NCBI GenBank assembly: GCA_018648645.1 | Contig: JABGQS010000022.1 | Location: forward strand, 1 to 43,116 | Direction of reading: 5' to 3' | Length of the DNA stretch: 43,116 bases | From: Clostridia bacterium | GTDB lineage: Bacteria; Bacillota; Clostridia; Christensenellales; SZUA-584 | Shown here: piece after piece, positions 1-43,116 of the stretch | How the letters are laid out: every line of letters begins with the position of its first letter | Position numbering within the stretch: the first letter of the stretch is position 1 | Translations under genes and position numbers: made by a program | The notes under the pieces: generated by a model | Database searches by the model: none | What the model saw: the letters and a program-made list of their open reading frames with translations, nothing else | Told to the model about the DNA's origin: nothing

Positions 1-620
1 AAACCGATTGCACCCGCCGCTGCCATCGACACGAGTATACCCGTGGTGGCAGAGCTGCTTTGTATCGCCATCGTGACGATAATGCCTATCAATATTCCGA
101 TAAACGGATTCTCGAACGAGACCACAAAGTTTTGGAACGCTTCCAGACCCCTTAGCGGTTTCATCGCTTCGCTCATCAAATCGAGCCCGACAAACAGAAC
201 GCCAAATCCGAGTACGATGCCGCCGATGCGCTTAATAATCCTCTTCTTAAAGAAGAACATCATTATAACCCCGGCAAACACAAATATCGGAGCGATTTCC
301 TTTAAGTCAAAAGATATAATCCACGCAGTTACAGTTGTTCCGATGTTAGCGCCCATAATCACGCCGCTCGCCTGCATTAGCGTCATCAGCCCCGCGTTAA
401 CGAAACCAACCACCATGACCGTTGTTGCAGAGCTGCTTTGTATCAGCGCTGTCACGCCAAACCCGACACCCGCGCCGGCAAATCTATTGGTCGTCAATAC
501 CTCAAGTCCGCGCCTAAGCTTGTTGCCCGCCGTGCGCTCCAGGCTCTCCGCCATAAGCTTCATGCCGTACAAGAACATACCGAGTCCGCCGATGAGTTTT
601 ACAATCATCCATCCATCCAT
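1..620 (-). CDS. Na/Pi cotransporter family protein (partial, 3' end outside window)
   Basis: Reading leftward from the ATG at 620 gives a hydrophobic protein starting MDGWMIVKLIGGLGMFLYGM. It contains two copies of the motif QSSSATT, one about 60 and one about 190 residues in. That duplicated motif is the hallmark of the Na/Pi-cotransporter II family (PF02690, NptA-like), which imports phosphate with sodium across the cytoplasmic membrane. GGAGGAG lies 5 bases upstream of the start. The gene runs off the left edge, so any C-terminal PhoU-like domain cannot be checked. It is transcribed away from the GNAT gene at 875. Confidence 0.88.
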   Translation of the reverse strand, partial: MDGWMIVKLIGGLGMFLYGMKLMAESLERTAGNKLRRGLEVLTTNRFAGAGVGFGVTALIQSSSATTVMVVGFVNAGLMTLMQASGVIMGANIGTTVTAWIISFDLKEIAPIFVFAGVIMMFFFKKRIIKRIGGIVLGFGVLFVGLDLMSEAMKPLRGLEAFQNFVVSFENPFIGILIGIIVTMAIQSSSATTGILVSMAAAGAIG

Positions 621-691
621 AGTTGTCTCCTCCACAATCAAAATATCAATCTATTTAAATTCATTAAAATCAGTTTTACTTATTCAAATTT

Positions 692-720
692 ATTGTAAAG
701 TAAATGCATACTGATGTAAA
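692..720 (-). promoter_or_regulatory. Putative sigma-A promoter of the Na/Pi cotransporter gene
   Basis: On the minus strand TTTACA (715-720) and TACAAT (692-697) are separated by exactly 17 bases, placing the start of transcription about 65 bases before the ATG at 620. Confidence 0.5.
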
Positions 721-774
721 GATTTTATTTGTGCAAATGCGACATATTTTTTTAAGTACTGTAGTCATTATTTA

Positions 775-803
775 TGGACACAGCTCGAAATTGCGTGTAT
801 ACT
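775..803 (+). promoter_or_regulatory. Putative sigma-A promoter of the GNAT gene
   Basis: TGGACA (775-780), 17-base spacer, TATACT (798-803). It leaves a leader of about 65 bases before the ATG at 875. I see no obvious hairpin in that leader. Confidence 0.55.
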
Positions 804-874
804 CAACAAAACAACCTCTCATCAAACTTTTCAACAAAAATCGCTGCATCAACCGCATAATATAAGGATACATT

Positions 875-1999
875 ATGAGAATCAAAAAGGTTAGAAGCAA
901 GAAGGAAATGAAAGCGTTTGTACGGATGCCCGAGCACCTGCACGGGCAGAGCGACTGCTTTGTGCCGCCGATATGGATGGACGAGCAAAACGCTTACTAC
1001 GGCAAAACCAACCCCATACTAAGCAACTCCGAATTTGAGCTGTTCTTAGTCTTGGATGACTCCGGCAGCGCAGTCGGGCGCACGCTCGCATACGTCGATT
1101 TTAACCACAACAAGTATTACAACACGGACATCGGCTTTTTCGGCGCGTTTGAGTGCATAGACGATAATCAAGCAGCAAGTCTTCTCGTCATTGCAGCAGA
1201 GCGTTGGCTCAAAGCAAAAGGCATGCACACGATTCGCGGTCCTATCCACCCCGTTGCCGAGAATTGGGGTTTCTTGTTAGAGGATTACGACACGCCGCCG
1301 ATATACATGTCACCGTGGAACCCCGAATACTATCACCGTTTTTTCACCGAAGCCGGCTACGAGAAAACAAAAGATCTGCTGGTTTACGAAGCGGACATGG
1401 GCAAAGGCTACGAGATCCCGGGTCGCTTTGACGGGTTTATGGAGCGATATTTGAAGCGCAACCCCGGCATCACAATCCGTCAGCTGAATATGCGCGACTT
1501 AAAACGCGATGCCAAAGCGATCCTCGATATCACTAACACTGCGCTCGGTGACAACTGGGGTTTTGTACCGCTCGAGCTGTCTGTAATGGAAGACATGCTG
1601 AAAAAGCTAAAGCTGATTGTCGATATTGACGCTGTGTGGTTTGTCGAAGACAAGGGCAAGACCGTCGGGTACTGCCTCGGTTTCCCCGACATCAACATAC
1701 TGCTCAAAAAAATAAACGGCAACCTGCTCCCGTTTGGGTTCATAAAATTGCTCATGGGTTTAAAGAAGCTGCGCGACTATCGCCTGTACGGGATTGCCGT
1801 GCTCCCCGAATATCAAGGCAAGGCACTCGACGCGCTGATGTACATCAAAATGTACGAAAAACTAGCGCCAAAAAAAATACGTCTGGAAGCAAACTATATA
1901 TTAGAAGACAATCTGAACATCAAAAACGCGCTGCTGCGCCTCGGTATGACGTACTGCAAATCTTATCGGATTTATGATAAGCAGTTGGCGAAGGGTTAA
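875..1999 (+). CDS. GNAT-fold N-acetyltransferase family protein (YghO-like)
   Basis: A 374-residue soluble protein. The C-terminal part carries a GNAT-type acetyl-CoA motif, VLPEYQGKALDALMY, at about residues 310-325. The N-terminal half contains the conserved-looking stretch IRGPIHPVAENWGFLLEDYD, which I associate with the long YghO-like GNAT proteins; this assignment is from memory of the family. The start is supported by AAGGA a few bases upstream and by the promoter at 775-803. The substrate is unknown. The gene converges on trmL with a gap of only 3 bases and no visible terminator between them, so the two transcripts probably overlap at their 3' ends. Confidence 0.7.
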   Translation: MRIKKVRSKKEMKAFVRMPEHLHGQSDCFVPPIWMDEQNAYYGKTNPILSNSEFELFLVLDDSGSAVGRTLAYVDFNHNKYYNTDIGFFGAFECIDDNQAASLLVIAAERWLKAKGMHTIRGPIHPVAENWGFLLEDYDTPPIYMSPWNPEYYHRFFTEAGYEKTKDLLVYEADMGKGYEIPGRFDGFMERYLKRNPGITIRQLNMRDLKRDAKAILDITNTALGDNWGFVPLELSVMEDMLKKLKLIVDIDAVWFVEDKGKTVGYCLGFPDINILLKKINGNLLPFGFIKLLMGLKKLRDYRLYGIAVLPEYQGKALDALMYIKMYEKLAPKKIRLEANYILEDNLNIKNALLRLGMTYCKSYRIYDKQLAKG

Positions 2000-2002
2000 G
2001 CC

Positions 2003-2464
2003 CTACAACAACCCATCAAACCCCTGCTGCCTAAGCGCCTCGTACACAACAATTCCCACAGCGTTAGACAAATTCAAACTCCTCAGCCCGTCCTTCATAG
2101 GTATCTTTATCGCCTGCTTTGGGTTACCGAATACCAAATCCTCGGGCAGCCCCTTCGTCTCTTTGCCAAACAGCAAGTAGCAGTCGTCCTCAAACTTCAC
2201 TTCATGATAATATCTGCTCGCTTTTGTCGAGCAGTAATAGTATACCCCGCTCGTGTTTTTGAAAAACTCGTCAAGGCTTTCGTGCACCTGCACATTCAAA
2301 TGCGGCCAATAATCAAGCCCCGCCCGTCTTACCTGCTTGTCGCTTATGTCAAAGCCGAGCGGTTCGACAAGATGCAGCTGCGTTCCTGTTACGGCGCACG
2401 TTCTCGATATGTTTCCTGTGTTTGCCGGGATCTCCGGTTCTACGAGTACTATATTTATGCTCAT
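2003..2464 (-). CDS. trmL: tRNA (cytidine(34)-2'-O)-methyltransferase TrmL
   Basis: A 153-residue SPOUT-fold (SpoU family) enzyme that 2'-O-methylates the wobble base of tRNA-Leu using S-adenosylmethionine. Motifs in order: VEPEIPANTGNISRTCAVTG near the N-terminus (motif 1), LLFGKETKGLPE near residue 100 (motif 2), and IPMKDGLRSLNLSNAVGIVV near residue 125 (motif 3, the knot that binds the methyl donor). The length fits the short TrmL/YibK type without an extension. The start follows AAAAGGAGACACG. It is a single-gene unit with its own promoter at 2491-2519. Confidence 0.95.
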   Translation of the reverse strand: MSINIVLVEPEIPANTGNISRTCAVTGTQLHLVEPLGFDISDKQVRRAGLDYWPHLNVQVHESLDEFFKNTSGVYYYCSTKASRYYHEVKFEDDCYLLFGKETKGLPEDLVFGNPKQAIKIPMKDGLRSLNLSNAVGIVVYEALRQQGFDGLL

Positions 2465-2490
2465 CGTGTCTCCTTTTCTGCCTAAGAGAT

Positions 2491-2519
2491 ATTATATCTA
2501 AGCGGCGCGCGGTATGCAA
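2491..2519 (-). promoter_or_regulatory. Putative sigma-A promoter of trmL
   Basis: Minus strand TTGCAT (2514-2519), 17-base spacer, perfect TATAAT (2491-2496). Leader of about 20 bases to the trmL start. Confidence 0.65.
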
Positions 2520-2593
2520 GGGCGCATGCATCAAGTGACAGTTGATAAACTTTGCATTATCCATTATAATCAGTAATATTGTTATAGGGCGTG

Positions 2594-2621
2594 TTTGCTG
2601 CGACTGCGCATGTCATATAAT
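2594..2621 (+). promoter_or_regulatory. Weak candidate promoter of the flippase-mazG operon
   Basis: A perfect TATAAT at 2616-2621 is preceded by only a poor -35 match (TTTGCT at 2594-2599, spacer 16). The -10 element is the main support. Confidence 0.35.
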
Positions 2622-2652
2622 ATACACAAGAGTTTAACTGAATGGAGTATAT

Positions 2653-4278
2653 ATGACGAAAAAGAGCTTTGTTAAAGGCGCTGCGATACTCGCGGCAGCA
2701 GGACTGCTGGTTAAGGTTTTGGGCGCTGTGTTCAGAATTCCGCTTACCAACTTAATAACTCCTGATGGCATGGCGAATTACTCCGTTGCATATCCGATTT
2801 ATGCAACGTTGGTTGTAATATCTACCGCCGGTTTGCCTTCAGCAATTTCAAGAATGGTTTCTGCTAGGGTAATAGTTGGAGATTACCGCGGTGCACACAA
2901 AGTATTTACAACTGCTTTAAAACTGCTTTTCGTCGTAGGTCTCATATCGACAATCGCGCTATTCTTTTTAGCTGATACAATTGCGACAATGAATAAGATA
3001 CCAACAGCGGCACTCGGAATTAAGCTAATCTCTCCTTCGCTGTTTTTCGTGGCGGTGCTTTCTGCATACCGCGGATATTTTCAGGGGCTTCAGCAAATGG
3101 TGCCAACCGCATCGACTCAAATTGTCGAACAGGTTGTCAAGCTTGGCGCAGGCCTATTGCTTGCGTCTCTATGGATAAGCCGAGGCGTTGAGTACGGTGC
3201 AGCGGGCGCGCTTCTTGGTGTGTCTCTGTCCGAAGTTGGTGCGCTTGCACTAATTATCATAATGTATAACCGCAGAAAGAAGGATATTAAGCTTCACAGA
3301 AGGCAAACGCATGTACCACCGTTGCAAACTAAGTATAAAAGCTTACGACGTGAATTAGTAACAATCGCCATCCCTATTACGCTCGGCGCTTCAATAATGC
3401 CGATAATAATGGCGATTGACACGTTTATTATCAATAATATTTTGCCCCTTGTTGACTACTCAGCCTTCAACCCGCTCCCTGCCAAAACTAATTTTGGCAT
3501 TTTGACGGGCTCAGTGAATCCGCTTGTCAACATGCCTGCAGTGTTGTCGGTCGCGCTCGCGATGAGCCTGGTGCCGGCTATTTCTGAAGCGCGTGCAAAA
3601 AACGATTTATTAGCAGTAAGCAGCCGGTCTGGCATGGGCTTTAAGCTCGCAATCCTGATTGGTCTTCCAAGCGCTCTTGGTATGTTCCTGCTTTCTGACA
3701 ACATAATATCGCTGCTATTTTCGAGCGGGTTAACTCCGCAAGAGCTGGCTGTCGGAGGAGAGCTGCTGCAAATTCTCGCAGTCGCCGTGCTGTTCCTAAC
3801 CATGCTCCAAACAACAACCGGCATCATTCAGGGCGCCGGAAAACCGTTTATACCACTCATCAACCTCGCCATCGGTGCGGCTGTAAAAGTGGTTCTTAGC
3901 ATCGTGCTGATGCGCATCCCATCGCTCAACATCAACGGCGCAGCTATCGGCACTGCGGCGTGCTATACAATCGCCGCTCTGTTGAACATAATCGCGATGC
4001 AGCGTATCGCTAAACCAAGCATTAAACCTATGTCCGGCGTATTCATGCCCATCGTGGCGGCGCTCTTCATGGGCGGTGCGGTGTATATAATCAAGTACTT
4101 CCTGTTAAACACGCTTGGCAACACGACTACAACACTAGTCGCAATTGTTGTCGCTATTGTCGTTTACGTGTTCATGCTCTTCCTCACAAAAGCCATTTCG
4201 ATAGACGACATGGAATACATCCCCGGCGGTGGCTTCATCACGCGCGTGATGCGAAAACTGCGTTTGTGGAAGGTGTAG
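2653..4278 (+). CDS. MOP-superfamily flippase, SpoVB/YabM (MurJ-like) family
   Basis: A 541-residue polytopic membrane protein, about 14 hydrophobic segments. The N-terminal stretch KGAAILAAAGLLVKVLGAVF followed by RIPLTN is typical of the SpoVB / polysaccharide-biosynthesis (PF01943/MurJ-like) branch, which flips lipid-linked glycans such as lipid II across the membrane. A MazG gene begins one base after the stop, the same order as yabM-yabN in Bacillus subtilis, which favours the YabM subgroup. The ATG follows GGAG. Whether it serves sporulation cortex or general cell wall synthesis cannot be told here, and the substrate is inferred from the family only. Confidence 0.85.
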   Translation: MTKKSFVKGAAILAAAGLLVKVLGAVFRIPLTNLITPDGMANYSVAYPIYATLVVISTAGLPSAISRMVSARVIVGDYRGAHKVFTTALKLLFVVGLISTIALFFLADTIATMNKIPTAALGIKLISPSLFFVAVLSAYRGYFQGLQQMVPTASTQIVEQVVKLGAGLLLASLWISRGVEYGAAGALLGVSLSEVGALALIIIMYNRRKKDIKLHRRQTHVPPLQTKYKSLRRELVTIAIPITLGASIMPIIMAIDTFIINNILPLVDYSAFNPLPAKTNFGILTGSVNPLVNMPAVLSVALAMSLVPAISEARAKNDLLAVSSRSGMGFKLAILIGLPSALGMFLLSDNIISLLFSSGLTPQELAVGGELLQILAVAVLFLTMLQTTTGIIQGAGKPFIPLINLAIGAAVKVVLSIVLMRIPSLNINGAAIGTAACYTIAALLNIIAMQRIAKPSIKPMSGVFMPIVAALFMGGAVYIIKYFLLNTLGNTTTTLVAIVVAIVVYVFMLFLTKAISIDDMEYIPGGGFITRVMRKLRLWKV

Positions 4279-4279
4279 C

Positions 4280-5683
4280 ATGCATATCACGATAGCAAGT
4301 ATGAGTCAAAACGGCATCATCAGCGACGAGGTGAAACGTATCGCGGCGCAAACAAGCAATGTCGTTATACAAACCGCTTTGTTCGATAATATGCTCGAAA
4401 CGCCGTACACCACATTGGACGAAATTTTTGAAAGCGCGCAGAACTTCGACGATTTGACGGAAAAATCGTGTGACTTTTTAATGCGCGACAATACGCTTTT
4501 CATTACCCTTGGTGACGCGTGCCAAAACGCTATTGCACTTGCCCTCGTGTCGCGAACCAGAAAGTCTGGCGACACTGTCAGCGTCACCCCGCACGGCAGC
4601 ACTGCGCTTTGCATGGCAATGCAAGAGGGTATCTACAGCAACCCGAGTGGCATCAGTCTGTACCGCGCGCCCGCTTTCGAGCGCGTAACCAATACCGACA
4701 ACGTGTTGGTCATCGACGAAATCGACACACAGACAGCTGCATCCGAGCTGAAAATAAAACTTAGCCGATACTATGACGACGAGCATACTGTGTTTCTCGC
4801 CAACGCGAAGGACGGCACAAGCGAGACCCTCCCGCTTTACGAGCTGGACAGCGCTGCCGACTACGCTTATTACACCAGCGTTGTTTTACCGCCCGTTCCG
4901 CTCGAGAAAAAGCTGCGATACACCTTTGCTGATCTTGTCACCGTGATGGACAAGCTGCGCGGTAAAAACGGCTGCCCGTGGGACAAAGAGCAAACGCACG
5001 ACAGCCTGAAACGATATTTGGTTGAAGAGAGCTACGAGGTTCTTGAATCAATCGACGATAACGACATGAACGCTCTTTACGACGAGCTTGGCGATGTTCT
5101 TCTGCAAATCGTGTTCCACGCAAAAATCGCGCAGCAGCACAGCGAGTTCGACGTGTCCGACATCACCAGCGCTATCTGCAACAAGATGATCACCCGCCAC
5201 ACGCACATCTTCGGAGACGCAATTGCACACACTCCGCATGACGTTATCAAAAACTGGGAAGTCATTAAGAAGGAAGAGAAAAATCAGCAATCACAAACCG
5301 ACGTTATCAACGGCATCCCAAAAACGATGCCGGCGCTGATGAGAAGCGGCAAGGTGCAGCACAAAGCAGCACACGTCGGGTTTGACTTTCGCAAAGTAGA
5401 TGAAGCCATTGTCAAGCTCCGAGAGGAAATCGCAGAGGTAGAGGCTGACATAGCGCTTGGACGCGACATGTACGATGAATGCGGCGATTTGCTGTTCAGC
5501 GCGGTAAACGTTGTGCGCATGCTAAAGATAGAACCTGAAATAGCGCTCCAAAAAGCGACTGACAAGTTTATCGAACGGTTTGCTCACGTCGAAACTCTTG
5601 CAAAAAAGCAGAAAATCGACATGCACAATTGCGATATCGATCAGCTTGAAGAGCTATGGAACAACGCGAAAAAGATGCGCTGA
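4280..5683 (+). CDS. mazG: YabN-type bifunctional protein: tetrapyrrole-methylase-like domain + MazG nucleoside triphosphate pyrophosphohydrolase
   Basis: 467 residues. Residues 1-205 resemble a degenerate tetrapyrrole (SAM-dependent) methylase domain, with TLGDACQNAIAL and a PHGSTAL turn where the family has its donor-binding loops. From about residue 210 comes MazG: CPWDKEQTHDSLKRYLVEES with the EExxE-type metal ligands, then YDELGDVLLQIVFHAKIA. A second, weaker MazG-like half follows (KLREEIAEVEAD, DECGDLLFSAVN). MazG hydrolyses NTPs to NMP and pyrophosphate as a house-cleaning enzyme. It starts one base after the flippase stop, so translation is probably coupled. It converges on the GGDEF gene with 14 bases between stops. 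Confidence 0.93.
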   Translation: MHITIASMSQNGIISDEVKRIAAQTSNVVIQTALFDNMLETPYTTLDEIFESAQNFDDLTEKSCDFLMRDNTLFITLGDACQNAIALALVSRTRKSGDTVSVTPHGSTALCMAMQEGIYSNPSGISLYRAPAFERVTNTDNVLVIDEIDTQTAASELKIKLSRYYDDEHTVFLANAKDGTSETLPLYELDSAADYAYYTSVVLPPVPLEKKLRYTFADLVTVMDKLRGKNGCPWDKEQTHDSLKRYLVEESYEVLESIDDNDMNALYDELGDVLLQIVFHAKIAQQHSEFDVSDITSAICNKMITRHTHIFGDAIAHTPHDVIKNWEVIKKEEKNQQSQTDVINGIPKTMPALMRSGKVQHKAAHVGFDFRKVDEAIVKLREEIAEVEADIALGRDMYDECGDLLFSAVNVVRMLKIEPEIALQKATDKFIERFAHVETLAKKQKIDMHNCDIDQLEELWNNAKKMR

Positions 5684-5697
5684 TACTTTCAATTACA

Positions 5698-6900
5698 CTA
5701 TTCGGTCATTTTTGTATTGTTACGCTTGTCTCGCTTTGCTGCATAAAGCGCTTTGTCAGCGTATTCTATAAATTCCTTCACATCCGCTTGCTTTGAAGGC
5801 ATACCGCGGTAGACGCCAAGGCTGAGTAAAATATGTTCCGCGACCACAGTATACTTCCTTTTGATATCGAGCTTCTCAACATTCTTGCGAATCTTTTCTG
5901 CCAAATCGTATGACGCCTTTTTTGTTATCCCACACATCATCAATATAAACTCTTCGCCGCCGTATCTTGCCAGCATAGTTTCTTTGCTGCCTATCGATTT
6001 TTTCAGAGAGTTCACAAGTTTAATCAAGCAGTCATCTCCGGCTTGGTGCCCAAAGTTGTCGTTATACTCTTTGAAGTGGTCGATATCCATCATAATAACT
6101 GTTAGCGGTGCATTTTTCTCGATGCACGATTCCCAATAGTCGTGTGATATCTCGTCAAACATTCTTCGATTATATATTCCGGTCAGCCCGTCCGTCTGCG
6201 ATAAGTACTCGAGCGTTTCGTTCGTTTCCGTCAACTGCTCGTTCAGCAGATTCAGCTGATCGTTTTTCTGCTCAATCGTCTTTTGCTGAATGAATACCAG
6301 CACTTTGCTGCGGTAGATTACCAGCCCGATAAAGATGGATATTATCACTGCGATCGATGTATTGATATACTCAGCCTGTGCAACATGCCCGCTCGGTAGA
6401 AAGAACGGCAGCAAAGCAAGATAAACAGCATGCACAGACAAATATATAATCAGCAAAACCTTTGGTTTCAAATATATAATCACACTGATAGCCACCAGCG
6501 CGATAAAGTATGATAGAAGATGTCCTCCGACGGACAGGTCGAGCAGCGTGATTATCATGTTCCATGCAAGCACAAACGCGACGCAGCAATATGTTATCGC
6601 GTTCATTCGCTTTATATGAATCTTCTCTTTTTTAGAAGCTCTGTCCAGAATAATCAACACGGCCGCCATAAACGCAATCATCAATAGGTACATTATGTAA
6701 TAATACCCCCATGGCGCCACAATGATTTTCGCGGGGGAAACAAGTAAGCGCAGTACGATTACACACAGCTCTATCACAATAAGTGTTAAAGCTATTATCT
6801 TGCCCCTAAACATGTTCGCTTTTATAATTTCGCGCGCCAGCGGTCCCTTATTTTCGTCGCTGACTGTTATTCTCATTTGCTTTTTAATTGCGCTTATCAA
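5698..6900 (-). CDS. Membrane-anchored diguanylate cyclase (GGDEF domain)
   Basis: About 400 residues. The first 200 contain roughly six hydrophobic segments, followed by a short coiled coil (QQKTIEQKNDQLNLLNEQL) and a GGDEF domain beginning LSQTDGLTGIYNRRMF. The active-site motif is GGEEF within ARYGGEEFILMM, so synthesis of cyclic di-GMP from GTP is likely intact. The inhibitory I-site (RxxD, nine to six residues before GGEEF) is replaced by SKET. I prefer a TTG start at 6900, because AGGAGA sits 9 bases before it; an in-frame ATG at 6924 lacks a ribosome binding site at good spacing. The sensory input is not recognisable. Confidence 0.88.
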   Translation of the reverse strand: MISAIKKQMRITVSDENKGPLAREIIKANMFRGKIIALTLIVIELCVIVLRLLVSPAKIIVAPWGYYYIMYLLMIAFMAAVLIILDRASKKEKIHIKRMNAITYCCVAFVLAWNMIITLLDLSVGGHLLSYFIALVAISVIIYLKPKVLLIIYLSVHAVYLALLPFFLPSGHVAQAEYINTSIAVIISIFIGLVIYRSKVLVFIQQKTIEQKNDQLNLLNEQLTETNETLEYLSQTDGLTGIYNRRMFDEISHDYWESCIEKNAPLTVIMMDIDHFKEYNDNFGHQAGDDCLIKLVNSLKKSIGSKETMLARYGGEEFILMMCGITKKASYDLAEKIRKNVEKLDIKRKYTVVAEHILLSLGVYRGMPSKQADVKEFIEYADKALYAAKRDKRNNTKMTE

Positions 6901-7020
6901 CTGGTAGTCTCTCCTTATCAGCATATGCTATTAGATACCCTTATTCGTGGTATTTAAACACCAATACACAAAACATATTGCTAATTGCTTCTGTATAATG
7001 TTTTTTCAGCCATAGTAGAA

Positions 7021-7065
7021 GAGACCGATTGGCAGCTATTCTCATATAGCCGCCAACCCGGTCCC
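7021..7065 (-). terminator. Long imperfect hairpin downstream of the nup operon
   Basis: Left arm 7021-7039 pairs with right arm 7046-7065 in three five-pair blocks (GACCG region, TTGGC/GCCAA, GCTAT/ATAGC) separated by single mismatches, with a six-base loop. It follows the last nup gene, but the T-run on the minus strand is weak (TTCTACT). It may be a terminator, a transcript-end stabiliser, or both. Confidence 0.45.
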
Positions 7066-7107
7066 TGTAATACATAATAATTCTTTTTTCGCTTTCGCTT
7101 AAAATCG

Positions 7108-8061
7108 CTAACGCAAACCCTTGTCATACGGTATCCCCGAAGCCCTCGGCGCCTGCGATTTTTTAGAAGTCAATGCCAATACAAGAAGCGTTGCAATGTA
7201 CGGTATCATCTTGTACAGATAGCTCGAAATGCCAAGGTTACTTAGGAACTCGATGCCCGTGTATGCCGAAGCCAGCGTTTTCATAAATCCGAAGAAGAAC
7301 GCCGCGATGATAATCCGCTTTGGTTTCCACTGACCGAATATGAGCACCGCCAGCGCTAGGAATCCATAGCCCGAAACGGTTGCGTTAAAGTTGGTCGATG
7401 TCGGGATAACGAATATCAACCCGCCAAGACCCGCCAATGCACCGGACAACAGCACACCTGCATACCTCATTCTGTACACGTTGATGCCGACAGAGTCTGC
7501 TGCCTGCGGATGCTCTCCGCACGCGCGCAGCCGCAGTCCAAACTTCGTTTTGTTAAGCACAAACGCAGATACTATCAATATCGCGATGCCAAGGAACGTG
7601 GTCAAGTATGTATTTTGGAAAAACAGCTGACCCAACACCGGTATGTCACCCAGCAGCGGTACGCTTTCTATCCTAAACGTGTTGTTAAAGTTGATGGACT
7701 TCGTCACTTGAATTGTCCGTGCAACAAACGTCGCAAAAGCAGGCGCAAACATATTGAGCGCCGTTCCGCTGATAACTTGGTTGGCCTTCATGTTTATGGA
7801 CGCGTACGCATGGAACAGCGAAAAAATCATTCCCGCCGCAACCGCGACCAGTATAGCAATAATCAACAGCAGCTGCCCCTGCATTGTATCCTGCAGCACG
7901 CTAATCACAAATATGCTGGCAAACGCCCCCATAATCATGATACCTTCGAGCGCAATGTTGACCACACCGCCTCTCTCCGAGAACATACCTCCAAGCGCCA
8001 CTACAAGCAGCGGTATGGAGAAAAACATAGTTTGCTGTACAAGGAAATATACACTATTCAT
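7108..8061 (-). CDS. nupQ: Nucleoside ABC transporter permease (NupQ-like)
   Basis: 317 residues with 8-10 hydrophobic segments, BPD_transp_2 family (PF02653). MFSERGGVVNIALEGIMIMG near residue 27 and LRACGEHPQAADSVGINV near residue 180 are typical of the second permease of Bmp/Nup-type importers. The start overlaps the end of the other permease by 8 bases, and AAGGAGGTGG precedes it, so the two are coupled. It is the last gene of a four-gene minus-strand unit. Purine nucleoside uptake is known for B. subtilis NupNOPQ; the exact substrate here is inferred. Confidence 0.88.
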   Translation of the reverse strand: MNSVYFLVQQTMFFSIPLLVVALGGMFSERGGVVNIALEGIMIMGAFASIFVISVLQDTMQGQLLLIIAILVAVAAGMIFSLFHAYASINMKANQVISGTALNMFAPAFATFVARTIQVTKSINFNNTFRIESVPLLGDIPVLGQLFFQNTYLTTFLGIAILIVSAFVLNKTKFGLRLRACGEHPQAADSVGINVYRMRYAGVLLSGALAGLGGLIFVIPTSTNFNATVSGYGFLALAVLIFGQWKPKRIIIAAFFFGFMKTLASAYTGIEFLSNLGISSYLYKMIPYIATLLVLALTSKKSQAPRASGIPYDKGLR

Positions 8062-9217
8062 CTTTGTCCACCTCCTTGTTTTTTAAGCCAATTCGTCGTT
8101 TTCGCTTCGGTTCCACTTTTGGCGCCGGAATATCGTCATCACCCAAACCCGATTTAAGCGCGTATCTATCGAAGAAATGCCGCACTATCAGGGCAAGCGC
8201 GCTAAAGTATATGATGATCGATATGATAATGTCAATAATCTCGGGTACAAAATCATACAGCTGCATGTAAAACCCGCCGTTGGTGATGTACGACACGAAT
8301 ATGCCGGTAAACAACACCCCAATCGGGTTAGATGAAGCAAGCAGAGCAACCGAAATACCCGTAAACCCTTCCATCGCAAGCACGTCCACAATCTCGATGA
8401 ACTTGCCCGAGCCCGCAAGATAAATCAATCCGCCCGCTACGCCCGCCATCGCTCCGGCAATCGTCATAGAAAGTATAATGTTTCGCTTTGCGTTTATGCC
8501 GGCGTACCGACTTGCGTCCTTGTTGAACCCGCACGCTTTAAGCTCATAGCCAAATGTCGTCTTGTTCAATATAATGTACAAAACTATCACAAATAAAATC
8601 GCTACAAATATGCCGGCGTTCACGCTCGACCCCTTAAACAAAGTATCCATTCCAAGAGTTGGCATCTGCGCGCTCTGCGCTACCGGCAAAGACTGCGCGC
8701 GTAAACTGTCAAACACCGTTTCAGCAACCAGCGCGTTTACCATAAACATGCCGATATAGTTCATCATAATACTCGAGATAACCTCGTGCACGTTGAAAAG
8801 TGCTTTTAACAAACCGGGTATAAATGCCCATAACGCACCTGCCGCCATACCGCCAATCAATGCAATCACCCAATGGAAGCTCCCCAGCCCCGGTGCCAAA
8901 ACTCCAATCAGCACAGCAACATATCCGCCGACAATCAACTGCCCCGACGCGCCGATGTTAAATAGTCCCGTCTTAAACGCAAACCCGACAGACAATCCTG
9001 TCATTATAATCGGTGTTGCCAAGTAGAAAATATTGCCGATGCCCTTTGCACCGCCGGTAAATCCGCCCTTTAGTATCGTTACAAACCCGTCTACAGCCTG
9101 ATCCGGATTTGTGATTAACAATATTATGAAACCAACGAACAGGCCTGCAAAGATTGCGATGAGCGAAGCTGCAAATCCTGATGATGCCAACAGCCGATGC
9201 TTCAATTTATTCATCAT
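8054..9217 (-). CDS. nupP: Nucleoside ABC transporter permease (NupP-like)
   Basis: 387 residues, BPD_transp_2 family. Recognisable stretches are FKTGLFNIGASGQLIVGGYV near residue 80 and LKACGFNKDASRYAGINAKR near residue 225, plus a basic C-terminal tail. GGGAGGCGG lies 6-7 bases before the ATG, which overlaps the stop of the ATPase gene as ATGA. It would form the membrane channel together with the downstream permease. Longer than its partner by 70 residues, as is usual for this first permease. Confidence 0.88.
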   Translation of the reverse strand: MMNKLKHRLLASSGFAASLIAIFAGLFVGFIILLITNPDQAVDGFVTILKGGFTGGAKGIGNIFYLATPIIMTGLSVGFAFKTGLFNIGASGQLIVGGYVAVLIGVLAPGLGSFHWVIALIGGMAAGALWAFIPGLLKALFNVHEVISSIMMNYIGMFMVNALVAETVFDSLRAQSLPVAQSAQMPTLGMDTLFKGSSVNAGIFVAILFVIVLYIILNKTTFGYELKACGFNKDASRYAGINAKRNIILSMTIAGAMAGVAGGLIYLAGSGKFIEIVDVLAMEGFTGISVALLASSNPIGVLFTGIFVSYITNGGFYMQLYDFVPEIIDIIISIIIYFSALALIVRHFFDRYALKSGLGDDDIPAPKVEPKRKRRIGLKNKEVDKDE

Positions 9218-10740
9218 GATACCGCCTCCCTCTTAGCTCCAGACATATAAAGCCCAAGCTCCTGTTCGGTTGTGCTCGTCGGGTCAAGGTCTGCAACAAT
9301 CTCGCCTTCGTAAATCACCAAGACTCTGTCGCTGACACTCAAAACCTCGTCCAGCTCGAGAGAAATCAGCAGAATTGCTTTTCCTTCGTCCCTCTGCCTT
9401 ATAAGCTGTTTATGTATGTACTCAATAGCACCGACATCCAGACCGCGCGTCGGCTGAACAGCAACGAGAATTTCCGGATCGGTGTCAATTTCCCGCGCCA
9501 AAATCGCTTTCTGCTGGTTGCCGCCCGACATGCTTCTCACCAGCGTTTTTCTGCCTTGCCCGCTTCTGATATCGAACTTCTCAATCAGCTCGTTGCTATA
9601 CGTATTGATGCTTCTGTGTTTCAAAAACCCCAGCTTCTGAAACGCTTTGGAGAAATAACGCTGCAGCACAAGATTGTACGCCAAGCTATAATCCAGTATC
9701 AGTCCATGCTTGTGCCTGTCCTCGGGAATGTGCGACATGCCCGCGACTCTGCGCTTTCTGATCGTGTCTTTTGTGATGTCCTCGCCATGCAGCGTAATCG
9801 TGCCCTGCGTTACATCGCTCAGTCCCGTCAGCGCATACACAAGCTCTTTTTGTCCGTTTCCGTCAATTCCCGCGATGCAAACAATTTCGCCGCTCTTTGC
9901 CTCAAACGACACGTTGGTCAGCTTATTCTTTTTACTGCGCTTTGTTTTAACCGTCAGGTTTTTTACATTGAGTACAACATCCGTCGGACTAGCAGGTTCC
10001 TTGTCCACTTGAAGTTGAACTTTTCTGCCAACCATCAGCTCGCTCATAACCTCTTTCGTCGTGCTTTGCACATCAATCGTATCGATATACTTGCCTTTGC
10101 GCAATATCGTGCATCTGTCCGCAACCAGTTTAATTTCGTCAAGTTTATGCGTGATAAAAAGAATCGACTTGCCTTCTTTGGTAAGCCCGCGCATAATCTT
10201 CATCAGCTCGATGATCTCCTGCGGAGTAAGCATGGCTGTCGGCTCGTCAAAAATCAATATTTCGTTATCGCGGTACAGCATTTTTAATATCTCGACCCTT
10301 TGCTGCTGCCCCACGGTAATATCAGAAATAAGGTCGTCCGGGTTCACAGAGAGATGATACTTTTCACTAAGCTCAACTACCCTCTTCTTCGCCTCGCCCA
10401 TTTTAAGCACACCGTTTTTTGTAGACTCGACACCAAGAATAATGTTCTCAAGCACAGTAAAGTTATGTACCAGCTTAAAATGCTGATGCACCATACCAAT
10501 ACCATATTTATTTGAGTCGTTCGGGTTTGCAATTTTTATCGTTTTTCCGTTTTTCTTGATGACGCCTTCTTCTGGTTTATAAAGCCCAAAGAGCACGCTC
10601 ATTAGAGTAGATTTGCCTGCGCCGTTCTCGCCAAGCAAGGCATGTATCTCACCATTTTTAAGCTGCAACGAAACGTTGTCGTTGGCAAGTATGCCCGGGA
10701 ATTTTTTGGTGATATTAAGCATTTCAATAACATAATCCAA
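9214..10740 (-). CDS. nupO: Nucleoside ABC transporter ATP-binding protein (NupO-like, tandem ABC domains)
   Basis: About 508 residues with two ABC domains. The first has Walker A LGENGAGKST, a VGQQQRVEILK signature and Walker B ILIFDEPTA. The second has a degenerate Walker A (GIDGNGQKEL) and the signature SGGNQQKAILARE, the usual asymmetry in the sugar/nucleoside ABC family. I place the start at the TTG at 10740, giving MDYVIEMLNITKKFPG: GGGGGAT lies 6-7 bases upstream and the protein then begins like B. subtilis NupO. An in-frame ATG five codons earlier has no ribosome binding site. It powers uptake through the two permeases downstream. Confidence 0.9.
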   Translation of the reverse strand: MDYVIEMLNITKKFPGILANDNVSLQLKNGEIHALLGENGAGKSTLMSVLFGLYKPEEGVIKKNGKTIKIANPNDSNKYGIGMVHQHFKLVHNFTVLENIILGVESTKNGVLKMGEAKKRVVELSEKYHLSVNPDDLISDITVGQQQRVEILKMLYRDNEILIFDEPTAMLTPQEIIELMKIMRGLTKEGKSILFITHKLDEIKLVADRCTILRKGKYIDTIDVQSTTKEVMSELMVGRKVQLQVDKEPASPTDVVLNVKNLTVKTKRSKKNKLTNVSFEAKSGEIVCIAGIDGNGQKELVYALTGLSDVTQGTITLHGEDITKDTIRKRRVAGMSHIPEDRHKHGLILDYSLAYNLVLQRYFSKAFQKLGFLKHRSINTYSNELIEKFDIRSGQGRKTLVRSMSGGNQQKAILAREIDTDPEILVAVQPTRGLDVGAIEYIHKQLIRQRDEGKAILLISLELDEVLSVSDRVLVIYEGEIVADLDPTSTTEQELGLYMSGAKREAVS

Positions 10741-10837
10741 AACGCTATCCCCCATTTCTATTCGATTTGATACTAATTATATAACAAATTGCTGCGTTAT
10801 ACCAGTCATATTATTAATGAAAATGAGTCCGCTGATA

Positions 10838-10869
10838 GAAAAAAAGGATGTCGTGAAACATCCTTTTTC
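10838..10869 (-). terminator. Intrinsic terminator between the lipoprotein gene and the ATPase gene
   Basis: On the minus strand, AAAAAGGATG and CATCCTTTTT form a near-perfect stem with an eight-base loop, followed by a run of T. It lies 18 bases after the lipoprotein stop. Partial read-through would make the binding protein more abundant than the transporter subunits. Confidence 0.8.
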
Positions 10870-10886
10870 CTAAAAGCTAATTTACT

Positions 10887-12068
10887 TTATTCGAATACTG
10901 TTACTGATACTATTGTTAGTGGAAGCTCACCTGCTGCCGCTACATCAGCGTCACCAAGGATTGCACTTGCTATGCCGTCTGTATCTGCAACAAGTGCTGC
11001 ATAGATAGCGTCATAGTCTGCCTGAGTAAACTGATTGAATCTTGAAGTTGCAAACGGTAGTCCAACAGCGTCTACAGTGATGTCAAGAACTTCGGATACG
11101 CCGCCTTTGAATTCGCCTGCGTAGTAACCTGCAAGACCCTGCTGTACAGAGATTGCAAGCTCTTTCTTAGCTGAAGTGATAACTGTGTCAGACTCGCTGC
11201 CCTGGTCAACGTCAACGCCAATCACTTTGCCATCCGCTGCTTCTGCAGCTGCCATAACAGAGTTACCAACTTTGCCGCCGGCTGCGAAGATAACTTCTGT
11301 GCCTGCGCCATACCATGATGCTGCCATAGTCTGGTTCTCGGGAGTTGCATCAAAGTTGCCTGTGTAGTGATACTTGAGCTCGATAGCGTCAATGCCCATC
11401 TGTGCTGCCGCATATTCTGCGCCCTGAGCAAAGCCATATCCAAAACGAACAACAGCCGGAACAGCCATGCCGCCCATGAAACCAAGCTTTGTATATCCGT
11501 CCATTACAGCAGCGTAACCGGCCATGAAACCGGATTGCTGTTCTGCATAGAAGATAGAGTATACATTTGCTTCGATTCTAAACTCTGTGTATGTTCCGTC
11601 CTGTGGGAAACCGTCAAGCAGTATAAAGCTTATTTCCGGATACATATCCTGTGCCTGGAAAATAGCGGGCTCGAACAAGAATCCCGGAGTAACGATAACC
11701 ATTGCACCGCCGGCAACAGCTAAATCAATAGCTGCAACATATGCGTCAGTTGATTTTTCAGTCGGCTTGTAGTACTTATGCGTGACTCCGTTTGCTTCTG
11801 CATACTCTACGATGCCTTCCCATGTGCCCTGGTTGAAAGATTTGTCATCGATGTCGCCAATGTCAGTAATCATAGCCAGCTCATAGCCTGATGGCTCTTC
11901 AACTACTTCATCAACTACTTCGTCAACTACTTCATCAACTACTTCTTCAACGTCATCGACTACGTCTTCTACAACGTCCTCAACAGGTGCGACCGGCTCT
12001 GGTGTACATGCTGCAAACAATGCAACTACCATAACAACAGCCAAAATCATAAACAATAACTTTTTCAT
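10887..12068 (-). CDS. nupN: BMP-family nucleoside-binding lipoprotein (NupN-like)
   Basis: 393 residues. A lipoprotein signal peptide (MKKLLFMILAVVMVVALFAAC, lipid-anchored Cys21) is followed by an unusual acidic linker at residues 29-58, made of Val-Val-Asp/Glu-Glu-type tetrads. The Bmp domain (PF02608) then starts around residue 62 with AMITDIGDIDDKSFNQGTWE, a family hallmark. It captures nucleosides outside the cell and delivers them to the permeases. AGGAGGAAG precedes the ATG, and a TTGTAA-17-TATAAT promoter lies upstream. The thymidine kinase gene is divergent from it, consistent with nucleoside salvage. Confidence 0.93.
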   Translation of the reverse strand: MKKLLFMILAVVMVVALFAACTPEPVAPVEDVVEDVVDDVEEVVDEVVDEVVDEVVEEPSGYELAMITDIGDIDDKSFNQGTWEGIVEYAEANGVTHKYYKPTEKSTDAYVAAIDLAVAGGAMVIVTPGFLFEPAIFQAQDMYPEISFILLDGFPQDGTYTEFRIEANVYSIFYAEQQSGFMAGYAAVMDGYTKLGFMGGMAVPAVVRFGYGFAQGAEYAAAQMGIDAIELKYHYTGNFDATPENQTMAASWYGAGTEVIFAAGGKVGNSVMAAAEAADGKVIGVDVDQGSESDTVITSAKKELAISVQQGLAGYYAGEFKGGVSEVLDITVDAVGLPFATSRFNQFTQADYDAIYAALVADTDGIASAILGDADVAAAGELPLTIVSVTVFE

Positions 12069-12106
12069 TTTCTTCCTCCTATTTTTCTTTTATTTGAACA
12101 AACGTA

Positions 12107-12135
12107 ATTATACCACGCATTTAACAGGTTTACAA
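12107..12135 (-). promoter_or_regulatory. Putative sigma-A promoter of the nup operon
   Basis: Minus strand TTGTAA (12130-12135), 17-base spacer, TATAAT (12107-12112). About 30-40 bases of leader remain, too short for a purine riboswitch. Confidence 0.65.
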
Positions 12136-12216
12136 TAATTTTGTTACAAAAACTAAATATTTAATAATTAGCCAAACCTAAGATGTAGTTATATGAATTT
12201 TTCTCAACACTATATG

Positions 12217-12245
12217 TTGTATAACAGCAAAAAACATGGTATAAT
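12217..12245 (+). promoter_or_regulatory. Putative sigma-A promoter of tdk
   Basis: TTGTAT (12217-12222), 17-base spacer, TATAAT (12240-12245). Transcription would begin near 12252. An in-frame ATG at 12193 lies upstream of this point, which supports the start at 12277. Confidence 0.65.
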
Positions 12246-12276
12246 TGCCCAATATAAACCTTGTGGAGGAGACACT

Positions 12277-12930
12277 ATGGCCAAACTTTTTTTGAGATAT
12301 GCTGTTATGAATGCGGGAAAGTCTACACAGCTTCTTCAAATTGCATACGATTATGAGAAAAACAACGGCAAAAACGTGCTTTGCTTAAAGCCGCAAGTCG
12401 ATACTAAAGCGGATAAATATATCATCAGCCGCTTGGAAAACGGCGTTATTCGGCGCAAGGCCGATTTTCTGACCCATCCGCAGGACGGTTGGATATACGA
12501 CAAAATATATGATGAGAAAATTGCTGCGGAAAAAAACGGCAAGCCGTTCTCGCTGATACTGATAGACGAAGCACAGTTTATGAGCAAGGAGAACATATTT
12601 GATCTCGCCCGCGTTGTCACATATCTGAACGTCCCTGTCATATGCTTTGCGCTCAAGGTAGATGCGTTCGGCATTCCGTTCGAAGGCAGCTCTTACCTGT
12701 TTGGGCTTGCGCAGGACATCGAGGAAGTAACAACCCGAGCCATCTGCCGCTTCTCGGACACTCCCAAGAAAGCGACCATTCATCTTCGGACCATAGACGG
12801 CGTGCCCGTGTTCGAAGGCGAGCAGGTTTCTATAGAGGACGACCGCGAAATAAGGTATAAGCCTATCTGCTTGGCTCAGTACATGAAACGGTACGACGAG
12901 GCAAAAGGAATTATCAGAAGAAAGCCATAG
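12277..12930 (+). CDS. tdk: Thymidine kinase (type II), with two zinc ligands apparently lost
   Basis: 217 residues. The P-loop is MNAGKST (residues 11-17) and the Walker B / catalytic segment is LILIDEAQF, with Glu98 as the likely base. It phosphorylates thymidine with ATP in DNA precursor salvage. The usual enzyme has a zinc site of Cys-x(1-2)-Cys plus Cys-x2-Cys/His. Here the first pair reads ICRFSDTPKK (only Cys157) and the second reads ICLAQ (Cys, then Gln where His/Cys is expected). The start is set by GTGGAGGAG five bases upstream and by the promoter at 12217-12245. It is divergent from the nucleoside transporter operon and ends at a hairpin terminator. Confidence 0.9.
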   Translation: MAKLFLRYAVMNAGKSTQLLQIAYDYEKNNGKNVLCLKPQVDTKADKYIISRLENGVIRRKADFLTHPQDGWIYDKIYDEKIAAEKNGKPFSLILIDEAQFMSKENIFDLARVVTYLNVPVICFALKVDAFGIPFEGSSYLFGLAQDIEEVTTRAICRFSDTPKKATIHLRTIDGVPVFEGEQVSIEDDREIRYKPICLAQYMKRYDEAKGIIRRKP

Positions 12931-12971
12931 TCTCTGTTGATATTTGTGCACCAATTCTGTGACTACAATAT

Positions 12972-12999
12972 AAAAGCTGCGATAGACTCGCAGCTTTTT
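12972..12999. terminator. Bidirectional intrinsic terminator after tdk and the mtrB operon
   Basis: AAAGCTGCGA (12973-12982) pairs perfectly with TCGCAGCTTT (12988-12997) around a five-base loop. T-runs follow on both strands, so it can end tdk (+) and the small minus-strand gene at 13034. Confidence 0.88.
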
Positions 13000-13033
13000 G
13001 TATTCGTTTAAATGTATTGCGTGCACCGTCAGC

Positions 13034-13231
13034 TTAGTACCCGTTCTCCAGCAATATCTCACGGGAGCTGTCCGCTTCCGACTCAAGCACTAAAACCTCA
13101 TAAGCATTGCTTGCCTGCTTTGCCCGCACAGAAGTGCTGCGCACCTTAACCAGCACACCCTCGCTCTCGAGCGCTTTGCGCATGCCATCGGCCATAGATT
13201 GATTGCTTGCCATCCCTACAACCATCCACAT
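13034..13231 (-). CDS. Small conserved-looking hypothetical protein (DUF2007-like alpha/beta fold)
   Basis: 65 residues: a hydrophobic start MWMVVGMASNQS, a helix (MADGMRKALESEGV), a strand (VLVKVRS) and the C-terminal EVLVLESEADSSREILLENG. This pattern resembles small clostridial proteins of the putative signal-transducing / DUF2007 type, sometimes mislabelled glutamate decarboxylase; that comparison is from memory. AGGAGG precedes the ATG by 5 bases. It lies 12 bases downstream of mtrB, in the same transcription unit, and ends before the bidirectional terminator. Function unknown; co-transcription with an RNA-binding regulator is the only hint. Confidence 0.75.
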   Translation of the reverse strand: MWMVVGMASNQSMADGMRKALESEGVLVKVRSTSVRAKQASNAYEVLVLESEADSSREILLENGY

Positions 13232-13243
13232 AGCGTCCTCCTA

Positions 13244-13471
13244 TCAGTCGCCCGATTTCACCGAACCGTGCACAGTCAAAATCTGCGCATTGCCGCGAAT
13301 CTTGATAGCAGATGTGTTTTCGGTAAACTGAGCGATAATAACCTCGCCTTTGTCCAGCTTTTCGGTGTGATGAAACCGCGTATCCTTACCTCTTGTCAGC
13401 CCAATAAAGTTCACGCCGTCCTCCAGCGCTTTGACAACAATATATTCTTGATTCGTTTTCGTAACTTCCAT
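13244..13471 (-). CDS. mtrB: trp RNA-binding attenuation protein (TRAP)
   Basis: 75 residues that closely follow B. subtilis [42 protein letters not shown] and [12 protein letters not shown] forms an 11-subunit ring that binds tryptophan and then wraps RNA bearing GAG/UAG triplets, attenuating trp genes. The RNA-contacting residues of the B. subtilis protein (Lys37, Lys56, Arg58) correspond to Lys38, Lys57 and Arg59 here, all kept. An upstream in-frame ATG at 13528 lies inside the -35 element, so the start is 13471, after GAGGCGG. No trp genes and no folE (mtrA) are in the window. Confidence 0.93.
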
Positions 13472-13499
13472 AAACACCGCCTCAATACTATTTGAATTT

Positions 13500-13528
13500 A
13501 TTTTACCATAATCATTTTCACTCTTCAA
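13500..13528 (-). promoter_or_regulatory. Putative sigma-A promoter of the mtrB operon
   Basis: Minus strand TTGAAG (13523-13528), 17-base spacer, TAAAAT (13500-13505), giving a leader of roughly 20 bases before mtrB. Confidence 0.6.
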
Positions 13529-13550
13529 TAGACTTTTGCGTGATTCGCAC

Positions 13551-16500
13551 TTATTTTATCACAACGTTTTCTCTGCCAAACGTTTGCGTCAAGCTGCCAA
13601 TCAGCGACTTTGTAATCGTCACCCGCAGTCGCCCATTGGTGCCAAACTTTCTGCCCGTGCTTTCGATCGCGACACCAACGCTTTGATTACCCGGCGACGT
13701 TCGCAGCACCTTCTCTAAACGCTCCGTGCTCTCGCCCATATCCTTAGGTATACGCACGTACAGCGATTTATTATTAAACTCTTTCTCAACCCTAACGTAG
13801 GGTGCAATCGCTTCCACCAAAATTTGCGGGTCTTCTCCCTCGCGTATATCCACTTTTCCGGTAATCCTTAGTATCGACTCGTTCACCAGCAAATGCTCTA
13901 CTCGGCTATACACGCTAGGGAATATAACAAGCTCGATAACTCCGTTTAAGTCCTCCAGCAACGCGTTTGCCATCATTTTTTTTGCCTTGGTGCTGCGCTT
14001 TCGCACTGCGCTGATAATCCCGACAATCTCGACTATCTTAGACTCGAAAAACTTTGCTGTATTTGCATCTTCTTTCGCCGATAGAATCTTGTATATATTA
14101 ACCTGCCTGTCTTTAAGGTCATCCATGTACTGGTCGAGTGGATGCCCGGACAGATATACACCCGTTGCAATTTTCTCCATCGCGAGCAGCTTGTCGGGCG
14201 TGTACTCCCTCGTTTCGGGATAATCGTCCGTTTCGACCGTGTTTATACTCGGATCTATTTCAAACAACGATATCTGCCCGGCTGCGTTGTTTTTATTCGC
14301 GTCCTGTGCCGATTTTAACACCCTGTCGCTTACAGCGCTCAATTGCGACCGCTTTAGATTTAGGCTGTCAAAGCACCCCGCAAGTATCAACCCTTCCAGC
14401 ATTTTTTTGTTTATGCTGGATGCTGTGCGGTTGATAAATCCCCTAAACGTTTTGAACTCCCCACTCTTTCGCTCCTGCACAATTTCCTCGGCAGCGCGCC
14501 CGACATCACGTATCGCCGCAAACCCGAACCGTATACCGTCGCCCTCCACGCAGAATAGGAACTGCGACTTGTTGATGTCCGGCTTTAGCAGCGGTACGCC
14601 CGAACCCGAGCAATATTGTATGTACGCCGATATTTTATCGGGCGTGCCTATAAAGCTGTTCAGCAGCGCTGTCATATACTCCACTTTGTAATGCGTTTTG
14701 AGATACGCCGTTTGATACGCTATCATTGCGTACGCACACGCGTGCGATTTATTAAACGCGTACTCTGCAAAGTCCATCATTTGCGAGAATAGCTTTTCTG
14801 CCGCTTTTGCAGGCATCCCGCGCTTGACCGCGCCATCCACGCCGGCTGTCTCATCGCCGTATATGAACACGCGCCGCTCGTTCTCCATCACGGCCTTTTT
14901 CTTTTTCGCCATCGCGCGCCGCACCAAGTCGCTTCGTCCGAGCGAATATCCGGCGATATCGCGCACAATCTCCATAACCTGCTCCTGATACACCATACTG
15001 CCGTACGTTTCGTGCAGTATACGCTCCAATTTCGGATGCAGATGCTTTAGCTTTTCCGGATTCGCCTTCGCTTCCAAATACGCGGGAATCGAGTCCATCG
15101 GTCCCGGTCGGAATAGCGAGATCCCGACCATGATGTCACCGAGGTCGGTCGGTTTCAGCTTGGTCATCAAGTTTCTCATGCCGCCGCTCTCCAGCTGGAA
15201 CACACCGTCCGTGTCGCCCGCCGATATCAACTCAAACACTTTAGGGTCGTCGTAAGTCATCTTGTCTAAATCTATGGTTACTCCATGATTGTCCTCAATC
15301 ATCTTCATCGCGTTCTTGATAACGGTTAAGTTGCGGAGTCCCAAAAAGTCCATTTTTAGCAGCCCTAGTGCTTCCAGCGTGTTCATCGGAAGCTGCGTGA
15401 TGACGCTACCGTCTCTGGGGTTGATTTGCAGCGGTACGTATTCGGTAATCGGCAGCTTGGATATCACAACACCGGCAGCGTGCGTGCTGGCGTGCCGCGG
15501 TATTCCTTCCAGCTTTAGCGCTGTGTCAATCAGCTTTTTTGTCTCGGGATTCGTCTCATACTCCGTCTTCAGCCGATGGTTCTGCTCCATCGCTTTTCTG
15601 ATAGTCATTTTGATGGCGAACGGTATCATTTTTGCGATACGGTCAGCATCGCTCAGCGGCAATTTTTGTGCACGCGCCACGTCGCGAATAACCTGCTTTG
15701 CACCAAGCGTTCCAAACGTGATAATCTGCGCGACCTTGTCTTCGCCGTACTTTTTAACCACGTAATCGATTACCTCTTGCCGTCTATCGATGCCAAAGTC
15801 AATGTCTATGTCGGGCATGCTGATACGGTCAGGGTTTAAAAACCGCTCGAACAACAGCGAGTACTTTATCGGATCCACATCGGTGATGCGCAATGCATAT
15901 GCAACAAGACTTCCCGCCGCGCTTCCGCGTCCCGGGCCCACCATAATCTTGCTGTCCCGCGCAAACTTGATGAAGTCCCACACGATTAGAAAATAGTCAG
16001 TAAACCCCATGTTTTGCACAACGGACAGCTCATAGTCCATGCGCTCCCTCAGCTCATCGGTAATCTCATCGAACCTGTAATCAAGTCCTTCATAACTCAG
16101 CTTCCGCAAATATTCAGGATGCGTAAACCCTTCCGGCACTTCAAACTCAGGCAAATGCGTGGTCTCAAAATCCATAGTCACGTTGCATTTGTCCGCAATG
16201 ATGCTCGTGTTCTCAATCGCTCCTGGTGCGTGCATAAACAGCGCGCTCATCTCGTCCGCACTCTTGATGTAAAACTCGTCCGTGCCAAAGCGCATACGGT
16301 TTTCGTCCTCTACGAAAGCACGCGTTTGTATGCACAGCAGCACATCCTGCGCCTGCGCGTCCTCCTTTAGCGTATAGTGCACGTCGTTGGTGGCAACGAG
16401 CGGTATGTTCAAGCGCTTGCCCATTTCGATTAGCTTAGCGTTCACCTGCTTTTGCTCGGGCAGATGATGGTCCATCAGTTCAAGATAAAAATCCTCGCCA

Positions 16501-16991
16501 AACATATCAGCCAGCCGTTTCGCAAGCTCCTGCGCCGCCTGCAAATCTGCGCTCATGATGTATCTCGGAATGTCGCCCGCAAGGCACGCGGACAAGCAAA
16601 CAAGACCGTCTTTGTACTCTTCAAGCACGTCATAGTCTATTCTCGGTTTGTGATAAAAGCCCTGCATATACGCAATCGAGCTGAGTCGCATCAAGTTTTT
16701 GTACCCTTCGTTGTCCTTCGCCAGCAGTATCAAATGCGAGTATTCCTTCATCGCTTTCGTCTTGTCGGTCAGCTTACCGGGCGCAACGTACACCTCGCAC
16801 CCTATTATGGGCTTGATGCCCGCAGCAACCGCTTTCCTGTAAAAATCGACAACGCCGTACATGCTGCCGTGGTCGGTAATCGCGATGCTGGTCATGCCGA
16901 GCTCTTTTGCGCGCTCAATAACATCGCCGACGCGCGCAGTGCCGTCCAACAGGCTGAATTCTGTATGCAGATGCAGGTGTGCAAAGTCCAT
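13551..16991 (-). CDS. dnaE: DNA polymerase III subunit alpha (DnaE)
   Basis: 1146 residues. An N-terminal PHP domain ([15 protein letters not shown], then [14 protein letters not shown]) is followed by the polymerase core with [14 protein letters not shown] and the catalytic aspartates in [10 protein letters not shown]. Then come the fingers, the helix-hairpin-helix region, and an OB fold near residues 970-1070. It copies DNA in the replisome; the length and domain order fit DnaE rather than PolC, which carries an inserted exonuclease. The start at MDFAHLHL follows GAGGGAGAG and is downstream of the promoter at 17014-17042; a longer in-frame start at 17042 falls in the -35 box. It is divergent from the ABC genes at 17150. 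Confidence 0.97.
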
Positions 16992-17013
16992 ATAGTCTCT
17001 CCCTCGTGTTCTC

Positions 17014-17042
17014 ATTTTACTCCATATCGCATCATCATTCAA
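17014..17042 (-). promoter_or_regulatory. Putative sigma-A promoter of dnaE
   Basis: Minus strand TTGAAT (17037-17042), 17-base spacer, TAAAAT (17014-17019). Confidence 0.6.
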
Positions 17043-17092
17043 TTACTTATTTGCGCTGGGTGTGACAAATTTGCCGACGGCAGGAATTTTTC

Positions 17093-17122
17093 AGGACAAA
17101 GCCAATCTATATATGGTATAAT
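17093..17122 (+). promoter_or_regulatory. Putative promoter of the ABC permease-ATPase-tag unit
   Basis: Perfect TATAAT at 17117-17122, with AGGACA at 17093-17098 (spacer 18). Leader of about 20 bases. Confidence 0.5.
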
Positions 17123-17149
17123 CTGTGTTAGAATTTACGGAGACGAAAT

Positions 17150-17911
17150 ATGCTGGGAACGAAACCTTCAAAACTGCATAAAATTCTCAAAGGGCTGGCA
17201 ATTGCGGTGTTCTGGATTGCGATGTGGCAATTTGCCGCGCTGATCGTTAACCAACCGCTGTTTGTCCCATCACCGCTAGAGACTGTTGCTTCGCTTGGCG
17301 GGCTTATCGTCACGTCTAAATTTTGGCTGAGTGTGCTGATGACGTTCTACCGCGTCGTTTTCGGACTGGTGGTATCCCTCGTTCTGGGGCTTGTTTTCGC
17401 CTACATCTCGTCGCACTTTAAAACGGTAGAAAGCGTGCTTGCACCCTTCATCTCCGCAATAAAATCTACACCCATTATGTCGATTATCATACTCGCGCTG
17501 GTGTGGTTCCAAGCTTCGTTTGTGCCTGTGTTCTCGTGCATACTGCTATGCTTCCCCATCTTTTACACCAATACACTCTCCGGCATCAAATCTGTGGATA
17601 AGAAGTATACAGAACTGGCAAAAGTGTACCATGTGAAGCGCGCAAGAATTCTTCGCGAGATTACGCTGCCTTCCGTGCTGCCGCACATTTATGCCGCGCT
17701 TTCTATATGTCTTGGATTTTCGTGGAAGGCTGTTGTTGCTGCCGAAGTACTCTCCAGCCCGAAGTACTCTATGGGTTTTAATCTTTTAACGGCAAAGCAG
17801 CATCTTGAAACTTCTGCGCTGTTCGCGTGGACCATCGCGATTATCATTATCAGCCTCGCTGTCGAGAAAGGGCTTATGCGTTTACTGCCGAAAAAGGGGA
17901 ACACACTATGA
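17150..17911 (+). CDS. ABC transporter permease, NitT/TauT/SsuC-type
   Basis: 253 residues with about six membrane segments and the BPD_transp_1 (PF00528) coupling loop ELAKVYHVKRARILREITLP near residue 150, contacting the ATPase. The family imports small organic substrates such as taurine, alkanesulfonates, nitrate or thiamine precursors. ACGGAGA precedes the ATG. The stop overlaps the start of the ATPase gene (ATGA). No substrate-binding protein gene is found on either side, so the substrate cannot be guessed. Confidence 0.87.
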   Translation: MLGTKPSKLHKILKGLAIAVFWIAMWQFAALIVNQPLFVPSPLETVASLGGLIVTSKFWLSVLMTFYRVVFGLVVSLVLGLVFAYISSHFKTVESVLAPFISAIKSTPIMSIIILALVWFQASFVPVFSCILLCFPIFYTNTLSGIKSVDKKYTELAKVYHVKRARILREITLPSVLPHIYAALSICLGFSWKAVVAAEVLSSPKYSMGFNLLTAKQHLETSALFAWTIAIIIISLAVEKGLMRLLPKKGNTL

Positions 17912-18495
17912 GTATTCGCATCGAGTCGCTGCAAAAGCATTTTCATAAACAAATGGTGTTCGACGATTACAGCGTCACCATCCCCGAGCGCAAAACAACG
18001 CTGATTACGGGACCCAGTGGCTGTGGTAAAACGACACTTCTGCGCATCATCGCGCGGCTCGACAAACGTTACCACGGCATCGTTAGCAATGTCCCGCACA
18101 AAATATCATATTTGTTTCAGGAAGACAGGCTGCTCCCATGGTTCACTTTACAGCAGAACGTAGAGTTCGTGCTGAAAGACATTTTCGCACCGCAAGAAGT
18201 AAGCCGCATCGCGCTCCAAATGATTAAGGCCGTAAAACTTGACGGACACGAGGACAAATTTCCCGCAAAACTTTCGGGCGGTATGAAGCGGCGAACTGCG
18301 CTTGCCCGCACTTTTGCCTATCCTTGTGACCTGCTGATACTCGACGAGCCTTTCAAAGGTCTTGACGCCGCGCTCAAAGATGACATGATTGCGTTGTTTG
18401 ATAAACTGTTTGTGCAAGCAAATAAAACCGTTATCATCGTTTCGCATGACGAGGCTGTTCTAGAGCGTATCGACTGCAACGTAATTACAATTTAG
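17908..18495 (+). CDS. ABC transporter ATP-binding protein, NitT/TauT-type
   Basis: 195 residues, short for the family (usually about 240-260). It has Walker A GPSGCGKTT (near residue 34), the Q-loop in YLFQEDRLLPW, the signature LSGGMKRRTALAR, Walker B LLILDEPFKGLD, and the switch histidine in IVSHDE. The Q-loop sequence is typical of the TauB/SsuB branch. AAAGGGGA lies just upstream of the ATG at 17908; translation is coupled to the permease by a 4-base overlap. It ends soon after the switch region and lacks the usual C-terminal extension. Confidence 0.9.
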   Translation: MSIRIESLQKHFHKQMVFDDYSVTIPERKTTLITGPSGCGKTTLLRIIARLDKRYHGIVSNVPHKISYLFQEDRLLPWFTLQQNVEFVLKDIFAPQEVSRIALQMIKAVKLDGHEDKFPAKLSGGMKRRTALARTFAYPCDLLILDEPFKGLDAALKDDMIALFDKLFVQANKTVIIVSHDEAVLERIDCNVITI

Positions 18496-18520
18496 ATTTG
18501 CACCAATAGAGGTAATGAAT

Positions 18521-19087
18521 ATGAATGACGATAAAATTCGCTGCAACTGGGCAGCCACCGACCCAATATACATTGACTATCACGACAACGAATGGGGAAA
18601 GCCCGTGCATGACGACCGCAAGCTATTCGAGATGCTGATTCTCGAAGGTGCTCAAGCAGGTCTGTCGTGGATAACTATTCTCAAGCGCGCGGATGGCTAC
18701 CGCGCAGTGTTCGACAACTTCGACTGGACGGTTTGCGCAAAATATACCGATGAGCAGCTGGATGCAAAGCGGCAGGACGCTCGCATCATCCGAAACCGTC
18801 TCAAGATTTACTCCGTACGCTCAAACGCACTCGCTTTTACGAAAATCATCAACGAGTTTGGCAGCTTCAACGACTATCTATGGAAGTTCGTTGACAATAA
18901 ACCAATTATCAACCATTTTGAAGCCCTTTCGCAAATGCCGGCAACAACACCGCTCAGCGACACCATCAGCAAGGACCTCAAGAAGCGTGGCTTCAAGTTC
19001 ATAGGTTCAACGATTGTATACGCGTATATGCAGGCAGTGGGTTTAGTGAACGATCACGTAGTTGGTTGTTTTGCGAGGGGTGTTTGA
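18521..19087 (+). CDS. tag: DNA-3-methyladenine glycosylase I (Tag)
   Basis: 188 residues, similar along its length to E. coli Tag: DYHDNEWG, FEMLILEGAQAGLSWITIL, LKKRGFKFIGSTIVYAYMQA and GLVNDHVVGC. It removes 3-methyladenine from alkylated DNA (base excision repair). All four zinc ligands are present: Cys8, His21, His179 and Cys183. AGAGG is 8 bases before the ATG at 18521 but only 2 before an alternative ATG at 18515, so I use 18521. It is 25 bases downstream of the ABC ATPase and may be co-transcribed with it. Confidence 0.95.
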   Translation: MNDDKIRCNWAATDPIYIDYHDNEWGKPVHDDRKLFEMLILEGAQAGLSWITILKRADGYRAVFDNFDWTVCAKYTDEQLDAKRQDARIIRNRLKIYSVRSNALAFTKIINEFGSFNDYLWKFVDNKPIINHFEALSQMPATTPLSDTISKDLKKRGFKFIGSTIVYAYMQAVGLVNDHVVGCFARGV

Positions 19088-19153
19088 TTGGGCACAGTTC
19101 AACACTCAAACGTCCAGCCACATTTATATGCTCAAGCACACACATTCTGCGCA

Positions 19154-19190
19154 CAAAAAAATCCACATCATCTACCCTCGACATGGATTA
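19154..19190 (-). terminator. Possible terminator of the CAP-domain gene
   Basis: Minus strand AATCCA (19184-19189) and TGGATT (19160-19165) can pair and are followed by seven T residues. The stem is only six strong pairs, with further weak pairs inside. Confidence 0.5.
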
Positions 19191-19202
19191 TTCTATCATT
19201 AT

Positions 19203-20093
19203 CTACCTAAACTTCGCAAACCACTGCGTGATATAAAACACTCCTTCACTTTCGTCCCACTCTATTCCGATACCGATATGTGTGAAGTCTGTGTTCAAAA
19301 TGTTTGCTCTGTGTCCAGACGAGCCCATCAACATCGAATGTGCGCTGCTGACAGAGCTGTTGTACGCTATGTTCTCGCCCGCCCCGGAATAGCTTATACC
19401 GCTGGCATTCACCCGCGCCGCAAATGTACCGCGCGTCGGCGAAGTGTGCGAGAAAAAGTTGTTGTCCGCCATGTCCGCGCTATGCACCCGCGCGTTGCTT
19501 CGCAGAACAGAGCTTACTTCCAGCGGCGGCAATCCTTCTGCCGCACGCGCCGCATTCACCTTGTTGACCATCGAGCGCTCAAGCGATGCCGTGTTCACTG
19601 CAGGCTCGGTCGGCTCAGGCGTCGGCTCAGGCGTAGGCATCGGCATTTCTGTCGGTTGCGCTGTCGGGCTTGCTGTCGGTGATGCTATCGGGTTTGCGGA
19701 TGGCTGCGCTGTTGGGCTCGCTGTTGGTGGTGTTCCCGGGCTCTCCGACGGCGCCTCTGATGGCGAAATCGTCGGCGATGTGCTCGGGCTTTCTGATGGT
19801 TCTTCGACAGGGCTTTCAGCCGGGTTATCAGTCGGCTCTTGCGTAGGCTTTGCCCCCGCCGTGTCCGTCAAAACTTCAATCGGGTTTTCCGTCAATTCTT
19901 GCGTCTGCCCCTGCGATGTCCACTCTTCACCCTCGGATACCTCAAATACGCTCATTTGCTTCTCAGGCGCAGGCAAAGACAGCTCTTGCTGCGCTACCTG
20001 CCCAAGTTGCGTAATTTTATCGACAGCATATTGGCACGATGCCAAGCAAACTGCCATAAGTATTATTAATATAATAAGCGCCGTTCTTTTCAT
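19203..20093 (-). CDS. CAP/SCP-domain lipoprotein with long Pro/Ser/Thr linker (YkwD-like)
   Basis: 296 residues. A lipoprotein signal (LILMAVCLASC) is followed by an acidic region, then about 85 residues rich in Pro, Ser, Thr and Ala with repeats such as SPTASPTAQP. A C-terminal CAP/SCP domain (PF00188) carries VNAARAAEGLPPLEVSS, SADMADNNFFSHTSP, GENIAYN and SGHRANILN. The His and Glu of the CAP cavity appear conserved. Bacterial members are extracellular and of unknown activity; one is made during sporulation. The linker probably spans the cell wall. GCGGGAGAAG precedes the ATG at 20093. Confidence 0.9.
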   Translation of the reverse strand: MKRTALIILIILMAVCLASCQYAVDKITQLGQVAQQELSLPAPEKQMSVFEVSEGEEWTSQGQTQELTENPIEVLTDTAGAKPTQEPTDNPAESPVEEPSESPSTSPTISPSEAPSESPGTPPTASPTAQPSANPIASPTASPTAQPTEMPMPTPEPTPEPTEPAVNTASLERSMVNKVNAARAAEGLPPLEVSSVLRSNARVHSADMADNNFFSHTSPTRGTFAARVNASGISYSGAGENIAYNSSVSSAHSMLMGSSGHRANILNTDFTHIGIGIEWDESEGVFYITQWFAKFR

Positions 20094-20278
20094 ATTGTGC
20101 TTCTCCCGCAAAATTAAGTTTCGTGAACCTGCCTGCTTTTCGCACACAGATGCCGTTATACATAAATACCCGCAATTTGCTCTGCATAAACAAAAACATT
20201 AAGTCAGCACATAAAGCGTGCTCACATGCATTGTTGTTATAGCGATATTCACATCTCGGTTAATTTCTAAGCTCGCTT

Positions 20279-20782
20279 CTATTCTGCTGCCGGTGGCACA
20301 AATGTCCTGGCCGCCGCTTCCTTGTCAAGCTCGTACAGCCCCATACCATCGCCCACCATTTTGACTTTGCCGATCATGGTGCTAAACGTATCTTCCTCTT
20401 CAACCTGCTCGTCAACGTACCAGTTCAAAAAATTGACCGCTGCATAGTCCTTTTCCTCATGGGCAATGCTCATCAGATAGTTGATGCGGTCTGTCACGGT
20501 TTTCTCGTGTGCCAGCCCTTTTTCAAAGGCGTCCAATACAGAGCTAAACTCAGTTGGCGGGTCCTCAAATCCGGTTATCACAACTTTTTCATCACGCTGA
20601 TTCAGATACCGATAGAATCTCATCGCGTGAAAATCCTCCTCCTGCCCCTGTGCCAAAAACCAGCTTTCAAAACCCGGCAAGTCGTTTGCCGCACTGTACG
20701 CTGCCATCGATAAATAGAAGTGCTGCGAGTAAAACTCAAGTCCAATCTGCTTGTTAATTTCACCTAAAAGTTTCTTGTTCAT
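20279..20782 (-). CDS. ftnA: Ferritin (non-heme, FtnA-type)
   Basis: 167 residues. The ferroxidase residues line up with E. coli FtnA: Glu16, Glu49 and His52 (QGQEEDFHAM), Glu93, Gln126 and Glu129 (DEQVEEEDTF). It oxidises Fe(II) and stores it in a 24-subunit shell. No heme-binding Met pattern typical of bacterioferritin is evident. GAGGAGA lies just upstream of the ATG, and a TTGAAT-17-TATAAT promoter follows. No clear Fur box was identified by eye. A single-gene unit. Confidence 0.95.
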   Translation of the reverse strand: MNKKLLGEINKQIGLEFYSQHFYLSMAAYSAANDLPGFESWFLAQGQEEDFHAMRFYRYLNQRDEKVVITGFEDPPTEFSSVLDAFEKGLAHEKTVTDRINYLMSIAHEEKDYAAVNFLNWYVDEQVEEEDTFSTMIGKVKMVGDGMGLYELDKEAAARTFVPPAAE

Positions 20783-20810
20783 AATAATCTCCTCTCGCAT
20801 TGTCTATATA

Positions 20811-20839
20811 ATTATAGAACAAGCACCCAATTTATTCAA
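20811..20839 (-). promoter_or_regulatory. Putative sigma-A promoter of the ferritin gene
   Basis: Minus strand TTGAAT (20834-20839), 17-base spacer, TATAAT (20811-20816). Confidence 0.65.
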
Positions 20840-20903
20840 CATATCAGCTGCAAAGTTTACAGCCATTTCATTTTGCACGCTGAGTGGTCAATGTTTCAAG
20901 AAA

Positions 20904-20963
20904 GTATTTGGTGCTTTTGCATTGAGAATATGAATGTATTTGGTGCCTTCTTATTAAGGATAC
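20904..20963. repeat. Imperfect tandem repeat, two units, period 32
   Basis: GTATTTGGTGC begins at 20904 and again at 20936, and the similarity continues for about 25 bases with several changes. It lies upstream of the ferritin promoter and downstream of the DUF1697 gene. No function is evident. Confidence 0.5.
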
Positions 20964-21018
20964 ATCCTCACATATTGTTTTTTTATATGTTCTTACGCGA
21001 GTTCACCCCTAGACCACT

Positions 21019-21579
21019 CTATAACGCCATAGTCTTTGCTAATGCAACAAGCTTATTCACCGTTTTCCAGTTGCGCACCGTTATAGACGCGTCCAGCTTC
21101 AAAAGATTATTCGCTAATTTAGAATTGCGAATACTGGTGCTAAATAGCAAATAGACTTCGCTTCCTATAATTTGGTATTTCTCAGTTTCGCTTTGATAAT
21201 TGCGTATACGCTCAATCGATTCGCTTGATGGCACTTGGTTCAGAAAAGCGACATATACGCTCTCCCCCGCTTTATTCGATTCCGCTTCTGCCACTTCTTC
21301 TTGCGAAAACGGGCTGTTGTGAGTAACCTCCTCCATTTGAGCACTTGTTCTCAAAACAACAGGAACAAAAAAACCAAACTCCCTCTTAATCTGCTGCTCG
21401 AGGAATATGCGCAAAGGCTCCTCGTCTTCACTGGACCGAAAGAGGACATTACCGCTTTGAATGTACGTTTGCACCGGGCCAAGATCGATCGCTTCGAACA
21501 AGAGCCTCAACTCGGCCATTTTTATCAGATTTCTACCGCCTACATTAATCCCTTTTAACAACGCAATATAAGTGTGCAC
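21019..21579 (-). CDS. DUF1697 family protein
   Basis: About 186 residues, from the GTG at 21579: (V)HTYIALLKGINVGGRNLIKM is the typical opening of the DUF1697 family, followed by YIQSGNVLFRS and, at the C-terminus, ASITVRNWKTVNKLVAL. These are cytosolic proteins of unknown function common in bacteria. Start choice: the GTG matches where family members begin; an in-frame TTG six codons upstream (21597) is the alternative. Ribosome binding signals are weak for both. No operon partner; the next gene upstream, rlmD, ends 49 bases away on the same strand. Confidence 0.85.
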   Translation of the reverse strand: MHTYIALLKGINVGGRNLIKMAELRLLFEAIDLGPVQTYIQSGNVLFRSSEDEEPLRIFLEQQIKREFGFFVPVVLRTSAQMEEVTHNSPFSQEEVAEAESNKAGESVYVAFLNQVPSSESIERIRNYQSETEKYQIIGSEVYLLFSTSIRNSKLANNLLKLDASITVRNWKTVNKLVALAKTMAL

Positions 21580-21627
21580 TTTTCTGCCCCATTTCAAATT
21601 TCCATCACTTCAGGTGTTACTTTACTG

Positions 21628-22962
21628 TCACCTTGACAGCCGCGCCACGCTCTCCACATGCGTTGTATGCGCAAACATATCCACACCCTTAACATTCTCT
21701 ACAGTATACCCCTGCTCTGCAAACAGCGCCGCATCCCTTGCCAGTGTCGCCGGGTTGCACGACACATACACGATTCTTCTCGGTGCAATCTCGCATATTT
21801 TATCTACCAAATCAGCATCACAACCCTTCCTCGGCGGGTCTATGATGACGGTGTCCGGCGCTCCAACCATTCTTTGTGCATCTGCCAGTCTCTCCCCCGC
21901 GTCTCCCGCTATAAACTGAGCGTTGATTATTTCGTTCAGCTTGGCGTTTTGCTCTGCGTTGTCTACAGCGCTTTGCACATACTCGATACCAACAACTGTC
22001 TTTGCGCGCTTTGCCGCAAGCAGGCTTATAGTACCGATGCCGCAAAACAAGTCAAACACCACGTCCGTTGCTTGTATATCGGCAAATTCGAGCGCGATTT
22101 TGTACAGTCTTTGCGTCTGCGCATGATTCACTTGCAAAAAGCTCGGCAGCGCTGCCCTAAACTTCAAATCTTCGTACTGCTCGGTGATATAATCCTCTCC
22201 AAACATGGTTATGTTCTTCTCGCCGAGTATCGCATTGGTTTTCTTATCGTTGATGTTCTGCACGATGCTGACCACACCTTTAACTTTTTTCAACGCAGCA
22301 ATCAGCCTTTCGTCCACAATGCTCTTTGTAGAAACAACACCAACCATAACCTCGCCGACCGACGACTCTCTCACAACGATATGTCGCAATACACCTTTAT
22401 CAGTCTTCTCTTCGTAAGCAATAATTCCGTTATCGTTTGCCCAATCCACCACAACGTTCTTAACCTCGTTAATGCGCGCACTCTGTATTGCGCAGTCGCT
22501 CGGCACAACACGATGGCTGCGAACTGCATAAAATCCCGCCTGCACCCTTCCGTCAATCTGCGCAACAGGGAACGCAGCTTTGTTGCGATAATGCCTCGTG
22601 TTTTCCTGCGCCAAAACATCCGGCAGCTCTATATCAATACCGCCGAGCCGCTTCATGCTCTGCTTAATGTGATTGGCTTTAAACGTTACCTGCTCTTCAT
22701 AATTCAGATGCTGCAATGTACAGCCGCCGCATTTGCCGAACACTCCACAAAGCGGCGTGACTCGGCTGACCGTTTCAGCAACTATCTGCTGCAGCAAACC
22801 GACTGCAAAGCTTTTCTTGGCTTTGATAATCTTGACTTTAACACGCTCGCCGGGCAGCGCCTTTGCCACGAACACAATCTGTCCGTCAAGCCGCTCAATG
22901 CCTGCGCCTTCGATAGAAATATCGTCTATCGTAATTTCGATAATATCGTTCTTCTTTAGCAT
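21628..22962 (-). CDS. rlmD: 23S rRNA (uracil-5-)-methyltransferase RlmD/RlmCD (RumA family)
   Basis: 444 residues. An N-terminal TRAM domain (residues 1-60) is followed by an iron-sulfur cluster motif with Cys72, Cys78 and Cys81 (CGVFGKCGGC) and a later Cys in PSDCAIQ. The C-terminal Rossmann methyltransferase domain has DLFCGIGTISL (SAM binding), IIDPPRKGC, and the catalytic SCNPATLARD. It makes 5-methyluridine in 23S rRNA; Firmicute homologues may modify two positions (RlmCD), which cannot be settled here. The start overlaps the upstream GNAT gene by 7 bases, indicating translational coupling. Confidence 0.93.
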   Translation of the reverse strand: MLKKNDIIEITIDDISIEGAGIERLDGQIVFVAKALPGERVKVKIIKAKKSFAVGLLQQIVAETVSRVTPLCGVFGKCGGCTLQHLNYEEQVTFKANHIKQSMKRLGGIDIELPDVLAQENTRHYRNKAAFPVAQIDGRVQAGFYAVRSHRVVPSDCAIQSARINEVKNVVVDWANDNGIIAYEEKTDKGVLRHIVVRESSVGEVMVGVVSTKSIVDERLIAALKKVKGVVSIVQNINDKKTNAILGEKNITMFGEDYITEQYEDLKFRAALPSFLQVNHAQTQRLYKIALEFADIQATDVVFDLFCGIGTISLLAAKRAKTVVGIEYVQSAVDNAEQNAKLNEIINAQFIAGDAGERLADAQRMVGAPDTVIIDPPRKGCDADLVDKICEIAPRRIVYVSCNPATLARDAALFAEQGYTVENVKGVDMFAHTTHVESVARLSR

Positions 22963-23444
22963 CCTGTCCCTGCCCTCGTCTTCTCCAGCTTCACATAATT
23001 GCCGTTTATATACTCCGAGTATCTGCTGCCGACAACTTTCCAGCCGTTTTTCTGATAAAACGCAATTGCCGCCACATTTTTCTCGAAGGTTTCCAGCTTA
23101 ATCACAGCATTGTTCTCAAACATCTGCGACTGCGCGTAATCAAGCAGCGCTTTGCCAAAGCCGCCGCCTTGAAACGCGTATTTTACAAGCAGCACGTGTA
23201 CAAAATCGTCCCAAAACGCACACATACCAACGATTTGCTCTTCAAACTCGCAGACAACTGTGCTAGCAAGGTGCTCTTCAATGTCCTTTTCGAGCAATCC
23301 GCTGCCTAAATACTCATCTACATTGCTTTGCCCAAGAAACGGCACATAGTTTTTAAACCCGACATCTGCTGCAATCAGCTTCATCTGCTTAATGTCGTCT
23401 GCATCAGCTTTTCTGATAGTCGGTTTTGATTTGAATGGTCGCAT
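22956..23444 (-). CDS. GNAT family N-acetyltransferase
   Basis: 162 residues with the acetyl-CoA loop FQGGGFGKALLDYA near residue 95 and a C-terminal FYQKNGWKVVG, both typical of GNAT enzymes (PF00583). The acceptor is unknown. AAGGTGG precedes the ATG. Its own promoter is at 23473-23501, and its end overlaps rlmD, so it is the first gene of a two-gene unit. Confidence 0.88.
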   Translation of the reverse strand: MRPFKSKPTIRKADADDIKQMKLIAADVGFKNYVPFLGQSNVDEYLGSGLLEKDIEEHLASTVVCEFEEQIVGMCAFWDDFVHVLLVKYAFQGGGFGKALLDYAQSQMFENNAVIKLETFEKNVAAIAFYQKNGWKVVGSRYSEYINGNYVKLEKTRAGTGC

Positions 23445-23472
23445 TTGTCCACCTTAGTGTTTATCTAGCTTG

Positions 23473-23501
23473 ATTATAGCGAATTTACAGCTTTTATACA
23501 A
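23473..23501 (-). promoter_or_regulatory. Putative sigma-A promoter of the GNAT-rlmD unit
   Basis: Minus strand TTGTAT (23496-23501), 17-base spacer, TATAAT (23473-23478). It begins immediately after the terminator of the SIMPL gene. Confidence 0.65.
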
Positions 23502-23503
23502 AT

Positions 23504-23539
23504 AAAAAAGCACGGTCAGCGCTATGCCAACCGTGCTCT
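23504..23539 (-). terminator. Intrinsic terminator of the sigma-DUF4349-SIMPL unit
   Basis: Minus strand AGCACGGT (23530-23537) pairs with ACCGTGCT (23510-23517) and is followed by six T residues. It lies 12 bases past the SIMPL stop. Confidence 0.88.
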
Positions 23540-23551
23540 TCGTTAGTTTAT

Positions 23552-24331
23552 CTAATTTATCTCGTAAACCACCGTAACGTTCGCGGTTATTTCAAGCTCG
23601 CCTGCGGTAATCGGCGTAGGTGCTCCGGCCATTTCGTCCATCGCAACATCCGCGACCATGTCATACTTCTCGTACGCAACATATCCGAAAGAGTTCTCCG
23701 AAATGCGCAGCGTTCCAACAATCGTGTTGCCGCTTGCCGAGATAATCGCCTCTGCCTTGCCCATCGCCGTAGTCATCGCCAGCTTAAGCGCTTCGTTATA
23801 CGGTCCGCTTTGATCAAGCAGCGAGAAGTTCACAGGATACGAAGTGTTCGCCCCGTTTTCTGCCGCAATGTCGATGTACTTGCCAACGTTGTCTATGTCC
23901 GTAATCGTCAGCTCAACCATGTTCCTCACTTCATACGCCGTGATGCTCTGTGTGTCATAGTTGTATCTCGGCGTCGTAGAGTAGTTGGTTGTGCGCATGT
24001 CATCATCGCTCAATCCCGCCTCTTTTAGTGCCGCGAATATCGCGTTCATCGCGTCCTTGTTCTGCGATTGTGCAGTTGCTGCGTTCTTGTGGTTGGTCGT
24101 CACACCCACCGTTACATACGCCACGTCCGGCATCACCTTGATGCTGCCTGCGCCCGTCACACTCAGCTCGCTTTTTGTCTGCACGTTCTCGCCAAGCTCC
24201 ACGATAATACTGTCCTTGCCGTAGTTCTCCGTGCTCGGTTTTTCAGTTGCTTCTTTTACAATTGGGACACACCCAACCATTGCCAGTGCCACTATCAGCA
24301 CGAGCGCTACTATTACAATTTTAGTTTTCAT
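23552..24331 (-). CDS. SIMPL-domain (DUF541) lipoprotein
   Basis: About 259 residues. A signal peptide ends in a lipobox (LAMVGC, Cys21), followed by a SIMPL/DUF541 domain beginning near residue 56: LSVTGAGSIKVMPDVAYVTV, then AALKEAGLSDDDMRTTNYST and an AMTTAMGKAEAIISASGN helix. Family members are exported or envelope proteins with unclear function, linked in some bacteria to oxidative or envelope stress. The start at 24331 follows AGGTGAT. It lies 12 bases after DUF4349 and closes the sigma-factor unit. Confidence 0.9.
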   Translation of the reverse strand: MKTKIVIVALVLIVALAMVGCVPIVKEATEKPSTENYGKDSIIVELGENVQTKSELSVTGAGSIKVMPDVAYVTVGVTTNHKNAATAQSQNKDAMNAIFAALKEAGLSDDDMRTTNYSTTPRYNYDTQSITAYEVRNMVELTITDIDNVGKYIDIAAENGANTSYPVNFSLLDQSGPYNEALKLAMTTAMGKAEAIISASGNTIVGTLRISENSFGYVAYEKYDMVADVAMDEMAGAPTPITAGELEITANVTVVYEIN

Positions 24332-24343
24332 CTTAATCACCTA

Positions 24344-25354
24344 TTATTTGTTTTCTTTTTCTTGCTGTTCTTGCTTTCTGCGCTTTCGCCTCTTGGCTGA
24401 TTTCACGCTTACCAGCACGATAATGAGTATCGCCGCAAGTATCGCTATAACCGGCAGTGCTGCAATAAACACAACTGCAAACCCTTTAAAGAACCTCGCA
24501 AGCCAGTTGATTACAGAGTAGAACGCGTTGCTTATACGTTCGCCCAGCGTCTTCTCTGACGGCACGATCTCTGCCTGTTCCTGCACTTCCTCCAAGTTGA
24601 GGGTAATTGTCGAGAAGTCAATCAAGCTGTCATAACTTCTCAGGCTCATCTCATAGCTTTGAATCTCATAGCTAACGTTTGCAAGCTCTCTTTCAAGCTC
24701 AATAATGTCCTCGAGTGTAGCCGCTTTTTCCAGCAGCTCTTGCAGTCGGTCTTCTCTTATTCTAAGAGTCTCCAGCCGCGTTTCCACATCAAAGTACTGC
24801 AACGAGACGTCTTGACCGCTCACCGAGCTGCTCGTCGTTTCACCCACGCCTTCGAGCATCCTTATAAACGAGTCAAACTTTGCACTAGGCACACGAACAG
24901 TAATTTCGGCGTATCTGCCCCTATCGTTCCATTCCTCGGGCTTAGTGCCCGAAACATTCGAACTTTCTACATATCCGCCAACTTCTTTGACTTTGCTCAT
25001 AATTCTTCTGTAGTCCTCGTCAAACGCCTTTGTGCGTGCAGCGATATATCCGCTGAAAATAATCTTTCGGTCCACGCTCGGCTCAAGTATCGAACCGCTG
25101 TCGTCAATGTCAACATTCGTACCACCGGCGCTGTCGTCTCCGTCAAACGCTTCTTCCGCATACTCTTCATCGTACGCCCTGTCATCCATCGGTGCCTCGG
25201 CAGCCATTTCCTCAGACTCTACCATGTCTAACGTTGCTTTTTCCGCATAATAGTCATCTGACACTGCCTCGTTGGTTGCCGCGGGTGAACACCCGACAAA
25301 CAGCATAGCCGTTGCCAAAACGAGCAGCATAGTTGCGATTAATCCCTTTTTCAT
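24344..25354 (-). CDS. DUF4349 lipoprotein with coiled coil and C-terminal membrane segment
   Basis: 336 residues. Lipobox LFVGC (Cys22), an acidic low-complexity region (residues 30-85), then the DUF4349 domain: DRKIIFSGYIAART, ITVRVPSAKFDSFI, DVSLQYFDVETRLETLRIRE, and a predicted coiled coil through LEDIIELERELANVSYEIQ. A transmembrane segment (about 295-318) and a Lys/Arg-rich cytoplasmic tail finish it. Members often sit beside ECF sigma factors. With both a lipid anchor and a membrane span, it could pass an envelope signal inward; that is inference. AAGGAGGG precedes the ATG. Confidence 0.9.
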   Translation of the reverse strand: MKKGLIATMLLVLATAMLFVGCSPAATNEAVSDDYYAEKATLDMVESEEMAAEAPMDDRAYDEEYAEEAFDGDDSAGGTNVDIDDSGSILEPSVDRKIIFSGYIAARTKAFDEDYRRIMSKVKEVGGYVESSNVSGTKPEEWNDRGRYAEITVRVPSAKFDSFIRMLEGVGETTSSSVSGQDVSLQYFDVETRLETLRIREDRLQELLEKAATLEDIIELERELANVSYEIQSYEMSLRSYDSLIDFSTITLNLEEVQEQAEIVPSEKTLGERISNAFYSVINWLARFFKGFAVVFIAALPVIAILAAILIIVLVSVKSAKRRKRRKQEQQEKENK

Positions 25355-25399
25355 AATTACCCTCCTTAAATACACGTCCATATTGCTTTACAAGTATTA

Positions 25400-25426
25400 G
25401 ACGCGTCCCCTATCTATTTAGTTCCA
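25400..25426 (-). promoter_or_regulatory. Candidate ECF-type promoter upstream of the DUF4349 gene
   Basis: Minus strand TGGAAC (25421-25426), 17-base spacer, CGTC (25400-25403). This resembles the TGAAAC/CGTA pattern of SigW-like promoters and lies in the gap between the sigma gene and DUF4349. It could be the target of the sigma factor itself. Confidence 0.5.
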
Positions 25427-25431
25427 ACATT

Positions 25432-25983
25432 TTAATAATTAATCAGAATTTCTTTCAGCCGCTGCCTCGCTCTGCTGATTCTGCTCTTGACAGTACCGAC
25501 GCTGACAGACAAGCACGCCGCTACTTCTTCGTATGAAAGACCGTTGATGTCGCGCAGTATAACAACGCTCTTGTGGTCAACAGATAGTGTATTTATCGCT
25601 TTTTGGATGTCGCCCGCAAGCTCAAGCTGCAGCATACTTTCCTCAGGCGAAGCATTGCTGGTGTCTCTGTATGACGCGCCGCTCTCGATAGACGCCTCCA
25701 GCGACACGACGTTCTTTTTGTGCTTGCGCAGCCCGTCAAGGCACGTGTTCACGGTAATTCGATATATCCACGACGAGAACGAAGAATCGCCTTTGAACGC
25801 TTTGATGCGCTTGTAAATCTTAATCAGCGCTTCCTGCGCCATGTCATACGCGTCCGCTTCGTTGCCCATATATCGGTAAGCCGTGTTATAAACCCTTTTT
25901 TCGTATGCAAAAAGCAGCTCTTCCAAAGCCGTGCTGTCGCCCTTTTGAGCCCGCTTTACTAAAAGTTCTACAGCCTCCTGCAT
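25432..25983 (-). CDS. ECF-family RNA polymerase sigma factor (SigW-like)
   Basis: 183 residues. Region 2 (residues about 20-90) includes YRYMGNEADAYDMAQEALIK and SFSSWIYRITVNTCLDGLRK; region 4 (about 125-175) includes SVVILRDINGLSYEEVAACL and the recognition helix VGTVKSRISRARQRLKE. No region 1 or 3, as for ECF factors. It redirects RNA polymerase to stress promoters. GAGGGAG precedes the ATG. No zinc-binding anti-sigma gene lies next to it; the neighbours are DUF4349 and SIMPL lipoproteins. It is divergent from a methyltransferase gene. Confidence 0.95.
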   Translation of the reverse strand: MQEAVELLVKRAQKGDSTALEELLFAYEKRVYNTAYRYMGNEADAYDMAQEALIKIYKRIKAFKGDSSFSSWIYRITVNTCLDGLRKHKKNVVSLEASIESGASYRDTSNASPEESMLQLELAGDIQKAINTLSVDHKSVVILRDINGLSYEEVAACLSVSVGTVKSRISRARQRLKEILINY

Positions 25984-26028
25984 ATTTCTCCCTCACAGCA
26001 ATCATCACAATGTCAATAGTATACTAGA

Positions 26029-26057
26029 ATTATACATGATTACCTCATTGGTTGCAA
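26029..26057 (-). promoter_or_regulatory. Putative sigma-A promoter of the ECF sigma gene
   Basis: Minus strand TTGCAA (26052-26057), 17-base spacer, TATAAT (26029-26034). Confidence 0.6.
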
Positions 26058-26121
26058 AGACATAATCGGATATTGCCAAAAATAAACGCTTTGTTTTGCG
26101 AACTCTATCGCGATAGTCGTA

Positions 26122-26150
26122 TTGAAAAGTATATTGTGATGTAGTATATT
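26122..26150 (+). promoter_or_regulatory. Putative sigma-A promoter of the methyltransferase gene
   Basis: TTGAAA (26122-26127), 17-base spacer, TATATT (26145-26150). About 32 bases of leader. Confidence 0.6.
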
Positions 26151-26188
26151 TAGGCTACAGGGCAAAAACGCTTTCCGGAGGGGTTATT

Positions 26189-26923
26189 TTGAACGCATAT
26201 CGTTATTTGGCACAAGTTTATGATTCGCTGATGTCCGACGTAGATTATCCGTTGTGGGCACAGTATTTGCACGGGTTTTTGAGCAAGTCCGGCGCAAAAA
26301 ACGTATTGGAGGTATCTTGTGGCACAGGCAACGTCACGTTTAAACTCGCCGCGCTTGGCTACAATATAACCGCCGGCGACTTATCTATAGAAATGCTGAA
26401 AGTCGCAAAGCAGCGCAACGCAAAACAAAGCGCGGGTGTCGCGTTTGTGCGCCAAGACATGCGCCGCATAGAGGTCGGCAACAAGGTTGATGCAGTGGTC
26501 TGCGCCTGCGACGGCGTCAATTATATCGACGAGCAGGGTCTTGCTCAGTTTACTAAAAGCGCCTTTGCAGCGTTAAACCCCGGCGGCGTTTTGCTGTTCG
26601 ACATCAGCTCAAAGTACAAACTGCAAAGCATCATGGACGGCAACGTGTTTTTCGACGAGCGCGAGCAAACCGCGTGCATATGGAAGAACACTTTTGACGA
26701 AGCACTTGGCACATTGACGCTCGACGTAACGCTGTTTGTGCAAAAAGGCGAGCTGTTCGAGCGCCGACACGAGAAGCATATACAATATGCGCACGAAGCA
26801 GAACCCGTAACCGCAAGCCTAAAGCGCGCGGGATTTACTAAAATCGACGTTTTTGACTGCTTCACCCACAATCCACCGACGCCGCAATCACAACGTTTAC
26901 AGTTTGTTTGCTATAAAGTTTGA
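26189..26923 (+). CDS. Class I SAM-dependent methyltransferase (YqeM-like)
   Basis: 244 residues. It opens YRYLAQVYDSLMSDVDYPLW, a signature of the YqeM-like branch; motif I is VLEVSCGTGNVTFKLA (near residue 40) and ALNPGGVLLFDIS marks the post-motif III region. The substrate is unknown. The start is a TTG at 26189: GGAGGGG ends 5 bases before it, and no ATG is at a suitable position. A TTGAAA-17-TATATT promoter lies just upstream. It is followed by the TPR gene on the same strand after 41 bases. Confidence 0.88.
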   Translation: MNAYRYLAQVYDSLMSDVDYPLWAQYLHGFLSKSGAKNVLEVSCGTGNVTFKLAALGYNITAGDLSIEMLKVAKQRNAKQSAGVAFVRQDMRRIEVGNKVDAVVCACDGVNYIDEQGLAQFTKSAFAALNPGGVLLFDISSKYKLQSIMDGNVFFDEREQTACIWKNTFDEALGTLTLDVTLFVQKGELFERRHEKHIQYAHEAEPVTASLKRAGFTKIDVFDCFTHNPPTPQSQRLQFVCYKV

Positions 26924-26949
26924 GTTCATGATTTATAATATGGTATAAT
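26920..26949 (+). promoter_or_regulatory. Candidate promoter of the TPR gene cluster
   Basis: Two TATAAT boxes lie 10 bases apart (26934-26939 and 26944-26949). The second has TTGAGT at 26920-26925 (spacer 18). Confidence 0.4.
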
Positions 26950-26964
26950 AAACACGAGGTGAAA

Positions 26965-28671
26965 ATGCAAATGTCAAGTAACAACAACGTGCTCAGCTTC
27001 AAGCAGCCTGCCGAGTTCTACATCAAAAAAGCGGAGAAGCACATCGACGCGGGCAACTTTCTTGAAGCGCTGCAACTGTATAGAAATTTAGTCGGTATGG
27101 AGCCGGATAACGTAGAGTATCTGCTTTATATTGCGCAAATATACTCTGAAATAGGGCTTTTTAACGAATCCAACGACATGATTCACAAAATTATGCGGCA
27201 GGGTCATACCCCCACAGAGTGCCTTTTTGCGCTCGGTTGCAACTACCTAGGGCTAAACAAGTTCGAAACCGCCGACAGTTATTTTATGGAGTATCTAAAG
27301 AACGATCCGGAAGGCGAGTTTGCGCAAGATATTGAAGAAATATGGGAATCGTATTACGAGGACGAGGAGCGCGAGCTATTAAGAGTGCTCGATTACGAGG
27401 GCATTGCAAAAAATATCAGTAAAGGTAAAGAACTTCTTGACAAGTGCGAATACAAACAGGCCATTGTCTGCTTCGAAGCTGTCCTTGAGCAAGCACCCCT
27501 GATGCACCACGCCGCTAACAACCTAGCGCTGTGCTACTATTTTGACGGTAACCTTAATGGTGCAATTGCCACATCCAACAAGGTTTTGGAGCACCGTCCC
27601 CGCAACATTCACGCGCATTGCAATCTTGCTATGTTCTATTACAAAACGTGCAGTCCCAAGCTTACGGTTCACCTAAATGCGCTGGAAAACGCGAAGGACC
27701 TTGAGCCGCACGACATGCACAAAGTTGCGCTGACGTATTGCGAGCTGAACTATCACGACAAAGCGTACAAATGGTTTGTAAACATTCTGTCGTTTCAGCC
27801 GTACGATGTACGTATTCTGCACTTTTGCGGACTTGCCGCCTACAACTATGGTCTATACGGCAAAGCACTCGAATGCTTTATACGCATATTGCAGATAGAC
27901 CCTGGCAACAGCGTCGCGGCCTACTATAAAAAGCTGTCTCAGGACGCAAAGGAAACCGGCGGCGCTAAAACACTTGAGTACGTTTACCAAGTTCCGTTCG
28001 TTGAGATTAAACGGCGCATGAAATATCTGCGCGAAAGCCTGAAGGAAAAAGACGCGAGCCTTACACAAAAATGGAACAACGACGCGTTTTTCGTGTCCAT
28101 ATTGCTTTGGGGTCTTAATCACGGTGACGACTATATCAAGAAAATCGCGCTCGAGATCATCAGCGTTTTTGCTGATAAAAGGGCAGAAGAGATTTTTCGC
28201 GACTTTATACTTAAAAGCACCGAGTCGGACGAGCTTAAAAACGACGTTTTCTTGTACCTTAACAACATGAATGCGCAGGAGCCCTATATTGCGCTCATCA
28301 AAGGCGACTTCGCAGAGGTTCGTATCGACACTGCTGCCAGCAAAGTCAACAAGCTCGATGATATTTACATAGAAACCATCAACCACTTTATGCGCAGCAG
28401 CGTAGGTAGGCTGAGCGAGCCGGCAATTACGGCAGGCGTAGAGCTTTTTATCGCGTTTGCCGGCAAGATCGGCGACGAAGGCAAGTGGATTAAACGTCCG
28501 CAGGCGCTTGCCGCTGCGATAGAGCTTGCTGTCAGAGAGTCGCACAGCGGTGAAAAACACTCATCCAAAACCGACATCGCGCGCATATACAAAACGACTA
28601 TTGGTACGATCAACAAATATTACGATATACTTTCCAAACACTCACTCACGGGAGGTGAGCAAAGTGATTGA
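26965..28671 (+). CDS. Tetratricopeptide-repeat protein with C-terminal HTH-like tail
   Basis: About 568 residues, soluble. TPR-type helical pairs run through residues 15-330, for example IDAGNFLEALQLYRNLVGME, NLALCYYFDGNLNGAIATSN and GLYGKALECFIRILQIDPGN. A different, more charged helical domain follows (KEKDASLTQKWNNDAFFVSI onward). The last 30 residues, KTDIARIYKTTIGTINKYYD, look like a helix-turn-helix. TPRs mediate protein contacts; no enzymatic motif is seen. The ATG at 26965 follows GAGGTGA; an ATG at 26971 is an alternative. The stop overlaps the next gene by 8 bases. Confidence 0.82.
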   Translation: MQMSSNNNVLSFKQPAEFYIKKAEKHIDAGNFLEALQLYRNLVGMEPDNVEYLLYIAQIYSEIGLFNESNDMIHKIMRQGHTPTECLFALGCNYLGLNKFETADSYFMEYLKNDPEGEFAQDIEEIWESYYEDEERELLRVLDYEGIAKNISKGKELLDKCEYKQAIVCFEAVLEQAPLMHHAANNLALCYYFDGNLNGAIATSNKVLEHRPRNIHAHCNLAMFYYKTCSPKLTVHLNALENAKDLEPHDMHKVALTYCELNYHDKAYKWFVNILSFQPYDVRILHFCGLAAYNYGLYGKALECFIRILQIDPGNSVAAYYKKLSQDAKETGGAKTLEYVYQVPFVEIKRRMKYLRESLKEKDASLTQKWNNDAFFVSILLWGLNHGDDYIKKIALEIISVFADKRAEEIFRDFILKSTESDELKNDVFLYLNNMNAQEPYIALIKGDFAEVRIDTAASKVNKLDDIYIETINHFMRSSVGRLSEPAITAGVELFIAFAGKIGDEGKWIKRPQALAAAIELAVRESHSGEKHSSKTDIARIYKTTIGTINKYYDILSKHSLTGGEQSD

Positions 28672-29500
28672 TTTTGAAGCAAAGTTTGCTGTATATCTGC
28701 ACGAATACAAAAAGAAACAGGCGCTGTCGGACGAAGCGCTCGATGATATCGCGCCGCAGCTCTACCTAAAATGGCTGGATACCAAAAAGCCTTGGCTTGA
28801 CGGAGTTTCGCCCGTTGCCTATTTCAAATCGTTTGACGCACCAAAGCTGATAGAGCTTCTTGGCGGCTACATCATTAGCGATGTGACGCTGCCCGGCGCG
28901 CTGCTAAACGAAATCGCCGACACAAACGAGCAAACGTATCCGTACTTAATTACGCTGCTCAAAAACTACGACGGCGAGAAAAATGAGGATGTTAAGCGCA
29001 CGATAGTCCGCATTATCGAGGAAATGGACTTAGAGCACCCTTATGATTACTATATTGACGTAATCGCAGGTGCGGATGAGAAGGACGATTTTGTCGAAGC
29101 GTGCGTGCAAGAGCTGAAAAACTCGGGCGAAGGCTACATCGAGAGGTTAGTTGTGGAGTACGAGCAGGCAAAAAACACATACGTTTCCGATTGTTTGCTG
29201 GATGTGCTGTGCGACATCAGCTTTGACGAGCGCGTCTATCAGTTTGCGCTCGAAAAGTTTATGTACACCGAGACAAACAAGGCTTTTTGCGCCAGCTGCC
29301 TAGGGAAGCTCGGCAACGCAGACGCCGTTAGCCATCTCGAAGAAGCGCTGCGCAACGAGGAAACCGGTTATTACGACTATATGGCGGTCAAAAACGCGCT
29401 TGAAGAGCTTGGCGGCGAGGTCACGATCGACAGAGATTTTTCCGGCGACAGCGATTACGAAGCGCTAAAGAAAGAAGCACTAAATGACATGGAGGAATAA
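28664..29500 (+). CDS. Hypothetical alpha-helical protein with HEAT-like repeats
   Basis: 278 residues, strongly acidic, soluble, nearly all helical. The stretch KAFCASCLGKLGNADAVSHL followed by EEALRNEE resembles a HEAT/PBS-lyase repeat; similar pairs appear earlier (TLLKNYDGEKNEDVKRTIVR). The start is the GTG at 28664, with a full GGAGGTGA 5 bases upstream; no suitable ATG exists. It overlaps the TPR gene end by 8 bases and the HD gene by one base (TAATG), so the three are translated together. Function unknown; a scaffold or adaptor working with the TPR protein is plausible. Confidence 0.78.
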   Translation: MIDFEAKFAVYLHEYKKKQALSDEALDDIAPQLYLKWLDTKKPWLDGVSPVAYFKSFDAPKLIELLGGYIISDVTLPGALLNEIADTNEQTYPYLITLLKNYDGEKNEDVKRTIVRIIEEMDLEHPYDYYIDVIAGADEKDDFVEACVQELKNSGEGYIERLVVEYEQAKNTYVSDCLLDVLCDISFDERVYQFALEKFMYTETNKAFCASCLGKLGNADAVSHLEEALRNEETGYYDYMAVKNALEELGGEVTIDRDFSGDSDYEALKKEALNDMEE

Positions 29501-30180
29501 TGCAGGAAATCACTTTTGACGACGTGAGGCACGACGAGAACATTCGGGTGTTGGTCGACAACGCAAACCATTGCCTAGAGATGATAGGCTACACGGACCA
29601 CGGGCCGCGACATGTCGGCTACGTCAGCAAGATTGCAGGCGAGATACTGCGCAAGCTAAGTATGCCGCAGCGTCGGATCGAGCTCGCACGAATCGCAGGC
29701 TGGGTACACGATATCGGCAATATGATCAACCGTAAACACCATGGTCTAAACGGCGCTGTAATGCTGTTCCCCATACTGTGTGACTTGGGGATGTCGGTGA
29801 CCGAATCGAGCGAGATTTGCTCTGCTGTCGGCTCTCACGAGGAGGAAACAGGCAACCCCGTCAGCGACATATCCGCAGCGCTTATTATCGCCGACAAAGT
29901 TGATGCACACAGGGCGCGCGTGCGGCTTAAGAAGTACGACATGAACGATATACACGACCGCGTCAACTTCGCGATACAGGAAACCAACCTGACCGTTGTT
30001 GACAACACGATTACCATAGAATACACAATGGATGCGCACGCTTCACCGATGGACTTTTTAAGCATATACTTGACACGCATGCAAATGTGCGAAAAGAGTG
30101 CTAAATTCCTCGGCTGCAAGTTCGCGCTATATATCAACGACGTTAAACTCAACAGATGGGATGATCCTGATGACGTATAA
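29500..30180 (+). CDS. HD-domain phosphohydrolase-like protein
   Basis: 226 residues. Metal-ligand pattern of the HD superfamily (PF01966): His38 (TDHGPRHVGYV), His70-Asp71 (GWVHDIGNMI), His80/81 (RKHHGLNGA) and an Asp in IIADKVDAHRARVR. Such proteins hydrolyse phosphate esters or nucleotides in the cytosol; the substrate is unknown. The start overlaps the previous stop by one base, and GGAGG is 5 bases upstream. The stop overlaps the next gene by 11 bases. Residues after 165 form a small beta-rich tail. Confidence 0.88.
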   Translation: MQEITFDDVRHDENIRVLVDNANHCLEMIGYTDHGPRHVGYVSKIAGEILRKLSMPQRRIELARIAGWVHDIGNMINRKHHGLNGAVMLFPILCDLGMSVTESSEICSAVGSHEEETGNPVSDISAALIIADKVDAHRARVRLKKYDMNDIHDRVNFAIQETNLTVVDNTITIEYTMDAHASPMDFLSIYLTRMQMCEKSAKFLGCKFALYINDVKLNRWDDPDDV

Positions 30181-31264
30181 TTGCTTTGCTTCATGCTCCT
30201 TTGGGCTCGAAGGTATGAGCGCACTGGAGCTAAGAAAACTTTCCTTTACTGATGTGCAACCCAAAGACGCGCGCGTCTACTTTAAAGCGGATCTGCTTGG
30301 CATCGCCAAAGCCAATATGTGGCTGCGGACTGCCGACAGAGTCTACATCGAAATTGCGCACTTTTCTGCTGTCACATTCGACGAGCTGTTCGAAAACGTA
30401 AAACAAATAGCGTGGGAAGAGTATCTGCCACAGAACGCCGCTTTCCCCGTTGACGGCGATTCTGTTAAAAGCACTCTGTTCAGCGTTTCTGACGTGCAGT
30501 CCATCAGCAAAAAGGCTATTGTAGACAGACTTATGGCAAAACACAACACAAAAACGCTGCCCGAATCGGGCAATCGGTATAACGTACACATCAAAATTTT
30601 GCGCGATGAGGTTTCTGTGTGCCTCAACACAAGCGGCGCCGGGCTAAACCGCCGCGGATACAGAGTCACCAACGTGTCTGCTCCTATCAGAGAAACGCTT
30701 GCCGCGGGGCTTGTGATGCTAAGCGGCTGGAGAACCGGCGCATTTGCCGACCCGATGTGCGGCTCGGGCACTATCGCTATCGAAGCAGCGATGATCGGCG
30801 CAAACATCGCTCCCGGACGCTCACGCACCTTCGACAGTGAATACTGGCATTTTATCGACGACGAGTTCAGCAAAGTGCGTGCGCAGGCGAAGCTTGACAT
30901 AACCGACGCTAAAGAGGTTTACGCGTCCGACATCGACAAAAAGGCGGTGCGGGCGACAGACGCAAACGCGCAGGCGGCAGGTGTCGATTTGCGCATATAT
31001 CACGCCGACGTCAGCGACTTTGCGCGAAAAGGCTGCTCCGTGCTCACCAACCCCCCTTACGCGGCACGGCTCGGCGAGCAACAGCAAGTACGCAAGCTGT
31101 ATCGTCAAATGGGCGATGCTTTACGCAGCACACAGCGCAAGTATATAATCACTGCTGACAATGAGTTTGAGCGGTATTTCGGCAAGCGCGCAGACAAAAA
31201 GCGCAAGCTGTACAACGGCAACATCCGCTGCACGTTCTACCAATACTTTAAACCTGTCAAATAG
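30170..31264 (+). CDS. THUMP-domain class I RNA methyltransferase (YpsC/RlmL family)
   Basis: 364 residues. An N-terminal ferredoxin-like/THUMP region (residues 1-160, CSFGLEGMSALELRKLSF) precedes a Rossmann methyltransferase domain with DPMCGSGTIAIEAAMIGANI (SAM binding), VYASDIDKKAVRATDANAQ, and the catalytic TNPPYAARLG motif. This is the layout of YpsC/RlmL N-terminal domain enzymes that make N2-methylguanosine in rRNA. The ATG at 30170 overlaps the HD gene; another in-frame ATG at 30161 is possible. It is the fourth gene of the overlapping run. Confidence 0.88.
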   Translation: MTYNCFASCSFGLEGMSALELRKLSFTDVQPKDARVYFKADLLGIAKANMWLRTADRVYIEIAHFSAVTFDELFENVKQIAWEEYLPQNAAFPVDGDSVKSTLFSVSDVQSISKKAIVDRLMAKHNTKTLPESGNRYNVHIKILRDEVSVCLNTSGAGLNRRGYRVTNVSAPIRETLAAGLVMLSGWRTGAFADPMCGSGTIAIEAAMIGANIAPGRSRTFDSEYWHFIDDEFSKVRAQAKLDITDAKEVYASDIDKKAVRATDANAQAAGVDLRIYHADVSDFARKGCSVLTNPPYAARLGEQQQVRKLYRQMGDALRSTQRKYIITADNEFERYFGKRADKKRKLYNGNIRCTFYQYFKPVK

Positions 31265-31291
31265 ATGTAAGTAACCGAAAGGGCGTGTATC

Positions 31292-32488
31292 ATGAGCTAT
31301 AAAAAAGTGATGATGGATGTTATCCGAGGCAACGCAGCAGATTTTCTGCCCTTTGCGCCGCGGCTCGATATTTGGTATCGCAGCAACAAACTGCGGGGCA
31401 CGCTTCCCCCAAAATACAAAAATGCGTCACTTAGTGATATAATCGATGATTTGGACGTCGGCTACAACACAATGATTCCCGATTTTCTCGAGTGCGACAG
31501 CGAGGACGATTATATCCACAGAGGTATCGGACTTCTTACAAGCGCAACATCCAACACGCACAAAGTCGTGTTCCATAATGTTGAAGTAGCTGCCGAGCAA
31601 ACAGCAAAAGGGTTGTTGGTTACGTATACAACACCGTTTGGCAAGGTCAGCAATATCACACGGCTGGACGACGAAATGAAAGCTCAGGGCATCACCGCGG
31701 CGGCTGTCGTCGCTCACACAATCGACTCCGTTGACGACTACAAAGCTGTGCAGTACATTTTCGAAAACGCACAAGTTGTCCCCGATTACGAGCGCTTCAA
31801 CCGTTTCCAATCAAAGGTAGGCGATCGCGGCATCGCCGTATGTCTTGGGAATTTGCGCGAATCGGGCGTCCGCTTCATGAACATGGAGCTTATGAAATAC
31901 GAGCAGGCGGTTTTCGACATGTTCGACCACCCGCAAGAGTTTGCGTCCCTGCGCGCAACTCTCGATACTTTTCTCGATAACCTGTACGATGTTGCAATAA
32001 ACTCGCCCGCAGACGTAATCAACGTCGGAGCGCACTTTGACGCTACGCTGACGCCGCCGCCTTTCTTCAAAAAGTACGTGCTGCCGCGTCTAAAAACGTA
32101 CAGCGATGCCATTCACAGCAAAGGCAAGTTTATGGCGTCACACACCGACAGCGAGAACCGTGGTCTACTGCAAAGCTACATTGATTCGGGCATGGATATT
32201 GCCGATTCGGTGTGTACCAAGCCGTTGACCTCTCAAAACTATAACGACATCCGAAGCGTTACAGGCAACAATTTGACGCTTTACGGCGTTGTTCCGTCCA
32301 TAGCCATGCTCGAAAACTCTGTCAGCGACTACGAGTTTGACGGCTTCATAGACGATTTACTGGCCGATATACAGGACGACGGTGCAAGAAACATCATTTT
32401 GTCTATAGCAGACACCACGCCGCCCGATGCTAAGTTCGAGCGGGTGCAGCGAATAGCAGCCTTAAGCCGACAAGTTAAACCGAAGTAA
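31292..32488 (+). CDS. Uroporphyrinogen decarboxylase family (URO-D-like) protein
   Basis: 398 residues with the overall layout of the URO-D superfamily (PF01208), which includes heme-pathway decarboxylases and corrinoid methyltransferases. Recognisable parts are the opening VIRGNAADFLPFAPRLDIWY, a central INVGAHFDATLTPPPFFKKY segment, and SHTDSENRGLLQSYIDSGMD. The N-terminal arginine-rich pattern of true HemE is not evident, so a corrinoid- or methyl-transfer role is more likely than heme synthesis. AAAGGG precedes the ATG. It lies 28 bases after the THUMP gene and 17 before the phosphatase, so it could belong to either unit. Confidence 0.75.
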   Translation: MSYKKVMMDVIRGNAADFLPFAPRLDIWYRSNKLRGTLPPKYKNASLSDIIDDLDVGYNTMIPDFLECDSEDDYIHRGIGLLTSATSNTHKVVFHNVEVAAEQTAKGLLVTYTTPFGKVSNITRLDDEMKAQGITAAAVVAHTIDSVDDYKAVQYIFENAQVVPDYERFNRFQSKVGDRGIAVCLGNLRESGVRFMNMELMKYEQAVFDMFDHPQEFASLRATLDTFLDNLYDVAINSPADVINVGAHFDATLTPPPFFKKYVLPRLKTYSDAIHSKGKFMASHTDSENRGLLQSYIDSGMDIADSVCTKPLTSQNYNDIRSVTGNNLTLYGVVPSIAMLENSVSDYEFDGFIDDLLADIQDDGARNIILSIADTTPPDAKFERVQRIAALSRQVKPK

Positions 32489-32505
32489 CCACAGGAGGAA
32501 ACCCA

Positions 32506-34059
32506 ATGCTTAGGAAAAGCATCGTCACACTATTGGTAATCGCAATATTTATGCTTTGTGCATGTGCCCCTGTCGCGCTGCAAGCTGCGCAGAGTGATCC
32601 AACGCCTTCCCCATCGCAATCAATTGTCGTCAATACGGCAACTCCTACGGCTTCGCCTATTGAAACCACAGCACCCGCCCAGCAAGAGCCTTATCCAAAA
32701 TACATTTTCATTTTTATAGGGGACGGAATGGGCGTAAATCAAAAGACAATTTCGCAGTCTTTCCTGCAATATATATCGGGCGATGATACCGCGACCCTGC
32801 AGCTCAACAGCATGAACGTCAACGCCTCGGTTAGCACATACTCAGCCAATGCGGACATCACAGATTCGGCCGCATCTGCCACAGCGCTTGCTACGGGCGT
32901 CAAAACCAACAACGCTATGATCAGCGTAACCCCCGATGAGACAGAACTTAGAACGCTTCTTGAGGCTGTGCAGGATATCGGATACGCGACAGGCATTGTA
33001 ACCACAACAAGAATAACTCACGCGACCCCCGCTTGCTTCTATGCACACAACACTCACCGCAGCAACGAATCGGAGATAGCGCTGGAGCTGCTAAACAGCG
33101 ACATCGACTTTATCGCGGGCGGCGGTTTAAAGTTCTTCTTGCCGCTGACTTTGCCCGAGCCCTACGCTTCGTTTGCGCCGGATGTGCGCAACTTCGAAAT
33201 CGTCTCGACCAGAACCGACGAGCGAAACCTTGTGGACGAGTTTGCTGATAAAGGTTACGAAATATATCTCGGTCCGGATGGCAGCACGCAGCTGATGGCA
33301 TACTCCCCCGCCGCCGGTGACAAAGTGTTTGCACCGCTCACCTACAACTATTTTCCGTACGAAATTGACAGGCTTAACCGCTTTGGTGCTCTGCCTTCGC
33401 TTTCCGACTTAACACAAAAGGCGATTGATTTGCTTTCCCTTGATGACGATGGGTTTTTCCTGATGGTAGAAGGCGGAAGAATCGACTACGCCGGGCACAA
33501 TAACGACGTTATGAGCATTATATACGACACGCTTGCCTTCGACGACGCGGTGCAAACCGCTATAGCGTTTTATCTTGCACACCCCGAGGATACACTGATT
33601 ATCACCACATCCGACCACGAAACAGGCGGCTTAACGCTAGATGCCGATATTGATTACCTCACGCTTTTTGATGGCGTTTACGACATCAGCGCCAGCTACG
33701 GCGACGGATACGGCATGCTCTACGAGCCGCGCATCGGCATAAGCGAGTATGTTGACGCGCTAAATGCCATGGGCATTATAAATTTAACCGACGGCGAGCG
33801 CTCAAAGCTGAGAAGGGCATTGCGTGCTGATGAGGAAATTGAGTATAAGGATGATTATATCGACACACTGACCAGCCTTGCGGTAAACGCCATTATCAAC
33901 GCTCGTCTGGGTGTATCTTGGTCAACCGACTATCACACTGGCGTAAACGTAGACCTTGGAGTAACGGGTATATTTGAAGAGCGGTTTGCCGATGCAGTTG
34001 ATAACACGGACATCGCCAACATTTTGGCGGACATCCTGGATGTGGATATCGGACCATAA
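32506..34059 (+). CDS. Alkaline phosphatase, PhoA family, lipoprotein
   Basis: 517 residues. Lipobox LCAC with Cys20, a Ser/Thr/Pro-rich linker to about residue 62, then the alkaline phosphatase domain (PF00245): FIGDGMG with metal ligand Asp73, TDSAASATALATG with nucleophile Ser121, THATPACFYAH, VEGGRIDYAGHNND, TTSDHETGG, and the C-terminal zinc ligand in STDYHTGVNV. It would release phosphate from organic phosphates at the cell surface, supplying importers such as the Na/Pi carrier at the window start, although the two are not linked. AGGAGGAA precedes the ATG. Confidence 0.94.
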   Translation: MLRKSIVTLLVIAIFMLCACAPVALQAAQSDPTPSPSQSIVVNTATPTASPIETTAPAQQEPYPKYIFIFIGDGMGVNQKTISQSFLQYISGDDTATLQLNSMNVNASVSTYSANADITDSAASATALATGVKTNNAMISVTPDETELRTLLEAVQDIGYATGIVTTTRITHATPACFYAHNTHRSNESEIALELLNSDIDFIAGGGLKFFLPLTLPEPYASFAPDVRNFEIVSTRTDERNLVDEFADKGYEIYLGPDGSTQLMAYSPAAGDKVFAPLTYNYFPYEIDRLNRFGALPSLSDLTQKAIDLLSLDDDGFFLMVEGGRIDYAGHNNDVMSIIYDTLAFDDAVQTAIAFYLAHPEDTLIITTSDHETGGLTLDADIDYLTLFDGVYDISASYGDGYGMLYEPRIGISEYVDALNAMGIINLTDGERSKLRRALRADEEIEYKDDYIDTLTSLAVNAIINARLGVSWSTDYHTGVNVDLGVTGIFEERFADAVDNTDIANILADILDVDIGP

Positions 34060-34069
34060 ATTTTTCGAG

Positions 34070-34098
34070 TTGACGAAAGCGCTTGCTGATGTTATACT
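34070..34098 (+). promoter_or_regulatory. Sigma-A promoter of the lysine riboswitch-asd-dapA-dapB operon
   Basis: TTGACG (34070-34075), 17-base spacer, TATACT (34093-34098). Transcription would start near 34105, just before the riboswitch. Confidence 0.8.
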
Positions 34099-34118
34099 CT
34101 TGGCAAAGAGAATACCAT

Positions 34119-34262
34119 TACAGTTTGAGGTGCGGTGTTCATTAGTATACTACGCTTAGGTATCGGGTTACCTGTGAGGCTTAGTGAAAGGGAATACTGC
34201 CGAAGGCAACTCTTTACCGAAAGAATTGTCTGGGTGCATTGGCTAATAGCCATGCAACTGTC
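34119..34262 (+). promoter_or_regulatory. Lysine riboswitch (L-box)
   Basis: Conserved lysine-aptamer elements appear in order: GAGGTGCG after the P1 left strand ACAGTT (34120-34125), AGTGAAAGGGAA, GCCGAAGG, then a TGTCTGGGTGCAT segment leading into a hairpin (TGGCT/AGCCA), and the P1 right strand AACTGT (34256-34261). It lies between a consensus promoter and the first lysine-pathway gene. When lysine is bound, the downstream terminator should form and switch off asd-dapA-dapB. No Rfam scan was possible. Confidence 0.88.
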
Positions 34263-34318
34263 GTCTTATATTTTTGACGGAGCGCTGCTGTGAACATATA
34301 CACAAGGTTTTATGTTGT

Positions 34319-34350
34319 AGCGCGCTAACGGTATTGCGTGCTATTTTTGT
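34319..34350 (+). terminator. Riboswitch-controlled terminator
   Basis: AGCGCGC (34319-34325) pairs with GCGTGCT (34335-34341) and is followed by ATTTTTGT. The left arm is also complementary to upstream GCGCT near 34282 through an alternative stem (AACATA/TATGTT next to it), a good antiterminator candidate. Confidence 0.75.
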
Positions 34351-34376
34351 ATATTATAATTTTGGAGGATAGGAAG

Positions 34377-35453
34377 ATGAAGAGGTTCAGAGTTGGAATT
34401 GCGGGAGCTACGGGTATGGTCGGACAGCGGTTTATTTCGCTGCTGGCGAATCACCCGTGGTTTGACATCGCGCAGCTAAGCGCAAGCAGCAGGTCTGCGG
34501 GCAAAACGTACAGAGAGGCAACAAGCGGCAGATGGGCTATGGATACTCCTATGCCGAGCAGCGTTGCTGACATGATAGTGCTGGACGCAAGCGATATTGA
34601 CTCAGCTGTTGGCGCGGTCGATTTCATTTTCTGCGCAGTCGATATGGACAAAGCGGCAACGCGAGCGCTTGAGGACGCGTACGCTAAAGCCGAGATTCCT
34701 GTGGTTTCTAACAACAGCGCACACCGGGCCACAAAAGACGTTCCGATGATGATCCCGGAGGTCAACGCAGAGCATGTGGAAGTCATCTACAGCCAGCGCA
34801 AGCGCCTAAAAACCAAGCGCGGTTTTATTGCGGTTAAGCCAAACTGCTCAATACAAACCTATGTGCCGGCGCTTCATCCGTTGATGGAATTTGGCGTAAA
34901 AGAAGTCGTCGCGTGCACATATCAAGCGATTTCGGGCGCAGGCAAAACTTTTGACTCCTGGCCGGAGATGATAGACAACGTTATCCCCTATATCGGCGGC
35001 GAAGAAGAAAAAAGCGAGCAGGAGCCGCTAAAGGTTTGGGGCAAGGTGGTCGGCGATGAAATAGTGAATACGGACAGTCCCGTGATTACGTCACAGTGCA
35101 TCCGCGTGCCGGCGACAGACGGTCACATGGCTGCAACGTTCGTTAAGTTCGATAAGAAACCGAGCAAGGAAGAAATCCTAGAGCGCTGGGCGGCTTATCA
35201 AGGCGTTCCGCAACAGCTTAATTTGCCAAGTGCACCAAAGCAGTTTTTGGTTTATTTCGAAGATGACAGCCGTCCACAGACCAAGCTCGACCGTGATAAC
35301 CAAAACGGCATGGGCGTAACCATCGGACGCTTGCGCGAAGACACACTGTACGACTATAAGTTTGTCTGCCTCAGCCACAACACGCTTCGTGGCGCAGCAG
35401 GCGGCGGAGTTCTTGCGGCAGAGCTTCTTGCAGCAAAAGGTTATTTTGACTAG
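34377..35453 (+). CDS. asd: Aspartate-semialdehyde dehydrogenase
   Basis: 358 residues. Nucleotide-binding loop GIAGATGMVGQRF (residues 7-19), catalytic Cys157 in VKPNCSIQTYV, and a histidine in ATDGHMAATFVK. The PNCS motif and the length place it in the archaeal/fungal-like ASADH class rather than the shorter E. coli one. It converts aspartyl phosphate to aspartate semialdehyde, the branch point to lysine, threonine and methionine. The start at MKRFRVGI follows TTGGAGGAT; an earlier in-frame ATG (34338) lies in the terminator. First gene of the riboswitch-controlled operon. Confidence 0.95.
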   Translation: MKRFRVGIAGATGMVGQRFISLLANHPWFDIAQLSASSRSAGKTYREATSGRWAMDTPMPSSVADMIVLDASDIDSAVGAVDFIFCAVDMDKAATRALEDAYAKAEIPVVSNNSAHRATKDVPMMIPEVNAEHVEVIYSQRKRLKTKRGFIAVKPNCSIQTYVPALHPLMEFGVKEVVACTYQAISGAGKTFDSWPEMIDNVIPYIGGEEEKSEQEPLKVWGKVVGDEIVNTDSPVITSQCIRVPATDGHMAATFVKFDKKPSKEEILERWAAYQGVPQQLNLPSAPKQFLVYFEDDSRPQTKLDRDNQNGMGVTIGRLREDTLYDYKFVCLSHNTLRGAAGGGVLAAELLAAKGYFD

Positions 35454-35483
35454 ACCAATAGATTCACTTTAAGGAGTTTAATT

Positions 35484-36365
35484 ATGAGTATATTTTCCGG
35501 AGCAGGCACAGCGCTTGTAACACCTTTCAACGAAAAGGGTATCGACTACACGGCTTTCGAAGTGTTGCTCGACTACCAGATTAAGGGCGGTATAGACGCG
35601 CTGGTCGTTTGCGGCACCACGGGCGAATCCTCTACAATGAGCAAGCAGGAAGACCTTGATGCAATCGCGTTTGTTGTAAAGCACGCAGACGGTCGCGTGC
35701 CGGTTATCGCGGGCGCAGGCAGCAACGACACCGCAAGCGCAGTCGAAGCATCTAAGAACGCGTCCGACCTCGGCGCAGACGGCATACTAATCGTCACGCC
35801 GTACTATAACAAGTGCAACGACACCGGGTTGATAAGACACTACCACGCGATAGCAGACGCCTCAGGCGCTCCTATAATCGCTTACAACGTTCCTTCGCGT
35901 ACAGGCGTTAACATCAAGCCGGAGGTCATGCGGGAGATTGCTGTCCACGACAACGTAGCGGCTATCAAAGAAGCCAGCGGCGATATAAGCCAAATTGCGC
36001 AAACGTGCAGGCTTTGCCCCGACATTGATGTTTACAGCGGCAACGACGACCACGTTGTGCCAATACTTTCGCTCGGAGGCACAGGCGTAATTTCGGTCGT
36101 TTCCAACGTTATGCCTCAAATGACGCATGACATGGTTGCAAGTTACTTAAACGGCGACGTTAATACTGCCACAGCGCTTCAGCACAAGCTCAATCCGCTC
36201 ATAGACGCGCTGTTCAGCGAAGTGAACCCCATTCCTGTTAAGACGGCGCTCAACATGATAGGCATAAACGCGGGACTGCTGCGAATGCCGCTTTGCGAAA
36301 TGAGCGAGAGCAACGCCGCCAAGCTAAAAGAAGAGCTTATTGCGATTGGTTTGAAAATAGTATAG
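35484..36365 (+). CDS. dapA: 4-hydroxy-tetrahydrodipicolinate synthase
   Basis: 293 residues, TIM barrel of the DapA/NAL family. The Schiff-base lysine is Lys162 in AAIKEASGD, with Tyr134 (AYNVPSRTG) and the Thr pair in CGTTGESS. It condenses pyruvate with aspartate semialdehyde, the product of the preceding gene. AAGGAG lies 11 bases before the ATG, 30 bases after asd. Feedback residues for lysine inhibition were not examined; expression should depend on the riboswitch. Confidence 0.96.
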   Translation: MSIFSGAGTALVTPFNEKGIDYTAFEVLLDYQIKGGIDALVVCGTTGESSTMSKQEDLDAIAFVVKHADGRVPVIAGAGSNDTASAVEASKNASDLGADGILIVTPYYNKCNDTGLIRHYHAIADASGAPIIAYNVPSRTGVNIKPEVMREIAVHDNVAAIKEASGDISQIAQTCRLCPDIDVYSGNDDHVVPILSLGGTGVISVVSNVMPQMTHDMVASYLNGDVNTATALQHKLNPLIDALFSEVNPIPVKTALNMIGINAGLLRMPLCEMSESNAAKLKEELIAIGLKIV

Positions 36366-36386
36366 CTTTTTTTGAAAGGAACCAAT

Positions 36387-37139
36387 ATGATTAACATTGT
36401 TATTTGCGGAGCAAACGGTAAAATGGGACAAAAGGTAGCGCAGGCTATTGCCGAAACAGACGACATGCGCGTGTGCTGCGGTGTCGATTTATTCCCCGAC
36501 GCAAAGCAAAACGATTTTCCGGTGTACACTTACATCGAAGAGTGCGAAGCGCCTTTTGACGTTGTCGTTGATTTTTCGCGTCCGGATGCGCTAGAGTCTA
36601 ACCTCGCCTTTGCAATAAAAAAGCAGGCCGCCATTGTAATTTGCACAACCGGCTTTTCCGATGACGACAAAGCAAAAATATTGCAAGCTGCTGAGAAAAC
36701 ACCTGTTTTCTTTACAGCGAACATGTCGCTAGGTGTAAACCTGCAAATGGAGCTCGCCAAAAAAGCTGCTGAGTTTCTCGGCGAAGCCTACGATATCGAG
36801 ATTATCGAAAAACACCACAACCAAAAGGTTGACTCGCCAAGCGGGACTGCGCTCGCGATTGCAGAGCACATCAACGAGGCTTTTGACGGCAGCAAAGAGT
36901 TTGTTTACGGCAGGCACAGCAAAACCGACAAACGCGACCGCGAAATCGGCATACACGGCGTTCGTGGCGGCACTATAGTCGGCGAGCATACCGTATTGTT
37001 TGCCGGCACAGACGAAATCATCGAGATCAAGCACGCAGCTCAGTCAAGAAACGTGTTTGCACACGGCGCTCTGCGGGCCGCAAAGTTCTTGGCGGGCAAA
37101 CCTGCCGGGCTTTATGGCATGGCGGACATGCTGAAATAA
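36387..37139 (+). CDS. dapB: 4-hydroxy-tetrahydrodipicolinate reductase
   Basis: 250 residues. NAD(P)-binding GANGKMGQKVAQ at the N-terminus, the CTTGFSDD and ANMSLGVNL segments, and the substrate-binding EIIEKHHNQKVDSPSGTAL. It reduces the DapA product in diaminopimelate/lysine synthesis. AAAGGA is 8 bases before the ATG at 36387; a TTG at 36372 is in frame but less likely. Last gene of the operon: a strong terminator follows at 37184. The later pathway genes are not here. Confidence 0.96.
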   Translation: MINIVICGANGKMGQKVAQAIAETDDMRVCCGVDLFPDAKQNDFPVYTYIEECEAPFDVVVDFSRPDALESNLAFAIKKQAAIVICTTGFSDDDKAKILQAAEKTPVFFTANMSLGVNLQMELAKKAAEFLGEAYDIEIIEKHHNQKVDSPSGTALAIAEHINEAFDGSKEFVYGRHSKTDKRDREIGIHGVRGGTIVGEHTVLFAGTDEIIEIKHAAQSRNVFAHGALRAAKFLAGKPAGLYGMADMLK

Positions 37140-37183
37140 ACTTCTCCAAAACAGGAGACTGCCACAAATCGAACACACAAGTA

Positions 37184-37217
37184 AGAGCGTCTGCTGAAAA
37201 TGCACGACGCTCTTTTT
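37184..37217 (+). terminator. Intrinsic terminator of asd-dapA-dapB
   Basis: AGAGCGTC (37184-37191) pairs perfectly with GACGCTCT (37206-37213) around a loop of about 14 bases, followed by a T-run. The VOC gene converges from the other side. Confidence 0.88.
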
Positions 37218-37232
37218 GTAACTTTGCTGCTT

Positions 37233-37583
37233 CTACAAATCTTTCTCGAACCCAAGCTCGTTTCCGTTTATATCCTCAATCGTAAACTTGCGCGTACTGT
37301 ACGACGTATCAAATACTTCCTCAACTATTTTAACGCTGTCGCCGATTTTTTCTCGCATACCTTCAACATCATCAACGCGAAAGTTAAAGCGCCCTACAGT
37401 CGGCAGCTTGCCCACTTGCATAATCGAGAACAACGCTCCGTCGCACATTTCGAACGCTGCGAAATTCGGATTCTCCTTCGGATACAGCTCAGTAACCTTA
37501 AACCCAAGCGTATTCTCATACCAGTCTATCGACTCAAATAAATCTACCACATTTGCACGAACGTGCCAAAGTCTCGTTTTCAT
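37233..37583 (-). CDS. VOC-superfamily (glyoxalase/bleomycin-resistance-like) protein
   Basis: 116 residues in the two-module beta-alpha-beta-beta-beta fold (PF00903): LWHVRANVVDLFESIDWYEN, LGFKVTELYP, and the C-terminal FTIEDINGNELGFE, where the final Glu is a usual metal ligand. Members are glyoxalases, dioxygenases or drug-binding proteins; no specific activity can be assigned. The start at 37583 follows GGGGGAGG at somewhat long spacing. It is divergent from tRNA-Ser, separated by a long inverted repeat. Confidence 0.85.
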   Translation of the reverse strand: MKTRLWHVRANVVDLFESIDWYENTLGFKVTELYPKENPNFAAFEMCDGALFSIMQVGKLPTVGRFNFRVDDVEGMREKIGDSVKIVEEVFDTSYSTRKFTIEDINGNELGFEKDL

Positions 37584-37620
37584 ATAACACAGTCCTCCCC
37601 CTGCTCTATTATACTTCACA

Positions 37621-37676
37621 TCGCACCAAAAATACAGTTGCAGCAACTGATAATAATTAGTACTGTTTTTGTGCGA
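37621..37676. repeat. Long inverted repeat between the VOC gene and tRNA-Ser
   Basis: The arms TCGCAC..AAAA..ACAGT (37621-37638) and ACTGTTTTTGTGCGA (37662-37676) match with two small bulges. The centre contains a second small hairpin, CAGTTG/CAACTG (37636-37650). It sits upstream of a minus-strand TATAAT (37608-37613) and may be an operator or a cruciform. Confidence 0.6.
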
Positions 37677-37682
37677 TTCCCA

Positions 37683-37711
37683 TTGACATTAAATATCGTA
37701 TCAACTATAAT
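37683..37711 (+). promoter_or_regulatory. Full-consensus sigma-A promoter of tRNA-Ser
   Basis: TTGACA (37683-37688), 17-base spacer, TATAAT (37706-37711): a perfect match to consensus, as expected for a stable RNA. Confidence 0.9.
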
Positions 37712-37733
37712 GAAGTTCGTTAATGTTTTATAT

Positions 37734-37827
37734 GGAGAAGTACCCAAGTACGGCTGAAGGGGCTCCCCTGCTAAGGGAGTAGGCTGAGGTAATCGGTGCG
37801 AGAGTTCAAATCTCTCCTTCTCCGCCA
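37734..37827 (+). tRNA. tRNA-Ser (anticodon GCU)
   Basis: 94 bases with a seven-pair acceptor stem (GGAGAAG with CTTCTCC), discriminator G and encoded CCA. The anticodon arm is CTCCC-CTGCTAA-GGGAG, giving anticodon GCU. It has a long variable arm, as in class II serine tRNAs, and a T-loop TTCAAAT. The mobile element lies immediately downstream. Confidence 0.95.
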
Positions 37828-37856
37828 TATTATGTCAGCACTTAATGTGTTGTATG

Positions 37857-37894
37857 CAGACCAAGCGTTTAAGCCGTTTGGTCTGTTTCTTTTT
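37857..37894 (+). terminator. Intrinsic terminator of tRNA-Ser, overlapping the recombinase 3' end
   Basis: CAGACCAAGCG (37857-37867) pairs with CGTTTGGTCTG (37875-37885), including one G-T pair, and is followed by TTTCTTTTT. The minus-strand recombinase stop codon (37869-37871) lies inside the loop/stem. Confidence 0.82.
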
Positions 37895-39545
37895 GGTAAC
37901 GAGTTATATGGTCGAAAAACTCTGTAATGTCACAGCCTTTAAGCTCTCCTACAAAGTTGTAGTTTATACTTACTTTCTGCTTATACTCCTTACCGACCTT
38001 CACTTTCTTAGACACCGTTATGTAATCAATTAATTCACATATGGTATCCCTGTCCAATTCTTCTATGTAGATTCTTTGCTTAAAACTCTCAATTAGATGT
38101 CTTATGTTTTGAGTATCGTCTTTGACAATGGAAAACTCTGCTTTAAGCTCAGACAATTCGATATTAAGCGCATTCTGCCGGTCTTCGTACTTAATCATTA
38201 ACTTTTTGAACATAGAATCAGATATATTACCGCTTATCTTTTGTTCAAGCAATACGTCAATCTTGTTAGAAACACCCTTCAGATTGCTATTTACCGTCTT
38301 GATTTTACTTTCAAGCATAACGTTACTCTTCAGCTTTGTTCTGCCGTTTAAATTAAGCAAGAGACTTAGCATTTCATCGCTGCTCATTACAGCAAGCTCT
38401 GATATCTTACGGATATCGTTAAGAACAATTGCCTTTATTTCATCTTCCAATATGGAATGAAAACTGCAAGCAGTTTTGCCCTGATTGCTGTATGTGCTGC
38501 ACCTGTACTTGTAGTACGCTTTATACTTGCCGCTTTTGGAATAGGTATAATGCATTACTGCACCGCAATCTACACATTTTAGCTTTCCTGCAAATAATGC
38601 AGGTGTCTTATCAGCATTAACGGGTTTAGGTTTCTGATTCTTTTTATTCAATTTCAGAAGCCCTTGCACTCTGCTCCATGTGACTTCATCTATAATAGCT
38701 TCATGGGTATTTTCAACTAAAATCCATTCTTCCTGTGGTACAGTATCACGCTCTTTCATTTTAAAAGAACGGTTTTTACGCTTTCCTTGGCACATATGAC
38801 CGGTATATACAACATTCTTCAACATACGCATTATTGTAGCACTGCCCCAAAGTATCGTCTCTTTTGTATATGGGTTAGGCTTACCTATTAGATTGAAGTA
38901 ATACCCTCTCGGAGAAAGAACACCTTCCCTATTGAATGTATCGGCAATATGCCTTGCAGTATGTCCTATTGAATATAGATGAAATATTCTCTCTATTATA
39001 ACTCTTGAGCCTTCATCTATAACCAGCTTGTGCTTATCTTCGGGCGATTTTACATAGCCCATCGGCGGTTGACTGCCTAAGAAATACCCCTTTTTCATAA
39101 GAGTATGCTTTGCAGCCTTGACTTTCCTTGAAATATCCTTAGCATAGTGTTCATTCACTATGTTAAGAAACCCAGCTATATCATTGTCTTTAGTGCTGTC
39201 AATATTCTCATTAACAGCTATAAATCTTACCTTATGCCTAGGGAAGAAAAAATCAGTGTATTCGCCAACTCTTACATAGTTTCTGCCGAGTCTTGAAAGG
39301 TCTTTGCATATTACCATGTTAATACGCTTTTTCTCGATGTCAGCTATCATTCTTTTGAAACTCGGACGCTCAAACGTCGCGCCGCTTATGCCATCGTCAA
39401 TATAAATATTCTCTATCTGCCACCCTCTTTCCTCTACATAGTCTACGAGCATATCTCTTTGGTTAGAAATGCTCATACTCATGCTGTCAGAGTTTTTATC
39501 ATCTCTTGACAGCCTTAAATATAATCCTACTTTATAATCTTTCAT
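37869..39545 (-). CDS. Large serine recombinase (integrase of the mobile element)
   Basis: 558 residues. The resolvase catalytic domain (residues 1-150) contains the nucleophile serine in VGLYLRLSRDD, then GWQIENIYIDDGISG, and VICKDLSRLGRNYVRVGEY. A Recombinase domain (about 170-290) and a zinc ribbon (KCVDCGAV, with Cys pairs to about residue 390) follow, then a coiled coil (QNALNIELSELKAEFSIVKD) and a DUF4368-like tail. This resembles TndX/TnpX-type enzymes that integrate and excise elements between short core sites. GAAAGGAG precedes the ATG at 39545. It is the last gene of the relaxase unit and ends within the tRNA terminator. Confidence 0.95.
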   Translation of the reverse strand: MKDYKVGLYLRLSRDDKNSDSMSMSISNQRDMLVDYVEERGWQIENIYIDDGISGATFERPSFKRMIADIEKKRINMVICKDLSRLGRNYVRVGEYTDFFFPRHKVRFIAVNENIDSTKDNDIAGFLNIVNEHYAKDISRKVKAAKHTLMKKGYFLGSQPPMGYVKSPEDKHKLVIDEGSRVIIERIFHLYSIGHTARHIADTFNREGVLSPRGYYFNLIGKPNPYTKETILWGSATIMRMLKNVVYTGHMCQGKRKNRSFKMKERDTVPQEEWILVENTHEAIIDEVTWSRVQGLLKLNKKNQKPKPVNADKTPALFAGKLKCVDCGAVMHYTYSKSGKYKAYYKYRCSTYSNQGKTACSFHSILEDEIKAIVLNDIRKISELAVMSSDEMLSLLLNLNGRTKLKSNVMLESKIKTVNSNLKGVSNKIDVLLEQKISGNISDSMFKKLMIKYEDRQNALNIELSELKAEFSIVKDDTQNIRHLIESFKQRIYIEELDRDTICELIDYITVSKKVKVGKEYKQKVSINYNFVGELKGCDITEFFDHITRYQKETDQTA

Positions 39546-39636
39546 TTTGCTCCTTTCGTGAGAAACAAGCACAAATTATGAAGTAGTTTAGCCTTATAAA
39601 AAGTATACTCCATAATCTGCGCACAGTCCACTTTAT

Positions 39637-39840
39637 TTATCCGGCTTGCCTGTCAATAAGCCTAATTCTGCGCTCAGTTATCTTTCCGATAGCATCTTTA
39701 AATTGAGCGTCATCATTCTTAAATCGGCTGCTGACTTCAAACAAAGTTCTGCCGATTCTTATTTCGGACTCCATCATGTTGTCCCATAAAATAAAACGAC
39801 ATTCTTCTTGCAATTCAGTTTTCATATTTTCTTTATTCAA
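39637..39840 (-). CDS. Small hypothetical protein in the mobilisation-recombination unit
   Basis: 67 residues, no homologue recognised. Charged and helical: ELQEECRFILWDNMMESEIR, then SSRFKNDDAQFKDAIGKITE and RRIRLIDRQ. I use the TTG at 39840, because AGGAGG lies 6 bases before it and immediately follows the relaxase stop; the ATG five codons later has no good ribosome binding site. It lies between the relaxase and recombinase genes on the same strand, so a role in excision or transfer control is possible but unproven. Confidence 0.65.
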   Translation of the reverse strand: MNKENMKTELQEECRFILWDNMMESEIRIGRTLFEVSSRFKNDDAQFKDAIGKITERRIRLIDRQAG

Positions 39841-39850
39841 TAGTGTCCTC

Positions 39851-40801
39851 CTATCTCTCATTCAACCCTTTGATAATATCCTTATATTTTTCTTTCCCAG
39901 CCTGTAGTTTTTCTTTTGGAATACTATTAAGCAATCTCTCCTGTCTTTTTGCTGTCTGTGAGATAAAGCTGTTCTCCGCCAATAACTCGATAATCTTGTT
40001 GCCTTGCTTATCAACAGCATCCTGCATATCGTTGTTTTCTTTTTTCAGCGTGTTAATATAGTTAGCGCTGCGCTTAACCTGTGCAGTAAATTTCTGCGCT
40101 TTAGGTAGCCATGTATCGAGCATTTTAACAGCCTGCTCTTTTTTCTTTGCAGTATTAAATGAACCTATATTTTCAATAACCGTCTTTACTTCCGCAAACT
40201 CTCTGTCAAGATTCTGCGCTTGCTTATATAGCCATAGTGGTATGTGCTTCCTATGAGTTTTCATAGCAGATATTCCACGCTCTAAATCCCGCCATCTCTG
40301 TGACATACAATCATGGAATTTTGTTTGCCAGTCAGACAACTTTTTTTGATTACCGATTATCTCTTTTGCGGACAATCTGTTATCTCTTGTTATGGGCACA
40401 AAACATATATGCATATGCGGCGTTCTCTCGTCCATGTGAACTGTAGCTGTAATTATATTCTTTTCACCTATTTCATCTTTAATAAACTGCACTGCTCTAT
40501 CAAAGTATTCCGTATATTCGTTTACAGATATGCTTTCAAAAAATTCCGGGCTTGCTGTAATAAGCGTTTCAACCATAAGCACACTGTCTTTTCTTCTTTT
40601 GCACCCGGCAGATGCAATACGCTTCTTTATTTCAGCATGATAACTATGTACCGGTTTAATGATATGGTAATTAAACTCAGTTTTATCCAAATCGATATCA
40701 GGGTTGCTCTTATATTGTTTTTTCTTCCTCTCGTTATGCGATTCCAATGATGTTATTTGTCCGCCTTTTCTCTTAGCGAACCGCATTATTGCATATGCCA
40801 T
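39851..40801 (-). CDS. MobV-family relaxase (plasmid mobilization / Pre protein)
   Basis: 316 residues of the Mob_Pre family (PF01076). Motif I is LESHNERKKK near residue 20; motif III is the metal-binding HMDERTPHMHICFVP near residue 125. A coiled-coil region makes up the C-terminal half (KKENNDMQDAVDKQGNK). It nicks oriT on one strand and leads the transferred strand into a recipient using a helper's secretion system. AAAGGATG precedes the ATG. The matching oriT lies about 165 bases upstream on the same strand. Confidence 0.95.
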   Translation of the reverse strand: MAYAIMRFAKRKGGQITSLESHNERKKKQYKSNPDIDLDKTEFNYHIIKPVHSYHAEIKKRIASAGCKRRKDSVLMVETLITASPEFFESISVNEYTEYFDRAVQFIKDEIGEKNIITATVHMDERTPHMHICFVPITRDNRLSAKEIIGNQKKLSDWQTKFHDCMSQRWRDLERGISAMKTHRKHIPLWLYKQAQNLDREFAEVKTVIENIGSFNTAKKKEQAVKMLDTWLPKAQKFTAQVKRSANYINTLKKENNDMQDAVDKQGNKIIELLAENSFISQTAKRQERLLNSIPKEKLQAGKEKYKDIIKGLNER

Positions 40802-40830
40802 ATTTTCATCCTTTCCGTAGGTTTTTTAGT

Positions 40831-40963
40831 ACACCGCTAAGCCTAATTAAAATGCTTGCCTTATTGCGACATTCACCGCCGCAAACGATAAGCATTTTCA
40901 CAGCAAATACAGAGTTCAACATGCAGTCAAACTCAATATCTGCTGTTCGTCTTTTAGCGGTGT
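40831..40963. repeat. Nested inverted repeats upstream of the relaxase gene
   Basis: Outer arms ACACCGCTAA (40831-40840) and TTAGCGGTGT (40954-40963) are perfect and 113 bases apart. Inner arms AAAATGCTT (40849-40857) and AAGCATTTT (40890-40898) are also perfect. No ORF of note lies here. The right outer arm abuts the oriT nick site, so the structure may serve transfer or relaxase gene control. Confidence 0.7.
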
Positions 40964-40996
40964 AACACACTAGACCTTGCAAGCAAGGTCGGTGTG
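40963..40996 (-). other. Origin of transfer (oriT), pMV158/MobV type
   Basis: On the minus strand a hairpin with arms CACAC-C-GACCTTGC and GCAAGGTC-TA-GTGTG (40966-40996) ends in TAGTGTG, followed directly by TTA. TAGTGTG/TTA is the nick sequence known for MobM of pMV158, and cleavage at the 3' base of a hairpin is typical. The nick would fall between 40966 and 40965. The adjoining 41001-41099 contains further short repeats (GTGACA at 41018, TGTCAC at 41038, CGTCACA at 41047) and no gene. Confidence 0.85.
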
Positions 40997-41099
40997 CTCT
41001 GCGAGGCTCGAGGGGCTGTGACAGTAGCGGTAATAGGTGTCACTAACGTCACAGAATATGCTATACATCAAATTTGGTTGTATCGTATCCCTATACAGT

Positions 41100-41309
41100 T
41101 CACTCAATCATTTCTCCGCTTTTCTTGTTTATCCAGTTTACTAGTTGCTCTTTGCTGACCATCATGCGTTTCCCGATTCTTAGAGTCGGGAACTCTCTGC
41201 TGTTCATAAGCTCGTATACTTTTGTCTTTGACAGCCCCAGCACACCAGCCACATCATCCGCATTGAGCATGGTTGGCAAGTTGTCGTGTTCATTCCTGTT
41301 GTTTCTCAT
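41100..41309 (-). CDS. Excisionase-like helix-turn-helix DNA-binding protein
   Basis: 69 residues of the HTH_17 / MerR-like type (PF12728): MLNADDVAGVLGLSKTKVYE followed by REFPTLRIGKRMMVSKEQL and a short basic end. Such proteins act as recombination directionality factors or as small regulators in integrative elements. GAAAGGAG precedes the ATG. It is separated from the relaxase gene by the oriT region and is divergent from the DUF6076-like gene. Confidence 0.88.
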   Translation of the reverse strand: MRNNRNEHDNLPTMLNADDVAGVLGLSKTKVYELMNSREFPTLRIGKRMMVSKEQLVNWINKKSGEMIE

Positions 41310-41365
41310 TCCTTCTGCTCCTTTCTATTATCGTCTATAGTATTATTGTTTAAGCATAGTCCGTA

Positions 41366-41394
41366 TTGACATTATAAACACTAAATGATATTAT
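41366..41394 (+). promoter_or_regulatory. Putative sigma-A promoter of the DUF6076-like cargo gene
   Basis: TTGACA (41366-41371), 17-base spacer, TATTAT (41389-41394). It gives a leader of about 78 bases containing no clear hairpin. Confidence 0.7.
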
Positions 41395-41478
41395 TCAAAC
41401 GTATTTAGACTATTTATACTCGACTTGTTGGTAGTCGTTTTGAATAGCTATCGATAATCCAGTTTTGTGGAGGTTGAA

Positions 41479-42585
41479 ATGTCTTATTATTTGAAGATGA
41501 ATAATGATGAAATGGCTATTTATATTAATAGTGATAAAGGGTTGCTTAAAAGATATGAAGGTATTGTTGGGCAGCAGTTACTTGATTTTATTTATTATGA
41601 TTTGAGGAAGTTGAACGATTTACTTGATAAGACTTATTCATTAGCTACTCATATGCGAAATCCCGGCTTTGATTATTTCCTTAAAAGAGCGGATGATACG
41701 AATATTTACTTTCGGTTTTTTGTAGAACTGTTCTTAGAAACGATAACCTCTGACACGCTGAAAACAAAAAAGGGATTTGAAGAACTTTGTAATAGATTCA
41801 TAAGAGAAACTACTATATTAAAAAAAGAGGCGCAGTTTGCTGATATCTCTTATCGAAGCATCAGCAAGCCGTTCCTAATCGGTATTTTTTCATTACATGC
41901 TATGGGTATGCAGGAGTTTATGAAAACACAACTTGAGTTTTGTGTTAACAGTAATAGTGAAATGCAATATGGCAGTCTATCTCCTACAGAGAGATTATAC
42001 ATATATGAACAGTGGCGAAAAGCTAAGGGAGAGCAGCCATTGTATTTCGAAACAAATTCGTTTTTTTCTCAGCTCGTAATAACCGAAACCTTCAAACTTA
42101 ATAGTGAATTTTCTATAGAGGAATTGGCTAATATGATTAAAGCAAAGAAACCAGAAATCACTGAAATGACAGTGCTAGAAACAGGCTGGGCACTAATGCG
42201 CTATGAGCTTATGAAAATGGTCACACAAGGCGTTGTAGTAAAGAAATGTGCTAATTGTAGTAGATACTTCATTCCGGGTGGCAGAAGCGATACAGAGTAC
42301 TGCTCACGCCCTTTAGAAGGGCAAGCTGATAAGACTTGTCAGATTGTTGGTGCATTGGCAAAGCATCAAGACAAGATTAAGAGCGATCCTGTTTTCAAGG
42401 AGTATAAGAAGGCATACAAGCGTTATCACTCTAGGGTACGCACCGGATCAATGAAACAGGTAGTTTTCTTTGAGTGGTCAGAACAAGCTCAAGAAAAGCG
42501 TGATCAGTGTATTGCCGGAAAGCTTGATTTTGATAGGTTTGTTGAATGGCTCAATAAAGATAGGGTTTATAAGAAGAGAATTTAG
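41479..42585 (+). CDS. DUF6076-like protein with C-terminal zinc-finger motif (element cargo)
   Basis: 368 residues, soluble. The first 240 residues are mainly helical with no motif I can name. From residue 257 a cysteine pattern appears, CANCSRYFIP then YCSRP and a further Cys in KTCQIVGA, followed by a helical basic tail (EYKKAYKRYHSRVRTG). This cysteine arrangement, with a following helical tail, is what I associate with DUF6076 proteins, which are common on integrative elements; the identification is from memory. The start at 41479 follows GGAGG by 5 bases. It has its own strong promoter, divergent from the excisionase gene. Function unknown; nucleic-acid binding is plausible. Confidence 0.75.
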   Translation: MSYYLKMNNDEMAIYINSDKGLLKRYEGIVGQQLLDFIYYDLRKLNDLLDKTYSLATHMRNPGFDYFLKRADDTNIYFRFFVELFLETITSDTLKTKKGFEELCNRFIRETTILKKEAQFADISYRSISKPFLIGIFSLHAMGMQEFMKTQLEFCVNSNSEMQYGSLSPTERLYIYEQWRKAKGEQPLYFETNSFFSQLVITETFKLNSEFSIEELANMIKAKKPEITEMTVLETGWALMRYELMKMVTQGVVVKKCANCSRYFIPGGRSDTEYCSRPLEGQADKTCQIVGALAKHQDKIKSDPVFKEYKKAYKRYHSRVRTGSMKQVVFFEWSEQAQEKRDQCIAGKLDFDRFVEWLNKDRVYKKRI

Positions 42586-42613
42586 CGGATACATTCAAAT
42601 ACATATAAAGTAT

Positions 42614-42820
42614 ATAAGTGGCATGACATGCGTATGCCACTTATTCATGTTAAAAATCTAAAAAACTCAAATGTGGCATGATATGTGTATGCCACACACA
42701 GTTGGTGGCAATAACTTTTATCGCCACACATAGTTGGTGGCAAGTTTTTCATCACAAATTTAATTTTGTACGGCTACTGTTGGTGGCAATAGATGATTTG
42801 TGTGGCAACTGTTGGTGGCA
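42614..42820. repeat. Cluster of GTGGCA/TGCCAC repeats: two long palindromes and four GTTGGTGGCA copies
   Basis: This gene-free stretch holds two 23-base palindromic units (42618-42640 and 42673-42695) differing at two positions; the first extends to 11-base arms ATAAGTGGCAT/ATGCCACTTAT. Four copies of GTTGGTGGCA follow at 42701, 42733, 42779 and 42811 (spacings 32, 46, 32), with an extra GTGGCA at 42802. In total at least nine GTGGCA/TGCCAC boxes lie in about 205 bases. It is not a CRISPR array: units are too short and spacers irregular. The remaining gap, 42821-42954, is AT-rich with a 12-base palindrome GGAAAATTTTCC (42919-42930) and no ORF. Confidence 0.85.
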
Positions 42821-42954
42821 TGGAAGTGTTTTTTGTAAGGATTATAATCAAAGCAATTTTCTAGTCGTGTTATTACTATACCGTGTTTGTAACAATAGCG
42901 GGTTTTCCTAACCTTTTTGGAAAATTTTCCTATGAAGAAAATGTTTAATAAACC

Positions 42955-43116
42955 TCACATTTGTTTTGCTATGTGAGCACTCCGCTTATGGTGTGTTGTC
43001 CTCGTTAGCAATTGCTTCATCACAAATTTTGTAACCCCTCCGACTATAGCGCCTACAGCTGCACCAATCAGACCTGTAATCAGCATAAAAAACTGCCCGT
43101 TGGAGTCTTGATACAT
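42955..43116 (-). CDS. C-terminal tail of an Rhs-type protein (5' part outside window)
   Basis: Reading leftward from the window edge gives 53 codons beginning MYQDSNGQFFMLITGLIGAA and then VGAIVGGVTKFV. The pattern 'xDxxGxFF + glycine-zipper hydrophobic segment' is what follows the Rhs core (NPxxxxDxxG) in Rhs/YD-repeat polymorphic toxins and their relatives. The first Met is probably internal. The reading frame stops only about 25 residues after the hydrophobic segment, so no full-size toxin domain is present. It may be a naturally short tail or a truncated remnant. Confidence 0.6.
   Translation of the reverse strand: MYQDSNGQFFMLITGLIGAAVGAIVGGVTKFVMKQLLTRTTHHKRSAHIAKQM

Follow-up and report, generated by a model that had tools for sequence, protein, structure and literature searches.

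A phased array of GTGGCA half-sites in an integrative mobilizable element of a Clostridia bacterium: a candidate multi-site protein-binding region

The window, meaning the whole stretch of 43,116 nucleotides analysed here, is one entire contig of a Clostridia draft genome of 77 contigs. Rightward of a tRNA-Ser(GCT) gene its GC content falls from about 50% to 36-39%, and the left boundary of a mobile element lies at or just past the 3' end of that tRNA gene. Families were assigned to the element genes with Pfam/NCBIfam, and the locus contains the following features, the last of which lies immediately to the right of the array described below.

37734-37827, plus strand: tRNA-Ser(GCT), probable integration target
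37869-39572, minus strand: large serine recombinase, TndX/CcrB-like (Resolvase, Recombinase, Zn ribbon, DUF4368)
39637-39861, minus strand: 74-aa ORF between MobV and the recombinase, in the same position in other MobV/LSR elements
39851-40801, minus strand: MobV relaxase (Pfam/NCBIfam)
40963-40990, minus strand: predicted MobV origin of transfer, hairpin GACCTT-GCTTGC-AAGGTC followed by TAGTGTG/TTA
41100-41309, minus strand: 69-aa HTH_17/excisionase-family DNA-binding protein, divergent from DUF6076
41467-42585, plus strand: DUF6076 protein, 372 aa, with four Cys invariant in 33 homologues
42820-42879, no strand: A+T-rich flank, 27% GC

The visible part of the element carries its own relaxase and oriT without type IV secretion genes, and its own recombinase together with a specific integration site, by which it is an integrative mobilizable element. 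The tRNA-Ser(GCT) gene is the likely target because in three further genomes a related recombinase (41-43% identical) adjoins tRNA-Ser(GCT), the 3' ends of the two genes facing each other in every case. No duplicate of the tRNA-Ser 3' end CTTCTCCGCCA was found to the right of the DUF6076 gene in the visible contig, and the only candidate attachment site, a weak one, is TGTGTTGT, 8 bases that occur at both 37846 and 42992; the element may extend past the contig end. The last ORF of the window (53 aa, 42955-43116, minus strand) reaches that end and encodes a glycine/alanine-rich hydrophobic stretch; it gave no family match above the cut-off and presumably resembles the tail of a polymorphic-toxin-type protein. 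To the left of the element, positions 34117-36365 hold an ordinary lysine biosynthesis operon, in which a lysine riboswitch (Rfam RF00168) precedes the genes for aspartate-semialdehyde dehydrogenase and dapA, then dapB.

Copies of the tRNA-Ser 3' end were observed at other loci. In L133 CTTCTCCGCCA occurs at 3340, 9448, 10672 and 15395, three of these being recurrences downstream of a related recombinase, and Fic-domain genes stand in front of two copies, an arrangement suggestive of several cassettes added one behind the other. A 26-base match to the tRNA-Ser 3' end flanks an HTH-DUF6076 element in L023 (1829-1854 and 11880-11905), and the two copies are probably attL and attR.

The array begins about 30 bp past the DUF6076 stop codon. 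It contains nine exact GTGGCA/TGCCAC half-sites within 203 bases (42618-42820), which agrees with the count of at least nine in about 205 bases given in the initial annotation. The cluster is genuine and its density far exceeds chance: in 20,000 simulated Markov sequences, each 374 nt long and matched in dinucleotide composition, the maximum was five half-sites, and the densest 6-mer cluster in a simulated sequence of 10.8 kb reached six per 250 bp. No credible gene covers the array, again as first described, and a 77-aa ORF at 42678-42911 is a mechanical call only. The longer form GTTGGTGGCA stands at 42701, 42733, 42779 and 42811, with exactly the reported spacings of 32, 46 and 32 bases, and four of the seven copies present in the 2.67-Mb genome fall in the array. 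Two imperfect half-sites complete the series: a tenth, CGCCAC at 42722-42727, has one mismatch, and an eleventh (ACGGCT, plus strand, 42770-42775) is degenerate. In order, the half-sites are 42618(+), 42635(-), 42673(+), 42690(-), 42705(+), 42722(-, CGCCAC), 42737(+), 42770(+, ACGGCT), 42783(+), 42802(+) and 42815(+), and the successive steps from 42618 to 42815 are 17, 38, 17, 15, 17, 15, 33, 13, 19 and 13 bases. They are arranged in the following palindromes and units.

42614-42644, no strand: palindrome P1, ATAAGTGGCAT-N9-ATGCCACTTAT, an inverted repeat with 11-bp arms, 100% complementary
42673-42695, no strand: palindrome P2, GTGGCAT-N9-ATGCCAC
42705-42727, no strand: palindrome P3, GTGGCA-N11-CGCCAC (GTGGCAATAACTTTTATCGCCAC), with the 17-base half-site spacing of P1 and P2
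42691-42710, plus strand: unit U1, GCCACACACAGTTGGTGGCA
42723-42742, plus strand: unit U2, GCCACACATAGTTGGTGGCA
42769-42788, plus strand: unit U3, TACGGCTACTGTTGGTGGCA, left half degenerate
42801-42820, plus strand: unit U4, TGTGGCAACTGTTGGTGGCA

The core of P1 (42618-42640) has the same form as P2, GTGGCAT-N9-ATGCCAC, and the two 23-base sequences, which had been noticed as a near-identical pair with a 9-base centre, differ at 2 of 23 bases. The palindromes are three rather than two, P3 having been overlooked at that stage, so that three facing pairs of half-sites (P1, P2 and P3) share the 17-base geometry. The centres of P1 and P2 match at 9 of 11 positions, and that of P3 is unrelated (2-3 of 11). 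The right half of P2 doubles as the left half of U1, which together with T42690 forms an everted pair, TGCCAC-N9-GTGGCA. Palindromes of this kind could also act in RNA, as a structured 3' untranslated region or terminator of the DUF6076 transcript, with P1 able to fold into a stem of 11 bp some 30 bp past the stop codon and an RNA fold z-score of -3.3. However, the palindromes account for this signal (the DNA folding z is also -2.8), no Rfam family reached threshold in the cluster, and RNA pairing leaves the same-strand direct repeats at 32 bases unexplained; a function in RNA instead of DNA is therefore considered highly improbable.

These direct repeats form a plus-strand lattice at 42673, 42705, 42737, 42770 (the degenerate half-site) and 42802, with steps of 32, 32, 33 and 32 bases. 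Exactly 32 bases separate four of the same-strand pairs; random placement gave as many in 288 of 200,000 trials (0.0014), and permutation of the gaps in 584 of 200,000 (0.003). The helical phasing proposed in the initial annotation applies to the steps of 32 bases (3.05 turns) and fails for those of 46 and 55 bases (4.38 and 5.24 turns). The 20-base boxes are conserved beyond chance relative to their spacers: U1 and U2 are identical at 19 of 20 positions and U3 and U4 at 17 of 20, whereas the 12 bases that follow the box agree at only 3 of 12 and 4 of 12, respectively. Because the boxes were kept and the spacers diverged, a fresh tandem duplication alone does not explain the array, and the pattern in the sequence points to selection on the boxes over simple recent duplication.

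The array was not found elsewhere. There is no second copy of the segment in its own 2.67-Mb genome, where the palindromes are single-copy and thus ruled out as a dispersed genomic repeat, and a scan of the window with a position-specific matrix revealed no comparable cluster. Among 296 order-level relatives the 23-base unit gave only one site, with 2 mismatches and non-clustered, in one genome, and in viral contigs it gave no match. A pattern of three half-sites was present among 391 class-level genomes in the own genome only; in viral contigs it gave four isolated matches and no clusters. Pairs of GTTGGTGGCA were met in 38 viral contigs, and the few half-site-rich contigs among them, L105, L114 and L116, have unrelated spacings. 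A search for the 23-base unit and GTTGGTGGCA in other elements, which had been suggested at the outset, thus yielded no comparable cluster in the related elements, viral contigs and Clostridia genomes covered. GTGGCA clusters were likewise missing from about 30 other DUF6076 loci (L053-L082). A distant DUF6076 gene in another genome is followed, about 175 bases downstream, by a tandem array (L024, 6390-6690) that is A+T-rich, has periods of about 21-22 and 41 bases and differs from the array of the window.

The comparison with known elements showed that the MobV/large-serine-recombinase elements of Clostridia (Tn4451-type and relatives) have the canonical MobV nic site in common with the window element, and that the gene order MobV-small ORF-serine recombinase is shared with the Pusillibacter and Campylobacter elements. 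The HTH-DUF6076 module and the GTGGCA array of the window element, in contrast, were seen in none of the Tn4451-type, Pusillibacter and Campylobacter comparators. Since the array consists of hairpin-forming repeats within a mobilizable element, it might itself be taken for the oriT of the MobV relaxase. This reading has next to no probability, since mobV is preceded by a hairpin and canonical MobV nic site of its own (40963-40990), a segment that could be aligned between the window and two related elements. The nic consensus TAGTGTG/TTA is that of pMV158-type oriTs, and its only match in the window (40963-40972) is outside the cluster, which speaks against the cluster as oriT.

The divergent pair HTH(-)/DUF6076(+) of the window is also found in G004 and G094, elements with a tyrosine integrase. 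The G004 element, from a SZUA-584 MAG, further shares MobV and oriT with the window element, the protein identity being 56% for MobV, 56% for HTH and 57% for DUF6076. In both G004 and G094 a tyrosine integrase directly follows DUF6076 (called by sequence reading in G004, confirmed by Pfam in G094), whereas in the window the array stands there. Position 37734-42585 of the window, set against L017 (G004), differs in having a serine in place of a tyrosine recombinase. Judged from the sequences, the window element looks like a recombinase-swapped mosaic with the array in the integrase's place. No GTGGCA boxes were found in G004, the nearest related element.

The initial annotation had suggested accessory or arm-type sites for the recombinase or excisionase. 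The element does encode an excisionase-family HTH protein, and the array lies near its non-recombinase side, but a large serine recombinase, of a class not known to use arm sites, is the sole one encoded in the visible element, and the recombinase end is without any half-site. Moreover, the tRNA-Ser-associated relative in L133 has no array. Arm-type sites are decidedly unlikely because no tyrosine recombinase is in view.

The array resembles iteron-type plasmid origins in being a cluster of non-coding repeats beside A+T-rich DNA, and an iteron-type replication origin or copy-control site of an excised circle, at which Rep would bind the repeats and the 27% GC flank would unwind, was another of the functions first proposed. 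A TATAAT also occurs in the flank (42843-42848), with no good -35 box to accompany it. Elements of the present kind may replicate, because the related G004 element has an AAA_25 (RepA-like) helicase and other MobV/recombinase elements carry a gene for 'replication initiator protein A'. The helicase gene of the G004 element (L017, 7693-8601) lies between oriT and the HTH gene, and the window element is without it. Against an origin, no Rep or helicase gene was recognised by Pfam/NCBIfam among the visible element genes, and no DnaA box TTATNCACA within 1 mismatch was present at 42560-43116. Classical iterons are direct repeats of 17-22 bases, unlike the present lattice of 32 bases and mixed orientation. 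The proposal is thus left unsupported by the genes in view and by the cluster itself, and we regard it as rather unlikely, noting that a Rep or Par protein might still be encoded past the end of the contig. A partition or stability site for a centromere-binding protein would likewise be non-coding and made up of palindromes together with phased direct repeats; however, no ParA, ParB or ParR gene was found in the visible element, and an integrating element needs partition less. This last of the original suggestions is not borne out by the genes in view, and its probability is very low.

As to the binder, the DUF6076 protein has four cysteines kept in 33 of 33 homologues, and its family, which occurs in 62 of the 391 Clostridia genomes sampled, is not mentioned in any paper of the literature searched. 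Its AlphaFold model (mean pLDDT 82.8) gave no significant match in the PDB with Foldseek and no recognisable DNA-binding fold. Between the HTH and DUF6076 genes the window and G004 can be aligned (68% over 176 bp), and no GTGGCA occurs there. Because binding to their own promoter would be expected in this conserved region, neither HTH nor DUF6076 is an obvious binder, and the missing motif appears to weaken the case for both. It is tempting to speculate that the array, acquired where relatives carry the tyrosine integrase, could be an operator or centromere-like site of a new DNA-binding system, one in which DUF6076 zinc proteins, for instance, regulate mobilizable elements by binding arrays, but we hold this to be quite unlikely.

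Box conservation, 32-base phasing and location argue well for the protein-binding array in a mobile element that had been proposed from the letters of the sequence. A cis-acting multi-site array at which a DNA-binding protein would act as a dimer or oligomer, with a probably regulatory or architectural role and with candidate binders encoded by the element, is an explanation to which we give about even credence. Protein binding, the identity of the binder and the outcome are here what we infer from the arrangement of the boxes. The recognition element would be the half-site GTGGCA, in its best form GTTGGTGGCA, and the palindromic geometry of the half-sites suits a dimer. On the 32-base, three-turn lattice half-sites are combined facing each other 17 bases apart, back-to-back at 15 and as direct repeats at 13, so that several dimers might be placed, possibly cooperatively, on one face of the DNA. 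The array is intergenic and near the HTH and DUF6076 proteins. The regulator assembling on it could be the 69-aa excisionase-type HTH protein, DUF6076 or a protein encoded beyond the contig end, and once assembled it may control the expression or the stability of the excised element.

The array, whose lattice is unusually regular, would be a further example of multi-site DNA-binding arrays in mobilizable elements, and it is specific to the present element. The list of candidate binders is short and includes DUF6076. Such arrays show where the proteins of an element act and hence bear on the control of its replication, expression or excision.
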